39,049 nt of DNA, taken from the NCBI GenBank assembly GCA_016201265.1, contig JACQDD010000187.1:1-39049 (forward strand), written 5' to 3'. The position numbers were made by a program, and so were the translations under genes. This document shows positions 1 to 39,049 of the stretch, one piece after another. Below the pieces are notes generated by a model, which made no database searches, was not told the DNA's origin, and saw only the letters and a program-made list of their open reading frames with translations. Numbering within the stretch: position 1 is the stretch's first letter; each line of letters begins with the position of its first letter. The DNA is from Terriglobales bacterium. Lineage in GTDB: Bacteria; Acidobacteriota; Terriglobia; Terriglobales; Acidobacteriaceae.

Positions 1-82
1 CCTGCGCCTCCGAATCACCCTTGGAGACAAGGCTACGGAAACATGCGTACTCCCAGCTTTTCTCCGGCATGGTGAAAACCAC

Positions 83-132
83 AACCAGGGGACATTTCTA
101 TTGTGGACTAACCGGGGACATTTCTAATGTGG
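83..132. repeat. Two IS-end-like direct repeats
   Basis: Two near-identical copies of GGGGACATTTCTA followed by (T/A)TGTGG lie 26 bp apart (88-106 and 114-132). Each is preceded by AACC. Closely spaced repeats of this kind occur at the ends of some insertion sequences such as the IS21 group, where they bind transposase. No transposase gene is visible in the window, so this may be a remnant or the edge of an element lying to the left. Apart from these repeats I see no gene or RNA in 1-240. Confidence 0.35.
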
Positions 133-155
133 TATGACATGCGGGTCACGCGCAC

Positions 156-185
156 TTGTAAAGCAGCCTTTCGGCATGCTAAGGT
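156..185 (+). promoter_or_regulatory. Weak candidate promoter of the OPT gene
   Basis: TTGTAA (156-161) and TAAGGT (180-185) are 18 bp apart, with a TG just before the -10 box (extended -10). The boxes are poor matches to the sigma-70 consensus, so this is only a candidate. Confidence 0.25.
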
Positions 186-240
186 GCGCCGTCTGTTCGT
201 GTGAACCAGAAATGAATTCTCAATTGCAGCGAGGACCGTT

Positions 241-2298
241 ATGAGCACTCCTGCCGTGAATGCCACACAAGCCCCCCGCAAGCACCGTCCCTATGTTCCC
301 GAAACCATGGAAATGAAGGAGTTCACCTTCCGGGCGGTGCTGATCGGCCTGTTCTTGACCGCCCTACTGGGCTCGGCCAACGCCTACCTCGGCCTCAAGG
401 CGGGGATGACGATTGCCGCAACCTATCCGGCGGCTGTCATTTCGATGGCGCTGCTGCGGTTGATGAAGGGTTCGCTGCTGGAAGAGAACATTGCGCGAAC
501 TGTCGGCTCGATCGGCGAGTCGGTGGCGGCAGGCGCCATATTCACGATCCCTGCCTTTGTGATGGCCGGCCTGTGGCCGGGGCTTACAAAGGACCAATAT
601 TGGAAATCGGTGGCTCTGATGATGATCGGAGGCACACTAGGGATCCTGTTCGTGACGCTCCTGCGCCGCGTGATGGTCGAGGATCCCGACCTGCCGTTTC
701 CCGAATCCGTCGCCGCCTCGGAGATTCACAAGGCCGGACAACAGGGAGCCAAAGCCGCGAAAATTCTGTTTGCCAACATGGGTTTCGGGGCGTTCATGTA
801 TCTGCTGGGAGCGATCAATGTTTTCAATCCAAGCAACACTTTCCCGATGAAGATCAGCGACCTGGGAAAGAAGTTGCTGCTCCGCACCAGCACGAATCCA
901 AACGTGGCCACAACAATTACCGGTGGCGCCACGCTGTTGACGGCGCCCGACATTAGTCCTGCCTATCTTGGCGTGGGATACATCATTGGCCCAAGACTGG
1001 CCGCTCTCAACTTCGCTGGAGGCGTGCTGGCCTGGGGCCTGTTGGTTCCACTCCTAACCTTTACCGTGGGTCCGTACATCCAGGCATCGATGCCGGAGGG
1101 ACAAACGATCGCCTGGCCTCTGCTGGCACAAGCCGTCTACTTCTCGATTGTGCGGCCGATCGCGGTGGGCGGGATGCTCGTGGGCGCGACCTACACGCTT
1201 TTCAAGATGCGCAAGCAGTTGGCACTCGGCATGGGCCGCGCCGTCTCCGACCTGAAGAAGTCGGCAGCGGTACACGCCGCTACCAATCGCACCGAGCGTG
1301 ACCTGCCCGCCAAAGCCGTCTTCGCCGGAGTCGCCGTAGTGTTCGTCGCCATGATCCTGCTGTATCACTTCTTTATCAGCGGCGCGGGGACGCTCTCCAG
1401 TTCCAAGATACTGTCGGGTTCGCTGGTCGCGGCCGGCGTCATGCTCGTCATCGGATTCTTCTTCGCTGCCGTTTCCGGCAACCTGGTCGGAATGATCGGG
1501 TCGTCGAACAACCCCGTGTCGGGACTCACGCTGTGCACGCTGGTGATTGCAGCACTGCTGATGGTTGCTCTGGGAGTATCGGGCACCGGCGGAATCGCGG
1601 CCGTGCTCGGAGTCGCAGCGGTGGTATGCGTCTCGTCCGCGGTAGCGGGTGAGATGCTGCAGGACCTGAAGGTCGGGCACATTCTTGGTGGCACGCCCTC
1701 GAAGATGCAGATTGGAGATCTTTTCGGTATCGTCGTGGCATCGCTCATCCTTTTCGTCCCGGTGGCGATCCTCGATAAGGCGTACCACTTCGGCAGCCCT
1801 GCGCTCCCGGCTCCGCAGGCGGGACTGATGGCCATGCTGTCCAAAGGAATCGTGGGCGGCGACATGGCGTGGCCGCTGGTGATCGTCGGTATCCTGCTTG
1901 GACTGGCGATGATCATGATCGAGGTGAAGAGCGTAATGCTGTTTGCGGTGGGCATGTACCTACCGCTCGGCACGACCTTTGCCATTTTCCTGGGTGGCGT
2001 GATTCGCTGGATCACCGACAAGCTGCGCGACCGCCGCGGGTTCAACGATGCGCAGAAGGCGCGCGTAGAAAACTCCGGCGTCCTGACGGCCTCGGGCCTG
2101 ATCGCCGGCGAAGCGCTCTGCGGCTTGGTCATCGCGGGCCTGGTGGGCTCCGGCCATGACGTGGCCCTGTTCAAATGGACACCGCCGTTCCTTTTGGCGC
2201 TGGGGGCACTTGCCGTGCTGGCGTTTGTCATGATCCGCGTGCCGCTGGCCAACGCCGGACGGCCCGAGGATCCGGCGCCGCCGACGGCGATTATGTGA
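241..2298 (+). CDS. OPT-family oligopeptide/metal-chelate transporter
   Basis: A 685-residue polytopic inner-membrane protein. After a hydrophilic start of about 20 residues it has many hydrophobic segments. The first carries NAYLGLKAGMT, followed by the motif PDLPFPESVAASEIHKAG near residues 148-165, both typical of bacterial OPT proteins. A later segment holds GNLVGMIGSSNNPVSGLT, another conserved OPT stretch. Members import oligopeptides or metal-chelate compounds, driven by protons. The length fits the bacterial branch. The ATG is preceded by GAGGA at suitable spacing. The stop codon TGA runs straight into a GGTCAGA-type repeat. A second peptide-transporter-like gene lies 1.3 kb downstream on the same strand. 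The substrate cannot be told from sequence. Confidence 0.9.
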   Translation: MSTPAVNATQAPRKHRPYVPETMEMKEFTFRAVLIGLFLTALLGSANAYLGLKAGMTIAATYPAAVISMALLRLMKGSLLEENIARTVGSIGESVAAGAIFTIPAFVMAGLWPGLTKDQYWKSVALMMIGGTLGILFVTLLRRVMVEDPDLPFPESVAASEIHKAGQQGAKAAKILFANMGFGAFMYLLGAINVFNPSNTFPMKISDLGKKLLLRTSTNPNVATTITGGATLLTAPDISPAYLGVGYIIGPRLAALNFAGGVLAWGLLVPLLTFTVGPYIQASMPEGQTIAWPLLAQAVYFSIVRPIAVGGMLVGATYTLFKMRKQLALGMGRAVSDLKKSAAVHAATNRTERDLPAKAVFAGVAVVFVAMILLYHFFISGAGTLSSSKILSGSLVAAGVMLVIGFFFAAVSGNLVGMIGSSNNPVSGLTLCTLVIAALLMVALGVSGTGGIAAVLGVAAVVCVSSAVAGEMLQDLKVGHILGGTPSKMQIGDLFGIVVASLILFVPVAILDKAYHFGSPALPAPQAGLMAMLSKGIVGGDMAWPLVIVGILLGLAMIMIEVKSVMLFAVGMYLPLGTTFAIFLGGVIRWITDKLRDRRGFNDAQKARVENSGVLTASGLIAGEALCGLVIAGLVGSGHDVALFKWTPPFLLALGALAVLAFVMIRVPLANAGRPEDPAPPTAIM

Positions 2299-2331
2299 GG
2301 TCAGAGGTTAGAGGTCAGATTGCAGAGGTGA
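2297..2331. repeat. Family A repeat, single arm
   Basis: Units of 7 nt (GAGGTCA, GAGGTTA, GAGGTCA, GATTGCA, GAGGTGA) begin at the stop codon of the OPT gene. No clear second arm follows, although a degenerate GCAATGCTGACC lies near 2363. Confidence 0.75.
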
Positions 2332-2396
2332 GAACCCGAAGAGTCTCACGGCTCTGGCTTCCGCAATGCTGACCGCTGCTGGCGGCGAGAATCTCT

Positions 2397-2479
2397 AACC
2401 ACGAAGGACACGAAAGAACACGAAGGAAGCTGATTCGATGAAGATTCTCCTTCGTGTTACTTTGTGTTCTTCGTGGTTT
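2397..2479. repeat. Family D inverted repeat
   Basis: The left arm (2397-2427) is built of CACGAAGGA/CACGAAAGAA units. The right arm (2448-2479) is its near-perfect complement, with a loop of about 20 nt. The arms would form a long hairpin ending 7 nt before the ATG of the YggS gene, and no Shine-Dalgarno sequence lies between. Confidence 0.85.
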
Positions 2480-2486
2480 CTGTTTT

Positions 2487-3245
2487 ATGACGATTGCGGA
2501 GAACATTGCGCGCGTTCAGGAGCGAATCGTAGCGGCCGCCCGGCGCTCTGGACGCAATCCCGAAGAAATTACGCTGATGGCAGTCAGCAAGGCCTTCCCC
2601 CCCGAGAGTATTCGGGAGGCGTATGCGGCTGGCCTTCGCGTCTTCGGCGAGAACCGCATCCAGGAATTTGCGGGAAAGGCCGAGGCTTTACGCGAATTGC
2701 AGGGTGCCGAGTGGCACCTGATCGGGCATCTGCAAAGCAATAAGGCCGCGAAAGCTGCGGAATTGTTCAGTGCCGTGGACTCGGTGGACTCGGTGCGGCT
2801 GGCGGAAAGGCTGAACTCAGCCGCGCAGAGCGCGGGCAAGACGCTGGCCGTGCTGATCGAGATCGACGTGGGCGGCGAGGAGGCGAAGAGCGGGGTGGCG
2901 CCAGGTTCGGAGGAGCTGGAGCATATCTTGCGCGAGGCGTCACGCTGGGGCAATCTGATCATTCGCGGGCTGATGACCGTGCCGCCTTACACCGAGAATC
3001 CCGAAGGCGCGCGGCCGTACTTCCGGCAATTGCGCGAAATTCGCGACAGGATCGCAGCTCGGCGTCTGCCTGCGGTGGCGATGGCCGTGCTATCCATGGG
3101 CATGTCGCATGATTTCGAAATCGCCATCGAGGAAGGATCGACGTGTGTGCGCGTGGGCACAGCGATCTTCGGGGAGCGAGCGCAAAGCTACCACAGAGGC
3201 ACAGAGAAAACCGGGATGAAGTCGATCGAGTGTGAGCGGAGTTGA
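2487..3245 (+). CDS. YggS/PLPBP-family PLP-binding protein
   Basis: A single-domain alanine-racemase-like TIM barrel that binds pyridoxal phosphate and helps keep vitamin B6 and amino-acid pools in balance; it is not known to catalyse a reaction. MAVSKAFPPE carries the PLP lysine near residue 37. FGENRIQEF, EWHLIGHLQSNK, LSMGMSHDFEIAI and VRVGTAIFGER are all family motifs. I start at ATG 2487 (MTIAENIARV) because the upstream codons belong to the family D repeat. The family normally ends shortly after IFGER. Here about 20 extra residues (from AQSYHRGTEKTG onward) are partly encoded by a family C repeat. A DUF167 gene follows, a pairing often seen in bacteria (yggS-yggU). Confidence 0.92.
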   Translation: MTIAENIARVQERIVAAARRSGRNPEEITLMAVSKAFPPESIREAYAAGLRVFGENRIQEFAGKAEALRELQGAEWHLIGHLQSNKAAKAAELFSAVDSVDSVRLAERLNSAAQSAGKTLAVLIEIDVGGEEAKSGVAPGSEELEHILREASRWGNLIIRGLMTVPPYTENPEGARPYFRQLREIRDRIAARRLPAVAMAVLSMGMSHDFEIAIEEGSTCVRVGTAIFGERAQSYHRGTEKTGMKSIECERS

Positions 3246-3316
3246 GCAATCAACCTGGCGACTTGAGGGTTTACCTTCCTGAACTCCTCTGTGTCTCTGT
3301 GACTCTGTGGTGAAAA
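3190..3316. repeat. Family C inverted repeat
   Basis: The left arm (3190-3210) and right arm (3285-3316) are made of 8-nt units (CACAGAGG, CACAGAGT, CACAGAGA). The left arm lies inside the 3' end of the YggS reading frame. The right arm ends at GTGGTGAAAA, 3 nt before the ATG of the next gene, and may supply its ribosome-binding site. Confidence 0.85.
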
Positions 3317-3319
3317 CGA

Positions 3320-3607
3320 ATGGTCGAGATTCACGACATCGGTTCCGGCGCTACGTTCGCCGTCAAGGTCCATCCCCGCGCGAAGAAGAACGCGATCACC
3401 GGCGAGATCGGCGACGCGCTCAAGGTCGCTTTGACCGCGCCGCCCGTGGACGGCAAGGCTAACGCGGCCTGCATCGAATTTTTCGCAAAGCTTTTGAAGG
3501 TACCGCGTTCCTCCGTTACTATTGCTGCCGGCCAGACCAGCCGGAATAAGGTGATCCGGGTGGCGGGGCTGTCGGCGGAGGAAGTGCGCCGACGGCTGGG
3601 ATTGTAG
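3320..3607 (+). CDS. DUF167 (YggU-like) small protein
   Basis: A 95-residue protein with the DUF167 hallmarks VKVHPRAKKNAI, LKVALTAPPVDGKANAACIEFFAKLL and GQTSRNKVIRV. Family structures are small alpha/beta folds of unknown function, often encoded near yggS. The start at 3320 is the first ATG after the family C repeat. Only GGTGA from the repeat resembles a ribosome-binding site. I cannot assign a biochemical role. Confidence 0.88.
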   Translation: MVEIHDIGSGATFAVKVHPRAKKNAITGEIGDALKVALTAPPVDGKANAACIEFFAKLLKVPRSSVTIAAGQTSRNKVIRVAGLSAEEVRRRLGL

Positions 3608-3650
3608 GGCCACCCGGCGCTACGGTTGAAAGCACGATCAGGAGCCACTC

Positions 3651-5042
3651 TTGACCTTTTCCGCACGCTTGCAGGAAATTCGCACCGGCTTCGAGCGTCC
3701 CTTCTGGATCGCCAACATTACCGAGATCTTCGAACGCCTTTCTTACTACGGCGCGTTTGCTTCTCTCGCCCTGTATCTGCAGGAGAAGCTGAATTTCTCT
3801 ACCGAGCAGACTGGGACGCTGACTGGCTTATTCGGCGGCATGGTCTGGTTTCTCGCCATTTTCGGTGGGGCCGCCGCCGACCGACTCGGATTCCGGCGCG
3901 CTCTTTCGATGGCCTACCTCATCCTGGCCGCAGCCTATTTCCTGATCGGCTCGATCGGAGCGTCCTGGTTGGCACCCGTGCGCAACGCCGTGCCGCTTGG
4001 TCTGTTTGTCGGCTTCATCCTCATCCTTCCTGCGCTCGGCATCTCGCTGGTGAAACCTTGCGTGGTCGGCACCACGGCCCGTGCCTCCAAGGAGAACGTC
4101 CGCTCGATCGGTTACTCGATTTACTACACGATGGTCAACATCGGTGGCGCTGCCGGCCCTTATTTCGCTTCATGGGCCCATCGCCACCTGGGCGTGGAGA
4201 ACGTTTACCGAGTGGCGGCGCTCAGCGTCTTTGCGATGTTCTTTGTGGTCCTGTTCTTCTTCCGGGAGCCGCGCAAGGCCGGGGATGCGCCCCCGCCTTC
4301 GATCGCGAACGTCGCGCGGAATTTCTGCGTGGTCGTGGGCAATTACCGGCTGGTTTTGCCGGTGTTGGCTGTCGCCCTGTTGCTGCGCCTCGGCATGTTG
4401 CTTTATCCCTTCGCCGTGCCCTGGTGGATCTGGGTCGGGCTGCTGCTGCTGGCACTTGCCGGGATCAGCCGGTTTATGTGGTTCCTTGTGCTCTTCACCG
4501 GCTACTGGATCGTGTTCTGGCAGCAATACATCAGTTTGCCCGGCTACATCCACGGCTACATCAATCCCAACGCCGACGTCGAGATCATTCTGGTAACCGA
4601 CGGGCTGACCGTGATTTGCCTCACCCTGCTGGTGAATTTCCTGACCCGCAAGATCCCGGCTTTTCAAGCCGTCATTCTGGGCACCGTGATTACGTCCGCT
4701 TCGTGGCTGATCCTCGCTTTCCGGCCAACCGTCTGGGGCGCGGTCCTCTCGTTGTTTGTCCTGGCGATTGGAGAGATCATCCAGGCGCCGCGCTACTACG
4801 AATACATCTCGCGGCTCGCCCCTCCCGGGCAACAAGGGACGTACATGGGCTTTGCATTCCTGCCGATTGGCATTGGCTCGCTGATCGGCGGCTGGTTTGG
4901 CGGGACGATCGTCCATCGCTTCGGGGAAGTCGCACATCGCCCGGCGCTGATCTGGTGGAGCGTGACGGCAGTGGGTTTGGTGACCGCGGCGGTGCTGTGG
5001 ATCTACGACAAGACCGTGCGAGTGGACACGGCGACCTCCTAG
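3651..5042 (+). CDS. POT-like major facilitator transporter
   Basis: A 463-residue inner-membrane protein with about 12 hydrophobic segments. The N-terminus carries ANITEIFERLSYYGAFASLALYLQ, which resembles the ExxERFxYY signature at the start of proton-dependent oligopeptide transporters. It is followed by the MFS loop motif GGAAADRLGFRRAL. The C-terminal half contains IGEIIQAPRYYEYISRLAPPGQQGTYMG, also POT-like. The start is a TTG at 3651, chosen because AGGAG sits 6 nt upstream. A longer ORF in another frame (3626-5074) is a shadow. With the OPT gene nearby, peptide uptake is plausible, but the substrate is inferred. Confidence 0.82.
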   Translation: MTFSARLQEIRTGFERPFWIANITEIFERLSYYGAFASLALYLQEKLNFSTEQTGTLTGLFGGMVWFLAIFGGAAADRLGFRRALSMAYLILAAAYFLIGSIGASWLAPVRNAVPLGLFVGFILILPALGISLVKPCVVGTTARASKENVRSIGYSIYYTMVNIGGAAGPYFASWAHRHLGVENVYRVAALSVFAMFFVVLFFFREPRKAGDAPPPSIANVARNFCVVVGNYRLVLPVLAVALLLRLGMLLYPFAVPWWIWVGLLLLALAGISRFMWFLVLFTGYWIVFWQQYISLPGYIHGYINPNADVEIILVTDGLTVICLTLLVNFLTRKIPAFQAVILGTVITSASWLILAFRPTVWGAVLSLFVLAIGEIIQAPRYYEYISRLAPPGQQGTYMGFAFLPIGIGSLIGGWFGGTIVHRFGEVAHRPALIWWSVTAVGLVTAAVLWIYDKTVRVDTATS

Positions 5043-5106
5043 AAGTAGTGCGTCCGTCACAGCATTTTCCTTAACAGGTGCTTTATCATGAGCAGCCCTA
5101 ACGGCT

Positions 5107-5128
5107 GGACGGGCGGGGACGCCCGTCC
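5107..5128. repeat. GC-rich hairpin before the AlkD-like gene
   Basis: GGACGGGCG and CGCCCGTCC flank a 4-nt loop, giving a perfect 9-bp stem. No T-run follows on either strand, so it is not a standard terminator. It resembles REP-type palindromes. The AlkD-like start codon lies 15 nt further on. Confidence 0.7.
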
Positions 5129-5143
5129 CTCCACGAGAGGATC

Positions 5144-5869
5144 ATGCCCAAGCGCAAACTCACTCCCAACTACATTGCGGCGCACATCCGGCGGGTGCTG
5201 AAAGATGGCGGGTCAGCACCGCACTCGGAAGAAGTGCAATGGTTCTTCAAAGAAGAAGTGAAATCCCGCGGCTGGTACACGGGCGAACTGCGAAAAGTAG
5301 CGGTTCGTTTCCGGCGCACCATGGCCCGGGAACTGGGAATGGAGTTTGTTGTGCAAGTTGCAGACAAACTTTTTTCTGGCCGATATCTGGAAGAAAAAGT
5401 GCTCGCAGTGTTTCTGCTGGAGAAACAGACGAAACTGTTCGGCGCTCGCGAATTCAAACTTTTCGCGTCGTGGCTGGACCGGGTGAGCAGCTGGGCCGAC
5501 CACGACGCGCTGGCGCATTACTTGCTGGCGCCGATGGTGTATGCCGATCCTTCCCGCTGCCGGAAAGTCTTTCGCTGGGCAAAGTCGAGGAATCGCTGGC
5601 GCCGGCGCGCGGCATGCGTGTCGTTAATTTCGCGGCCTGAGCAGAAGAAGTTCTTTCCGGAAATCGTGCGTCTCTCCAACCAGCTGTTGCAGGATGAAGA
5701 CGACATGGTGCAGAAGGGGCTGGGCTGGCTGCTGCGGGAGATGGCGAAGGCCGATCCGAAGCGGACAGTGCCTTACCTGATGAAGATCCGGAAGCGCGCC
5801 CCTCGCCTGGTGTTACGCACCGCCTGCGAAACGCTGCCCGTGGCTGCGAGGCAGAGGCTTTTGGAGTAG
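5144..5869 (+). CDS. AlkD-like DNA alkylation repair protein
   Basis: A 241-residue, mostly helical, basic protein. The N-terminus (VQWFFKEEVKSRGWYTGELRKVA) and the HEAT-like repeats, including SWADHDALAHYLLAPM and RRAACVSLI in the middle and KGLGWLLREMAKADP near residues 195-210, match AlkC/AlkD-type glycosylases. Those enzymes remove 3-methyl and 7-methyl purines without flipping the base. The start ATG has GAGAGGA just upstream. The gene stands alone, with a hairpin before it and a convergent trxB after it. The family is clear; catalytic activity is inferred. Confidence 0.85.
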   Translation: MPKRKLTPNYIAAHIRRVLKDGGSAPHSEEVQWFFKEEVKSRGWYTGELRKVAVRFRRTMARELGMEFVVQVADKLFSGRYLEEKVLAVFLLEKQTKLFGAREFKLFASWLDRVSSWADHDALAHYLLAPMVYADPSRCRKVFRWAKSRNRWRRRAACVSLISRPEQKKFFPEIVRLSNQLLQDEDDMVQKGLGWLLREMAKADPKRTVPYLMKIRKRAPRLVLRTACETLPVAARQRLLE

Positions 5870-5888
5870 CTCTTAGCTGTTAGCGCTT

Positions 5889-5962
5889 CTCCTGTGTTCC
5901 TCCGTGACCCCTGTGGTTCACGCTCCTGCTTTGACCACAGGGGGCACAGAGGAACACGGGGG
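5889..5962. repeat. Family C inverted repeat between convergent genes
   Basis: The left arm (5889-5919) and right arm (5932-5962) are complementary CACAG(A/G)GG-type units with a loop of about 12 nt. The repeat fills most of the gap between the AlkD-like gene and trxB. It could end transcription in both directions, but there is no T-run. Confidence 0.8.
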
Positions 5963-5976
5963 CCAACTCCCGTTTC

Positions 5977-6906
5977 TCAGTGTCCTTCTTCTTCCAGATA
6001 CTTCTCCACTTCCAGCGCGGCCATGCAGCCGGAGCCAGCGGCGGTGATTGCCTGGCGGTAGCGGCGGTCCTGGACGTCGCCGCAGGCGAAGACTCCTGGC
6101 ACTTTCGTGAACACGTTTTTGTGTGTGATCAGATAGCCGTCGGCATCGGTTTCGAGCTGGCCTTCGAACATCTTGGCATTCGGGATATGGCCGATACCGA
6201 GGAACATGGCGCTGGTGGGGAAGTCCCAGCTCTCGCCGGTCTTCAGATTACGCAAGCGGAGAGAGCTAACCTCCTGCTTGCTGGCATCGAGAACATCATT
6301 CACCACGGTGTCGGTGAGGAAAGCAATCTTCGGATTGTTGCGCGCGCGGTCGAGCATGATCTTCGAAGCGCGGAACTGCTCGCGGCGATGAATCAGCGTG
6401 ACTTTGGTGGCGAAGCGAGTGAGGAAGGTTGCCTCTTCCATCGCGGAGTCGCCCCCGCCGATGACAGCAATCTCCTTCCCGGAGAAAAAGAAGCCGTCGC
6501 AGGTCGCGCAGGAAGAAACGCCGTGACCGATCAGCACTTGCTCATTCGGCAAGCCCAGCCAGCGCGCCGAAGCGCCGCTGGCAATGATGAGCGTGCGGGT
6601 ATGGATCGTCTCTTTACCGAAACTCAGCTCGAACGGGCGCTTGCTTAGATCGGCCTTAACCACGTGTCCCGTGCGATACTCGGCGCCAAAGCGCGACGCC
6701 TGTTTGCGCATGTTCTCGATCAGTTCGGGACCCTGGATGCCTTCGGGAAATCCCGGAAAATTTTCGACCAGGGTGGTGAGCGATAGCTGCCCGCCCGGTT
6801 CATGGCCTTCAATCACCAGGGGCTTAAGATTGGCGCGGGCGGTGTAGAGCGCGGCAGTGTGGCCAGCGCACCCGGAGCCCATGACGACGACGTTGCGAAT
6901 ATCCAT
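5977..6906 (-). CDS. trxB: Thioredoxin reductase
   Basis: A cytoplasmic FAD/NADPH disulfide reductase that reduces thioredoxin. Features in order: FAD-binding GSGCAGHTAALYTARA near residues 9-24, GGQLSLTTLVENFPGFPEG, the redox motif CATCDGFF (CxxC) near residue 135, the NADPH site GGGDSAMEEATFLTRFA, and the C-terminal FAD motif GVFACGDVQDRRYRQAITAAGSGC. The length of 309 residues is normal for the low-molecular-weight type. A TTG at 6915 would add three residues. I prefer ATG 6906, although neither has a clear Shine-Dalgarno sequence. The gene converges with the AlkD-like gene and lies 55-65 bp downstream of the next - strand gene. Confidence 0.95.
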   Translation of the reverse strand: MDIRNVVVMGSGCAGHTAALYTARANLKPLVIEGHEPGGQLSLTTLVENFPGFPEGIQGPELIENMRKQASRFGAEYRTGHVVKADLSKRPFELSFGKETIHTRTLIIASGASARWLGLPNEQVLIGHGVSSCATCDGFFFSGKEIAVIGGGDSAMEEATFLTRFATKVTLIHRREQFRASKIMLDRARNNPKIAFLTDTVVNDVLDASKQEVSSLRLRNLKTGESWDFPTSAMFLGIGHIPNAKMFEGQLETDADGYLITHKNVFTKVPGVFACGDVQDRRYRQAITAAGSGCMAALEVEKYLEEEGH

Positions 6907-6970
6907 AGTGGTCAATTAATAGATTCAGCAAATCAGATTCGGTTGCAGACGGCAGCACCGACAAACTGGA

Positions 6971-7675
6971 CTAGGGACTCTTCTTCACGCCTGTCTTGGC
7001 TGCTGCCCCCGCACCCAGGCGAGCCAATTCTTGCGGAACCATGCGGCGCACGCCCAGCCCATCGCGATAGCGGATCATGATGGAAGACGCCGCCCGAAAA
7101 ATCGGCTCATACACGGTCTGATCGGTTGGGGCGCCTCCCTCGGAGCCTGAGCACCGCGCCAGCGCGACCGACGGTTTACCGAAGCGCTCCAGCTTGATGC
7201 GCGAGACCGGCGTGTTGGCGGACAGCATGGCCGCCGGCGAAGCAACCGCGGAGGCGCTGTCCTCAATCGAGATCTGCATCAGGTCTTTGGGTTCGCGGAG
7301 GCGCAGCACCAGGGTCTCCACCATGTTTTTGGAATCCACGCTGAACGAATACTGGGCATTGCTGAACGGGGCGGACGCGGGAAACTCGCGGCGGACGCGC
7401 ACCCAATCGGCGGTGGCGGCAGCGCCCGCCGGCAGCGGTTGCATGCCGGGAATGTTGGCGCTCTGATCGAGGGTCGAATGTCCGCGAGCCACTTCGTAGT
7501 CGGTGCCGAAGGTCAACTTGCCGGGCACCCTGGCAAGAGCCGAGGACAACTCCTTCTGTTCGTCGGCCGAAGGCGTGCACACGTTGAGCACGTTCACCTT
7601 CACCTTGGGCTGCTGGGCAGGAGCCAAGGCGGCGGTCATAACGAATACCGCTACCAGAATTTGTTGGAAGAACAC
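6971..7675 (-). CDS. Secreted protein of unknown function
   Basis: A 234-residue protein that I do not recognise. It starts with a hydrophobic segment (residues 2-20) ending in ALAPAQQ, a likely signal peptide cut after an Ala, so the product is probably periplasmic. The body has the pattern of a small beta-rich domain, with one Cys near residue 33 and another near residue 170. The C-terminus (IRYRDGLGVRRMVPQELARLG) is basic. There are no transmembrane segments after the signal. It lies upstream of trxB in the same direction and could be cotranscribed with it. Confidence 0.65.
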   Translation of the reverse strand: MFFQQILVAVFVMTAALAPAQQPKVKVNVLNVCTPSADEQKELSSALARVPGKLTFGTDYEVARGHSTLDQSANIPGMQPLPAGAAATADWVRVRREFPASAPFSNAQYSFSVDSKNMVETLVLRLREPKDLMQISIEDSASAVASPAAMLSANTPVSRIKLERFGKPSVALARCSGSEGGAPTDQTVYEPIFRAASSIMIRYRDGLGVRRMVPQELARLGAGAAAKTGVKKSP

Positions 7676-7700
7676 GGCGAAATTGTAACAGGCAGGGAAA

Positions 7701-7820
7701 GTCAGAAGAAGAAGTCAGATTGCAGAAGTGAAAAACCCGAAAAAACTGTCATAAACGAACGAAGGACACCGTTGAAATCGAGAGCCTTCACTTCTGCAAT
7801 CTGACTTCTGACTTCTGCAA
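7701..7820. repeat. Family A inverted repeat
   Basis: Left arm 7701-7730 and right arm 7787-7820 consist of GAAGTCA-type 7-nt units with the variant unit GATTGCA next to the loop. Both arms carry the A-for-G (and T-for-C) variant, so pairing is kept. The 56-nt centre holds no recognised gene. The repeat ends just before the stop of the next - strand gene. Confidence 0.85.
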
Positions 7821-7826
7821 TTGCGT

Positions 7827-8489
7827 CTATTCCTGCGAGCTGGATTCCGCTTCAGACGCGCCATGCCGCCGGAGCAACTGCGGCAGGTTCTGCGAGAAGG
7901 CGGAGCGCGGCAATACCATGTCGCAGCCCACTTCATGCGCTTTCTGCTTCAGGTCGCCCTGCACGTGGGAGAGGAAGCCGATGATGGAAGTTCCCTTCTT
8001 TAGCTTGCTCTTCAGCTTCGGGATCAGGGTCAACGGTTTGGCGTTGGCGTTGTTCAAGTCAAAGATGATGAGAGAAGGCTTCTCTTCACCGTTACTGGTG
8101 AGGCGGTCGCTCAGATCCTTTTCGTTTTTCACGAATTCGACCTTCACGTTCATTTTGCGGCCGGTTTCCTGGATCTTGGCCATGAAGAACAGGTCTTCGA
8201 CAAAGGCGAAGATACGGGACGCAGCATCCTCCTGCTGCGCAGGAAGAGGCTCGGGCTCCAAAGGAGCATAGGACGGGCCGAAGCCGGCGCGGCGTGCTCC
8301 TCCCTTGTTGCCGTTGTCGCCGCCCATGTTGGCGCGGTAGGCGTGATCCATGGGCGCGGTGTAGATGCCCTGGTGCTGCTGGCGGTCGCGGCCCATGGGG
8401 CCTCCGGCGCCTGGCCTGGGCGGACGCCGTCCCCGGCGCCGTTTGTGTCTCCCTCCGCCTCCGGAGGGATGTCGCGGTCCTGCATTCAT
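7827..8489 (-). CDS. Degenerate receiver-domain protein with RG-rich tail
   Basis: A 220-residue protein. Residues 1-80 are disordered and rich in Gly, Arg, Pro and His (GGGGRHKRRRGRRPPRP). Residues about 90-208 look like a response-regulator receiver fold: RIFAFVEDLFFM, PSLIIFDLN with Asp144 in the phospho-acceptor place, SIIGFLSHV with Ser174 in the Thr/Ser place, and MVLPRSAF with Arg196 where a Lys is usual. The acidic pair after beta-1 is also poor. It is therefore probably a pseudo-receiver. The basic tail suggests nucleic-acid binding, but that is inference. No sensor kinase is nearby. Confidence 0.6.
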   Translation of the reverse strand: MNAGPRHPSGGGGRHKRRRGRRPPRPGAGGPMGRDRQQHQGIYTAPMDHAYRANMGGDNGNKGGARRAGFGPSYAPLEPEPLPAQQEDAASRIFAFVEDLFFMAKIQETGRKMNVKVEFVKNEKDLSDRLTSNGEEKPSLIIFDLNNANAKPLTLIPKLKSKLKKGTSIIGFLSHVQGDLKQKAHEVGCDMVLPRSAFSQNLPQLLRRHGASEAESSSQE

Positions 8490-8504
8490 ATTTTTCTCTT
8501 GTTT

Positions 8505-8523
8505 AACCCTGGCCTGGTTACCA
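8505..8523. repeat. Short hairpin in leader region
   Basis: GGCCTGG and CCAGGCC flank a TTA loop about 20 nt upstream of the receiver-like gene, so the hairpin would lie in its 5' leader. In the rest of the gap (8524-8800) I see no gene or clear promoter. Confidence 0.5.
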
Positions 8524-8800
8524 GGCCTGATTGTTTCGTCTTCCCCGCGGTAACGGCACGCTGTTGGCGCAGGTCACTGCGCGTTGACTACCGGCAGAGC
8601 ACACTCAAAGCCGCTGGATTATCGAGAACGATGTTCAAACCGTCTTGGCGCCTTGGAGTTGAATGCGCGAAGGGCCAGCCTGGAAGCGTGGCCGTTGGGA
8701 ACATCTTGATGTTACCCATGAAAGCATCGGCAGCGCAAGGGGGTAGTGTCTATAGTTTTGCACACCCAGGCGTTACCAAAGTGGTCCGCAGAGTCCCCGT

Positions 8801-10171
8801 TCACTGGGCAAAGGTATTCTCAGAGCCCGCTTCGGCACTCGGCGACTGGAGGGCTGGCGCTTCCGTCCTGCGCCGGAACCACATCCAGTAGATCGGACCA
8901 CCCAGCGCGACGATGGCGAGTCCCTTAGCGGCATCCCAAGGCGTGGCGACGATCACGTTGACAACTAGCGCGAGCGCGGAGGCCACAAACACCGCCGGCG
9001 TCCAGGGATATCCCGGCACGCGGAAGGGCCGGTCAGCCTGCGGTTCACGGCGCCGCAGCGGGAAGATGCTGGCGCCGCCGAGACCGTAAAAGATCCACGC
9101 GACGAACATGGCGTAGCCAATGAGTTTCTGGAAGCTTCCCATCAGCGACAACACTGCCGACCAAACGCCCAGCGCGATGATCGCGGTGGCCGGAGTGCGG
9201 AAGCGGGGATGCACCTCGGCTAGTTTCCTGAAGAACAGCCCGTCGCACGCCATCGCATAGAAAACGCGGGGCGCGGTCAGCACCACGCTGTTCATTGCGC
9301 TGAAGACCGAGATCAGGATGGTCAGTGCCACCAGTTTGGCAGCCCACGGTCCGACGGTCGCTTTCATGGACGCGGCCGCGATGACATCGGAACTCGCGGC
9401 AACCTGCGGGCCGAGCGCGACCCGGTATCCGAAATCGGCGACCACGTACAGGACGGTGAGGAACAGCGTGGCCCAGAAGAGGGCGCGGGGAAAATCGCGG
9501 CGCGGATTCACGGCCTCTCCGGCGCTATAGGTGGCGAATTGCCATCCTTCGTAGGCCCAGAGCGCAGTCACCATCGCCAGGCCAAAACCGGAGAGGACGC
9601 CGCTGGTCTCGCGCGGCCACCAGGAAGAAGAGATCTCGGCACTGTGCCGGCCCAGCATCAGCAGGACGGCGGTGATCCCAACCAGCAGCAGGACTTTGAT
9701 CAAGGTTGTCCAGTTCTGCAGATCGGAGCTTTTGCGCGTTCCCAGGACATTGACGACGGTGACGGCAGCGATGGAAGCGAGCGCGACTACCTTCGAGGCT
9801 GCCGGACCCAGGGGGACCACCGTTCCGAGATACGTGCTGAAGGCGACGGCGAGCGCAGACACGGCGCCGCTGGAGATCGCGAGGAACATGCTCCAGCCGT
9901 AGAGGAAGGCGGGCAGGCGCCCGAAGCCGTCGCGGACATAGACGTAAATGCCGCCCGCGGAAGGCTTCATGGTCGCGAGTTCGCCATAAGTCAGGGCGCC
10001 GAGCAACGCGAGCACACCTCCGCCGAGCCACACCAGCGTGGCCAGTCCGGTCGAGCCGTGGACCTGACGCAGCACTTGTGCCGGAACCAGAAAAATGCCC
10101 GAGCCAATCACGGCGCCCACGATGAGCAGAGCCAGGTCACGCAGGCGAAGGGTCCGGAGAAGTTGGGTCAT
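8801..10171 (-). CDS. APC-family amino acid permease
   Basis: A 456-residue inner-membrane protein with about 12 hydrophobic segments. The first has RDLALLIVGAVIGSGIFLVPAQVL, the GSGIF signature of amino acid/polyamine/organocation transporters. GALTYGELATMKPSAGGIYVY follows, and FATYSAGEAVNPRRDFPRAL matches the conserved region after the sixth segment. It most resembles the LAT/YfnA-like bacterial members. The open frame continues upstream to 10300, but I choose ATG 10171 because the family begins just before that first segment. The substrate is unknown. It diverges from the EAL-HDOD gene. Confidence 0.88.
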   Translation of the reverse strand: MTQLLRTLRLRDLALLIVGAVIGSGIFLVPAQVLRQVHGSTGLATLVWLGGGVLALLGALTYGELATMKPSAGGIYVYVRDGFGRLPAFLYGWSMFLAISSGAVSALAVAFSTYLGTVVPLGPAASKVVALASIAAVTVVNVLGTRKSSDLQNWTTLIKVLLLVGITAVLLMLGRHSAEISSSWWPRETSGVLSGFGLAMVTALWAYEGWQFATYSAGEAVNPRRDFPRALFWATLFLTVLYVVADFGYRVALGPQVAASSDVIAAASMKATVGPWAAKLVALTILISVFSAMNSVVLTAPRVFYAMACDGLFFRKLAEVHPRFRTPATAIIALGVWSAVLSLMGSFQKLIGYAMFVAWIFYGLGGASIFPLRRREPQADRPFRVPGYPWTPAVFVASALALVVNVIVATPWDAAKGLAIVALGGPIYWMWFRRRTEAPALQSPSAEAGSENTFAQ

Positions 10172-10331
10172 GGGAAGAAGAACGATGGGCGGATGATATG
10201 CGACTCGGCGGCCGAGCGCAACGCGCGCGACGTAAAACAGGACCCGGCACGCCCTAAAGCCTTTCACTCCAAACAATAGGAGTAACTGGCCCGGCCTCAA
10301 GTTCTAGCGCGGCTGCGCCGATGTAGGAAGG

Positions 10332-11588
10332 GTGAATCCAGTTTCGTCCGAGGACCGAACCCCGGGAGCCAATCCTCTGGCGGTTCCAGGGCAGCGTTTT
10401 GTTGCTCGTCAGCCCATTTTCGATCGGATGCAGAACGTGTTTGGATACGAACTTCTGTTCCGCAATGGGCTGGAGGATTATTTTCATGCGGATCCCGAAT
10501 TCGCGTCGCGCAGCACGCTGGACAGTTCGCTGTTGTTCGGTTTGAACACGCTCTGCGATGGCCGCCGCGCCTTTTTGAATTGCACGCGGGAGGTGCTGCT
10601 CAAAGACCTGGTCACCTTGCTGCCCGCCAATCAAACCGTGGTGGAGATTCTGGAAACGGTGGAACCGGGAGATCGGGTCATCGCTGCCTGTAAGCGGCTG
10701 AAAGAGGCCGGGTACCTGATCGCGCTGGATGACTTCGCCCCGAATGATCCCCGATCTACTCTCTGCGATTTTGCCGACATCCTGAAGATCGACTTCCGGG
10801 CCACCAAGCCCGAGGAGCGAGCCGGCTTGATGCGCCGGTTTGGAACGGCGAAGCGCCGGATGCTGGCTGAAAAACTGGAGACGCCCCAGGAGTTCCGGCA
10901 GGCCCGCGACATGGGGTTCGTGCTCTTTCAGGGCTACTTTTTCCGCCGGCCGGAAGTGATGATGGCGCGGGAAGTCCCCGCGAGCAAGCTGCACTACCTG
11001 CGGCTCCTGGAGATGGTTTGCCGCGCCGAACTGGACCTGCGCGAACTGGAGCGGGCAATCAAACAGGAAGCCTCGATCTGTTATCGCCTGCTGCGCTATT
11101 TGAACTCGCCGCTTTTTGGATTCTCACTCGAGATCAAGTCGATCCGCCACGCCATGGCAATTCTGGGCGAGCGCGAATTGCGGCGCTGGATCCGGCTGGT
11201 GGTCACCGTGGGTGCGGCCGAGCAGAAGTGCAGCGAGCTGGTGCTGACCGGGCTGGCTCGGGCGCGATTCTGTGAACTACTGTCCGCGCGGTTGCGATCG
11301 GACAGTGACTTGTTCCTGATGGGGCTGCTCTCGATTATGGACGCCATCCTGGAAGTGCGCATGGACGTGCTGCTGGAGCAGTTGCCGGTGGACAAGGAAA
11401 CCAAGGCCGCGCTCCTGGGTCAGGCCAGCCGCTTGCGTCCGCTGTATCAACTCATGCTGGCGCAGGAGTCGGGAGAGTGGGGGCAATCCTGCGAACTGGC
11501 GGAGCACATGAAGATTTCCGACGAAGAGGTCGCCGAAAAGTGGTGGCAGGCCATGCAGTGGGCGCAAAACGTGACCAGCGGAGGGTAA
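10332..11588 (+). CDS. EAL-HDOD signalling protein with degenerate EAL domain
   Basis: A 418-residue cytoplasmic protein of the YuxH type. The EAL-like domain spans residues about 22-205. The signature Glu-Ala-Leu is replaced by GYELLFRN (39-46), the DDFG site reads LDDFAPND (132-139) and the usual EGVE site reads AEKLET (179-184). QGYFFRRP (200-207) is kept. The HDOD domain spans about 210-400 (ASICYRLLRYLNSPLFGFSLEIKSIRHAMAILGE). Loss of several metal ligands suggests it binds rather than cleaves cyclic di-GMP, if it meets it at all. The start is a GTG at 10332 with AGGAAGG almost touching it. A second HDOD gene lies at 19810. Confidence 0.85.
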   Translation: MNPVSSEDRTPGANPLAVPGQRFVARQPIFDRMQNVFGYELLFRNGLEDYFHADPEFASRSTLDSSLLFGLNTLCDGRRAFLNCTREVLLKDLVTLLPANQTVVEILETVEPGDRVIAACKRLKEAGYLIALDDFAPNDPRSTLCDFADILKIDFRATKPEERAGLMRRFGTAKRRMLAEKLETPQEFRQARDMGFVLFQGYFFRRPEVMMAREVPASKLHYLRLLEMVCRAELDLRELERAIKQEASICYRLLRYLNSPLFGFSLEIKSIRHAMAILGERELRRWIRLVVTVGAAEQKCSELVLTGLARARFCELLSARLRSDSDLFLMGLLSIMDAILEVRMDVLLEQLPVDKETKAALLGQASRLRPLYQLMLAQESGEWGQSCELAEHMKISDEEVAEKWWQAMQWAQNVTSGG

Positions 11589-11593
11589 GAGAC

Positions 11594-11687
11594 GTAGTTC
11601 GGAGTTCGTAGGTCGGAGTTCGCAGCTGCAAACCCCACGGCCGAACTTTCGAGTTGCGAACTACGAACTCCGAGCTACGAACTCCGG
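11594..11687. repeat. Family F inverted repeat between convergent genes
   Basis: The left arm (11594-11631) has GTAGTTCGGAGTTCGTAG-type units. The right arm (11654-11687) has the complementary units. The repeat fills the gap between the EAL-HDOD gene and the hpf remnant, 3-6 nt from each gene end. Confidence 0.8.
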
Positions 11688-11690
11688 TTC

Positions 11691-11859
11691 TTACGGCGCT
11701 TCAATTAACTCCATCTTCCCTTCCCGGGTGCGGTGAAGAACCATCACCTTGCCTTTGGGATCGCGGAATACGAAGACATCCCGATCGCGGAAGTGCGCCT
11801 CTTTGATGGCCTCTTCCAGGGTCATCGGACGCAGGGCCACCGAGTCCTTGGCGTGCACC
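11691..11859 (-). pseudogene. hpf: Out-of-frame C-terminal domain of long HPF
   Basis: Translating this stretch on - gives RPMTLEEAIKEAHFRDRDVF, then VFRDPKGKVMVLHRTREGK, then a short end at Pro with a stop at 11691-11693. This is the dimerisation domain of long hibernation-promoting factor. It is out of frame with the start at 12328 by exactly the 44-bp duplication beside it. With one copy removed, the frame from 12328 to 11694 would be open for 197 codons, a normal long-HPF length. Confidence 0.85.
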
Positions 11860-11903
11860 CCAGGGTCATCGGACGCAGGGCCACCGAGTCCTTGGCGTGC
11901 ACC
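11816..11903. repeat. Exact 44-bp tandem duplication within hpf
   Basis: Bases 11816-11859 and 11860-11903 are identical with no spacer. As 44 is not a multiple of three, the duplication shifts the hpf frame and truncates the protein. Perfect identity points to a very recent event, or to an assembly error. Confidence 0.95.
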
Positions 11904-12328
11904 AGGTGTACTTCGGTGGTCTTCGCCACCGCGGGAAATTTGTGGACGGTGACGGAAACGGCCGTGCTCTCCGAGAGTCCGACCGCCGCCTCAACGGTTT
12001 CCTGCTCCGCCTGGCCGTTGAACTTCTTGCCTGCCTTGCGCTTCTTGCTCAGCCACTTCGTTTTGTATTTCAGGGCTTGCTTTTGCAGATGATCGAGGGC
12101 TTCGTGCACGGCGGAGAGCATGTCGGTGGCCTGCGCCAAGCCGACGATGGGTCCGTTGCGCGGGCTGATCGTGATCTCGGCTTTATGACGGTGCTTCTCG
12201 ACGGCGAGGACTACCTTGGTTTCGAACTTGTCGCCCAGGATTTTGCGGATCTTGTTAAGTCCGGCTTCAACTTCCTTGCGGATGGTGGGAGTGATTTCAT
12301 ACTGCCTGCCGGTGAATTCCACGTTCAT
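11822..12328 (-). CDS. hpf: Ribosome hibernation factor HPF, truncated
   Basis: The N-terminal domain (residues 1-100, from MNVEFTGRQYEITPTIRKEV through ISPRNG to HEALDHLQKQALKYKTK) is the RaiA/HPF fold that binds the 30S decoding centre and silences idle ribosomes. A basic linker follows. The long form should end with a dimerisation domain that joins two 70S particles into 100S. Here the frame leaves that domain after ALRPMTL and ends with about 11 unrelated residues (GCTPRTRWPCVR). Start ATG 12328 has GGAGG at good spacing; upstream codons are not conserved. The gene follows rpoN, as in many bacteria. If the frameshift is real, the product may act only as a short HPF. Confidence 0.9.
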   Translation of the reverse strand: MNVEFTGRQYEITPTIRKEVEAGLNKIRKILGDKFETKVVLAVEKHRHKAEITISPRNGPIVGLAQATDMLSAVHEALDHLQKQALKYKTKWLSKKRKAGKKFNGQAEQETVEAAVGLSESTAVSVTVHKFPAVAKTTEVHLVHAKDSVALRPMTLGCTPRTRWPCVR

Positions 12329-12370
12329 TAAGCGACCTCCACAAAAATCAGAAGGCAGAAGCAAATTCTA

Positions 12371-12464
12371 AAGTCAGAAGTAAGAAGTCAGATTGCAGAA
12401 GTAAAACTAGACCGCGGCCGCGCTCGGGTTTACTTCTGCAATCTGACTTCTTACTTCTGACTTC
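12371..12464. repeat. Family A inverted repeat at rpoN stop
   Basis: Left arm 12371-12406 and right arm 12430-12464 are GAAGTCA-type units with an innermost GATTGCA. The right arm supplies part of the rpoN stop codon (12463-12465). The loop contains GCGGCCGCGC. Confidence 0.85.
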
Positions 12465-14229
12465 ATTTTTTCACTCTCCTCTGGTGTGTACTCGGTATCT
12501 TCATGTCTTCCCGATACTTCGCAACCGTGCGGCGCGTGACCTGGATGCCCTGCGACTGGAGGATGCGGGTGATCTGCTCGTCGGTTAACGGCCGGGTGGG
12601 ATCTTCTTCCTCGATCAGTTTCTTGACGCGGCGCTTGAGTATCAGCAACGAAGTGTTGCCACCCTCGGGCCCCTGCACGCTCTCGGAGAAGAAGTAACTC
12701 AACTCGAACACACCCTGCGGCGTGTGGGCGTATTTGCTCGCCACCGCGCGGCTGACCGTGGAGGGATGGACGCCGATCTCTTCCGCCACTTCCTTGATCA
12801 TCATGGGCTTGAGCTGATCGATGCCTCGTTCGAGGAAATCCTGCTGGCGCGCGACGATCGAATAGCAGACTTTCATGATCGTCTGCTTGCGCTGCTCGAT
12901 GTTCTTGATCAACTGGATGGCCGACTTGTAGCGCTCTTTCACGTAGTTGCGGGTATCGCGGTCGTTGCCGTCGCGGCTCAAGAGGCGCTTGTAGGCCGGA
13001 TTCAGGCGCAGCGTGGGCATGTCCTCGTCGTTCATGATGACCAGCCACTCGTCGCCGTGTTTGATGAAGGCGACATCGGGCTCGATCAGGCGGGCGGGAA
13101 CTTTGTTGTATTGCAGTCCGGGGCGAGGATCGAGAGTGCGAACGTAGTCGAGCGCCGCTTGCACGGCTTCGACGGGCCGCCCAATGGCGCGGCCGATTTC
13201 TTTGAATTGCTTGAGCGTCACCGCGCGCAGGTGCTGGTCCACGACGGCCATCGCGTCCTTGACCACCTGCTCGGTGGCACCGTTGCCGTTCCGGTGCTGC
13301 TGCAACTGCACCAGATGGTAGCGAAGCTGGCACAGCAGGCATTCGCGCAAGTCGCGGCAGCCTACACCGGGCGGATCGAACTGGCGAACGATTTCCAGGG
13401 CTTCGTGCAAATCCGCCAGGTTAAAGCTGGCAGGGACAGCCGAAGCAGAAATCGCGTGCGCCGCGGGCGCCTTCGCGGCTGCGACTGGAGTCTCAGCTTG
13501 TGCGGCGACCTCGGTTACGACTGCCGGTGCCCCCTGGGGAGCTTCACACAGCAGATCGTCGGCGGCATCGTATTCCGGCGCGGCCGGAGCGGTTTCCGGT
13601 TCCAGTGGCGCAAGAGCATCAATCCCCAGCGCCTGGGCTTCGCCGACAATCTTTTGCTGCGTCTGGACGTCGGACTCGGGAGCGGCGGGCGGAGCGATCC
13701 CCAACAGCTCTTCGTCGCTGGCGATCAGGTATCCATCTTCGCTCAGGTTGCCGACGATCAACTCGACAGCGTCGTGCACCGGCGGACTCACCGAAATCGC
13801 CCCTAGCTGCCACAGCAGGTGGTCGGTCAGATTCCCAGGCTTGGACAGGAAATTCTCGAAGGAAGGCTTCTCAATCTCTTCCATCTCGCCCCGGCTGCGG
13901 TACCCGGGGTCCAGATAGTCCTGGAAGAACGAACCGAAGTCGATTTCTTCGAAGGGGTCTTTTTTCTCGAGCGCGGTGATGGGGTTCTCTTCCGTCGTGG
14001 CCTTGGCGGCTATGCGGTCGCGCTCTTCTTCCTGCCGGCCAACATCGTCCAGCAGCGGGATGGCGTCTTCCAACTCTTCGAGCACCGGGTTCTCGACCAT
14101 CTCGGCATTGATCATGTCCTTGAGCTCGAGCTTGTTGAGCGCGAGGACGGAGACCATCTGGACGAGGCCCGGCGTCAGAATCTGTCGCTGGGACAGCTTG
14201 ACACTCAGTCTGGGCTGAAGAAGAACCAT
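12463..14229 (-). CDS. rpoN: RNA polymerase sigma-54 factor
   Basis: Directs core polymerase to -24/-12 promoters that need AAA+ activators. Region I (residues 1-50) is the Gln/Leu-rich SVKLSQRQILTPGLVQMVSVLALNKLEL. An acidic region II follows. The core-binding region has NLSEDGYLIASDEELLG and ALEIVRQFDPPGVGCRDL. The HTH region has KEVAEEIGVHPSTVSRAVASKYAHTPQGVFELSYFF. The RpoN box VTRRTVAKYRE is near the C-terminus. At 588 residues it is about 100 longer than usual. The excess is an Ala/Pro/Glu-rich stretch at about residues 179-270 that splits the core-binding domain. The gene lies between lptB and hpf, the standard order. Confidence 0.96.
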   Translation of the reverse strand: MVLLQPRLSVKLSQRQILTPGLVQMVSVLALNKLELKDMINAEMVENPVLEELEDAIPLLDDVGRQEEERDRIAAKATTEENPITALEKKDPFEEIDFGSFFQDYLDPGYRSRGEMEEIEKPSFENFLSKPGNLTDHLLWQLGAISVSPPVHDAVELIVGNLSEDGYLIASDEELLGIAPPAAPESDVQTQQKIVGEAQALGIDALAPLEPETAPAAPEYDAADDLLCEAPQGAPAVVTEVAAQAETPVAAAKAPAAHAISASAVPASFNLADLHEALEIVRQFDPPGVGCRDLRECLLCQLRYHLVQLQQHRNGNGATEQVVKDAMAVVDQHLRAVTLKQFKEIGRAIGRPVEAVQAALDYVRTLDPRPGLQYNKVPARLIEPDVAFIKHGDEWLVIMNDEDMPTLRLNPAYKRLLSRDGNDRDTRNYVKERYKSAIQLIKNIEQRKQTIMKVCYSIVARQQDFLERGIDQLKPMMIKEVAEEIGVHPSTVSRAVASKYAHTPQGVFELSYFFSESVQGPEGGNTSLLILKRRVKKLIEEEDPTRPLTDEQITRILQSQGIQVTRRTVAKYREDMKIPSTHQRRVKK

Positions 14230-14266
14230 GTTTTCTCTGACTCTATTCGCGTTTCCCGGCGCCCAA

Positions 14267-14352
14267 GGTCAGAGGTCAGAGGTCAGATTGCAGAGGTTGA
14301 ACCGTGGCAGGTTTCACCTCTGCAATCTGACCTCTCACCTCTGACCTCTCTC
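14267..14352. repeat. Family A inverted repeat
   Basis: The left arm (14267-14300) has three GGTCAGA units, then TTGCAGA. The right arm (14312-14352) is the mirror image. The loop is about 12 nt. It lies between the 3' end of lptB and the 5' end of rpoN, so the two genes may not form one simple transcript. Confidence 0.88.
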
Positions 14353-14424
14353 TAACTTCTCATGCACCGAGGTATACCGAACCGGCACGAAAGGCCAGTT
14401 CGGTCACGCCTTGGTAACTCACTC

Positions 14425-15153
14425 TTAAACCAGGGAGAAACTCTCTCCCAGATACACCCGACGTACCTCCGGGTCACTTCCCAACTGCTCCGGCGTTCCG
14501 GAGCGAAAAATCCGGCCTTCGTTGATGATGTAGGCCCGATCCGTCACCGACAGCGTCTCGCGGACGTTATGGTCCGTGACCAGGATGCCGATGCCGCCCG
14601 CCCGCAGATCCGAAATGATCTTTTGCAGGTCCAGAACAGCGATCGGGTCAATGCCCGAAAACGGTTCATCCAGCAGGATGAAAGTCGGATTGATACAGAG
14701 CGAACGCGCAATCTCAACCCGGCGCCGCTCCCCGCCCGACAACGCGTACCCCCGGTTCTGCCGGAGATGCTCCAAACCTAGCTTGTCAATCAACTCCTCC
14801 GCCTTCTCCCGGCGCTCGTGCCAGGAGATAGGCTGGGCTTCCAGGACGGCCAGGATGTTCTCCTCCACCGTCAGTTTGCGAAATACCGAAGCTTCTTGAG
14901 GGAGGTAGCTGATGCCGTACTGGCGCGCCCGTATGTACATGGGAACGCCGGTAATATCCTCTTCGTCGTACAGCACCCTACCGGTATCGGGAGGAATCAG
15001 ACCAACAATCGAATAGAAGGAGGTAGTTTTTCCGGCGCCGTTCGGGCCTAGCAGGCCGACCACTTCGCCCTGCTGCACCTGAAGGCTGACTCCGTTTACT
15101 ACCCGCCGGCCACGATAGCTCTTGCCGATTTCGTCGGTGGCCAGCGTATGCAT
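14425..15153 (-). CDS. lptB: LPS export ABC transporter ATPase LptB
   Basis: A 242-residue ATPase that powers lipopolysaccharide extraction with LptF/LptG. Walker [10 protein letters not shown] is at residues 36-44, followed by the Q-loop at [18 protein letters not shown], the signature [15 protein letters not shown], Walker [17 protein letters not shown] and the switch His in [12 protein letters not shown]. The sequence is typical LptB throughout. Its ATG directly abuts the stop codon of the upstream lptC-lptA-like gene, a sign of translational coupling. lptF/lptG are not in the window. Confidence 0.97.
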
Positions 15154-17433
15154 TTATCGTGCCACTCGCGTCCTGCTTGTTGTCGGGGACGTTTCTCTGC
15201 CTTCCACGAGCACCCTATCATCGCGTCTAAAGAAAGTCAACGAATCGCCGGTAATCTTGCCATGTTCGGCATCAAAAATGCTAGGCGGTCCGCCCGTCAG
15301 GACGAACTTGTCGTCGGCCGCGACGTATTCCAGCCGGTCCCCGGTGGCCCTTCGGGCGGGTTGGGTGATGACGATGTTGCCCTGGGCGACAATCCGGTCC
15401 AGTTGCCCCGGCGTGGCCCGGTCGGAACCCGCCTGCGATTGGTTCCGCGCCAGCAGGAGCACGTTCATCTGCTGCGCTGTCATGGTGACGTCGGCGCCCT
15501 TCGCGGTCACACCTCCGTCCAAGATGATCTTTCGCTCGGCATCGTTGTAGGCCAGCCGCGGTGACGTGATCGTGACCGGCGTCCCCTTTCCGTTTTTGTC
15601 TACCTGGACAAGCACGGTCGAAACTGGCTGTCCGGCCGTGCCCTGCGCCACCAGCGAACGATGCTCGCGGTCGAATTGGATCGTTGGTGACTCCACCACA
15701 TTTGCGTTTTGCCACAAGCGCGCATTGCCGGAATACACGGCCACGGCAGGTGAACGTCGGGCGGTGACGCTGCGGCTGGTGACGTGGATCGGATCGGAGG
15801 ACGCCAGCAGCGCGCCGTTGGGCTGCGCTTTCATTTCCGAGTACGTGCTCTTGACCTCGCCCTCGGCGACGGCATCGCCCGTCGCCCGGTTCAGGCGAAT
15901 GACCTGCGCTGTGGTGGACATTCCGCTGTCGGTGACTCGCGGTGACCCGCTCAGCACCAGGAGTTGATCCGCGGTGGTGTAGGCTGCGCGCTGTCCCCAA
16001 GCCTTGCGAGTTCCATCGACGTAGGCGACGCCGCCCTCCTGCGCGATGGAAGCGATGCCGCCCTGGGGACGAAAGGCCACATCGAGGGTCTGGCTGGTCG
16101 AGACGCGGTCGGCTTGTCCGGTGGTGCCGGTGACAATCTTCGCCTCCGGTGCACCGTGCAGGCTCGCGAGGCGGTTCTGCTCGCTGAAGCCAAAAGTAAA
16201 CTTGCCGGCGGTCACGACCGTCTGCTGGTGCGCGCCGGCCTGGGTGATGACGATCTCTGGTGGCCCGTTGGTTTCGGCGCGCTCCAGCTGGCGGCCGTTC
16301 TTTACGACGAAGTCCATGGCGGGGGCGGACAGTGCGAGTTCTTGTCCATCTAAGGCCGCAGCCTTGGACGTCGCGGAAGCTGAAACAGTGTCGGCCGCAC
16401 CCTTCTTCTGTACCAGTCTGACTCCCTCTTCGGCATGAACCGTCTGGAGAATCTGTTTTCCGGCAAAGCGCAAAGTGACTCGCCCGGCGGAGGCCTCCCC
16501 GGGCTGTGCTCCCTGCGAAACGAGTTGCACGTTGCCGCTCAGAGTGGCCGTTTGCAGCCGATTGTGCGGCCCGGTTAACAGCAGTTCCGCGCGGTCGGCT
16601 CGGGAGCGCGCATCGGAGGCGCCATGCAGTTCGGTTTCGACGTCGCCCTCGGCCAGAACGCGGTCTACAGTATTGTCCTGCCGCAAAAAGAACGTGGCCT
16701 TGTCGGACCACAGTTGCTGCGGCTCGCGCGACATGCGCGGCCGGGTAAGCACGACCTGGCGGGGCTGTTTCGTGATTTCGGCATGCGCGGCGGTCAGATG
16801 CGCCTGCTGCGGGCTGGCGATGTCAACCGAGATGTCCGCAAGCAGGCTCAGCGTACCCGTCTTGGCGACATATTGAATGCCAACCGCCGAGCCCGACGCT
16901 TGCGGCGTTTGGAACACGACTCGTCCGTGGACGGAGGCGTTGCCGCTGTTCCGGTTGAACACCAGCCCGCTGGCCTCGATGTGAATCGGGTTCTTCATCT
17001 CGGCGGGGGCTGCCTGGTCAGGATGAAGCAGGCCCTCGGGATTTCCTTCCAGGTCAATGGCAACGGGACCCTTCGCAGTCACATCGCCCGAGGCAGGTTC
17101 GTACTCAAAATCGGCGCCGGTGATGCGGTCAAAGCGGCTGGCATCGCGGCCGTAGACAATGATCTTGACGTCGTGCAGTTCCGCCCGTCCGCCTTGCTTG
17201 AATTGAATGGCTTTGGAAGCGCTGACCGTAAAAAGAGTTCGGCCTTCGTCGGACTTGGAGAAGGAAAAACCTTCGGCGGTCTGCGCGATCTCGACGCCGA
17301 TCTTCTTCGGAACGTCGTGGAGGGCGTTGCGCACACGCCAGCGCGCATAGAGATACATGCCCGCGACCATCGCGACCATCAGGATCGCGCCCGCGGCGAA
17401 CCACCGACGTAGCCGGGGAATGGGAAGAGGCAT
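15154..17433 (-). CDS. Fused LptC-LptA-like LPS transport protein
   Basis: A 759-residue protein anchored by one N-terminal transmembrane segment (residues about 11-30), with the rest in the periplasm. Residues about 40-180 resemble LptC (GFSFSKSDEGRTLFTVSASKAIQFK, ELHDVKIIVYG). The rest is a run of beta-rich OstA/LptA-like units. The last is clear: VAQGNIVITQPARRATGDRL, then YVAADDKFVLTGGPPSIFD and GKITGDSLTFFRRDDRVLVEG. LptC and LptA are normally separate subunits of the bridge that carries LPS to LptD. Here one chain could span much of the periplasm. It ends where lptB begins. The number of internal repeats is not certain. Confidence 0.85.
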   Translation of the reverse strand: MPLPIPRLRRWFAAGAILMVAMVAGMYLYARWRVRNALHDVPKKIGVEIAQTAEGFSFSKSDEGRTLFTVSASKAIQFKQGGRAELHDVKIIVYGRDASRFDRITGADFEYEPASGDVTAKGPVAIDLEGNPEGLLHPDQAAPAEMKNPIHIEASGLVFNRNSGNASVHGRVVFQTPQASGSAVGIQYVAKTGTLSLLADISVDIASPQQAHLTAAHAEITKQPRQVVLTRPRMSREPQQLWSDKATFFLRQDNTVDRVLAEGDVETELHGASDARSRADRAELLLTGPHNRLQTATLSGNVQLVSQGAQPGEASAGRVTLRFAGKQILQTVHAEEGVRLVQKKGAADTVSASATSKAAALDGQELALSAPAMDFVVKNGRQLERAETNGPPEIVITQAGAHQQTVVTAGKFTFGFSEQNRLASLHGAPEAKIVTGTTGQADRVSTSQTLDVAFRPQGGIASIAQEGGVAYVDGTRKAWGQRAAYTTADQLLVLSGSPRVTDSGMSTTAQVIRLNRATGDAVAEGEVKSTYSEMKAQPNGALLASSDPIHVTSRSVTARRSPAVAVYSGNARLWQNANVVESPTIQFDREHRSLVAQGTAGQPVSTVLVQVDKNGKGTPVTITSPRLAYNDAERKIILDGGVTAKGADVTMTAQQMNVLLLARNQSQAGSDRATPGQLDRIVAQGNIVITQPARRATGDRLEYVAADDKFVLTGGPPSIFDAEHGKITGDSLTFFRRDDRVLVEGRETSPTTSRTRVAR

Positions 17434-17464
17434 GTGTAATCAGTTTAGCGGAATGCGACGTGGG

Positions 17465-17524
17465 AGATTGCAGAAGTCAGAAGTCAGATTGCAGAAGTAC
17501 TTCACCACAGAGGCACAGAGGAAG
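17465..17524. repeat. Family A arm followed by family C arm
   Basis: GAAGTCA-type units (17465-17499) are followed at once by CACAGAGG units (17503-17522). This is two single arms side by side, without visible partners, in the gap between recJ and the lptC-lptA-like gene. A composite like this suggests the families can insert next to each other. Confidence 0.75.
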
Positions 17525-17626
17525 ATCAGGGAAAACAGGGTTCTCCGCGCGCTGGATGGCGGTCAGACCCGATTCTGAGCTGCGGCAGCTTCGAGACTGC
17601 TCCATATAGTATAACTTATAGCATAG

Positions 17627-19519
17627 TTAGGACTGCCGAGTGCGGGTTAAGTCCCGCACGGTCAACTCCAAACCGCCGAATTCAGGGTGATCGTTCATGC
17701 CGAGGGTGTAGGCGATGTCGAGGCGATCGCCGGCTAGAAGATGTAACTGCTCGCAACTTTCTTTCAGTCCCCAGCCCATCGCTTTGAAGGTGATGTTCCG
17801 CCGCCAGGACGGTGGAACGCCGGGCGCCCCCGCCCGACTGGACGCGCGAGGCGCCCGGAGGTCCATGGCTTGATCCGCAGCATCGGGATGGCAACGCGGC
17901 GTGAAGTCTTGCGCGGCGGCAGCCACAGCCGTGCCATCCGCAGCGGGCGCTACCCGCAGGCGTACATGCTTCTCTTTCACTTGCTGGGGCGGCGCCATCA
18001 GGCGCACGGCTCGGGCGGTGAACACCGGCTCGGGATTGTCCATGCCGAAGGGTTCGAGCAACCGCAGAGCCTGGTGGAGTTCTGGTGTGACTTCTTCCAG
18101 TGGCAGGCCGGCGTCGAACTCGAGCTGCGGTTCGAAGTCGGCGAGCGTGAGGCGGGCACGGGCGTAAGTGTCGAGATGCTGGCACAGTTTCTGCACGTTC
18201 GCGGCGGGGAGAGCGAAACCGACCGCGTGGGCGTGTCCGCCGTAACGCGAGAACAGTCCGTGGCAGGATTCGAGCGCGTTCAGCAAGTGAAATGCTGGAA
18301 TCGAGCGGCCCGATCCATGCGATTCTTCTCCTTCGCGTGACAATACCAGCGCCGGGCGTCCATATTTCTCGACCACGCGGGTGGCGGTGATGCCGATCAC
18401 GCCGCGGTGCCAGCCTTCGCCTTCGATCACCATGCAATAGGCGTCGCGCAGGGCAGGTTCTTCTTCCAGCTTGCGCTCGATGCTATCCAGGATGCGCCGC
18501 TCCTCTTCCTGGCGTTCGGCGTTGAGCTGGTCGAGGCGCGCGGCGATCTGGCGGGCGCGTTCAATGTCCTTCACGCTGAAGAGTTCAACCACGTCGTGGG
18601 CCACATCCATGCGTCCGGCAGCATTCAGGCGCGGCGCGATGCGGAAGCCGACGTCGGTTGCCGTGAGCGCGCGGCCGTCACCGAGCTTTGCGACTTCGAG
18701 CAACGCCTTCAATCCGACGTTGACCGGAGAACGCAAGCCCTTCAAACCGAGGCTGGCGAACACACGATTTTCGCCGAGCAGCGGGACGGCATCGGCGATG
18801 GTCGCGATGGCCACCACCTTCATGAACGACATCAGCAAGCGCGACTGGTCTTTCGCATCGAGCCGGCGCTGCATCAGTCCCTGCGCCAGCTTGAACGCTA
18901 CGCCCGCGCCGCAAAGATATTTGCAGGGGTAGTCGCACCCGTCCCGGTTGGGATTGACGACGGCCAACGCCTGTGGGACGCCGTCATGCCCGGGCAGGTG
19001 ATGATCGGTGACGATCAGGTCCACGCCGGTGCGGCGCGCGGTCTCGGCGGCGGCGAAGGCGCGGATGCCGGTGTCCACGCTGACGATCAAGCGCACGCCG
19101 TCGGCGGCGGCACGCTCGATGACTTCGTCGCGCATGCCGTAGCCTTCGCGGATGCGGTGCGGCACGTGAAAATCGGCAACACCCCCGCAAAGTTCGATGG
19201 CCGTCTTCAGGATGACGATCGCGGTGGTGCCGTCGACGTCGTAGTCGCCATAGATGAGGATTTTTTCTTTGCGCTCGACCGCCGCCTCCAAGCGGTCGAG
19301 GGCGGCCTTCATCCCGCTCATCTGGAGCGGGTCGTGCAGATGGGCGAGTTCCGGCACCAGGAAACGTCGGGCGGCCTCGGGCTCCTCGATTCCACGCTGC
19401 ACGAGCAGATCGGCCAGCACCGGCACGGCCGCAGAGTTGATGTTCAGGCCGCAGTTGCCGAGCGCGGCGGCGAGTACCCGTGCCTTCAGAGAATCGGCCG
19501 GCTTGGAAATCCATCGCAT
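17627..19519 (-). CDS. recJ: Single-stranded-DNA exonuclease RecJ
   Basis: A 5'-3' exonuclease on single-stranded DNA used in recombination and mismatch repair. DHH-domain motifs: YGDYDVDGTTA (90-100), SVDTGI (147-152), VTDHH (170-174), with GAGVAFKLAQ following. The DHHA1 domain carries GSGRSIPAFHLLNALESC and GGHAHAVGFALP (426-438). The C-terminal OB-fold starts around residue 465. It is interrupted at about residues 528-575 by an Ala/Pro/Arg-rich insert whose DNA contains a 9-bp inverted repeat. The expected OB strand resumes at ITFKAMGWGL. Start ATG 19519 is the first in the frame and gives the normal N-terminus (the WISKP motif). Confidence 0.93.
   Translation of the reverse strand: MRWISKPADSLKARVLAAALGNCGLNINSAAVPVLADLLVQRGIEEPEAARRFLVPELAHLHDPLQMSGMKAALDRLEAAVERKEKILIYGDYDVDGTTAIVILKTAIELCGGVADFHVPHRIREGYGMRDEVIERAAADGVRLIVSVDTGIRAFAAAETARRTGVDLIVTDHHLPGHDGVPQALAVVNPNRDGCDYPCKYLCGAGVAFKLAQGLMQRRLDAKDQSRLLMSFMKVVAIATIADAVPLLGENRVFASLGLKGLRSPVNVGLKALLEVAKLGDGRALTATDVGFRIAPRLNAAGRMDVAHDVVELFSVKDIERARQIAARLDQLNAERQEEERRILDSIERKLEEEPALRDAYCMVIEGEGWHRGVIGITATRVVEKYGRPALVLSREGEESHGSGRSIPAFHLLNALESCHGLFSRYGGHAHAVGFALPAANVQKLCQHLDTYARARLTLADFEPQLEFDAGLPLEEVTPELHQALRLLEPFGMDNPEPVFTARAVRLMAPPQQVKEKHVRLRVAPAADGTAVAAAAQDFTPRCHPDAADQAMDLRAPRASSRAGAPGVPPSWRRNITFKAMGWGLKESCEQLHLLAGDRLDIAYTLGMNDHPEFGGLELTVRDLTRTRQS
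17820..17858. repeat. GC-rich inverted repeat inside recJ
   Basis: CCGGGCGCC (17820-17828) and GGCGCCCGG (17850-17858) flank a 21-nt loop within the recJ insert. It resembles the palindromic hairpin at 5107-5128 in composition and may be an in-frame intergenic-type repeat. Confidence 0.6.
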
Positions 19520-19680
19520 GCGCAGTTTTGGGAAAAGATCCGATTAGGAATCGTCTAGTTATCTCACAAATGGACGGGCTGTGGGGGCGACCAAGTCCCT
19601 GGCGAGAAGGCTGTTAACGGCAACCCTTCAGAACAGAGGCCCCAGGGATACGACTCTCAGGGATCGTACTTTCGTCATTC

Positions 19681-19801
19681 GTGGGGCGGAATGTGAGTGC
19701 CGATGGGAAATGAAGCTTGGTGAAGTCCACGCTCCCCCCCGGTGTTCTGCGTTAGCCGCCAGCCGGGTGGGAGCGCGAGATACCCGTCTGCGCCGGTGGT
19801 C
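19681..19801 (+). promoter_or_regulatory. Structured leader of HDOD gene, B12-riboswitch-like in part
   Basis: The 290-bp gap before the HDOD gene holds GGGAAATG then GGTGAAGTCC (19705-19727), a C-run, GCCAGCCGGGTGGGAG (near 19758) and GAGATACCCGTCTGCGCC. In order, these recall parts of the cobalamin riboswitch core (GGGAA, GGTGAAAATCC, GCCACTG with GGGAAGG, AGACCTGCC). The CCCGCAACTGT segment is not well kept. It could be a degenerate riboswitch, another structured leader, or chance. No other gene is seen in the gap. Confidence 0.3.
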
Positions 19802-19809
19802 GCGTATTT

Positions 19810-20667
19810 ATGGGAACTCTCACAGCGAGTGCGTCCAGACCGGTCGAGCCGGCCGCGATCGCGTCGATGCTCGACCGTCTGCCCCCTTTCCCTGCGGTCG
19901 CGCTACGAGCGCTGAACGTGCTGTCGGGGACGGACACATCGCTCAAGGAACTGTGCGATCTGATCCGGCCGGATCCAGTATTTTCGGCGGAGATTCTCCG
20001 GATCGCCAATTCTCCGCTGGTGGCTTTTTCCAAGGAAATCACGAGCGTCCTACAGGCGTCGATGCTGCTTGGTTTCCGCCGGCTGCGGAGGCTGGTTATC
20101 ACCGTGGGCCTCCGGTCGTACCTGGACAACTCGTCCACACCGCTGCTGCGGTCTTGCTGGCGTCACAGCGTCGCTTGCGCCATGGTTGCGGAAAGGACCG
20201 CCCGCTGGAACTCGATCGACCGGGACTTCGCGTACACCGCGGGGATTCTGCATGACATCGGAAGAGTGGCGTTGGCCACGATTGGCTCTCAGGCGTACGC
20301 CTGCCTCATCGAAAGGGAGACAGACCAGGCATGGGATGTGCTTCAAAGTGAGCGCGAGCTGTTCGGAATGGATCACTGCCAAGCTGGGCGCTTATTGGTG
20401 ACGGCCTGGAAGCTTCCGGAGGAGTTCATCGAGATTACGTCGCACCATCACGACCCAGTGACCCATGTGGAAGACGCGACGGAAGTGATCCGGCTCAGTT
20501 GCCTGCTGGCGGATGCGCTCGGCTTCGCAGTAGTGCGGCGAGGCTGTCCCCGCAGTAGCGAAGAGGTCCTCGCCGAATTTCCCGAGAGCGTGCGCAGGCA
20601 CTTGCCCAGCGCCGAAGAACTGGCGTCCGAGATCGCGAAAGAAATCAGCGTAATTGAAGCGGCGTAG
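19810..20667 (+). CDS. HDOD-domain signalling protein
   Basis: A 285-residue cytoplasmic protein almost wholly occupied by an HDOD domain: MLDRLPPFPAVALRALNVLSG, ELCDLIRPDPVFSAEILRIANSP, FRRLRRLVITVGLRSYL, and a kept HD-type site FAYTAGILHDIGRVALA near residues 138-154, with ITSHHHDP near residue 215. HDOD proteins act in signalling and regulation without known catalysis, though the HD pair here is intact. The ATG at 19810 has no Shine-Dalgarno sequence and follows directly on the structured leader. The EAL-HDOD protein at 10332 is a distant relative. Confidence 0.85.
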   Translation: MGTLTASASRPVEPAAIASMLDRLPPFPAVALRALNVLSGTDTSLKELCDLIRPDPVFSAEILRIANSPLVAFSKEITSVLQASMLLGFRRLRRLVITVGLRSYLDNSSTPLLRSCWRHSVACAMVAERTARWNSIDRDFAYTAGILHDIGRVALATIGSQAYACLIERETDQAWDVLQSERELFGMDHCQAGRLLVTAWKLPEEFIEITSHHHDPVTHVEDATEVIRLSCLLADALGFAVVRRGCPRSSEEVLAEFPESVRRHLPSAEELASEIAKEISVIEAA

Positions 20668-20755
20668 GCACGCATCCGAACTTGGACTGTGGCAGAACAG
20701 CGGGCCAGAAGGGATACTGCGGGGCCGCAATCTCGTCAGAAAGAAAAGCAGTCCA

Positions 20756-20790
20756 TCACTTCTGCAATCTAACTTCTGACTTCTGCAATC
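20756..20790. repeat. Family A single arm between convergent genes
   Basis: CACTTCTGCAATCTAACTTC and a further TGACTTCTGCAATC sit in the convergent gap between the HDOD gene and the next gene, just before the stop of the latter. No partner arm is visible. Confidence 0.75.
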
Positions 20791-20793
20791 GCT

Positions 20794-21270
20794 TCACCGC
20801 TCTTCGTCCTGATCCGGCTCGTCGATCATGAAACCGCCGACGTCGTCGGCCAGTTCGCGCAGGCGCTGGTAGTGGTCGTACCACTCGGTGCCCGCTTCAT
20901 AGACGAAGACGCATCCCTGGTAGGCCCATCCCAACTGCACGAAGCCGGTCTTACCGACGTAGGTCTTCAGCCAGCGCGCCTCTTCCAGGTCTTCTTCGTT
21001 GGTGTACTCGCCGTCGCCAAGCCGCTTCGACAAGCGGTCCAGTTCTTCGCGGTCCAGAACCCAGGAATGCATGGTCAGGAAGGCAGCTCCAGCCGACTTC
21101 GCCAGCTCCACGAAATCCTTCCAGCCATCGGGGTTCTGCCCCGAGTCCCACAGCACGCTGGGAATTTCTTCGGCTTCAACGTAGCCAAAGAAGCGGCGCA
21201 TGCCCTGGCCCTCGATGAAGGCGGTCATGTCGTCTTTCAGACCGGTGAGATCGTCGGGATACGCAGACAT
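20794..21270 (-). CDS. Conserved-looking acidic protein of unknown function
   Basis: A 158-residue soluble, strongly acidic protein that I do not recognise. It has no signal peptide or membrane segment. Notable stretches are MRRFFGYVEAEEIPSVLW, AGAAFLTMHSWVLDREELD, VQLGWAYQGCVFVYEAGTEW and an acidic C-terminus (IDEPDQDEER). The alternating pattern suggests an alpha/beta fold. It is transcribed away from the DUF507 pair and toward the HDOD gene. Codon use is like that of its neighbours, so it is probably a real resident gene. Confidence 0.65.
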   Translation of the reverse strand: MSAYPDDLTGLKDDMTAFIEGQGMRRFFGYVEAEEIPSVLWDSGQNPDGWKDFVELAKSAGAAFLTMHSWVLDREELDRLSKRLGDGEYTNEEDLEEARWLKTYVGKTGFVQLGWAYQGCVFVYEAGTEWYDHYQRLRELADDVGGFMIDEPDQDEER

Positions 21271-21329
21271 ACTCTCAGCGCCATTGTAAGGCTTGGCTGC
21301 GGGGGATGGAAACTGGGGATGGCCGGGCG

Positions 21330-21415
21330 GAGGTCAGAGGTCAGATTGCAGAGGTTGAACCCCATCACCTCTGGCGGGTTTTACCTCTGCAATCTGACCT
21401 CTGACCTCTAACCTC
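21330..21415. repeat. Family A inverted repeat in a divergent gap
   Basis: Left arm 21330-21359 and right arm 21381-21415 are GAGGTCA-type units with an innermost GATTGCA and a loop of about 21 nt. Unlike most others, this copy lies between two gene starts, so a role as terminator alone does not explain it. Confidence 0.88.
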
Positions 21416-21437
21416 GCCGAGAGCGCCGATTCCCTTA

Positions 21438-21446
21438 TGCTAAAAT
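21438..21446 (+). promoter_or_regulatory. Extended -10 promoter of DUF507 pair
   Basis: TGCTAAAAT is a good extended -10 element 20 nt before the ATG at 21466. No -35 box is recognisable. The leader would be very short, with no Shine-Dalgarno sequence (CACACTTCTGAC before ATG), so the mRNA may be nearly leaderless. Confidence 0.45.
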
Positions 21447-21465
21447 CCTGTTTCACACTTCTGAC

Positions 21466-21744
21466 ATGCTCTTCTCCAAAGAATATGTGGGCTACCTGGC
21501 CCGCGAAGTCGCCAAGAAGCTGATCGCGAGCGGTCTGATTGAGACCAAGGCGGTGCCCGCTCTTAACGAGAAGGTGCACGCCGCCTTGTTCGAGGAACTG
21601 GCGCTCGAGGACCGCATTAATGACGAGGTCCGTGTCATTCTTGAGGCCTACTCCGACGAAATGCAGAAAAGCGGCGCGAACTACCAGGAAATGTTTCGCA
21701 AAGTGAAGACCGAGCTGACGAAGAAATACAAGGCTGTTCTCTGA
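21466..21744 (+). CDS. DUF507 family protein (first of pair)
   Basis: A 92-residue protein matching DUF507: MLFSKEYVGYLAREVAKKLI, ALEDRINDEVRVILEAYSDEM and a basic C-terminus. It is predicted to be nearly all helix, with no signal peptide. The family is found mostly in Acidobacteria, Deltaproteobacteria, Aquificae and relatives, and has no known function. The stop is 13 nt before the GTG start of the second DUF507 gene, so the two are probably cotranscribed and may form a heterodimer (inference). Confidence 0.85.
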   Translation: MLFSKEYVGYLAREVAKKLIASGLIETKAVPALNEKVHAALFEELALEDRINDEVRVILEAYSDEMQKSGANYQEMFRKVKTELTKKYKAVL

Positions 21745-21757
21745 GGATGACGCTGCC

Positions 21758-22033
21758 GTGAGATTGAGCCGCGACAAAGTCAACAAGCTGGCCCACGTGA
21801 TCACCGACGCCGTCGCCGACATGGATCAGGTCGAGTTCATCGAGGACCGCAACACCATCCGCCTGGAAGTACGCAAGATCCTCGAGCAACTTCTGATGCA
21901 GGAGGCGCGCATCGACCAGGCAGCGCGCCAAAAGATCGAAAGCCAGCGCCGCACCATCATCGAAGGCTCCGAAGAATGGTCGATCCTCTACCGAAAATAC
22001 TATAACGACGAAGTGAAGAAGCTGGGAGTGTAG
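21758..22033 (+). CDS. DUF507 family protein (second of pair)
   Basis: A 91-residue paralogue of the preceding gene: MRLSRDKVNKLAHVITDAV, IRLEVRKILEQLLMQEARID and EGSEEWSILYRKYYNDEVKKLGV, the last stretch being typical of DUF507 ends. The start is GTG at 21758, and GAGGA lies 13 nt upstream within the gap. It converges with sppA across a family B hairpin. Confidence 0.88.
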   Translation: MRLSRDKVNKLAHVITDAVADMDQVEFIEDRNTIRLEVRKILEQLLMQEARIDQAARQKIESQRRTIIEGSEEWSILYRKYYNDEVKKLGV

Positions 22034-22036
22034 TAC

Positions 22037-22153
22037 CAGTTCTCAGTTCTCAGTTCTCAGTTCTCAGTTCTCAGTCCACAATCCCAAAAACATCTCAGTC
22101 CCGGCAGCAGATCTCGCTTTTCTCTGAGAACTGAGAACCGGGAACTGAGAACC
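22037..22153. repeat. Family B inverted repeat between convergent genes
   Basis: The left arm (22037-22075) holds five CAGTTCT units in tandem. The right arm (22122-22153) reads GAGAACTGAGAACCGGGAAC and so on, the same unit on the other strand with a variant GGGAACT. It starts 4 nt after the DUF507 stop and ends 1 nt before the sppA stop. Confidence 0.9.
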
Positions 22154-22154
22154 T

Positions 22155-23924
22155 TTACTTCCCGACTTCGAGCAGCGGCATGCGCAGCACGTCGTCCTGA
22201 TCTTTGCGATTGATCCCGGCCGCGTCTAACTGACGGGCTACTGGCTGCACCGTCTCCAAGATCCGCGCGAGGGTTTGTCCTAGGGCTTCCTTGTCGCTGT
22301 TATCGGCGCCTTGGCGCTGCACGAGGCTCTGGAAGAAAGTCTTGGGCCGCGGATAGACCACGATCTTCACGTCCTCGCCGTCGGGAATGCCCGCCGCTTT
22401 CCTGGCCAGTTTCAGGGCGGTGTCGTATCCGCCAAGTTCATCGACCAGGCCAAGATTCTTCGCATCCTGGCCGGACCAGATGCGCCCTTTTGCGATCTCC
22501 AGCACTTTTTCCTTGGACAGCTTGCGGCCGTCGGCGACTTTGCCGGTGAAATCCACATACACCCGATCCAGCCAGGCTTCGAATCTCGCCCACTCCGCCG
22601 GGGTGTAGTCCTTGGTGCCGGTAAACATGGTGGCGTTGTTGCCCTGGTGGACCTCGTCCCAGGATAGGCCAACCTTGTCCCACATGCCGGAGGTGAGCAT
22701 CTTGCCGCCGAGCACGCCGATGGAGGCGGTAATGGTTCCCGGCTGAGCGACAATTTTGTCGGCTGCCATGGCGACGAAATATCCGCCCGAACCCGCCACG
22801 TCGCCCATGGAAACAATCACCGGCTTGCCCGCTTTGCGCGCCAGCACAACCTCGCGCCAGATGGTGTCGGAAGCGACGTAGGAACCGCCCGGGCTATCCA
22901 CCCGGAACAGGATCGCCTTGATGTCCTTGTCGGCCGCAGCCGCGCGGATCGCGCCCGCCACTGTCTCTGACCCCATGTTCACGGTACCCTGCACGGGATC
23001 GTAGTCACTTTTGCCTCGAGTCACGCCACCCACACAAAAGACCAGCGCGATCGCCTTGCCACGATCGTGCGGACGACCGGCCCGGTCCAGATACTTCCCC
23101 AGATAAAGGAATTCCGCTCTCCCGCCGGCCTTGGTCTTGGCCTGGCTGTACACTTCGTCGCGATAGGCGACGCCATCCACCAGCTTGGCGTCCACTGCTT
23201 CTTTGCCGAGATACGGTCCGGCGTCCACCAGCGACTGGAACTTTTCCGGCGCGATCTGGCGGGCCTGGCAGATGCCGTCCTTCATCTGGTTGAACCACGA
23301 CATCATGATCGCCGTCATCGCCTCCTTGTGGGGCGCGGTGAACTTGGTCTCGGTGAACAGGTTGAGAGCGTTCTTGTACTCGTAGCGGTGATCGCCGTGG
23401 AATTTCACGCCCAGCTTGCCGAGCGTCCCCTTGATGAAAGGCGACTCCATGATGATGCCGGTCAGGCCGATGTCGCCGGAAGGCTGCAGATAGATCTGGT
23501 CGAAGGCGGTCGCCAGATAATACGCTCCGTTGCCGGGCCCGAATTCGCCAAAGGTCTCGGCGTACGCCACGGCAAATTTCTTGTGGGCGCGGAATCGCTG
23601 CACAGCCTCGCGAATCTCCTGCACCTTTGCCATGCCCAGGGGAGCCGCGCCGATCTTCGCCACCAGGCCCACCACGCGCTCGTCGTCAGCCCCGCGATCG
23701 ATGGCATCAACGACGTCGCGGACGGTCGCCCGCTCGCTCATCATGAATTTGGCCGTCGGACTGCCTGGAATGTCTTCCGGCAGCGCTTGCTCAAAGTTTG
23801 CTTCCAGAATCGTCTTCTCCGGCACCTTCCCCTTCGAGCCGATGACAGCCACGATCATGATTACCATGGCGACCAGCCACAGAGCTCCCAGGATGGCAAG
23901 AAATCGCACGATCACCTTGGACAT
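22155..23924 (-). CDS. sppA: Signal peptide peptidase SppA, long form
   Basis: A membrane-anchored protease that degrades released signal peptides. One N-terminal transmembrane segment lies at residues 7-29, followed by two tandem ClpP-like domains as in the 67-kDa E. coli type. In the first domain, RYEYKNALNLFTE holds Lys184, and in the second, GDVAGSGGYFVAMAAD holds Ser379. These match the Lys/Ser dyad of E. coli SppA. At 589 residues it is near the E. coli length. The start has AAGGAGAAG 7-9 nt upstream. It follows ilvD on the same strand, with a family A repeat between, so it is not clearly part of the ilv operon. Confidence 0.95.
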   Translation of the reverse strand: MSKVIVRFLAILGALWLVAMVIMIVAVIGSKGKVPEKTILEANFEQALPEDIPGSPTAKFMMSERATVRDVVDAIDRGADDERVVGLVAKIGAAPLGMAKVQEIREAVQRFRAHKKFAVAYAETFGEFGPGNGAYYLATAFDQIYLQPSGDIGLTGIIMESPFIKGTLGKLGVKFHGDHRYEYKNALNLFTETKFTAPHKEAMTAIMMSWFNQMKDGICQARQIAPEKFQSLVDAGPYLGKEAVDAKLVDGVAYRDEVYSQAKTKAGGRAEFLYLGKYLDRAGRPHDRGKAIALVFCVGGVTRGKSDYDPVQGTVNMGSETVAGAIRAAAADKDIKAILFRVDSPGGSYVASDTIWREVVLARKAGKPVIVSMGDVAGSGGYFVAMAADKIVAQPGTITASIGVLGGKMLTSGMWDKVGLSWDEVHQGNNATMFTGTKDYTPAEWARFEAWLDRVYVDFTGKVADGRKLSKEKVLEIAKGRIWSGQDAKNLGLVDELGGYDTALKLARKAAGIPDGEDVKIVVYPRPKTFFQSLVQRQGADNSDKEALGQTLARILETVQPVARQLDAAGINRKDQDDVLRMPLLEVGK

Positions 23925-23986
23925 GTTTTCTTCTCCTTTGAGATGAAAGAGAAGTCTAACGCGAAGGGCAGGGCGAGCGCGAACTA

Positions 23987-24078
23987 GAGGTCAGAGGTAA
24001 GAGGTCAGATTGCAGAGGTGAAAAACTCTCGGATCGACGGCTTCTACTTCTGCAATCTGACCTCTTACCTCTGACCTC
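23987..24078. repeat. Family A inverted repeat
   Basis: Left arm 23987-24020 has GAGGTCA units. Right arm 24042-24078 is complementary, with one G-T wobble where it carries the CTACTTC form. It lies between sppA and ilvD. Confidence 0.87.
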
Positions 24079-24096
24079 GTAACGCAAAGAAATTCA

Positions 24097-25800
24097 CTAG
24101 TGGCGGGCAAGCCGCGCCGGCGTTGTGATCGCGCCCTCTGACGCCGAGGTCACCAGCGCGGCGTACTTCGCGAATACGCCGGTGGCATACCGGGCAGCCG
24201 GCGGCTTCCATTCCGCCAGGCGGCGGGCAATCTCGGCATCTGAAATCTCCACTTCCAGTTTGCGGATCTTGGTATCAATCGTGATGCGGTCACCTTCATG
24301 GATGGCGGCAATCGGTCCGCCCAGCGCCGCTTCCGGCGCGACATGGCCGACCATGAGCCCGCGGGTGGCGCCACTGAAGCGGCCATCGGTGATGAGCGCC
24401 ACGGTTTCGCCGAGACCTTCGCCGACAATTGCTGCGGTAACGCCCAGCATCTCGCGCATCCCGGGACCGCCCTTTGGGCCCTCGTAGCGGATCACCACCA
24501 CGTCGCCCGGCTTGATCTGCTTGCTGGTCACAGCCTGCATGGCTGCTTCTTCGGAGTCGAAGATGCGCGCCGGACCGGTGTGCGAAAGCCGCTCGTGCCC
24601 GCTCATCTTCACCACACCGCCCTCAGGCGCCAGATTGCCTTTCACAATGACCAGACCGCCCGTGGCCTTGAGTGGCTTGCTCAACGGAGCGATCACTTGC
24701 TGCCCCGGAGTTTCCTGGGCCGCGTTGGCTTCTTCGGCAAAAGTCTTGCCGGTGACCGTCATGGTGGAACCGTCCACATGTTTCCCATCGAGCAGCCGCT
24801 TGGCGATGACCGGAATGCCACCGGCCTGGTCCACATCGGCCGCAACATATTTTCCGGCGGGTTTCAGGTTGGCCAGCAGTGGCGTGCGCTCGCTCACACG
24901 CTGAAAGTCGTCGATGTGCAGCGACACTCCGATTTCGCGCGAGATCGCCAGCAGGTGCAGCACAGCGTTGGTCGATCCGCCGGTCGTGGCCACGCTCGCA
25001 ATCGCGTTTTCAAACGCCTTTTTCGTTAGGATGTCGCTCGGCCGGATGCCGTTTCTCAGGAGATTCATCACCACTTCGCCGCAACGGAAACAGACTTCGT
25101 CTTTGCGGGGATCCATCGCGGGAATGCCGTTAAAGCCCATCGGCGAGAGCCCGATAAACTCCATGACCGTGCTCATGGTGTTGGCCGTGTTCTGACCACC
25201 GCACGCGCCCGCCCCGGGACAGGCCACGCCCTCGAGTTCGTGCAATTCGGCATCGGACATTTTGCCGGCAGCATTCGCGCCCACCGCTTCGAAGACGTCC
25301 TGAATCGTCACATCTTTGCCGCGGTACTTGCCCGGAGCGATTGTGCCCCCGTAGAGCACCAGGCCCGGCAGATTCATGCGCGCCAAGGCCATAGCCGCGG
25401 CCGGGATCGTCTTGTCGCAGCCGACAATGCACACCGCCGCGTCGAACAGCTGCCCGCGGCAGACCAGTTCGATCGAATCAGCGATCACCTCGCGGCTCAC
25501 GAGCGAGGCCCGCATGCCCTCGGTGCCCATGGTCTCGCCGTCGGAAATCGCAATGGTGTTGAATTCCATCGGAGTGCCACCCGCCGCCCGGATGCCTTCC
25601 TTTACCTTGGCCGAAAGCCGGCGCAGGTGGAAGTTGCAGGGCATGGTCTCGATCCAGGTATTGGCCACGGCGATGAGCGGCTTGGCGAGGTCGTCGTCGG
25701 TGAAGCCGATGGATTTGTACATGGCTCGCGCCGGTGCCCGGTCGCGCCCGTCGGTGATATTGCGGCTGCGATGTTTGAGGTCCATGGGAGTGTCCACCAT
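24097..25800 (-). CDS. ilvD: Dihydroxy-acid dehydratase
   Basis: Converts dihydroxy-isovalerate and dihydroxy-methylvalerate to the 2-keto acids of valine and isoleucine. Iron-sulfur cysteines are seen in [22 protein letters not shown] and [34 protein letters not shown] is the usual C-terminal signature. The length is about 567 residues from ATG 25800. ATG 25785 (MDLKHRS) is an equally possible start, and the open frame up to 25827 lies in repeat sequence. It is last in the order ilvC-ilvB-small subunit-ilvD, separated from the small-subunit gene by a family C repeat. Confidence 0.96.
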
Positions 25801-25805
25801 GTTAG

Positions 25806-25934
25806 TACCACAGAGACACCGAGGCACGGAGAAAGATAAATCAGGACCAAGAAGGAATAGCGAGGACGGCGCTCAGTGGGGCTATCCAGAGAAGAACTAT
25901 CTGAAGAATTCCTCTGTGGCTCTGTGGTGAAAAG
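25806..25934. repeat. Family C inverted repeat within ilv cluster
   Basis: Left arm 25806-25835 (CACAGAGA, CACCGAGG, CACGGAGA units) and right arm 25909-25934 are complementary, with a 73-nt centre. It lies between the ilv small-subunit stop (4 nt away) and the ilvD start, so it would lie inside an ilv transcript. Confidence 0.82.
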
Positions 25935-25937
25935 GAA

Positions 25938-26255
25938 TTAGGCTGTTGCCGCCTGCGAAATCTCCGCGGCCACGACCGACTCGGGTGGATGCGGCATTCC
26001 CACGTGCGCGTGATCCCAGAGTTCTTTGATCGGAGCGCCGGGGCGCACGTCCACTACATCTACAATCGCGCGCCAGTCGCGGCAGAGCTGGCCGACTTGC
26101 TTGGGATTCACATCCATGAGCAGCGTAACCTTGTGCGCGTGCTCGACCGGCTCGGCCTGCACGTAGGGCAGATCAATGCCACGCCGCGAAGCTGCGCTCA
26201 GAATCCGCATCAGGGTTCCCTGGGTATTGCGATAGCGAACGTGGAAGATATGCAT
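25938..26255 (-). CDS. Acetolactate synthase small subunit (ACT domain)
   Basis: A 105-residue regulatory subunit. MHIFHVRYRNTQGTLMRILSAASRRGIDL is an ACT-domain start, and EHAHKVTLLMDV follows. ACT subunits bind valine or other end products and tune the large subunit. It lacks the longer C-terminal domain of IlvN/IlvH and so is closer in size to IlvM. Start ATG 26255 lies 4 nt after the ilvB stop, with AAGGA in the end of ilvB as ribosome-binding site. The open frame up to 26471 is a shadow of ilvB. Confidence 0.88.
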   Translation of the reverse strand: MHIFHVRYRNTQGTLMRILSAASRRGIDLPYVQAEPVEHAHKVTLLMDVNPKQVGQLCRDWRAIVDVVDVRPGAPIKELWDHAHVGMPHPPESVVAAEISQAATA

Positions 26256-26259
26256 GTCG

Positions 26260-27954
26260 TTATTCCTTTTCGAAAACCATTTCCGACAACGCCGCTCCTG
26301 AAGGCACCATCGGATAGACGTTGGCCTCGGGATGGCATTCAAACACCAGCAACTCGGGCTCGCGCGAGCGGAAGAAGCGGTCGAGCTTCTCCGCCACTGC
26401 ACCCGACTGCGTCGGATCGATGAACTCTTCCTCGCGCAGCAGCGAGGCCGAAATTTTATAGGCCTTGGCAATCTCGACGAAATCCGGGTTGTCGCTCAAG
26501 TCGGTTTCGGCGTAGTTGCGCTCGTAGAAGAGCTGCTGCCACTGCCGCACCATGCCCAGATACTTGTTGTCCACGATGACCATCTTGATCGGCAGGCCGA
26601 GCCGGTGCACGGTCGCCAGTTCCTGGATGTTCATCTGGAATCCACCGTCGCCCGAAACACACAGCACGACGGTGTCTGGCTTGGCGAGTTGCACGCCGAC
26701 GGCCGCCGGGAGAGCGAAGCCCATCGCGCCCAGCCCGCCTGACGTGATGAAGCCGCGAGGCGAGGAAGCGCGATACCGTTGCGCCGCCCACATCTGGTGC
26801 TGGCCGACGTCGGCCAAAATGGTGCCGTTCTCCGGCATGCGGGCAAACAGCTCGTCGAGAAAACTTCGGGTCGGATGTGCCAGGCCGGTACTCATGGGCT
26901 CCGCCCGGTCTGGGCCGCAGGCAACCGCCCGCCATGCGCCGAAATCCGGTAGGTGGGCGTGCTTCGCTTCCTGATAGAAAGCAGGAATCGTCTCAGCAAG
27001 ATTTCCGATGACCGGAAGTTCGCAGGGACGCACGCGATCCAACTGCGAGGGATCAATTTCAAAGTGGACAATCCTGGCATGCGGCGCGAAGCGCGTGGGT
27101 TCACCCGTCACGCGATCGTCCAGCCGAGCACCGAAGACAAGCAGCAAGTCGGTTTCATCGAGCGCCATGTTGGCGGCGCGCGTCCCGTGCATGCCGACCA
27201 TTCCCAGGTAGTACGACGAGTCCTGCTGCACCGCGCCCAGACCATGAACCGTGGCGAACGTGGGCACTTGCAGCAGATCGAGCAATTGCTGAAGATCGTC
27301 CACCGCCCCCGAAAGTTTTGCGCCCGCGCCGACGAGCGCTACCGGCTTCTTCGACTGCTGCAAGAGCGCAATCAAAGTTGCTGCAAAGGTGGACTCCGAA
27401 CCCACATGCTGAGCCGGGCGATGGGGCGCAAACTTCACCGCCCCATGGAATTCGATGCTCGCCTTCAGCATATCCACCGGGATATCAATCATTACCGGTC
27501 CCGGCCGCCCGCTGCGCGCCCAGTGGAAGCCTTCGGCAATCACCTGCGGGATTTCTTCGATGGAACGCACGAGCCGATTCCACTTGGTCATGGAGAGTGT
27601 CATGCCGAAGATATCGGTCTCCTGAAAGGCGTCGGTGCCGATCAATGCCGACCGCACCTGCCCCGTGATGCACACCAGCGGCACCGAGTCCATCTTGGCG
27701 TCGGCGATGCCGGTGATCAGGTTGGTGGCGCCCGGACCACTGGTCGCAAACGCCACGCCAACTTTGCCCGTTGCCCGCGCATAGCCTTCGGCAGCGAACA
27801 CGGCGCCCTGCTCGTGCCGCGTCAGGATGTGGCGCACGCCGCTGCCGTCGAGCGCGTCGTACAACGGCATGATCGCGCCGCCGGGGTAGCCGAACACCAG
27901 GTCCACCCCTTCGGCGCGAAGACAATCGAGAACGATTTGGGATCCCTTACGCAT
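26260..27954 (-). CDS. ilvB: Acetolactate synthase large subunit
   Basis: A ThDP/FAD enzyme that joins pyruvate with pyruvate or 2-ketobutyrate, the first shared step of branched-chain amino acid synthesis. It has [15 protein letters not shown] and the catalytic Glu in [20 protein letters not shown] (N-terminal ThDP domain), [11 protein letters not shown] (FAD region) and the ThDP/Mg motif [21 protein letters not shown] then [11 protein letters not shown]. The length of 564 residues is normal. The start overlaps the end of ilvC by 8 bp. Confidence 0.96.
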
Positions 27955-28996
27955 TCACCGCCCGCGGCCCTGCGTCCTTCGCCGTTTCGCCGGCTTTCTT
28001 CTTCTCTGCCGGCAGCCACGACATCATCGCCCGCAGTTGCTCGCCCACTTTCTCGATCGGGTGCTGCTTTTCTTTCTCGCGCAGGGCGGCGAAGTTCTTG
28101 CCGCCTTTCTTGTTCTCTTCAATCCACTCTTTGGCGAAGCTGCCGTCCTGGATGCGTGCCAGAATCTCTTTCATCGCCGCTTTCGCCTGATCGTTAACGA
28201 CGACACCTCCGCGGGTCAGGTCGCCGTACTCGGCCGTGTTCGAGATCGAGTAGCGCATGCGGCTCAGACCGCCCTCGTAGATCAGGTCCACGATCAGCTT
28301 CATCTCGTGGCAGCATTCGAAGTAGGCGATCTCGGGCGCGTAGCCGGCTTCCACCAGCGTCTCGAAGCCCTTCTTGATGAGCGAAGTCAGGCCGCCGCAG
28401 AGCACCGCCTGCTCGCCGAACAGGTCGCTCTCGGTTTCTTCTTTGAAAGTTGTCTGAAGCACGCCGGCGCGGGTCGAGCCGATGCCGTGTGCGTAGCTGA
28501 GCGCGTACTCGTGGGCGCGGCCGCTGGCGTCCTGATGGATGGCGAGGAGCGACGGCACGCCGCCGCCCTGCGTGTACACGCGGCGCAGCAAGTGGCCGGG
28601 ACTCTTGGGCGCGATCATGACCACGTCAACGTCTTTCGGTGGCTCGATTGTCTTGAAGTGAATGCTGAAACCGTGCGAAAAGCCAAGAATCTTGCCCTTG
28701 GTCAGGTGCGGCTTGATGGCCGACTCGTAGAAGTCCGCCTGGGTCTCGTCGGGAGTGAGGATCTGGATCCAGTCAGCGCGCTTGGCGGCTTCGGCCGGAG
28801 CCACGACGGTCATGCCGTCGGCGCGAGCCTGCTTGGCCGAACCGCGCTCAGGATCGAGCCCAATGATGACGTCGTATCCGCTGTCACGCAGGTTTTGGGC
28901 CTGGGCGTGCCCCTGGGAACCGTACCCGAAGACAGCAATGGTTTTGCCCTTGAGGGCTGAGGGATTGGCATCGTTCTGATAGAAAACTGTGGCCAT
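27947..28996 (-). CDS. ilvC: Ketol-acid reductoisomerase
   Basis: Class I NADPH-dependent reductoisomerase, second step of valine/isoleucine synthesis. Nucleotide site [19 protein letters not shown] (residues 22-40), [11 protein letters not shown] (the D..E metal region begins later), and the knotted C-terminal domain with [33 protein letters not shown], which carries the Mg ligands. At 349 residues it is slightly longer than the usual 330-340, with a Lys/Ala-rich tail. Start ATG has AAGGAG 6 nt upstream. It is the first gene of the ilv cluster and is overlapped by ilvB. Confidence 0.97.
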
Positions 28997-29050
28997 AAGA
29001 ACTCCTTAATCTATGTATGCAGATAACAGCTATGTGCCCAGATAGCAAAA

Positions 29051-29068
29051 ACCGACCGGTCGGTCGGT
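29051..29068. promoter_or_regulatory. Palindromic operator at the ilvC start site
   Basis: ACCGACCGGTCGGTCGGT contains the perfect 14-bp palindrome ACCGACCGGTCGGT (29051-29064). It lies at about +1 to +20 of the ilvC promoter predicted here, a usual place for a repressor operator. On - it is followed by TTTTTG, so it also looks like a short terminator hairpin, but it is too close to the start for normal termination. Confidence 0.6.
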
Positions 29069-29075
29069 GCTAGAG

Positions 29076-29104
29076 ATGCTACGTTTCCGGTCACGCTGTG
29101 TCAA
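29076..29104 (-). promoter_or_regulatory. Sigma-70 promoter of ilvC
   Basis: TTGACA (29099-29104 on -) and TAGCAT (29076-29081) are 17 bp apart. Predicted start is near 29069, giving a leader of about 73 nt. A second, weaker pair, TTGCTA and TATCTG, also 17 bp apart, lies downstream at 29020-29048. Confidence 0.65.
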
Positions 29105-29179
29105 GTCGAAAGTGCCCTTCGCGTGCTCCTTGAAGCTGGCGGTGGACAAGCTTTCTGACTTCGCGATACCCTCGGCGCC

Positions 29180-30679
29180 ATGAACCGACGAACCTTTCTC
29201 TGGGGTGCTACCGCCACAGCCGCTGCTTTGTCCACACCGCAACTCTCGCCTGCCGCTCAGGCCGATCTCAGCCCTGTCTTCAAAGAGATCGAAAAACGCC
29301 ACGACGAAGCTGTGCTGCGCCTGCAAACCTGGATCCGCCAACCCTCGATCGCTGCCGAAAACCGCGAGATGAACGAAGGCTGCGAACTGACCATGCGCAT
29401 GCTCCGCGATGCAGGTTTCCAGTCGGTGACCAAGATTCCAACCGACGGCCAGCCCGGCATCTTTGCCACGCTCGACGCCGGGGCTCCCCGCACGCTCGGC
29501 GTTTACTTCATGTACGACGTGAAGCAGGTAAACCCGGCGGAGTGGTCCTCGCCGCCGTGGGATGCCGCGCTGGTGGACAAGCCCGGACTGGGCAAGGTCG
29601 TGGTCGGCCGCGGAGCGGTAAACCAGAAGGGGCCCGAGGCCACGTTCCTGGCGGCCCTGCATGCCATTCATGGCGCCGGACGAAAGCTTCCCGTCAACCT
29701 CGTCCTGGTGGCTGAAGGGGAGGAGGAAATTGCCTCGCCTCACATTCCGCAGATCGTGCGGCGGCCGGAAGTGATCGCTGCGCTGAAAAACTCGCTGGGA
29801 ATCTTCCTGCCCGACGCCGGGCAAGAGCTTGACGGCAGTATCACCGTCCAACTTGGCGCCAAAGGTGTGGTCGAGCTCGAACTGGTTTCGAGCGGCGAGC
29901 GCTGGGGACGCGGACCGGCCGCCGATCTCCACTCCAGCGAGAAGGCGCGGGTGGACAGTCCCGCCTGGCACCTGGTACACGCTCTAAACACGCTGGTTTC
30001 GCCCGACGGCAATACGCCCGCAATCCCCGGTTTTGCCGATAAAGCGCGGCCGCTATCCGCAGCCGAGAAGGCGATGATCGAGGTGGCCGCGAAGCGTATC
30101 GAGGAAGAAACCGCGAAGAAGCAGATGGGAGTGAAGCACTGGATTGGCGATGTCAGCTGGCGCGAATCGCTGGAGATGCTGATGTCGCGGCCGACGGCAA
30201 ATATCGAGGGTCTAGTCGGCGGCTATACCGGGCCGGGAGGCAAGACGATCCTCCCGCACCGGGCGGTCGCAAAACTCGATCTCCGCCTCGTGCCCGACAT
30301 GACCGCCGCGGAAGCTCTGGCCGCGCTGAAGGCTCACCTCGTTAAGCAGGGATTCGGCGACATCGAGGTGAACATGACGGGCGGATACGATCCGAACAGC
30401 ACTTCGGCCGACGCGCCCATCATTCAGAAGCAACTCGCTCTGTACAAGCGTGCGGGAATCGATCCGATCATACTGCCGCGCAGCGCCGGTTCCTGGCCGG
30501 GATATGTTTTCACCGGCGATCCCCTGCACCTGCCCGCCGGCGGCTTCGGCCTCGGCCACGGAAACGGCGCCCACGCTCCGAACGAGTACTTCCTCATCGA
30601 GTCTACGAACCCGAAGGTACAAGGGATGGATGGGGCCGTGCGTTCCTACGTGGAATTCCTGTACGAAATGGCAGCGTGA
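29180..30679 (+). CDS. Tat-exported M20-family peptidase homologue
   Basis: A 499-residue protein with a twin-arginine signal, MNRRTFLWGATATAAAL, so probably exported folded to the periplasm. The M20 fold is clear: WSSPPWDAAL, GRGAVNQKG (143-151), EGEEEIASPH (179-188) with the catalytic Glu, PDAGQELDGS, and GFGLGHGNGAHAPNEYF near the C-terminus with the last His. However, the usual HxD zinc motif reads MYD (111-113), and the bridging Asp of GRGxxDxKG is Asn148. Two metal ligands of classic M20 enzymes are thus missing, so the metal use or activity may differ. It diverges from ilvC across the operator. No Shine-Dalgarno sequence is visible. Confidence 0.85.
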   Translation: MNRRTFLWGATATAAALSTPQLSPAAQADLSPVFKEIEKRHDEAVLRLQTWIRQPSIAAENREMNEGCELTMRMLRDAGFQSVTKIPTDGQPGIFATLDAGAPRTLGVYFMYDVKQVNPAEWSSPPWDAALVDKPGLGKVVVGRGAVNQKGPEATFLAALHAIHGAGRKLPVNLVLVAEGEEEIASPHIPQIVRRPEVIAALKNSLGIFLPDAGQELDGSITVQLGAKGVVELELVSSGERWGRGPAADLHSSEKARVDSPAWHLVHALNTLVSPDGNTPAIPGFADKARPLSAAEKAMIEVAAKRIEEETAKKQMGVKHWIGDVSWRESLEMLMSRPTANIEGLVGGYTGPGGKTILPHRAVAKLDLRLVPDMTAAEALAALKAHLVKQGFGDIEVNMTGGYDPNSTSADAPIIQKQLALYKRAGIDPIILPRSAGSWPGYVFTGDPLHLPAGGFGLGHGNGAHAPNEYFLIESTNPKVQGMDGAVRSYVEFLYEMAA

Positions 30680-30700
30680 GGCGTAGGAAATTGGCGCCGC

Positions 30701-30982
30701 CTAAGCGAACTCCAGGCGCTTCAGCTTGATCCGGTCGGCTTGGACTTGTGCGAGGTCGTAATGCGCCTGCTGTGTAAGCCAGGTGGCGGCGCTGCCCCCA
30801 AAGACCTTGGACAGTCTTACCGCCATTTCAGGAGAAATTCCGCGCTTCCCGTTGACTAGCTCTGACAGTGTGGTGCGCGTCACGCCAAGAGCGGCGGCGG
30901 CTTGCGTGATGGTCAATCCCAAAGGCTCAATACACTGGCGCAGCACAAAGCCGCCGGGGTGTGGTGGATTCTTCATCGGCAT
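30701..30982 (-). CDS. higA: HigA-type antitoxin
   Basis: A 93-residue DNA-binding antitoxin. [20 protein letters not shown] is the typical HigA start, and [27 protein letters not shown] is an XRE helix-turn-helix. The C-terminus has [14 protein letters not shown]. It is downstream of the toxin gene (13-nt gap), the inverted order usual for higBA. It neutralises HigB and represses the pair. Confidence 0.93.
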
Positions 30983-30995
30983 GGTTCAAGCTCCC

Positions 30996-31274
30996 TCAGT
31001 GATAGTCAACATAATCAATATCCAGTACGTCGCCCTCGGCAAAGCGGAAGACGACCCGCCAATTAGCGCGGACCGTCACCGCCCAAAAGCCTTTGAAGTC
31101 GCCCTTAAGCGGATGCAGGTGAAAGCCTGCGACGTCCATATCTGCGATGGTTTCCGCAGCATCAAGACGCGCCAGAATGTCACGCAGCTTCTCCGCATGC
31201 TGGCCCATCAGGCCGCGAAAGTCGCCGTCCTCGTAAAAGCGCTTCAGTCCTTTGTGGCGGATTGATCGGACCAC
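30996..31274 (-). CDS. higB: HigB-type toxin
   Basis: A 92-residue RelE-fold mRNA interferase. IRHKGLKRFYEDGDFRGL, HLHPLKGDFKGFWAVTVRANWRVVFRF and a short DIDYVDYH end match the HigB family. It would cut mRNA on the ribosome when free of HigA. The start is a GTG at 31274, just downstream of overlapping palindromes that probably bind the HigBA complex. Confidence 0.93.
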   Translation of the reverse strand: MVRSIRHKGLKRFYEDGDFRGLMGQHAEKLRDILARLDAAETIADMDVAGFHLHPLKGDFKGFWAVTVRANWRVVFRFAEGDVLDIDYVDYH

Positions 31275-31282
31275 GCTCTACC

Positions 31283-31301
31283 GTAACGCGTTACGTAACG
31301 C
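31283..31301. promoter_or_regulatory. Overlapping palindromes upstream of higBA
   Basis: GTAACGCGTTAC (31283-31294) and GCGTTACGTAACGC (31288-31301) are perfect, overlapping palindromes, 9 nt from the higB start. This is the normal place for a toxin-antitoxin autoregulatory operator. The same site is about 115 bp upstream of the TetR gene on the other strand. Confidence 0.6.
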
Positions 31302-31414
31302 ATGTCAAGAATTCGGGCTTTGGGGAGCAGCCGCGTACCGGAGGAGTCCGCGGGCTAAACTCGCTGGCCACGATACCTGACGTTAACGCCCCTTCCGCGA
31401 TACCATCTCTGGTG

Positions 31415-32002
31415 ATGCAGCGCGAAGCGACCGTCGAACCCCGCCAGGAAATCCTGCGCGCCGCCGCCCGACTGTTTCAGCAGCAGGGCTACGACGCTAC
31501 CTCGATGAACGACGTCGCCGCCGCGCTGAAACTCTCGAAAGGCGGCCTGTACCATCACTTCCAATCCAAAGACGAGATCCTGTTCCATATCATGGCGCAC
31601 GCCCTGGACATCACCGAGGAACGCGTGATCAATGTGGTGCGCCGGATCGTCGGAGCCGAAGAACGGCTGCGCACGCTGATCCGTCTCCACATTGAAGTCG
31701 TGCTCAGCCCGGAAGACCGCGAGATCACGGTCATGCTGCATGAGAACCATCCGCTACCGGCGGGGTTGCGGCGCAAGATCAACGGCCGCAAGAAAGACTA
31801 CGTGCACTTCGTCGAGAACCTGGTGGCCGACGTGCAGCGCCAGCGCAACTCGGCCTCGCAGATCACCCCGCGCGCCGCCGCCTTTGCCCTGCTCGGCATG
31901 ATCAACTGGATCTACCAGTGGTACAAACCCGGCGGCCCGCTCACCGGCGACGCGATCGTGCGGCAATACACAGATATCTTCTTTCGCGGAGCAGTGGGGT
32001 AA
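31415..32002 (+). CDS. TetR-family transcriptional regulator
   Basis: A 195-residue regulator. EILRAAARLFQQQGYDATSMNDVAAALKLSKGGLYHHFQSKDEIL (residues about 12-56) is a classic TetR helix-turn-helix. The helical C-terminal ligand domain resembles those of fatty-acid/CoA-linked members. Start ATG 31415 gives the usual short N-terminus, and the open frame up to 31262 is not conserved-looking. It could be the regulator of the palindrome at 29051, but that is only a guess from proximity. Confidence 0.9.
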   Translation: MQREATVEPRQEILRAAARLFQQQGYDATSMNDVAAALKLSKGGLYHHFQSKDEILFHIMAHALDITEERVINVVRRIVGAEERLRTLIRLHIEVVLSPEDREITVMLHENHPLPAGLRRKINGRKKDYVHFVENLVADVQRQRNSASQITPRAAAFALLGMINWIYQWYKPGGPLTGDAIVRQYTDIFFRGAVG

Positions 32003-32003
32003 A

Positions 32004-32074
32004 CCAGTTGCCAGTACCCAGTGGTTTGGTGGTTAGTGGTTGGGTGCTAGAGGCTAGAAGCCAGTAGCTGGTAG
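32004..32074. repeat. Family H imperfect repeat
   Basis: CCAGTTGCCAGTACCCAGTG, GTGGTTAGTGGTTGGGTGCT and AGAAGCCAGTAGCTGG lie between TetR and cupin genes. It has the same short-period style as the other repeats but weaker inverted symmetry. It starts 1-2 nt after the TetR stop. Confidence 0.5.
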
Positions 32075-32084
32075 CGCATTCCCT

Positions 32085-32408
32085 GTGGCTCACTTCTTCC
32101 ATCTCGACGATCTCAACCGCCAGCGGGCCGAAAAGGGCAAGCTCTATCTCGAATTCCTGCGGATTCCGGCGATGAGCGCAGGAGTTTACGTGCTGCCCAA
32201 AGGCGGCATCGACCCCCAGAAGCCCCATCGCGAAGACGAGATGTACTACGTGGTCCGCGGACACGCCCGCATGCAGATCGGCTCCGAACACGCGGACGTG
32301 CGCGCCGGATCGGTGATTTTCGTGGAAGCGGAAGCCGAGCACAGGTTCTATGACATCGCGGAGAAGTTGGAGATTCTGGTTTTCTTCGCTCCCGCCGAGA
32401 CGGAGTGA
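32085..32408 (+). CDS. Small cupin protein
   Basis: A 107-residue single-domain cupin. Motif 1 is IDPQKPHREDEMYYVVRGHARMQIG and motif 2 GSVIFVEAEAEHRFYDI. Likely metal ligands are His, Glu and the later His. Such small cupins can be dioxygenases, isomerases or binding proteins, and the reaction is unknown. The start is a GTG at 32085 (MAHFFHL). It lies 80 nt after TetR on the same strand. Confidence 0.85.
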   Translation: MAHFFHLDDLNRQRAEKGKLYLEFLRIPAMSAGVYVLPKGGIDPQKPHREDEMYYVVRGHARMQIGSEHADVRAGSVIFVEAEAEHRFYDIAEKLEILVFFAPAETE

Positions 32409-32413
32409 AGTAG

Positions 32414-32455
32414 TTACTGAGAACTGAGAACTGAGAACCGGGAACTGAAAACTGC
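32414..32455. repeat. Family B single arm between convergent genes
   Basis: ACTGAGA three times, then ACCGGGA and ACTGAAA. It lies between the cupin stop and the flavoprotein stop and covers nearly the whole 50-bp gap. Confidence 0.85.
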
Positions 32456-32458
32456 CGT

Positions 32459-33226
32459 TCACGCCCCCACCTTCGCCGGTACCCAATACACCTCTTCCTT
32501 GAAGTTCTCCTTCTCGAAGCCGATGCGCTTCAGGATCCCCTTGGCGTGTTCGACCATCTCCGGATGCCCGCACAGGTAGGCAATACTGTTCTGCGCCGTG
32601 CATCCCCACCGGTCGGCGTATTTGCGGACCAGGTCGTCCGCGCGCCCGACCTCGCCCTTCCACTGATCGTCGTCCCAGGGGCGGCTGATCGAGGGCAAAT
32701 AGGTGAACCAGGGCGCTTCCCGGGCATATTTTTCCAGTTCTTCGCGATAGCCGAACTCCCACGACCGGCTGGCCCCGTTCAGCAGGAACAAGTTGTGGTC
32801 ACCGGCGAAGTTCCCCTTCTTCCAATCTGTGAACAACGTCCGCACATAGCTGACGAACGGTGCGACTCCGGTAACGGTACTGATCATCAGGTGGTTCTTG
32901 CGGGCGGGCTGGGAGATGTCCAAAGTAAAGCGCCCCTTGGCCACCTTGCGCATCAGGACCTCCTCGCCGAGCTGCAGGTCATACAACGGCGGCGTGGTTT
33001 GGCCGTTCGGTACCAGCTCGAAGAAGAACTCGAGTTCCTTCTCGTAGGGAGACGACACGATGGAGTACGGCCGCTCCAGGCGGCGAGTGTCTTTCTCCAC
33101 CCCGAGCGTGGCGTACTGCCCCGGAGCAAAAGCAAACTCCGCCCCCGGATCAATGCGGATCATCCACAGGTCAGGCGCGAAATCCTCGCGCCTGGTAATA
33201 CGGGCCCGGTAATGCTTGTCGTCCAT
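32459..33226 (-). CDS. Ferredoxin-NADP reductase-like flavoprotein
   Basis: A 255-residue flavoprotein of the FNR family. FAPGQYATLG and RLERPYSIVSSPYE (RPYS, FAD binding) are in the first domain. TVTGVAPFVSYVRTL (a variant of GTGVAP), LLNGASRSWEFGYREEL and AYLCGHPEMVEHAKGIL (NADP domain) follow, with the aromatic-type C-terminus EEVYWVPAKVGA. It probably moves electrons between NADPH and ferredoxin or flavodoxin. Its ATG is directly after a family B arm, whose GAGAACTGATTT may act as a weak ribosome-binding site. Confidence 0.88.
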   Translation of the reverse strand: MDDKHYRARITRREDFAPDLWMIRIDPGAEFAFAPGQYATLGVEKDTRRLERPYSIVSSPYEKELEFFFELVPNGQTTPPLYDLQLGEEVLMRKVAKGRFTLDISQPARKNHLMISTVTGVAPFVSYVRTLFTDWKKGNFAGDHNLFLLNGASRSWEFGYREELEKYAREAPWFTYLPSISRPWDDDQWKGEVGRADDLVRKYADRWGCTAQNSIAYLCGHPEMVEHAKGILKRIGFEKENFKEEVYWVPAKVGA

Positions 33227-33230
33227 AAAT

Positions 33231-33261
33231 CAGTTCTCGGTTCTCAGTTCTCAGTTCCCAG
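33231..33261. repeat. Family B arm upstream of flavoprotein gene
   Basis: CAGTTCTCGGTTCTCAGTTC and so on, four 7-nt units, beginning 5 nt from the start codon. The next 120 bp contain a hairpin near 33309-33340 (CTTCC, TTCGGATT and their complements) but no gene. Confidence 0.82.
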
Positions 33262-33381
33262 TAAATGAGACGATGGATCGGCGTACTTGTCCAGATGCCA
33301 CAGCTTCCATTCGGATTCAACGTAGAAAAATCTGAACGGAAGCGGTTGCAGCGAACTTCTGGAGCAAATGCCTGGCCAATC

Positions 33382-33532
33382 CAGTTCTCAGTTCTCAGTT
33401 CTCAGTTCTCAGTGGCGCCGTTCTTGAAGTCGAGTGCCGAGATCAAGCACCATCAGAAATGGGACTACCTGAGGGCTGAGAACTGACAGCTGAGAGCTTT
33501 TTCTGAGAACTGAGAACCGAGAACTGAGAACT
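33382..33532. repeat. Family B inverted repeat
   Basis: Left arm 33382-33413 (CAGTTCT units) and right arm 33475-33532 (GAACTGA units, with the variants GACAGCTGAGAG and GAGAACCGAGAAC). It adjoins the terminator of the small RNA unit at 33535. Confidence 0.87.
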
Positions 33533-33534
33533 AG

Positions 33535-33573
33535 AAAAAAGAACAGCCCGCAAGCCTCTCAGCCTGCGGGCTG
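33535..33573 (-). terminator. Intrinsic terminator of the small RNA unit
   Basis: On - the sequence CAGCCCGCA, a 12-nt loop and TGCGGGCTG form a perfect 9-bp GC-rich stem, followed at once by TTCTTTTTT. It is the clearest Rho-independent terminator in the window. Confidence 0.85.
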
Positions 33574-33748
33574 CCCGGTGGACTGGTTGGGATTGACTGA
33601 GGCGGTCACTCTCGTGGCCCCTCGCTCACTCCGGTACCCGGCACAGCCTGTGCCGGGCGGATCAGCCCATACTCACGGATAGTTGCGAGAGAATGTCCCT
33701 GATTTCCCCGACCGAGGGTCCTCAGGAACTCCCCTTAGAGCTACCGCT

Positions 33749-33805
33749 CTAAGTCTCAGCCACCTCACCTGGTCTGGTACTACTGTGACTTTCAGAACTT
33801 GTCAT
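33749..33805 (-). CDS. 18-codon ORF with strong ribosome-binding site
   Basis: The sequence AAAGGAGGTG lies 7 nt before an ATG that opens MTSSESHSSTRPGEVAET and stops at TAG. It is rich in Ser and Thr (8 of 18), hydrophilic, and without a signal or membrane segment. The stop codon lies inside an 8-bp hairpin. It has the best Shine-Dalgarno sequence in the region and its own promoter, so translation is likely. Whether the peptide or its translation matters (leader-peptide control) cannot be told from sequence. Confidence 0.45.
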   Translation of the reverse strand: MTSSESHSSTRPGEVAET

Positions 33806-33833
33806 CCGACCACCTCCTTTCCGGTGTACGGCC

Positions 33834-33862
33834 ACATTACAAAAAATCAAACCTGGGGTCAA
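33834..33862 (-). promoter_or_regulatory. Sigma-70 promoter of the small RNA unit
   Basis: On -, TTGACC (33857-33862) and TAATGT (33834-33839) are 17 bp apart. Transcription would start near 33827, 22 nt before the small ORF. Confidence 0.65.
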
Positions 33863-33892
33863 CGGCACAGGAGTGGCGTACCGGGAAGGACA

Positions 33893-33925
33893 ACAGGTGG
33901 CAGGTCGCTGGTGGCAGCTGGCAGG
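33893..33925. repeat. Family G arm
   Basis: CAGGTGGCAGGTCGCTGGTG and GCAGCTGGCAGG match the repeat at 36586-36697. No other gene is seen in 33870-34126. A short palindrome TGCCCGCCGGGCA lies near 33954. Confidence 0.6.
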
Positions 33926-34049
33926 AAAACCATAATCACAACCCTGCTGTACATGCCCGCCGGGCATCTACCTTCGTTACATCCCCGCACCTAGACTGAA
34001 AGTACCCTGCAACGCAGGTCGGCTTTCCCTAAGTCACAGATCTTTCAAG

Positions 34050-34122
34050 CAGTTCTCGGCTCTCGGCTCAGTTCTCAGTTCCCAGTCACACCACTACTCA
34101 GGTGTTTCTGAGAACTGAGAAC
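34050..34122. repeat. Family B inverted repeat at ubiX stop
   Basis: Left arm 34050-34086 (AGTTCTC-type units) and right arm 34107-34122 (TGAGAACTGAGAACTC). It ends 4 nt before the ubiX stop codon. Confidence 0.82.
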
Positions 34123-34126
34123 TCAA

Positions 34127-34729
34127 CTAGCCCTTCCACCGGTACGCGTCCTTCTGTGGCAGCCCGATGTGGCCCAGCACGCGGTTCGCGAACTCCTGCG
34201 CCATCGCCTCCAGGTTGGGCGGGTGGTTATAGAACGCGGGGATCAGCGGGAATATCGTCGCGCCCGCGTCGGCAGCTAGCGACATGTTGCGGATGTGGAC
34301 CTTGTTCAGCGGCGTTTCGCGCACGCACAGCACCAGCGGCCGCCGCTCCTTGAGGGTCACGTCAGCAGCCCGCTCGATCAGGTGAGAAGCGATGCCGTTG
34401 GCAATCCGGGCAAGGGTGCCGACGCTGCACGGGATCACCACCATCGCGTCCGAAGGATACGACCCGCTGGCCACGTTGGCCCCGATATCGGCGTTCGCCT
34501 GCTGCTGAATCTTGAGAGAAGGCGCGCCGATGATCTGACGTAGGAGCTCAGAACGGCCTTCGATTTTGAGTTCCTCGGCCATGACGCGCAAGGCACTGTC
34601 GGAGGCGATGAAGTTCACCGTTCTCACCCGGTCGTCGCGCTCGACGGTGAGCAGCAAGTGCTTGAGAAACAACGATCCGCTGGCACCGGTGGTGGCGACG
34701 GTGAGATTTTCCGGGGGCGGGATAGGCAA
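34127..34729 (-). CDS. ubiX: Flavin prenyltransferase UbiX
   Basis: Makes prenylated FMN, the cofactor of UbiD-type decarboxylases. VATTGASGSLFLKHLL (residues 11-26) is the FMN-binding start, IPCSVGTLARIANGIASHLIERAADVTLKERRPLVL is the characteristic middle, and ETPLNKVHIRNMSLAADAGATIFP follows. The length of 200 residues is normal. The start is TTG at 34729, with GGAG 6 nt upstream. No ubiD is in the window, so the partner must lie elsewhere. Confidence 0.95.
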   Translation of the reverse strand: MPIPPPENLTVATTGASGSLFLKHLLLTVERDDRVRTVNFIASDSALRVMAEELKIEGRSELLRQIIGAPSLKIQQQANADIGANVASGSYPSDAMVVIPCSVGTLARIANGIASHLIERAADVTLKERRPLVLCVRETPLNKVHIRNMSLAADAGATIFPLIPAFYNHPPNLEAMAQEFANRVLGHIGLPQKDAYRWKG

Positions 34730-34813
34730 GACAATCTCCGCGGGGCAAAGCAGCTAATTGCCTCGAAACATTGAGGATAGGGACGGTCGGAGGGCAAGTC
34801 AAGGCGCGGAACA

Positions 34814-34891
34814 GTCGATTGTTGATTTATTGATTGTTGATTTCCATGGTCTCGCTGGTTTTCCAATCAACAATCAAAAATCGACAATCCA
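34814..34891. repeat. Family E inverted repeat in a divergent gap
   Basis: Left arm 34814-34844 (GATTGTT, GATTTATT units) and right arm 34864-34891 (CAATCAA, CAATCAA, AAATCGA, CAATCCA). It is AT-rich, unlike the genes around it. It lies between ubiX and the ChaN-like gene. Confidence 0.85.
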
Positions 34892-34928
34892 ACAATTCTT
34901 CGCAAGCTGAGAGCAGTCCCGTAAAACC

Positions 34929-36581
34929 ATGGCAACGCACGGCATCTTACGATCGCGGCGCAGCGCGGCCCAGCTCCATGCCCTGGTGGGTGTGGAGCGT
35001 GAGATCCGCACCTACGACCACGCCGGCGGACGCAAGTACCTCCGCGATTTCCGTGACGCCTACCGCTCCTACGAAAAGGTGCTTAGCGCCGAGCAGGTTC
35101 GCTCCGCGATCACGGAGGCTGAAATCGCACTCGTCGCCGACTATCACGCGCTGCCGAGTTCCCAACGTTATCTCGCGTCGCTGATCCGGGATCCGGAAGT
35201 GCACCGGCGTCCCCTGGTGCTCGGGGTGGAAACGATTTTCTCGCGCGACCAGCACATTGTGGACGAGTGGTGGCGCGGCGAAATCGACGAAGCGGAACTT
35301 CGCCAGCGCATCCGCTTCGACCTCGACTGGGGATACGACTGGACTCCGTTTTACGAGCTGCTCGCCGCCGCCCGCGACCATGCCGTTGGCCTCTATGGAC
35401 TCGACTGCATGCCGCGCGAGGACTTGCGCAAGATCGGCGCCCGCGACCGGCACGCCGCCGAGAAGATCGCCGAGATCCGCGGCCGCCATCCCGACGCGCT
35501 CGTGCTCGTCCTCTTCGGCGAATCGCATCTTGCGCCCCGGCATCTGCCCGCGCAGGTTCGTGAACGATTGCCGGACGACCACATGCTCACCGCGCTGCAA
35601 AACGTGGACGCCCTCTACTGGCGCGCGGCCGGCGAGCAGACTGACCACGTTGACGCCGTTCGGGTCGCTGACGATGTCGTCTGCGTTTTTAATGCCACGC
35701 CTCTGGAAAAATACGAGAACTACCGCCTGTATCTCAACCGCTGGGGACACAACGATGACGGCGCACCCGACCTCGGCCCCACGGTTTACAACCTGATTGA
35801 CGGCCTGGTGCGTTTTCTCGGAATCAACCTGTACTCCGCGCACAACACCACCCAGCCGCGCCTGCTGGTGGACCTGATGCCCGAAGTCTATTCGCGCAAC
35901 TCGGACGCGCTCTTGCGCCGCCTGCTCTCGCGCAAGGGATTTACGGCAACCGAGCGGCGGTCGATGTTGCGGCGCGTCCACGAACGCGGCAGCGCGTACC
36001 TGGCGCCCCTGAACGCGTTCTACATACGCCAGTTCCACATGATGTCGGCCGCCGAAGATGCCGCCCGCTTCCTGCACCACGCTTGCCGCGAGTTGCCCGA
36101 TCGCGTTAACGGCAAGATCCCCGAGCCTCGAGCGCAGCACGATGCCTTTTTCGCCGCCACGCTGGAAAATGCCCTGGCCTGCTTCGGATCGCGCATCCTC
36201 TATCCGGCCCGTCCCGCTTTCCGCGACGCCGACCTGCGCGGATTGTACGAACTGACCCGCGAAGACCTGGAGCAGCAAACTTCGCTTCCCTACTTCGATG
36301 CGGTCGAAATCCTCGACTTCCTGGCCTGGCATCGTGAGTCGGGCCGCACCCAACCGGAACGGCCCGCGGCTCCCGATTGGACCCGAGTCCTCGCCTTCAC
36401 CGGCCGGAAGTGGGAGTATGTCACCGAGCAACTCGGCTGCCTGCTGGGAAACGACCTCTACGACGCTTATCTCGAAGGACGTGTCGGCGCCGCCGCGCTG
36501 CGCAGGTTGTTCCTCGCGCACCTGGAAGAGCCCGGCGCCGCCCGCGAAGCCTACGCCAACCTGAACAGTCGCCTGCGGTAG
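34929..36581 (+). CDS. ChaN-like (Tiki superfamily) protein with unknown C-terminal region
   Basis: A 550-residue protein without a signal peptide. Residues about 45-230 resemble the haem-binding uptake ChaN-like domain: AEIALVADYHALPSSQRYL (the usual GE.H site), PLVLGVETIFSRDQHIVDEWW, DWTPFYELLAAARDHAVGLYGLDC and LVLVLFGESHLAPRHLP. Known ChaN proteins bind haem and are usually lipoproteins. This one appears cytoplasmic and has about 320 more residues that I do not recognise, largely helical, with WDWTR-like and LGCLLGNDLYDAYLEGRV stretches. No Shine-Dalgarno sequence is clear. The antisense ORF of 524 codons here is a GC-bias shadow. Confidence 0.7.
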   Translation: MATHGILRSRRSAAQLHALVGVEREIRTYDHAGGRKYLRDFRDAYRSYEKVLSAEQVRSAITEAEIALVADYHALPSSQRYLASLIRDPEVHRRPLVLGVETIFSRDQHIVDEWWRGEIDEAELRQRIRFDLDWGYDWTPFYELLAAARDHAVGLYGLDCMPREDLRKIGARDRHAAEKIAEIRGRHPDALVLVLFGESHLAPRHLPAQVRERLPDDHMLTALQNVDALYWRAAGEQTDHVDAVRVADDVVCVFNATPLEKYENYRLYLNRWGHNDDGAPDLGPTVYNLIDGLVRFLGINLYSAHNTTQPRLLVDLMPEVYSRNSDALLRRLLSRKGFTATERRSMLRRVHERGSAYLAPLNAFYIRQFHMMSAAEDAARFLHHACRELPDRVNGKIPEPRAQHDAFFAATLENALACFGSRILYPARPAFRDADLRGLYELTREDLEQQTSLPYFDAVEILDFLAWHRESGRTQPERPAAPDWTRVLAFTGRKWEYVTEQLGCLLGNDLYDAYLEGRVGAAALRRLFLAHLEEPGAAREAYANLNSRLR

Positions 36582-36585
36582 GTTA

Positions 36586-36697
36586 GGCAGCAGGTGGCAG
36601 ATCGCAGCGCGCAGACCTCAGATCCAAGCTCGCAGCCACCAGCAATGCTCAGTAAGCCTTTCCTGCAAGCTGCCAACTGCGACCTGCCAGCTGCCCG
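36586..36697. repeat. Family G inverted repeat
   Basis: Left arm 36586-36614 (GCAGCAGGTGGCAGATCGCA) and right arm 36663-36697 (GCAAGCTGCCAACTGCGACC then TGCCAGCTGCC) are partly complementary. It follows the ChaN-like stop by 5 nt. Confidence 0.65.
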
Positions 36698-36721
36698 GCC
36701 TTGCTGATATCCTCACATCGC

Positions 36722-37837
36722 ATGCCGGAAGATTCCCACCTCCAGCGCCAGACGCCCGACTCGCTCATGCTCTTCGGCTTCTGGTATCGCGCGCTGCCGG
36801 CCGATAAGCTGGGCCGTGGCAAGCTTGTCAAGACGATGCTCCTCGAACAGCTGCTCGTCCTCGGACGCGACCGCAAAGGCTGGCCGTTTGCTCTGCGCGA
36901 CGCCTGTCCGCACCGTGGCATGCCGCTCTCCTGCGGGCATTTCGACGGCGAGCAGGTCGAGTGCTCCTACCATGGATGGAAATTCGACGGCCACACCGGA
37001 CAGTGCATCATGGTCCCGTCGCTGGTAGCCGATCAGAAACTGAAAGTGGAGCGCATCTACGCCGGCAGCTATCCCTGCGAAGAGCGTGACGATTTCATCT
37101 GGGTGTTCATCCCCGATCCCGGGCCCGCCGGCGCAGGTTTCACCAAGGCAGCACCCGCGCCTTCTCCAGCCCCCGAGATCCCGAAGTTCAGCAAGCATTA
37201 CAAGCTCGCATATCTCACCGCCGATCTGCCCTGCTCGGTGGACCACGGCATCATCGGCCTGATGGATCCCGCCCACGGTCCGTTCGTCCACCAGGCATGG
37301 TGGTGGCGAACGCGCCACTCCATCCACGAGAAGCAGAAGAACTTCGAGCCGATCCCGTACGGTTTCCGCATGAGCGCGCACACGCCCAGTTCGAACAGCG
37401 CGCCCTACAAGATTCTGCGCTTCTACGCCGACGCCGATGCGATCACCACGACCATTGATTTCGTCCTGCCCAACCTGCGCTCCGAGATCATCCGCGCCGG
37501 CAAGTATTGGTTCTCGAGCCTGACTACGGTCACGCCCATCACACGCGACCATTGCCGCATTGACGTGGTCGCTGCCTGGAACATCTTCCGCTGGGTTCCG
37601 TTCGGGCCGGAGTTGCTGAAGTTCGTCTTCGCCAAGTTCGTCGAACAGGACCGCCGGACCATGGAACTTCAGTCCGAGGGCTTAAAGCACAACCCGCACC
37701 TGATGCTGATTGACGACGCCGACCGTCCGGCAAAGTGGTACTTCGGGCTGAAGGCTGCGATGCTCGAGATGAAGAGGACCGGCGGCGAATTCCAGCATCC
37801 GATGAGCGGGCCGGTGACGCTGCGATGGAGAAGCTGA
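36722..37837 (+). CDS. Rieske-type aromatic-ring or ring-cleavage oxygenase
   Basis: A 371-residue oxygenase alpha subunit. The Rieske [2Fe-2S] site is CPHRGMPLSCGHF and CSYHGWKF (Cys62, His64, Cys81, His84). The mononuclear iron site is DHGIIGLMDPAHGPFVHQ: Asp182, His185 and His190, the usual D-x2-H-x4-H pattern. The overall plan resembles the PaO/VanA-like group. Substrate is unknown. Start ATG 36722 is used rather than 36701 because the upstream residues are not part of the fold. The flavoprotein at 32459 could supply electrons, but they are not an operon. Confidence 0.9.
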   Translation: MPEDSHLQRQTPDSLMLFGFWYRALPADKLGRGKLVKTMLLEQLLVLGRDRKGWPFALRDACPHRGMPLSCGHFDGEQVECSYHGWKFDGHTGQCIMVPSLVADQKLKVERIYAGSYPCEERDDFIWVFIPDPGPAGAGFTKAAPAPSPAPEIPKFSKHYKLAYLTADLPCSVDHGIIGLMDPAHGPFVHQAWWWRTRHSIHEKQKNFEPIPYGFRMSAHTPSSNSAPYKILRFYADADAITTTIDFVLPNLRSEIIRAGKYWFSSLTTVTPITRDHCRIDVVAAWNIFRWVPFGPELLKFVFAKFVEQDRRTMELQSEGLKHNPHLMLIDDADRPAKWYFGLKAAMLEMKRTGGEFQHPMSGPVTLRWRS

Positions 37838-37840
37838 AGG

Positions 37841-37938
37841 GCAGTTCTCAGTTCTCAGAAAACGAGGCAATCGCCGTAACTTCAGAAGCTGAGTCGATTG
37901 CAGCACAACTGAGAACTGAGAACCGGGAACTGAGAACT
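37841..37938. repeat. Family B inverted repeat between convergent genes
   Basis: Left arm 37841-37858 (CAGTTCTCAGTTCTCAG) and right arm 37907-37938 (AACTGAGAACTGAGAACCGG and onward), with a 48-nt centre. It fills the gap between the oxygenase and the vapC-type gene. Confidence 0.87.
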
Positions 37939-37946
37939 ACTCGCTC

Positions 37947-38327
37947 TCACCAAATAACTTTGAGCCCCTCATACAGACCAAACTTCTGATCCGGGGTTAC
38001 GACTGGAATTTTCTCCGACAACGCTTGGGCAATGATCTGGCGGTCGAAGGGATCGCCGTGGTGCCGGGGCAGGGCAAACAGACGGAGCGCGTGCTCGGCG
38101 GTGTAGGGCAGCACGCGAATGTCCAGGTCCTCGAGGGCCTGCCGTGCCACCGCATCCGAAATCGCCAGCTTGTCGATGGACGCCTTGATGGCAAGCTCGG
38201 CAAGAGAAACCGCGCTCAGTTCGAGAATGTTTTCTGGATTCCGCAGGGCAGCGGAGGCGCGCTTGCTGAGACGTTCCGGCGATTCCACCGCATAAATCAG
38301 AACCGCCGTATCCAGGAGCAGGTGCAC
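37947..38327 (-). CDS. vapC: VapC-type PIN-domain toxin
   Basis: A 126-residue PIN ribonuclease. LLLDTAVLIYAVESP holds Asp6, SLAELAIKA holds Glu44, GDPFDRQIIAQAL holds Asp92/Asp95 and VVTPDQKF holds Asp113, so the acidic active site is complete. It would cleave RNA (often tRNA or rRNA) when freed from its antitoxin. The start is GTG, 1 nt after the antitoxin stop codon, so translation is coupled. Confidence 0.93.
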   Translation of the reverse strand: MHLLLDTAVLIYAVESPERLSKRASAALRNPENILELSAVSLAELAIKASIDKLAISDAVARQALEDLDIRVLPYTAEHALRLFALPRHHGDPFDRQIIAQALSEKIPVVTPDQKFGLYEGLKVIW

Positions 38328-38328
38328 T

Positions 38329-38574
38329 TCAGTCGCGCCCCGCCAGGAAGTCTTCGACCTCTTCGTCCGTCATCGGCTTCCACCAGTCCGGATCGAGAAT
38401 CTGGATTTTGCCTTTCAGCGCGCCCAGCATCCTGGGCTTGCGGCTGGGTTTCTTGGTGCGCACCAGATCCACGACCGGCACACCCCGGCGGCAGATGGTT
38501 ACGGGCTTGCCATCTTCCACCGCCTTGATCAGTTCCGGCAGCTTGTTCTTGGCGTCCGCTACGCTGACCTGCAT
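38329..38574 (-). CDS. Phd/YefM-type antitoxin
   Basis: An 81-residue antitoxin. MQVSVADAKNKLPELIKAVEDGKPVTICRRGVPVVDLV is the Phd/YefM DNA-binding fold, and the C-terminus (KPMTDEEVEDFLAGRD) is the acidic tail that wraps the toxin. It precedes vapC in the usual antitoxin-first order. Upstream are repeated ATAGCTAT sites. Confidence 0.92.
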   Translation of the reverse strand: MQVSVADAKNKLPELIKAVEDGKPVTICRRGVPVVDLVRTKKPSRKPRMLGALKGKIQILDPDWWKPMTDEEVEDFLAGRD

Positions 38575-38605
38575 AGCTTAAGGATAGCTATCTTGGATAG
38601 CTATG
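38573..38605. promoter_or_regulatory. Operator repeats of the vapBC-type pair
   Basis: GATAGCTATC (38583-38592, perfect palindrome) and GATAGCTATG (38596-38605) are 13 bp apart. A third weaker ATAGCTTA overlaps the antitoxin start. Multiple phased sites fit cooperative binding of a toxin-antitoxin complex. Confidence 0.6.
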
Positions 38606-38644
38606 TCAACGGGTCGGGTTTCCGGGGAAGCTCTCAGGCGCCGG

Positions 38645-39049
38645 CTACCCCAGGAGCGACTCCACGATCTTGTACACCTCGGCCAAGGCAGAATCCAGAG
38701 CTTCGGGATTCTTTCCGCCCGCTTCGGCCAGGTCGGGACGTCCGCCGCCCTTGCCGCCGACTTTCTGCGCCACCGCGCCGACGATTTTGCCCGCCTGAAT
38801 ACGGCTGGTCAGGTCTTTGGTGACGCCCGCGATCAGCGAGACGTTGCCGTCGCTCGCCGAGCCAACCACCACCACGCCCGAGCCAAGCTTGTCGCGGAGC
38901 TGGTCAACCAGGGTGCGCATCTGCGACCGCTCGAGATTGTCCACCCGGTGCGCCAGCACCTTCACACCGCGCACTTCCTTGATCTTGTCGCCGATGTTGG
39001 CCGCGCTCGACGACGCCGACTTCATTCGCGCCTGGTCGAGTTCGCGGGT
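38645..39049 (-). CDS. alaS: Alanyl-tRNA synthetase, C-terminal part
   Basis: A partial gene cut by the window edge. The visible 134 residues are the C-terminal DHHA1-type domain: [83 protein letters not shown]. This is the glycine-rich end of AlaRS that bridges editing and aminoacylation domains. The frame stays open to the last base (TRELDQAR before the first Met). Confidence 0.95.

Follow-up and report, generated by a model that had tools for sequence, protein, structure and literature searches.

What is encoded by a small, apparently self-contained unit in an otherwise gene-free stretch of an acidobacterial contig? The window, meaning the whole 39,049-nucleotide stretch of Terriglobales DNA analyzed here, carries on its minus strand (33862-33535), by sequence reading, a promoter, the Shine-Dalgarno (SD) sequence AAAGGAGGTGGTC, an 18-codon open reading frame (ORF), a hairpin at the stop codon, a stem of 10 pairs, and a terminator. 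This unit occupies a 900-bp gap flanked by two genes, one of the flavoprotein family (Pfam PF02441), which we take to be UbiX-like, and one for an FAD/NAD oxidoreductase. A sequence-only reading had placed all of these parts where we find them, judged the full set unlikely to arise by chance, and offered a dual-function small RNA, a micro-protein gene, or a translation-controlled leader as possible identities; as a whole, its interpretation is partly supported. The features are as follows, with P2a and P2b denoting two helices discussed further on.

33827-33535, minus strand: window RNA; the Ms_IGR-5 match starts at 33827
33834..33862, minus strand: sigma-70-like promoter TTGACC-17-TAATGT, from sequence; TTGACC at 33862-33857, 17-nt spacer, TAATGT at 33839-33834
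33821..33827, minus strand: conserved RNA 5′ end ACACCGG; ACAC kept across phyla, Ms_IGR-5 match beginning at 33827
33808..33820, minus strand: very strong SD AAAGGAGGTGGTC, 13 nt complementary to GATCACCTCCTTT with one G-U
33749..33805, minus strand: mini-ORF MTSSESHSSTRPGEVAET, 18 sense codons; ATG at 33805, TAG at 33751-33749
33761..33766, minus strand: GAGGTG, SD-like motif, with three codons between motif and stop
33757..33764, minus strand: P2a 5′ strand GGTGGCTG, from the own-versus-swapped test in other clades; invariant in the window genus
33734..33753, minus strand: 8-bp hairpin containing the stop codon, CTTAGAGC/GCTCTAAG, from sequence and folding
33636..33658, minus strand: 10-pair hairpin GCCCGGCACA/TGTGCCGGGT, loop GGC, from sequence and folding; region variable among relatives
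33595..33606, minus strand: candidate P2b 3′ strand ACCGCCTCAGTC, just 5′ of AATCCC, at the same position as the P2b strand of other clades
33589..33594, minus strand: conserved AATCCC motif; a similar motif in relatives of other clades
33577..33585, minus strand: P2a 3′ strand CAGTCCACC, from comparison with relatives and the own-versus-swapped test
33535..33576, minus strand: intrinsic terminator, 16-pair stem plus T-run, from terminator analysis

Chance is indeed a poor explanation for this set. The window RNA folds with a z score of -5.8, none of 200 shuffles being equally stable, and a DNA search of the same genus found the unit in 21 of 24 genomes, its own included (counted from the listing; G018, G020, and G022 are left out because their best match is a low-complexity repeat tail only). 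The terminator stem, read earlier as 9 bp, has 16 pairs. The promoter sequence is present as first read, but it agrees with the consensus at only 8 of 12 positions, and a consensus promoter scan lists no site there. Of 32 window-genus and nearby loci, 30 have TTGA[CT] in the 62 nt preceding the SD, a count of presence anywhere in that span rather than at a scored -35 position, and transcription probably starts at or near ACACCGG (33821..33827). The sequence GGATCACCTCCTTT, which we read as a putative 16S 3′ end, is present in 1 of the 24 same-genus genomes, and the window's own assembly holds no exact copy of it. Repeats of the CTGAGAACT type (CAGTTCTCAGTTCTCAG) flank the unit at window positions 33230-33535 and 34050-34123; they recur at many sites in the window genome and genus and are the source of most low-scoring matches in the same-genus DNA search. 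MicroRNA-like and snoRNA-like Rfam matches within 34047-34130, where there is an inverted CTGAGAACT repeat, were taken as chance.

We compared the window with Rfam. At gathering cut-offs the whole window yields no match, and tmRNA families are absent both from the window at gathering and from an E-value scan of the region. Scored by E-value, however, the window RNA matches RF02471 (Ms_IGR-5) at 29.3 bits (E = 1.1e-4), a score that does not reach the gathering cut-off of 45 bits but spans the whole model, terminator included (model positions 1-184, window 33827-33538). The earlier remark that no RNA family fits is thus overtaken by a full-model match, albeit one below the family cut-off. Judged by this match, the window RNA is a divergent relative of Ms_IGR-5, an actinobacterial small RNA, with which it shares the 5′ end, the SD region, GUGAGGUGGCUG, the 3′ element, and the terminator; we hold this identity and the anatomy above with high confidence. 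An RF02471 search of 149 genomes of the phylum, run with stricter filters under which the window's own genome was not recovered, matched 8 genomes at E ≤ 0.01 and 1 above the cut-off (G194, 50.6 bits); 1 of the 8 (L028), which is without the SD/GAGGTG anatomy, was regarded as a chance match and is not counted. None of 14 control genomes matched. When 14 loci were checked against RF02471, three passed the cut-off, all of them from Zixibacteria (L240, 56.8 bits; L241, 56.6 bits; L247, 52 bits), the other three of the six Zixibacteria loci scored 42.5, 38.2, and 32.1 bits, and L190 alone of the eight other loci, all acidobacterial, reached E = 0.01. Because three of six pass, the Zixibacteria are tied to the actinobacterial family independently of R1, our own sequence model of the RNA 5′ part (44 loci, 70 positions, trained largely on pattern-scan loci). 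R1 also provides continuity through intermediates, since it draws on actinobacterial and acidobacterial loci and one Zixibacteria locus and finds those same Zixibacteria members. On these scores the tie to RF02471 is strong in Zixibacteria and, for many Acidobacteriota, weaker.

Genome contigs were scanned with a pattern of two short motifs, which fixed the SD and GTGAGGTGGCTG and left start, stop, and frame free. At least 119 loci were found, mostly in mycobacteria, Nocardia, Nocardioides, Rhodococcus, Micromonospora, and their relatives, and, among the matches listed, also in Acidobacteriota (including a Blastocatellia) and in one Zixibacteria MAG. At E ≤ 0.01, R1 matched 62 of 297 Acidobacteriota genomes (31 of the 62 being the window genome or its family), 35 of 98 genomes from the phylum that includes a Zixibacteria MAG, and 98 of 246 from the phylum to which a Mycobacterium belongs, nearly always once per genome; the 20 listed of the 235 acidobacterial misses include no same-family genome. 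R1 places that had no locus were fetched for 20 of 34 acidobacterial, 15 of 15 Zixibacteria-phylum, and 20 of 81 actinobacterial cases, and all 20 of the weaker actinobacterial matches fetched have the SD, the motif, and an in-frame start and stop. The 61 further actinobacterial places lie outside this read set, and a few of them match the SD part only and may be chance. The Zixibacteria loci L202-L220 and L240-L252 are compact, with about 112 to 127 nt between the 5′ end and the start of the terminator, and make a good minimal form for structural work. A phage search gave no match and viral contigs gave 0 exact pattern matches, and we rejected a phage origin; a plasmid search with a mycobacterial copy gave a single match, in a Nocardia farcinica record of 2.66 Mb.

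Across this range the ORF is a constant. In all 252 distinct copies, the window's included, the start shares its frame with a stop whose position behind a GAGGUG-type motif is fixed. The count sought this stop 14 or 15 nt past the motif at any site in the locus, kept the candidate with the best start, and therefore favors the mini-ORF reading. These copies comprise 20 from the window genus and family, 12 from nearby Acidobacteriota, 45 from other Acidobacteriota, 142 from Actinomycetota, and 33 from Zixibacteria. Counted from the G of GAG, the stop lies at 15 nt in 248 copies and at 14 nt in 4. With the site fixed beforehand by the scan pattern, a recount found a stop at the same codon and an in-frame standard start in 119 of 119 loci, among the matches listed. 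A stricter SD pattern applied to 268 loci (missing in L188, L199, and L272, and with more than one candidate site in 23, where the best was taken) gave 249 distinct copies, none without a stop or a start. The claim of a dual-function-like RNA with a real ORF is supported.

Start codons are standard in 238 of the 252 copies (118 AUG, 97 UUG, 23 GUG) and otherwise AUU (9), AUC (2), AUA (2), or CUG (1), and the stops are 227 UAG, 14 UGA, and 11 UAA. A standard start is found in the other two frames in 28 and 0 of the 252. ORF length varies from 10 to 22 codons and SD-to-start spacing from 7 to 15 nt, and the SD-to-stop distance modulo 3 takes all residues (115/75/62); since the frame is always kept nonetheless, inherited sequence alone is insufficient as an explanation. 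Within the window genus, ORF lengths differ by multiples of three, and in one locus, L003, AUC replaces AUG. AUU starts occur at L208, L242, L245, L248, L249, L252, L255, L265, and L272, AUC at L003 and L257, AUA at L263 and L266, and CUG at L237; the nonstandard starts in relatives are in frame, with an SD spacing of 7 to 9 nt.

What is kept appears to be translation to a fixed stop, and the encoded residues largely are not. In the variable part of the ORF, differences at codon positions 1, 2, and 3 number 323, 310, and 402, so that third positions are modestly in excess. GAG is preceded in most cases by an NGU codon whose first base varies, so that the residue is R, C, S, G, or another. No synonymous variant of GAG GUG was met among the loci compared, an absence that is partly built in, as the motif was fixed by the scan pattern and is favored by the R1 and RF02471 models. 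In four actinobacterial loci the motif is shifted by one base relative to the stop, and start and stop are still in frame. Neither the codon positions nor these register-shifted relatives show the conserved peptide expected of a dual-function small RNA.

The fixed stop lies within RNA structure. In helix P2b, the partner of the stop codon and its neighbors is an element directly preceding a conserved AAUNCC. Among 29 distinct Zixibacteria rows, 96.6% of cells in P2b are paired and four of the seven pairs are changed on both sides; shuffles reach the observed values in 0 of 500 cases on four measures and in 1 of 500 on a fifth, and sliding the partner destroys the pairing. When each copy's own P2b partner was compared with swapped partners, the permutation test gave 0 of 1,000 in Zixibacteria, in Actinomycetota, and in other Acidobacteriota, the swapped duplexes being weaker, and a nonsignificant 180 of 1,000 in the window genus, where variation is small. 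P3, a stem between the P2b strands, likewise gave 0 of 1,000 in each of the three clades and a nonsignificant 333 of 1,000 in the window genus, in a test that pairs crude halves of the loop. These permutation tests ignore shared ancestry, and the anchor pattern places wrong 3′ anchors in a few rows (e.g., L008, L024, L030, L145, and L236), which were left in. A stop codon inside helix P2b, continued by P3, is thus supported in three clades by covariation or partner-swap tests. For the second putative helix, P2a, which would join the 3′ element CAGnnnACC to GGUGNCUG of the ORF, the evidence is weaker: the effect is small (0, 0, and 4 of 1,000), and there is little variation, none of it in the window genus. 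In that genus the stop codon is instead part of a local hairpin. The stop-codon strand (window 33753-33734) can pair either locally or with the 3′ element (33606-33595), giving two mutually exclusive folds.

Other pairings were tried and set aside. An H-type pseudoknot joining the P3 strand (GUUGGG in Zixibacteria) to CCCAAC after AAU had weak or absent support, at 285 (Zixibacteria), 30 (Actinomycetota), 628 (window genus), and 24 (other Acidobacteriota) of 1,000, with an invalid energy, probably from the almost empty loop of L236, inflating the actinobacterial mean; we set it aside because the local hairpin P3 explains the same strand better. P1 of the Rfam model, pairing the SD flank GGUC with GACC or GGAC in the ORF, was weakly supported (window genus plus nearby loci, 300; other acidobacteria, 18; Actinomycetota, 137; and Zixibacteria, 6 of 1,000). 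Actinobacterial terminator loops (e.g., L029, L037, and L057) carry GUCCA, which resembles the SD flank GGUCCA or GGUCC, is complementary to GGAC in the ORF, and is possibly a second interaction in that group; the window copy lacks it.

A mini-ORF that ends inside RNA structure suggests that ribosomes may switch the RNA. We favor a stand-alone small RNA of the Ms_IGR-5 kind that would act in trans and be gated by translation of its obligatory mini-ORF, a reading that we regard as about evenly poised between right and wrong; the anatomy is well supported, and the output of the RNA we infer. A 30S subunit would load on the strong SD, and the ribosome would run 10 to 22 codons to the stop, where it would melt P2a and P2b. 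With the stop in the A site, GAGGUG would lie 6 nt upstream of the P-site codon (the last sense codon), an initiation-like spacing that by itself suggests that the ribosome may be held there. Opening of P2a and P2b would expose the 3′ AAUNCC...CAG...ACC region, which without translation would be folded away, and the freed 3′ element could then be an effector in trans, on mRNAs or on a protein. The RNA would thereby report ribosome loading or termination. A more ambitious proposal, which we consider doubtful, is that the RNA is a cross-phylum sensor of translation initiation or termination, with an extreme SD coupled to starts drawn from the near-cognate set (AUG, GUG, UUG, AUU, AUC, AUA, and CUG) and to a helix-locked stop.

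Gating of a stand-alone RNA has to be weighed against four other explanations, two of which turn on whether the RNA is a gene and whether its ORF matters. Gene order in the window would suit a translation-controlled leader (attenuator) of the downstream flavoprotein gene, as the sequence-only reading had allowed, and in 8 of 20 loci of the window genus and family the downstream neighbor is a flavoprotein homologue (cluster c11). A strong terminator and about 300 nt nevertheless separate the RNA from that gene, informal inspection showed no antiterminator, and neighbor genes, compared by crude longest-ORF calling plus Pfam, differ between genera and even within them; other relatives have a convergent downstream gene (L037) or unrelated neighbors such as a class IV aminotransferase with a THAP4-like beta-barrel, an alpha-amylase, a pyridoxal-dependent decarboxylase, a class III aminotransferase, or a glycosyltransferase. 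The conserved, regulated downstream gene that marks a cis-acting leader or attenuator was not found, and we rejected the leader as very improbable. Because the neighbors differ, the RNA is most likely its own gene. A plain noncoding small RNA with an accidental ORF would accord with the Rfam type, "Gene; sRNA," yet it is contradicted by the frame, which 252 of 252 copies, drawn from three phyla, preserve across SD-to-stop distances of all residues modulo 3, and is barely credible.

The ORF could instead be the point of the RNA. If the unit were a micro-protein gene, the RNA would be just an mRNA and its product the 10- to 22-residue peptide, especially its E-V-x-x-x end; retention of the ORF in all 252 copies, E-V in the 248 copies of usual register, and the somewhat larger number of third-position differences (402 versus 323 and 310) all speak for it. 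The RNA motif, however, accounts for the peptide end, as no synonymous GAG GUG was met and the preceding residue changes while NGU is mostly kept. The four loci with the motif out of register have other residues there, the rest of the peptide is variable in length and sequence, and a long covarying 3′ structure would be superfluous. With the frame kept and the peptide variable, a micro-protein gene in the ordinary sense, one of the identities first proposed, strikes us as quite unlikely. A ribosome or 30S sink, in which the strong SD and the internal GAGGUG would bind 16S tails and titrate or park ribosomes with no regulatory 3′ output, we also think unlikely. It shares its first half with the gating model and draws on the 13-nt complementarity to GATCACCTCCTTT, the second SD-like motif, set ahead of the stop at a spacing like that of initiation, and the UUG or rarer starts of many relatives, but it leaves unexplained the covarying stop-codon helix, the conserved 3′ element, and the constant start-stop frame.

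The translation-gated RNA that we favor resembles several known systems in part. The trp leader and TnaC are leader-peptide attenuators or arrest-peptide upstream ORFs; here too an ORF is short and its translation should remodel the RNA structure around the stop codon, but the window RNA has no conserved downstream gene, and a strong terminator follows directly. AUU-type unusual starts are known from infC and pcnB and are an occasional choice in the mini-ORF (AUU, AUC, AUA, or CUG in 14 of 252). In the dual-function small RNAs SgrS/SgrT and SR1/SR1P, the encoded protein is functional. The window RNA is likewise an independent small transcript with an ORF, but it keeps the frame rather than the peptide, and its stop codon is built into RNA structure. 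Both of these pairs are named in PMC11133741.

Homologues of Ms_IGR-5 in Mycobacterium abscessus and M. smegmatis carry ribosome footprints (PMC4974804), as do most characterized Escherichia coli noncoding RNAs according to the same paper, which asks whether such small ORFs code and, in its sections 9 and 10, does not single out Ms_IGR-5. The RNA is reported in Streptomyces lividans (PMC8079986), S. avermitilis (PMC8780764), and M. smegmatis (PMC10454040), and it is not treated in the passages considered of PMC11133741, PMC8388888, and PMC6429828. A search of open-licence full texts found no paper on the Ms_IGR-5 mini-ORF, though one may exist elsewhere, and gave no function assigned to the RNA. 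Rfam describes RF02471 as a small RNA gene of actinobacteria; we find it in two further phyla as well, and each copy examined has an open mini-ORF. What was known, then, is an actinobacterial small RNA family, and what appears new by comparison of relatives is its three-phylum range, its obligatory mini-ORF, and the stop-codon helix.

A family filed under actinobacteria, mycobacteria and streptomycetes included, thus appears to be an ancient gene, single-copy in most cases and shared by at least three phyla. Its anatomy is concrete and testable, with start, stop, GAGGUG, stop-codon helix, and 3′ element all assigned, and genes of this kind can escape both protein and noncoding RNA annotation. 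A conserved frame without a conserved peptide suggests that the signal is translation itself. If the sensor proposal were true, the efficiency with which ribosomes start on and exit from a meaningless mini-ORF would set the fold of a free regulatory RNA.
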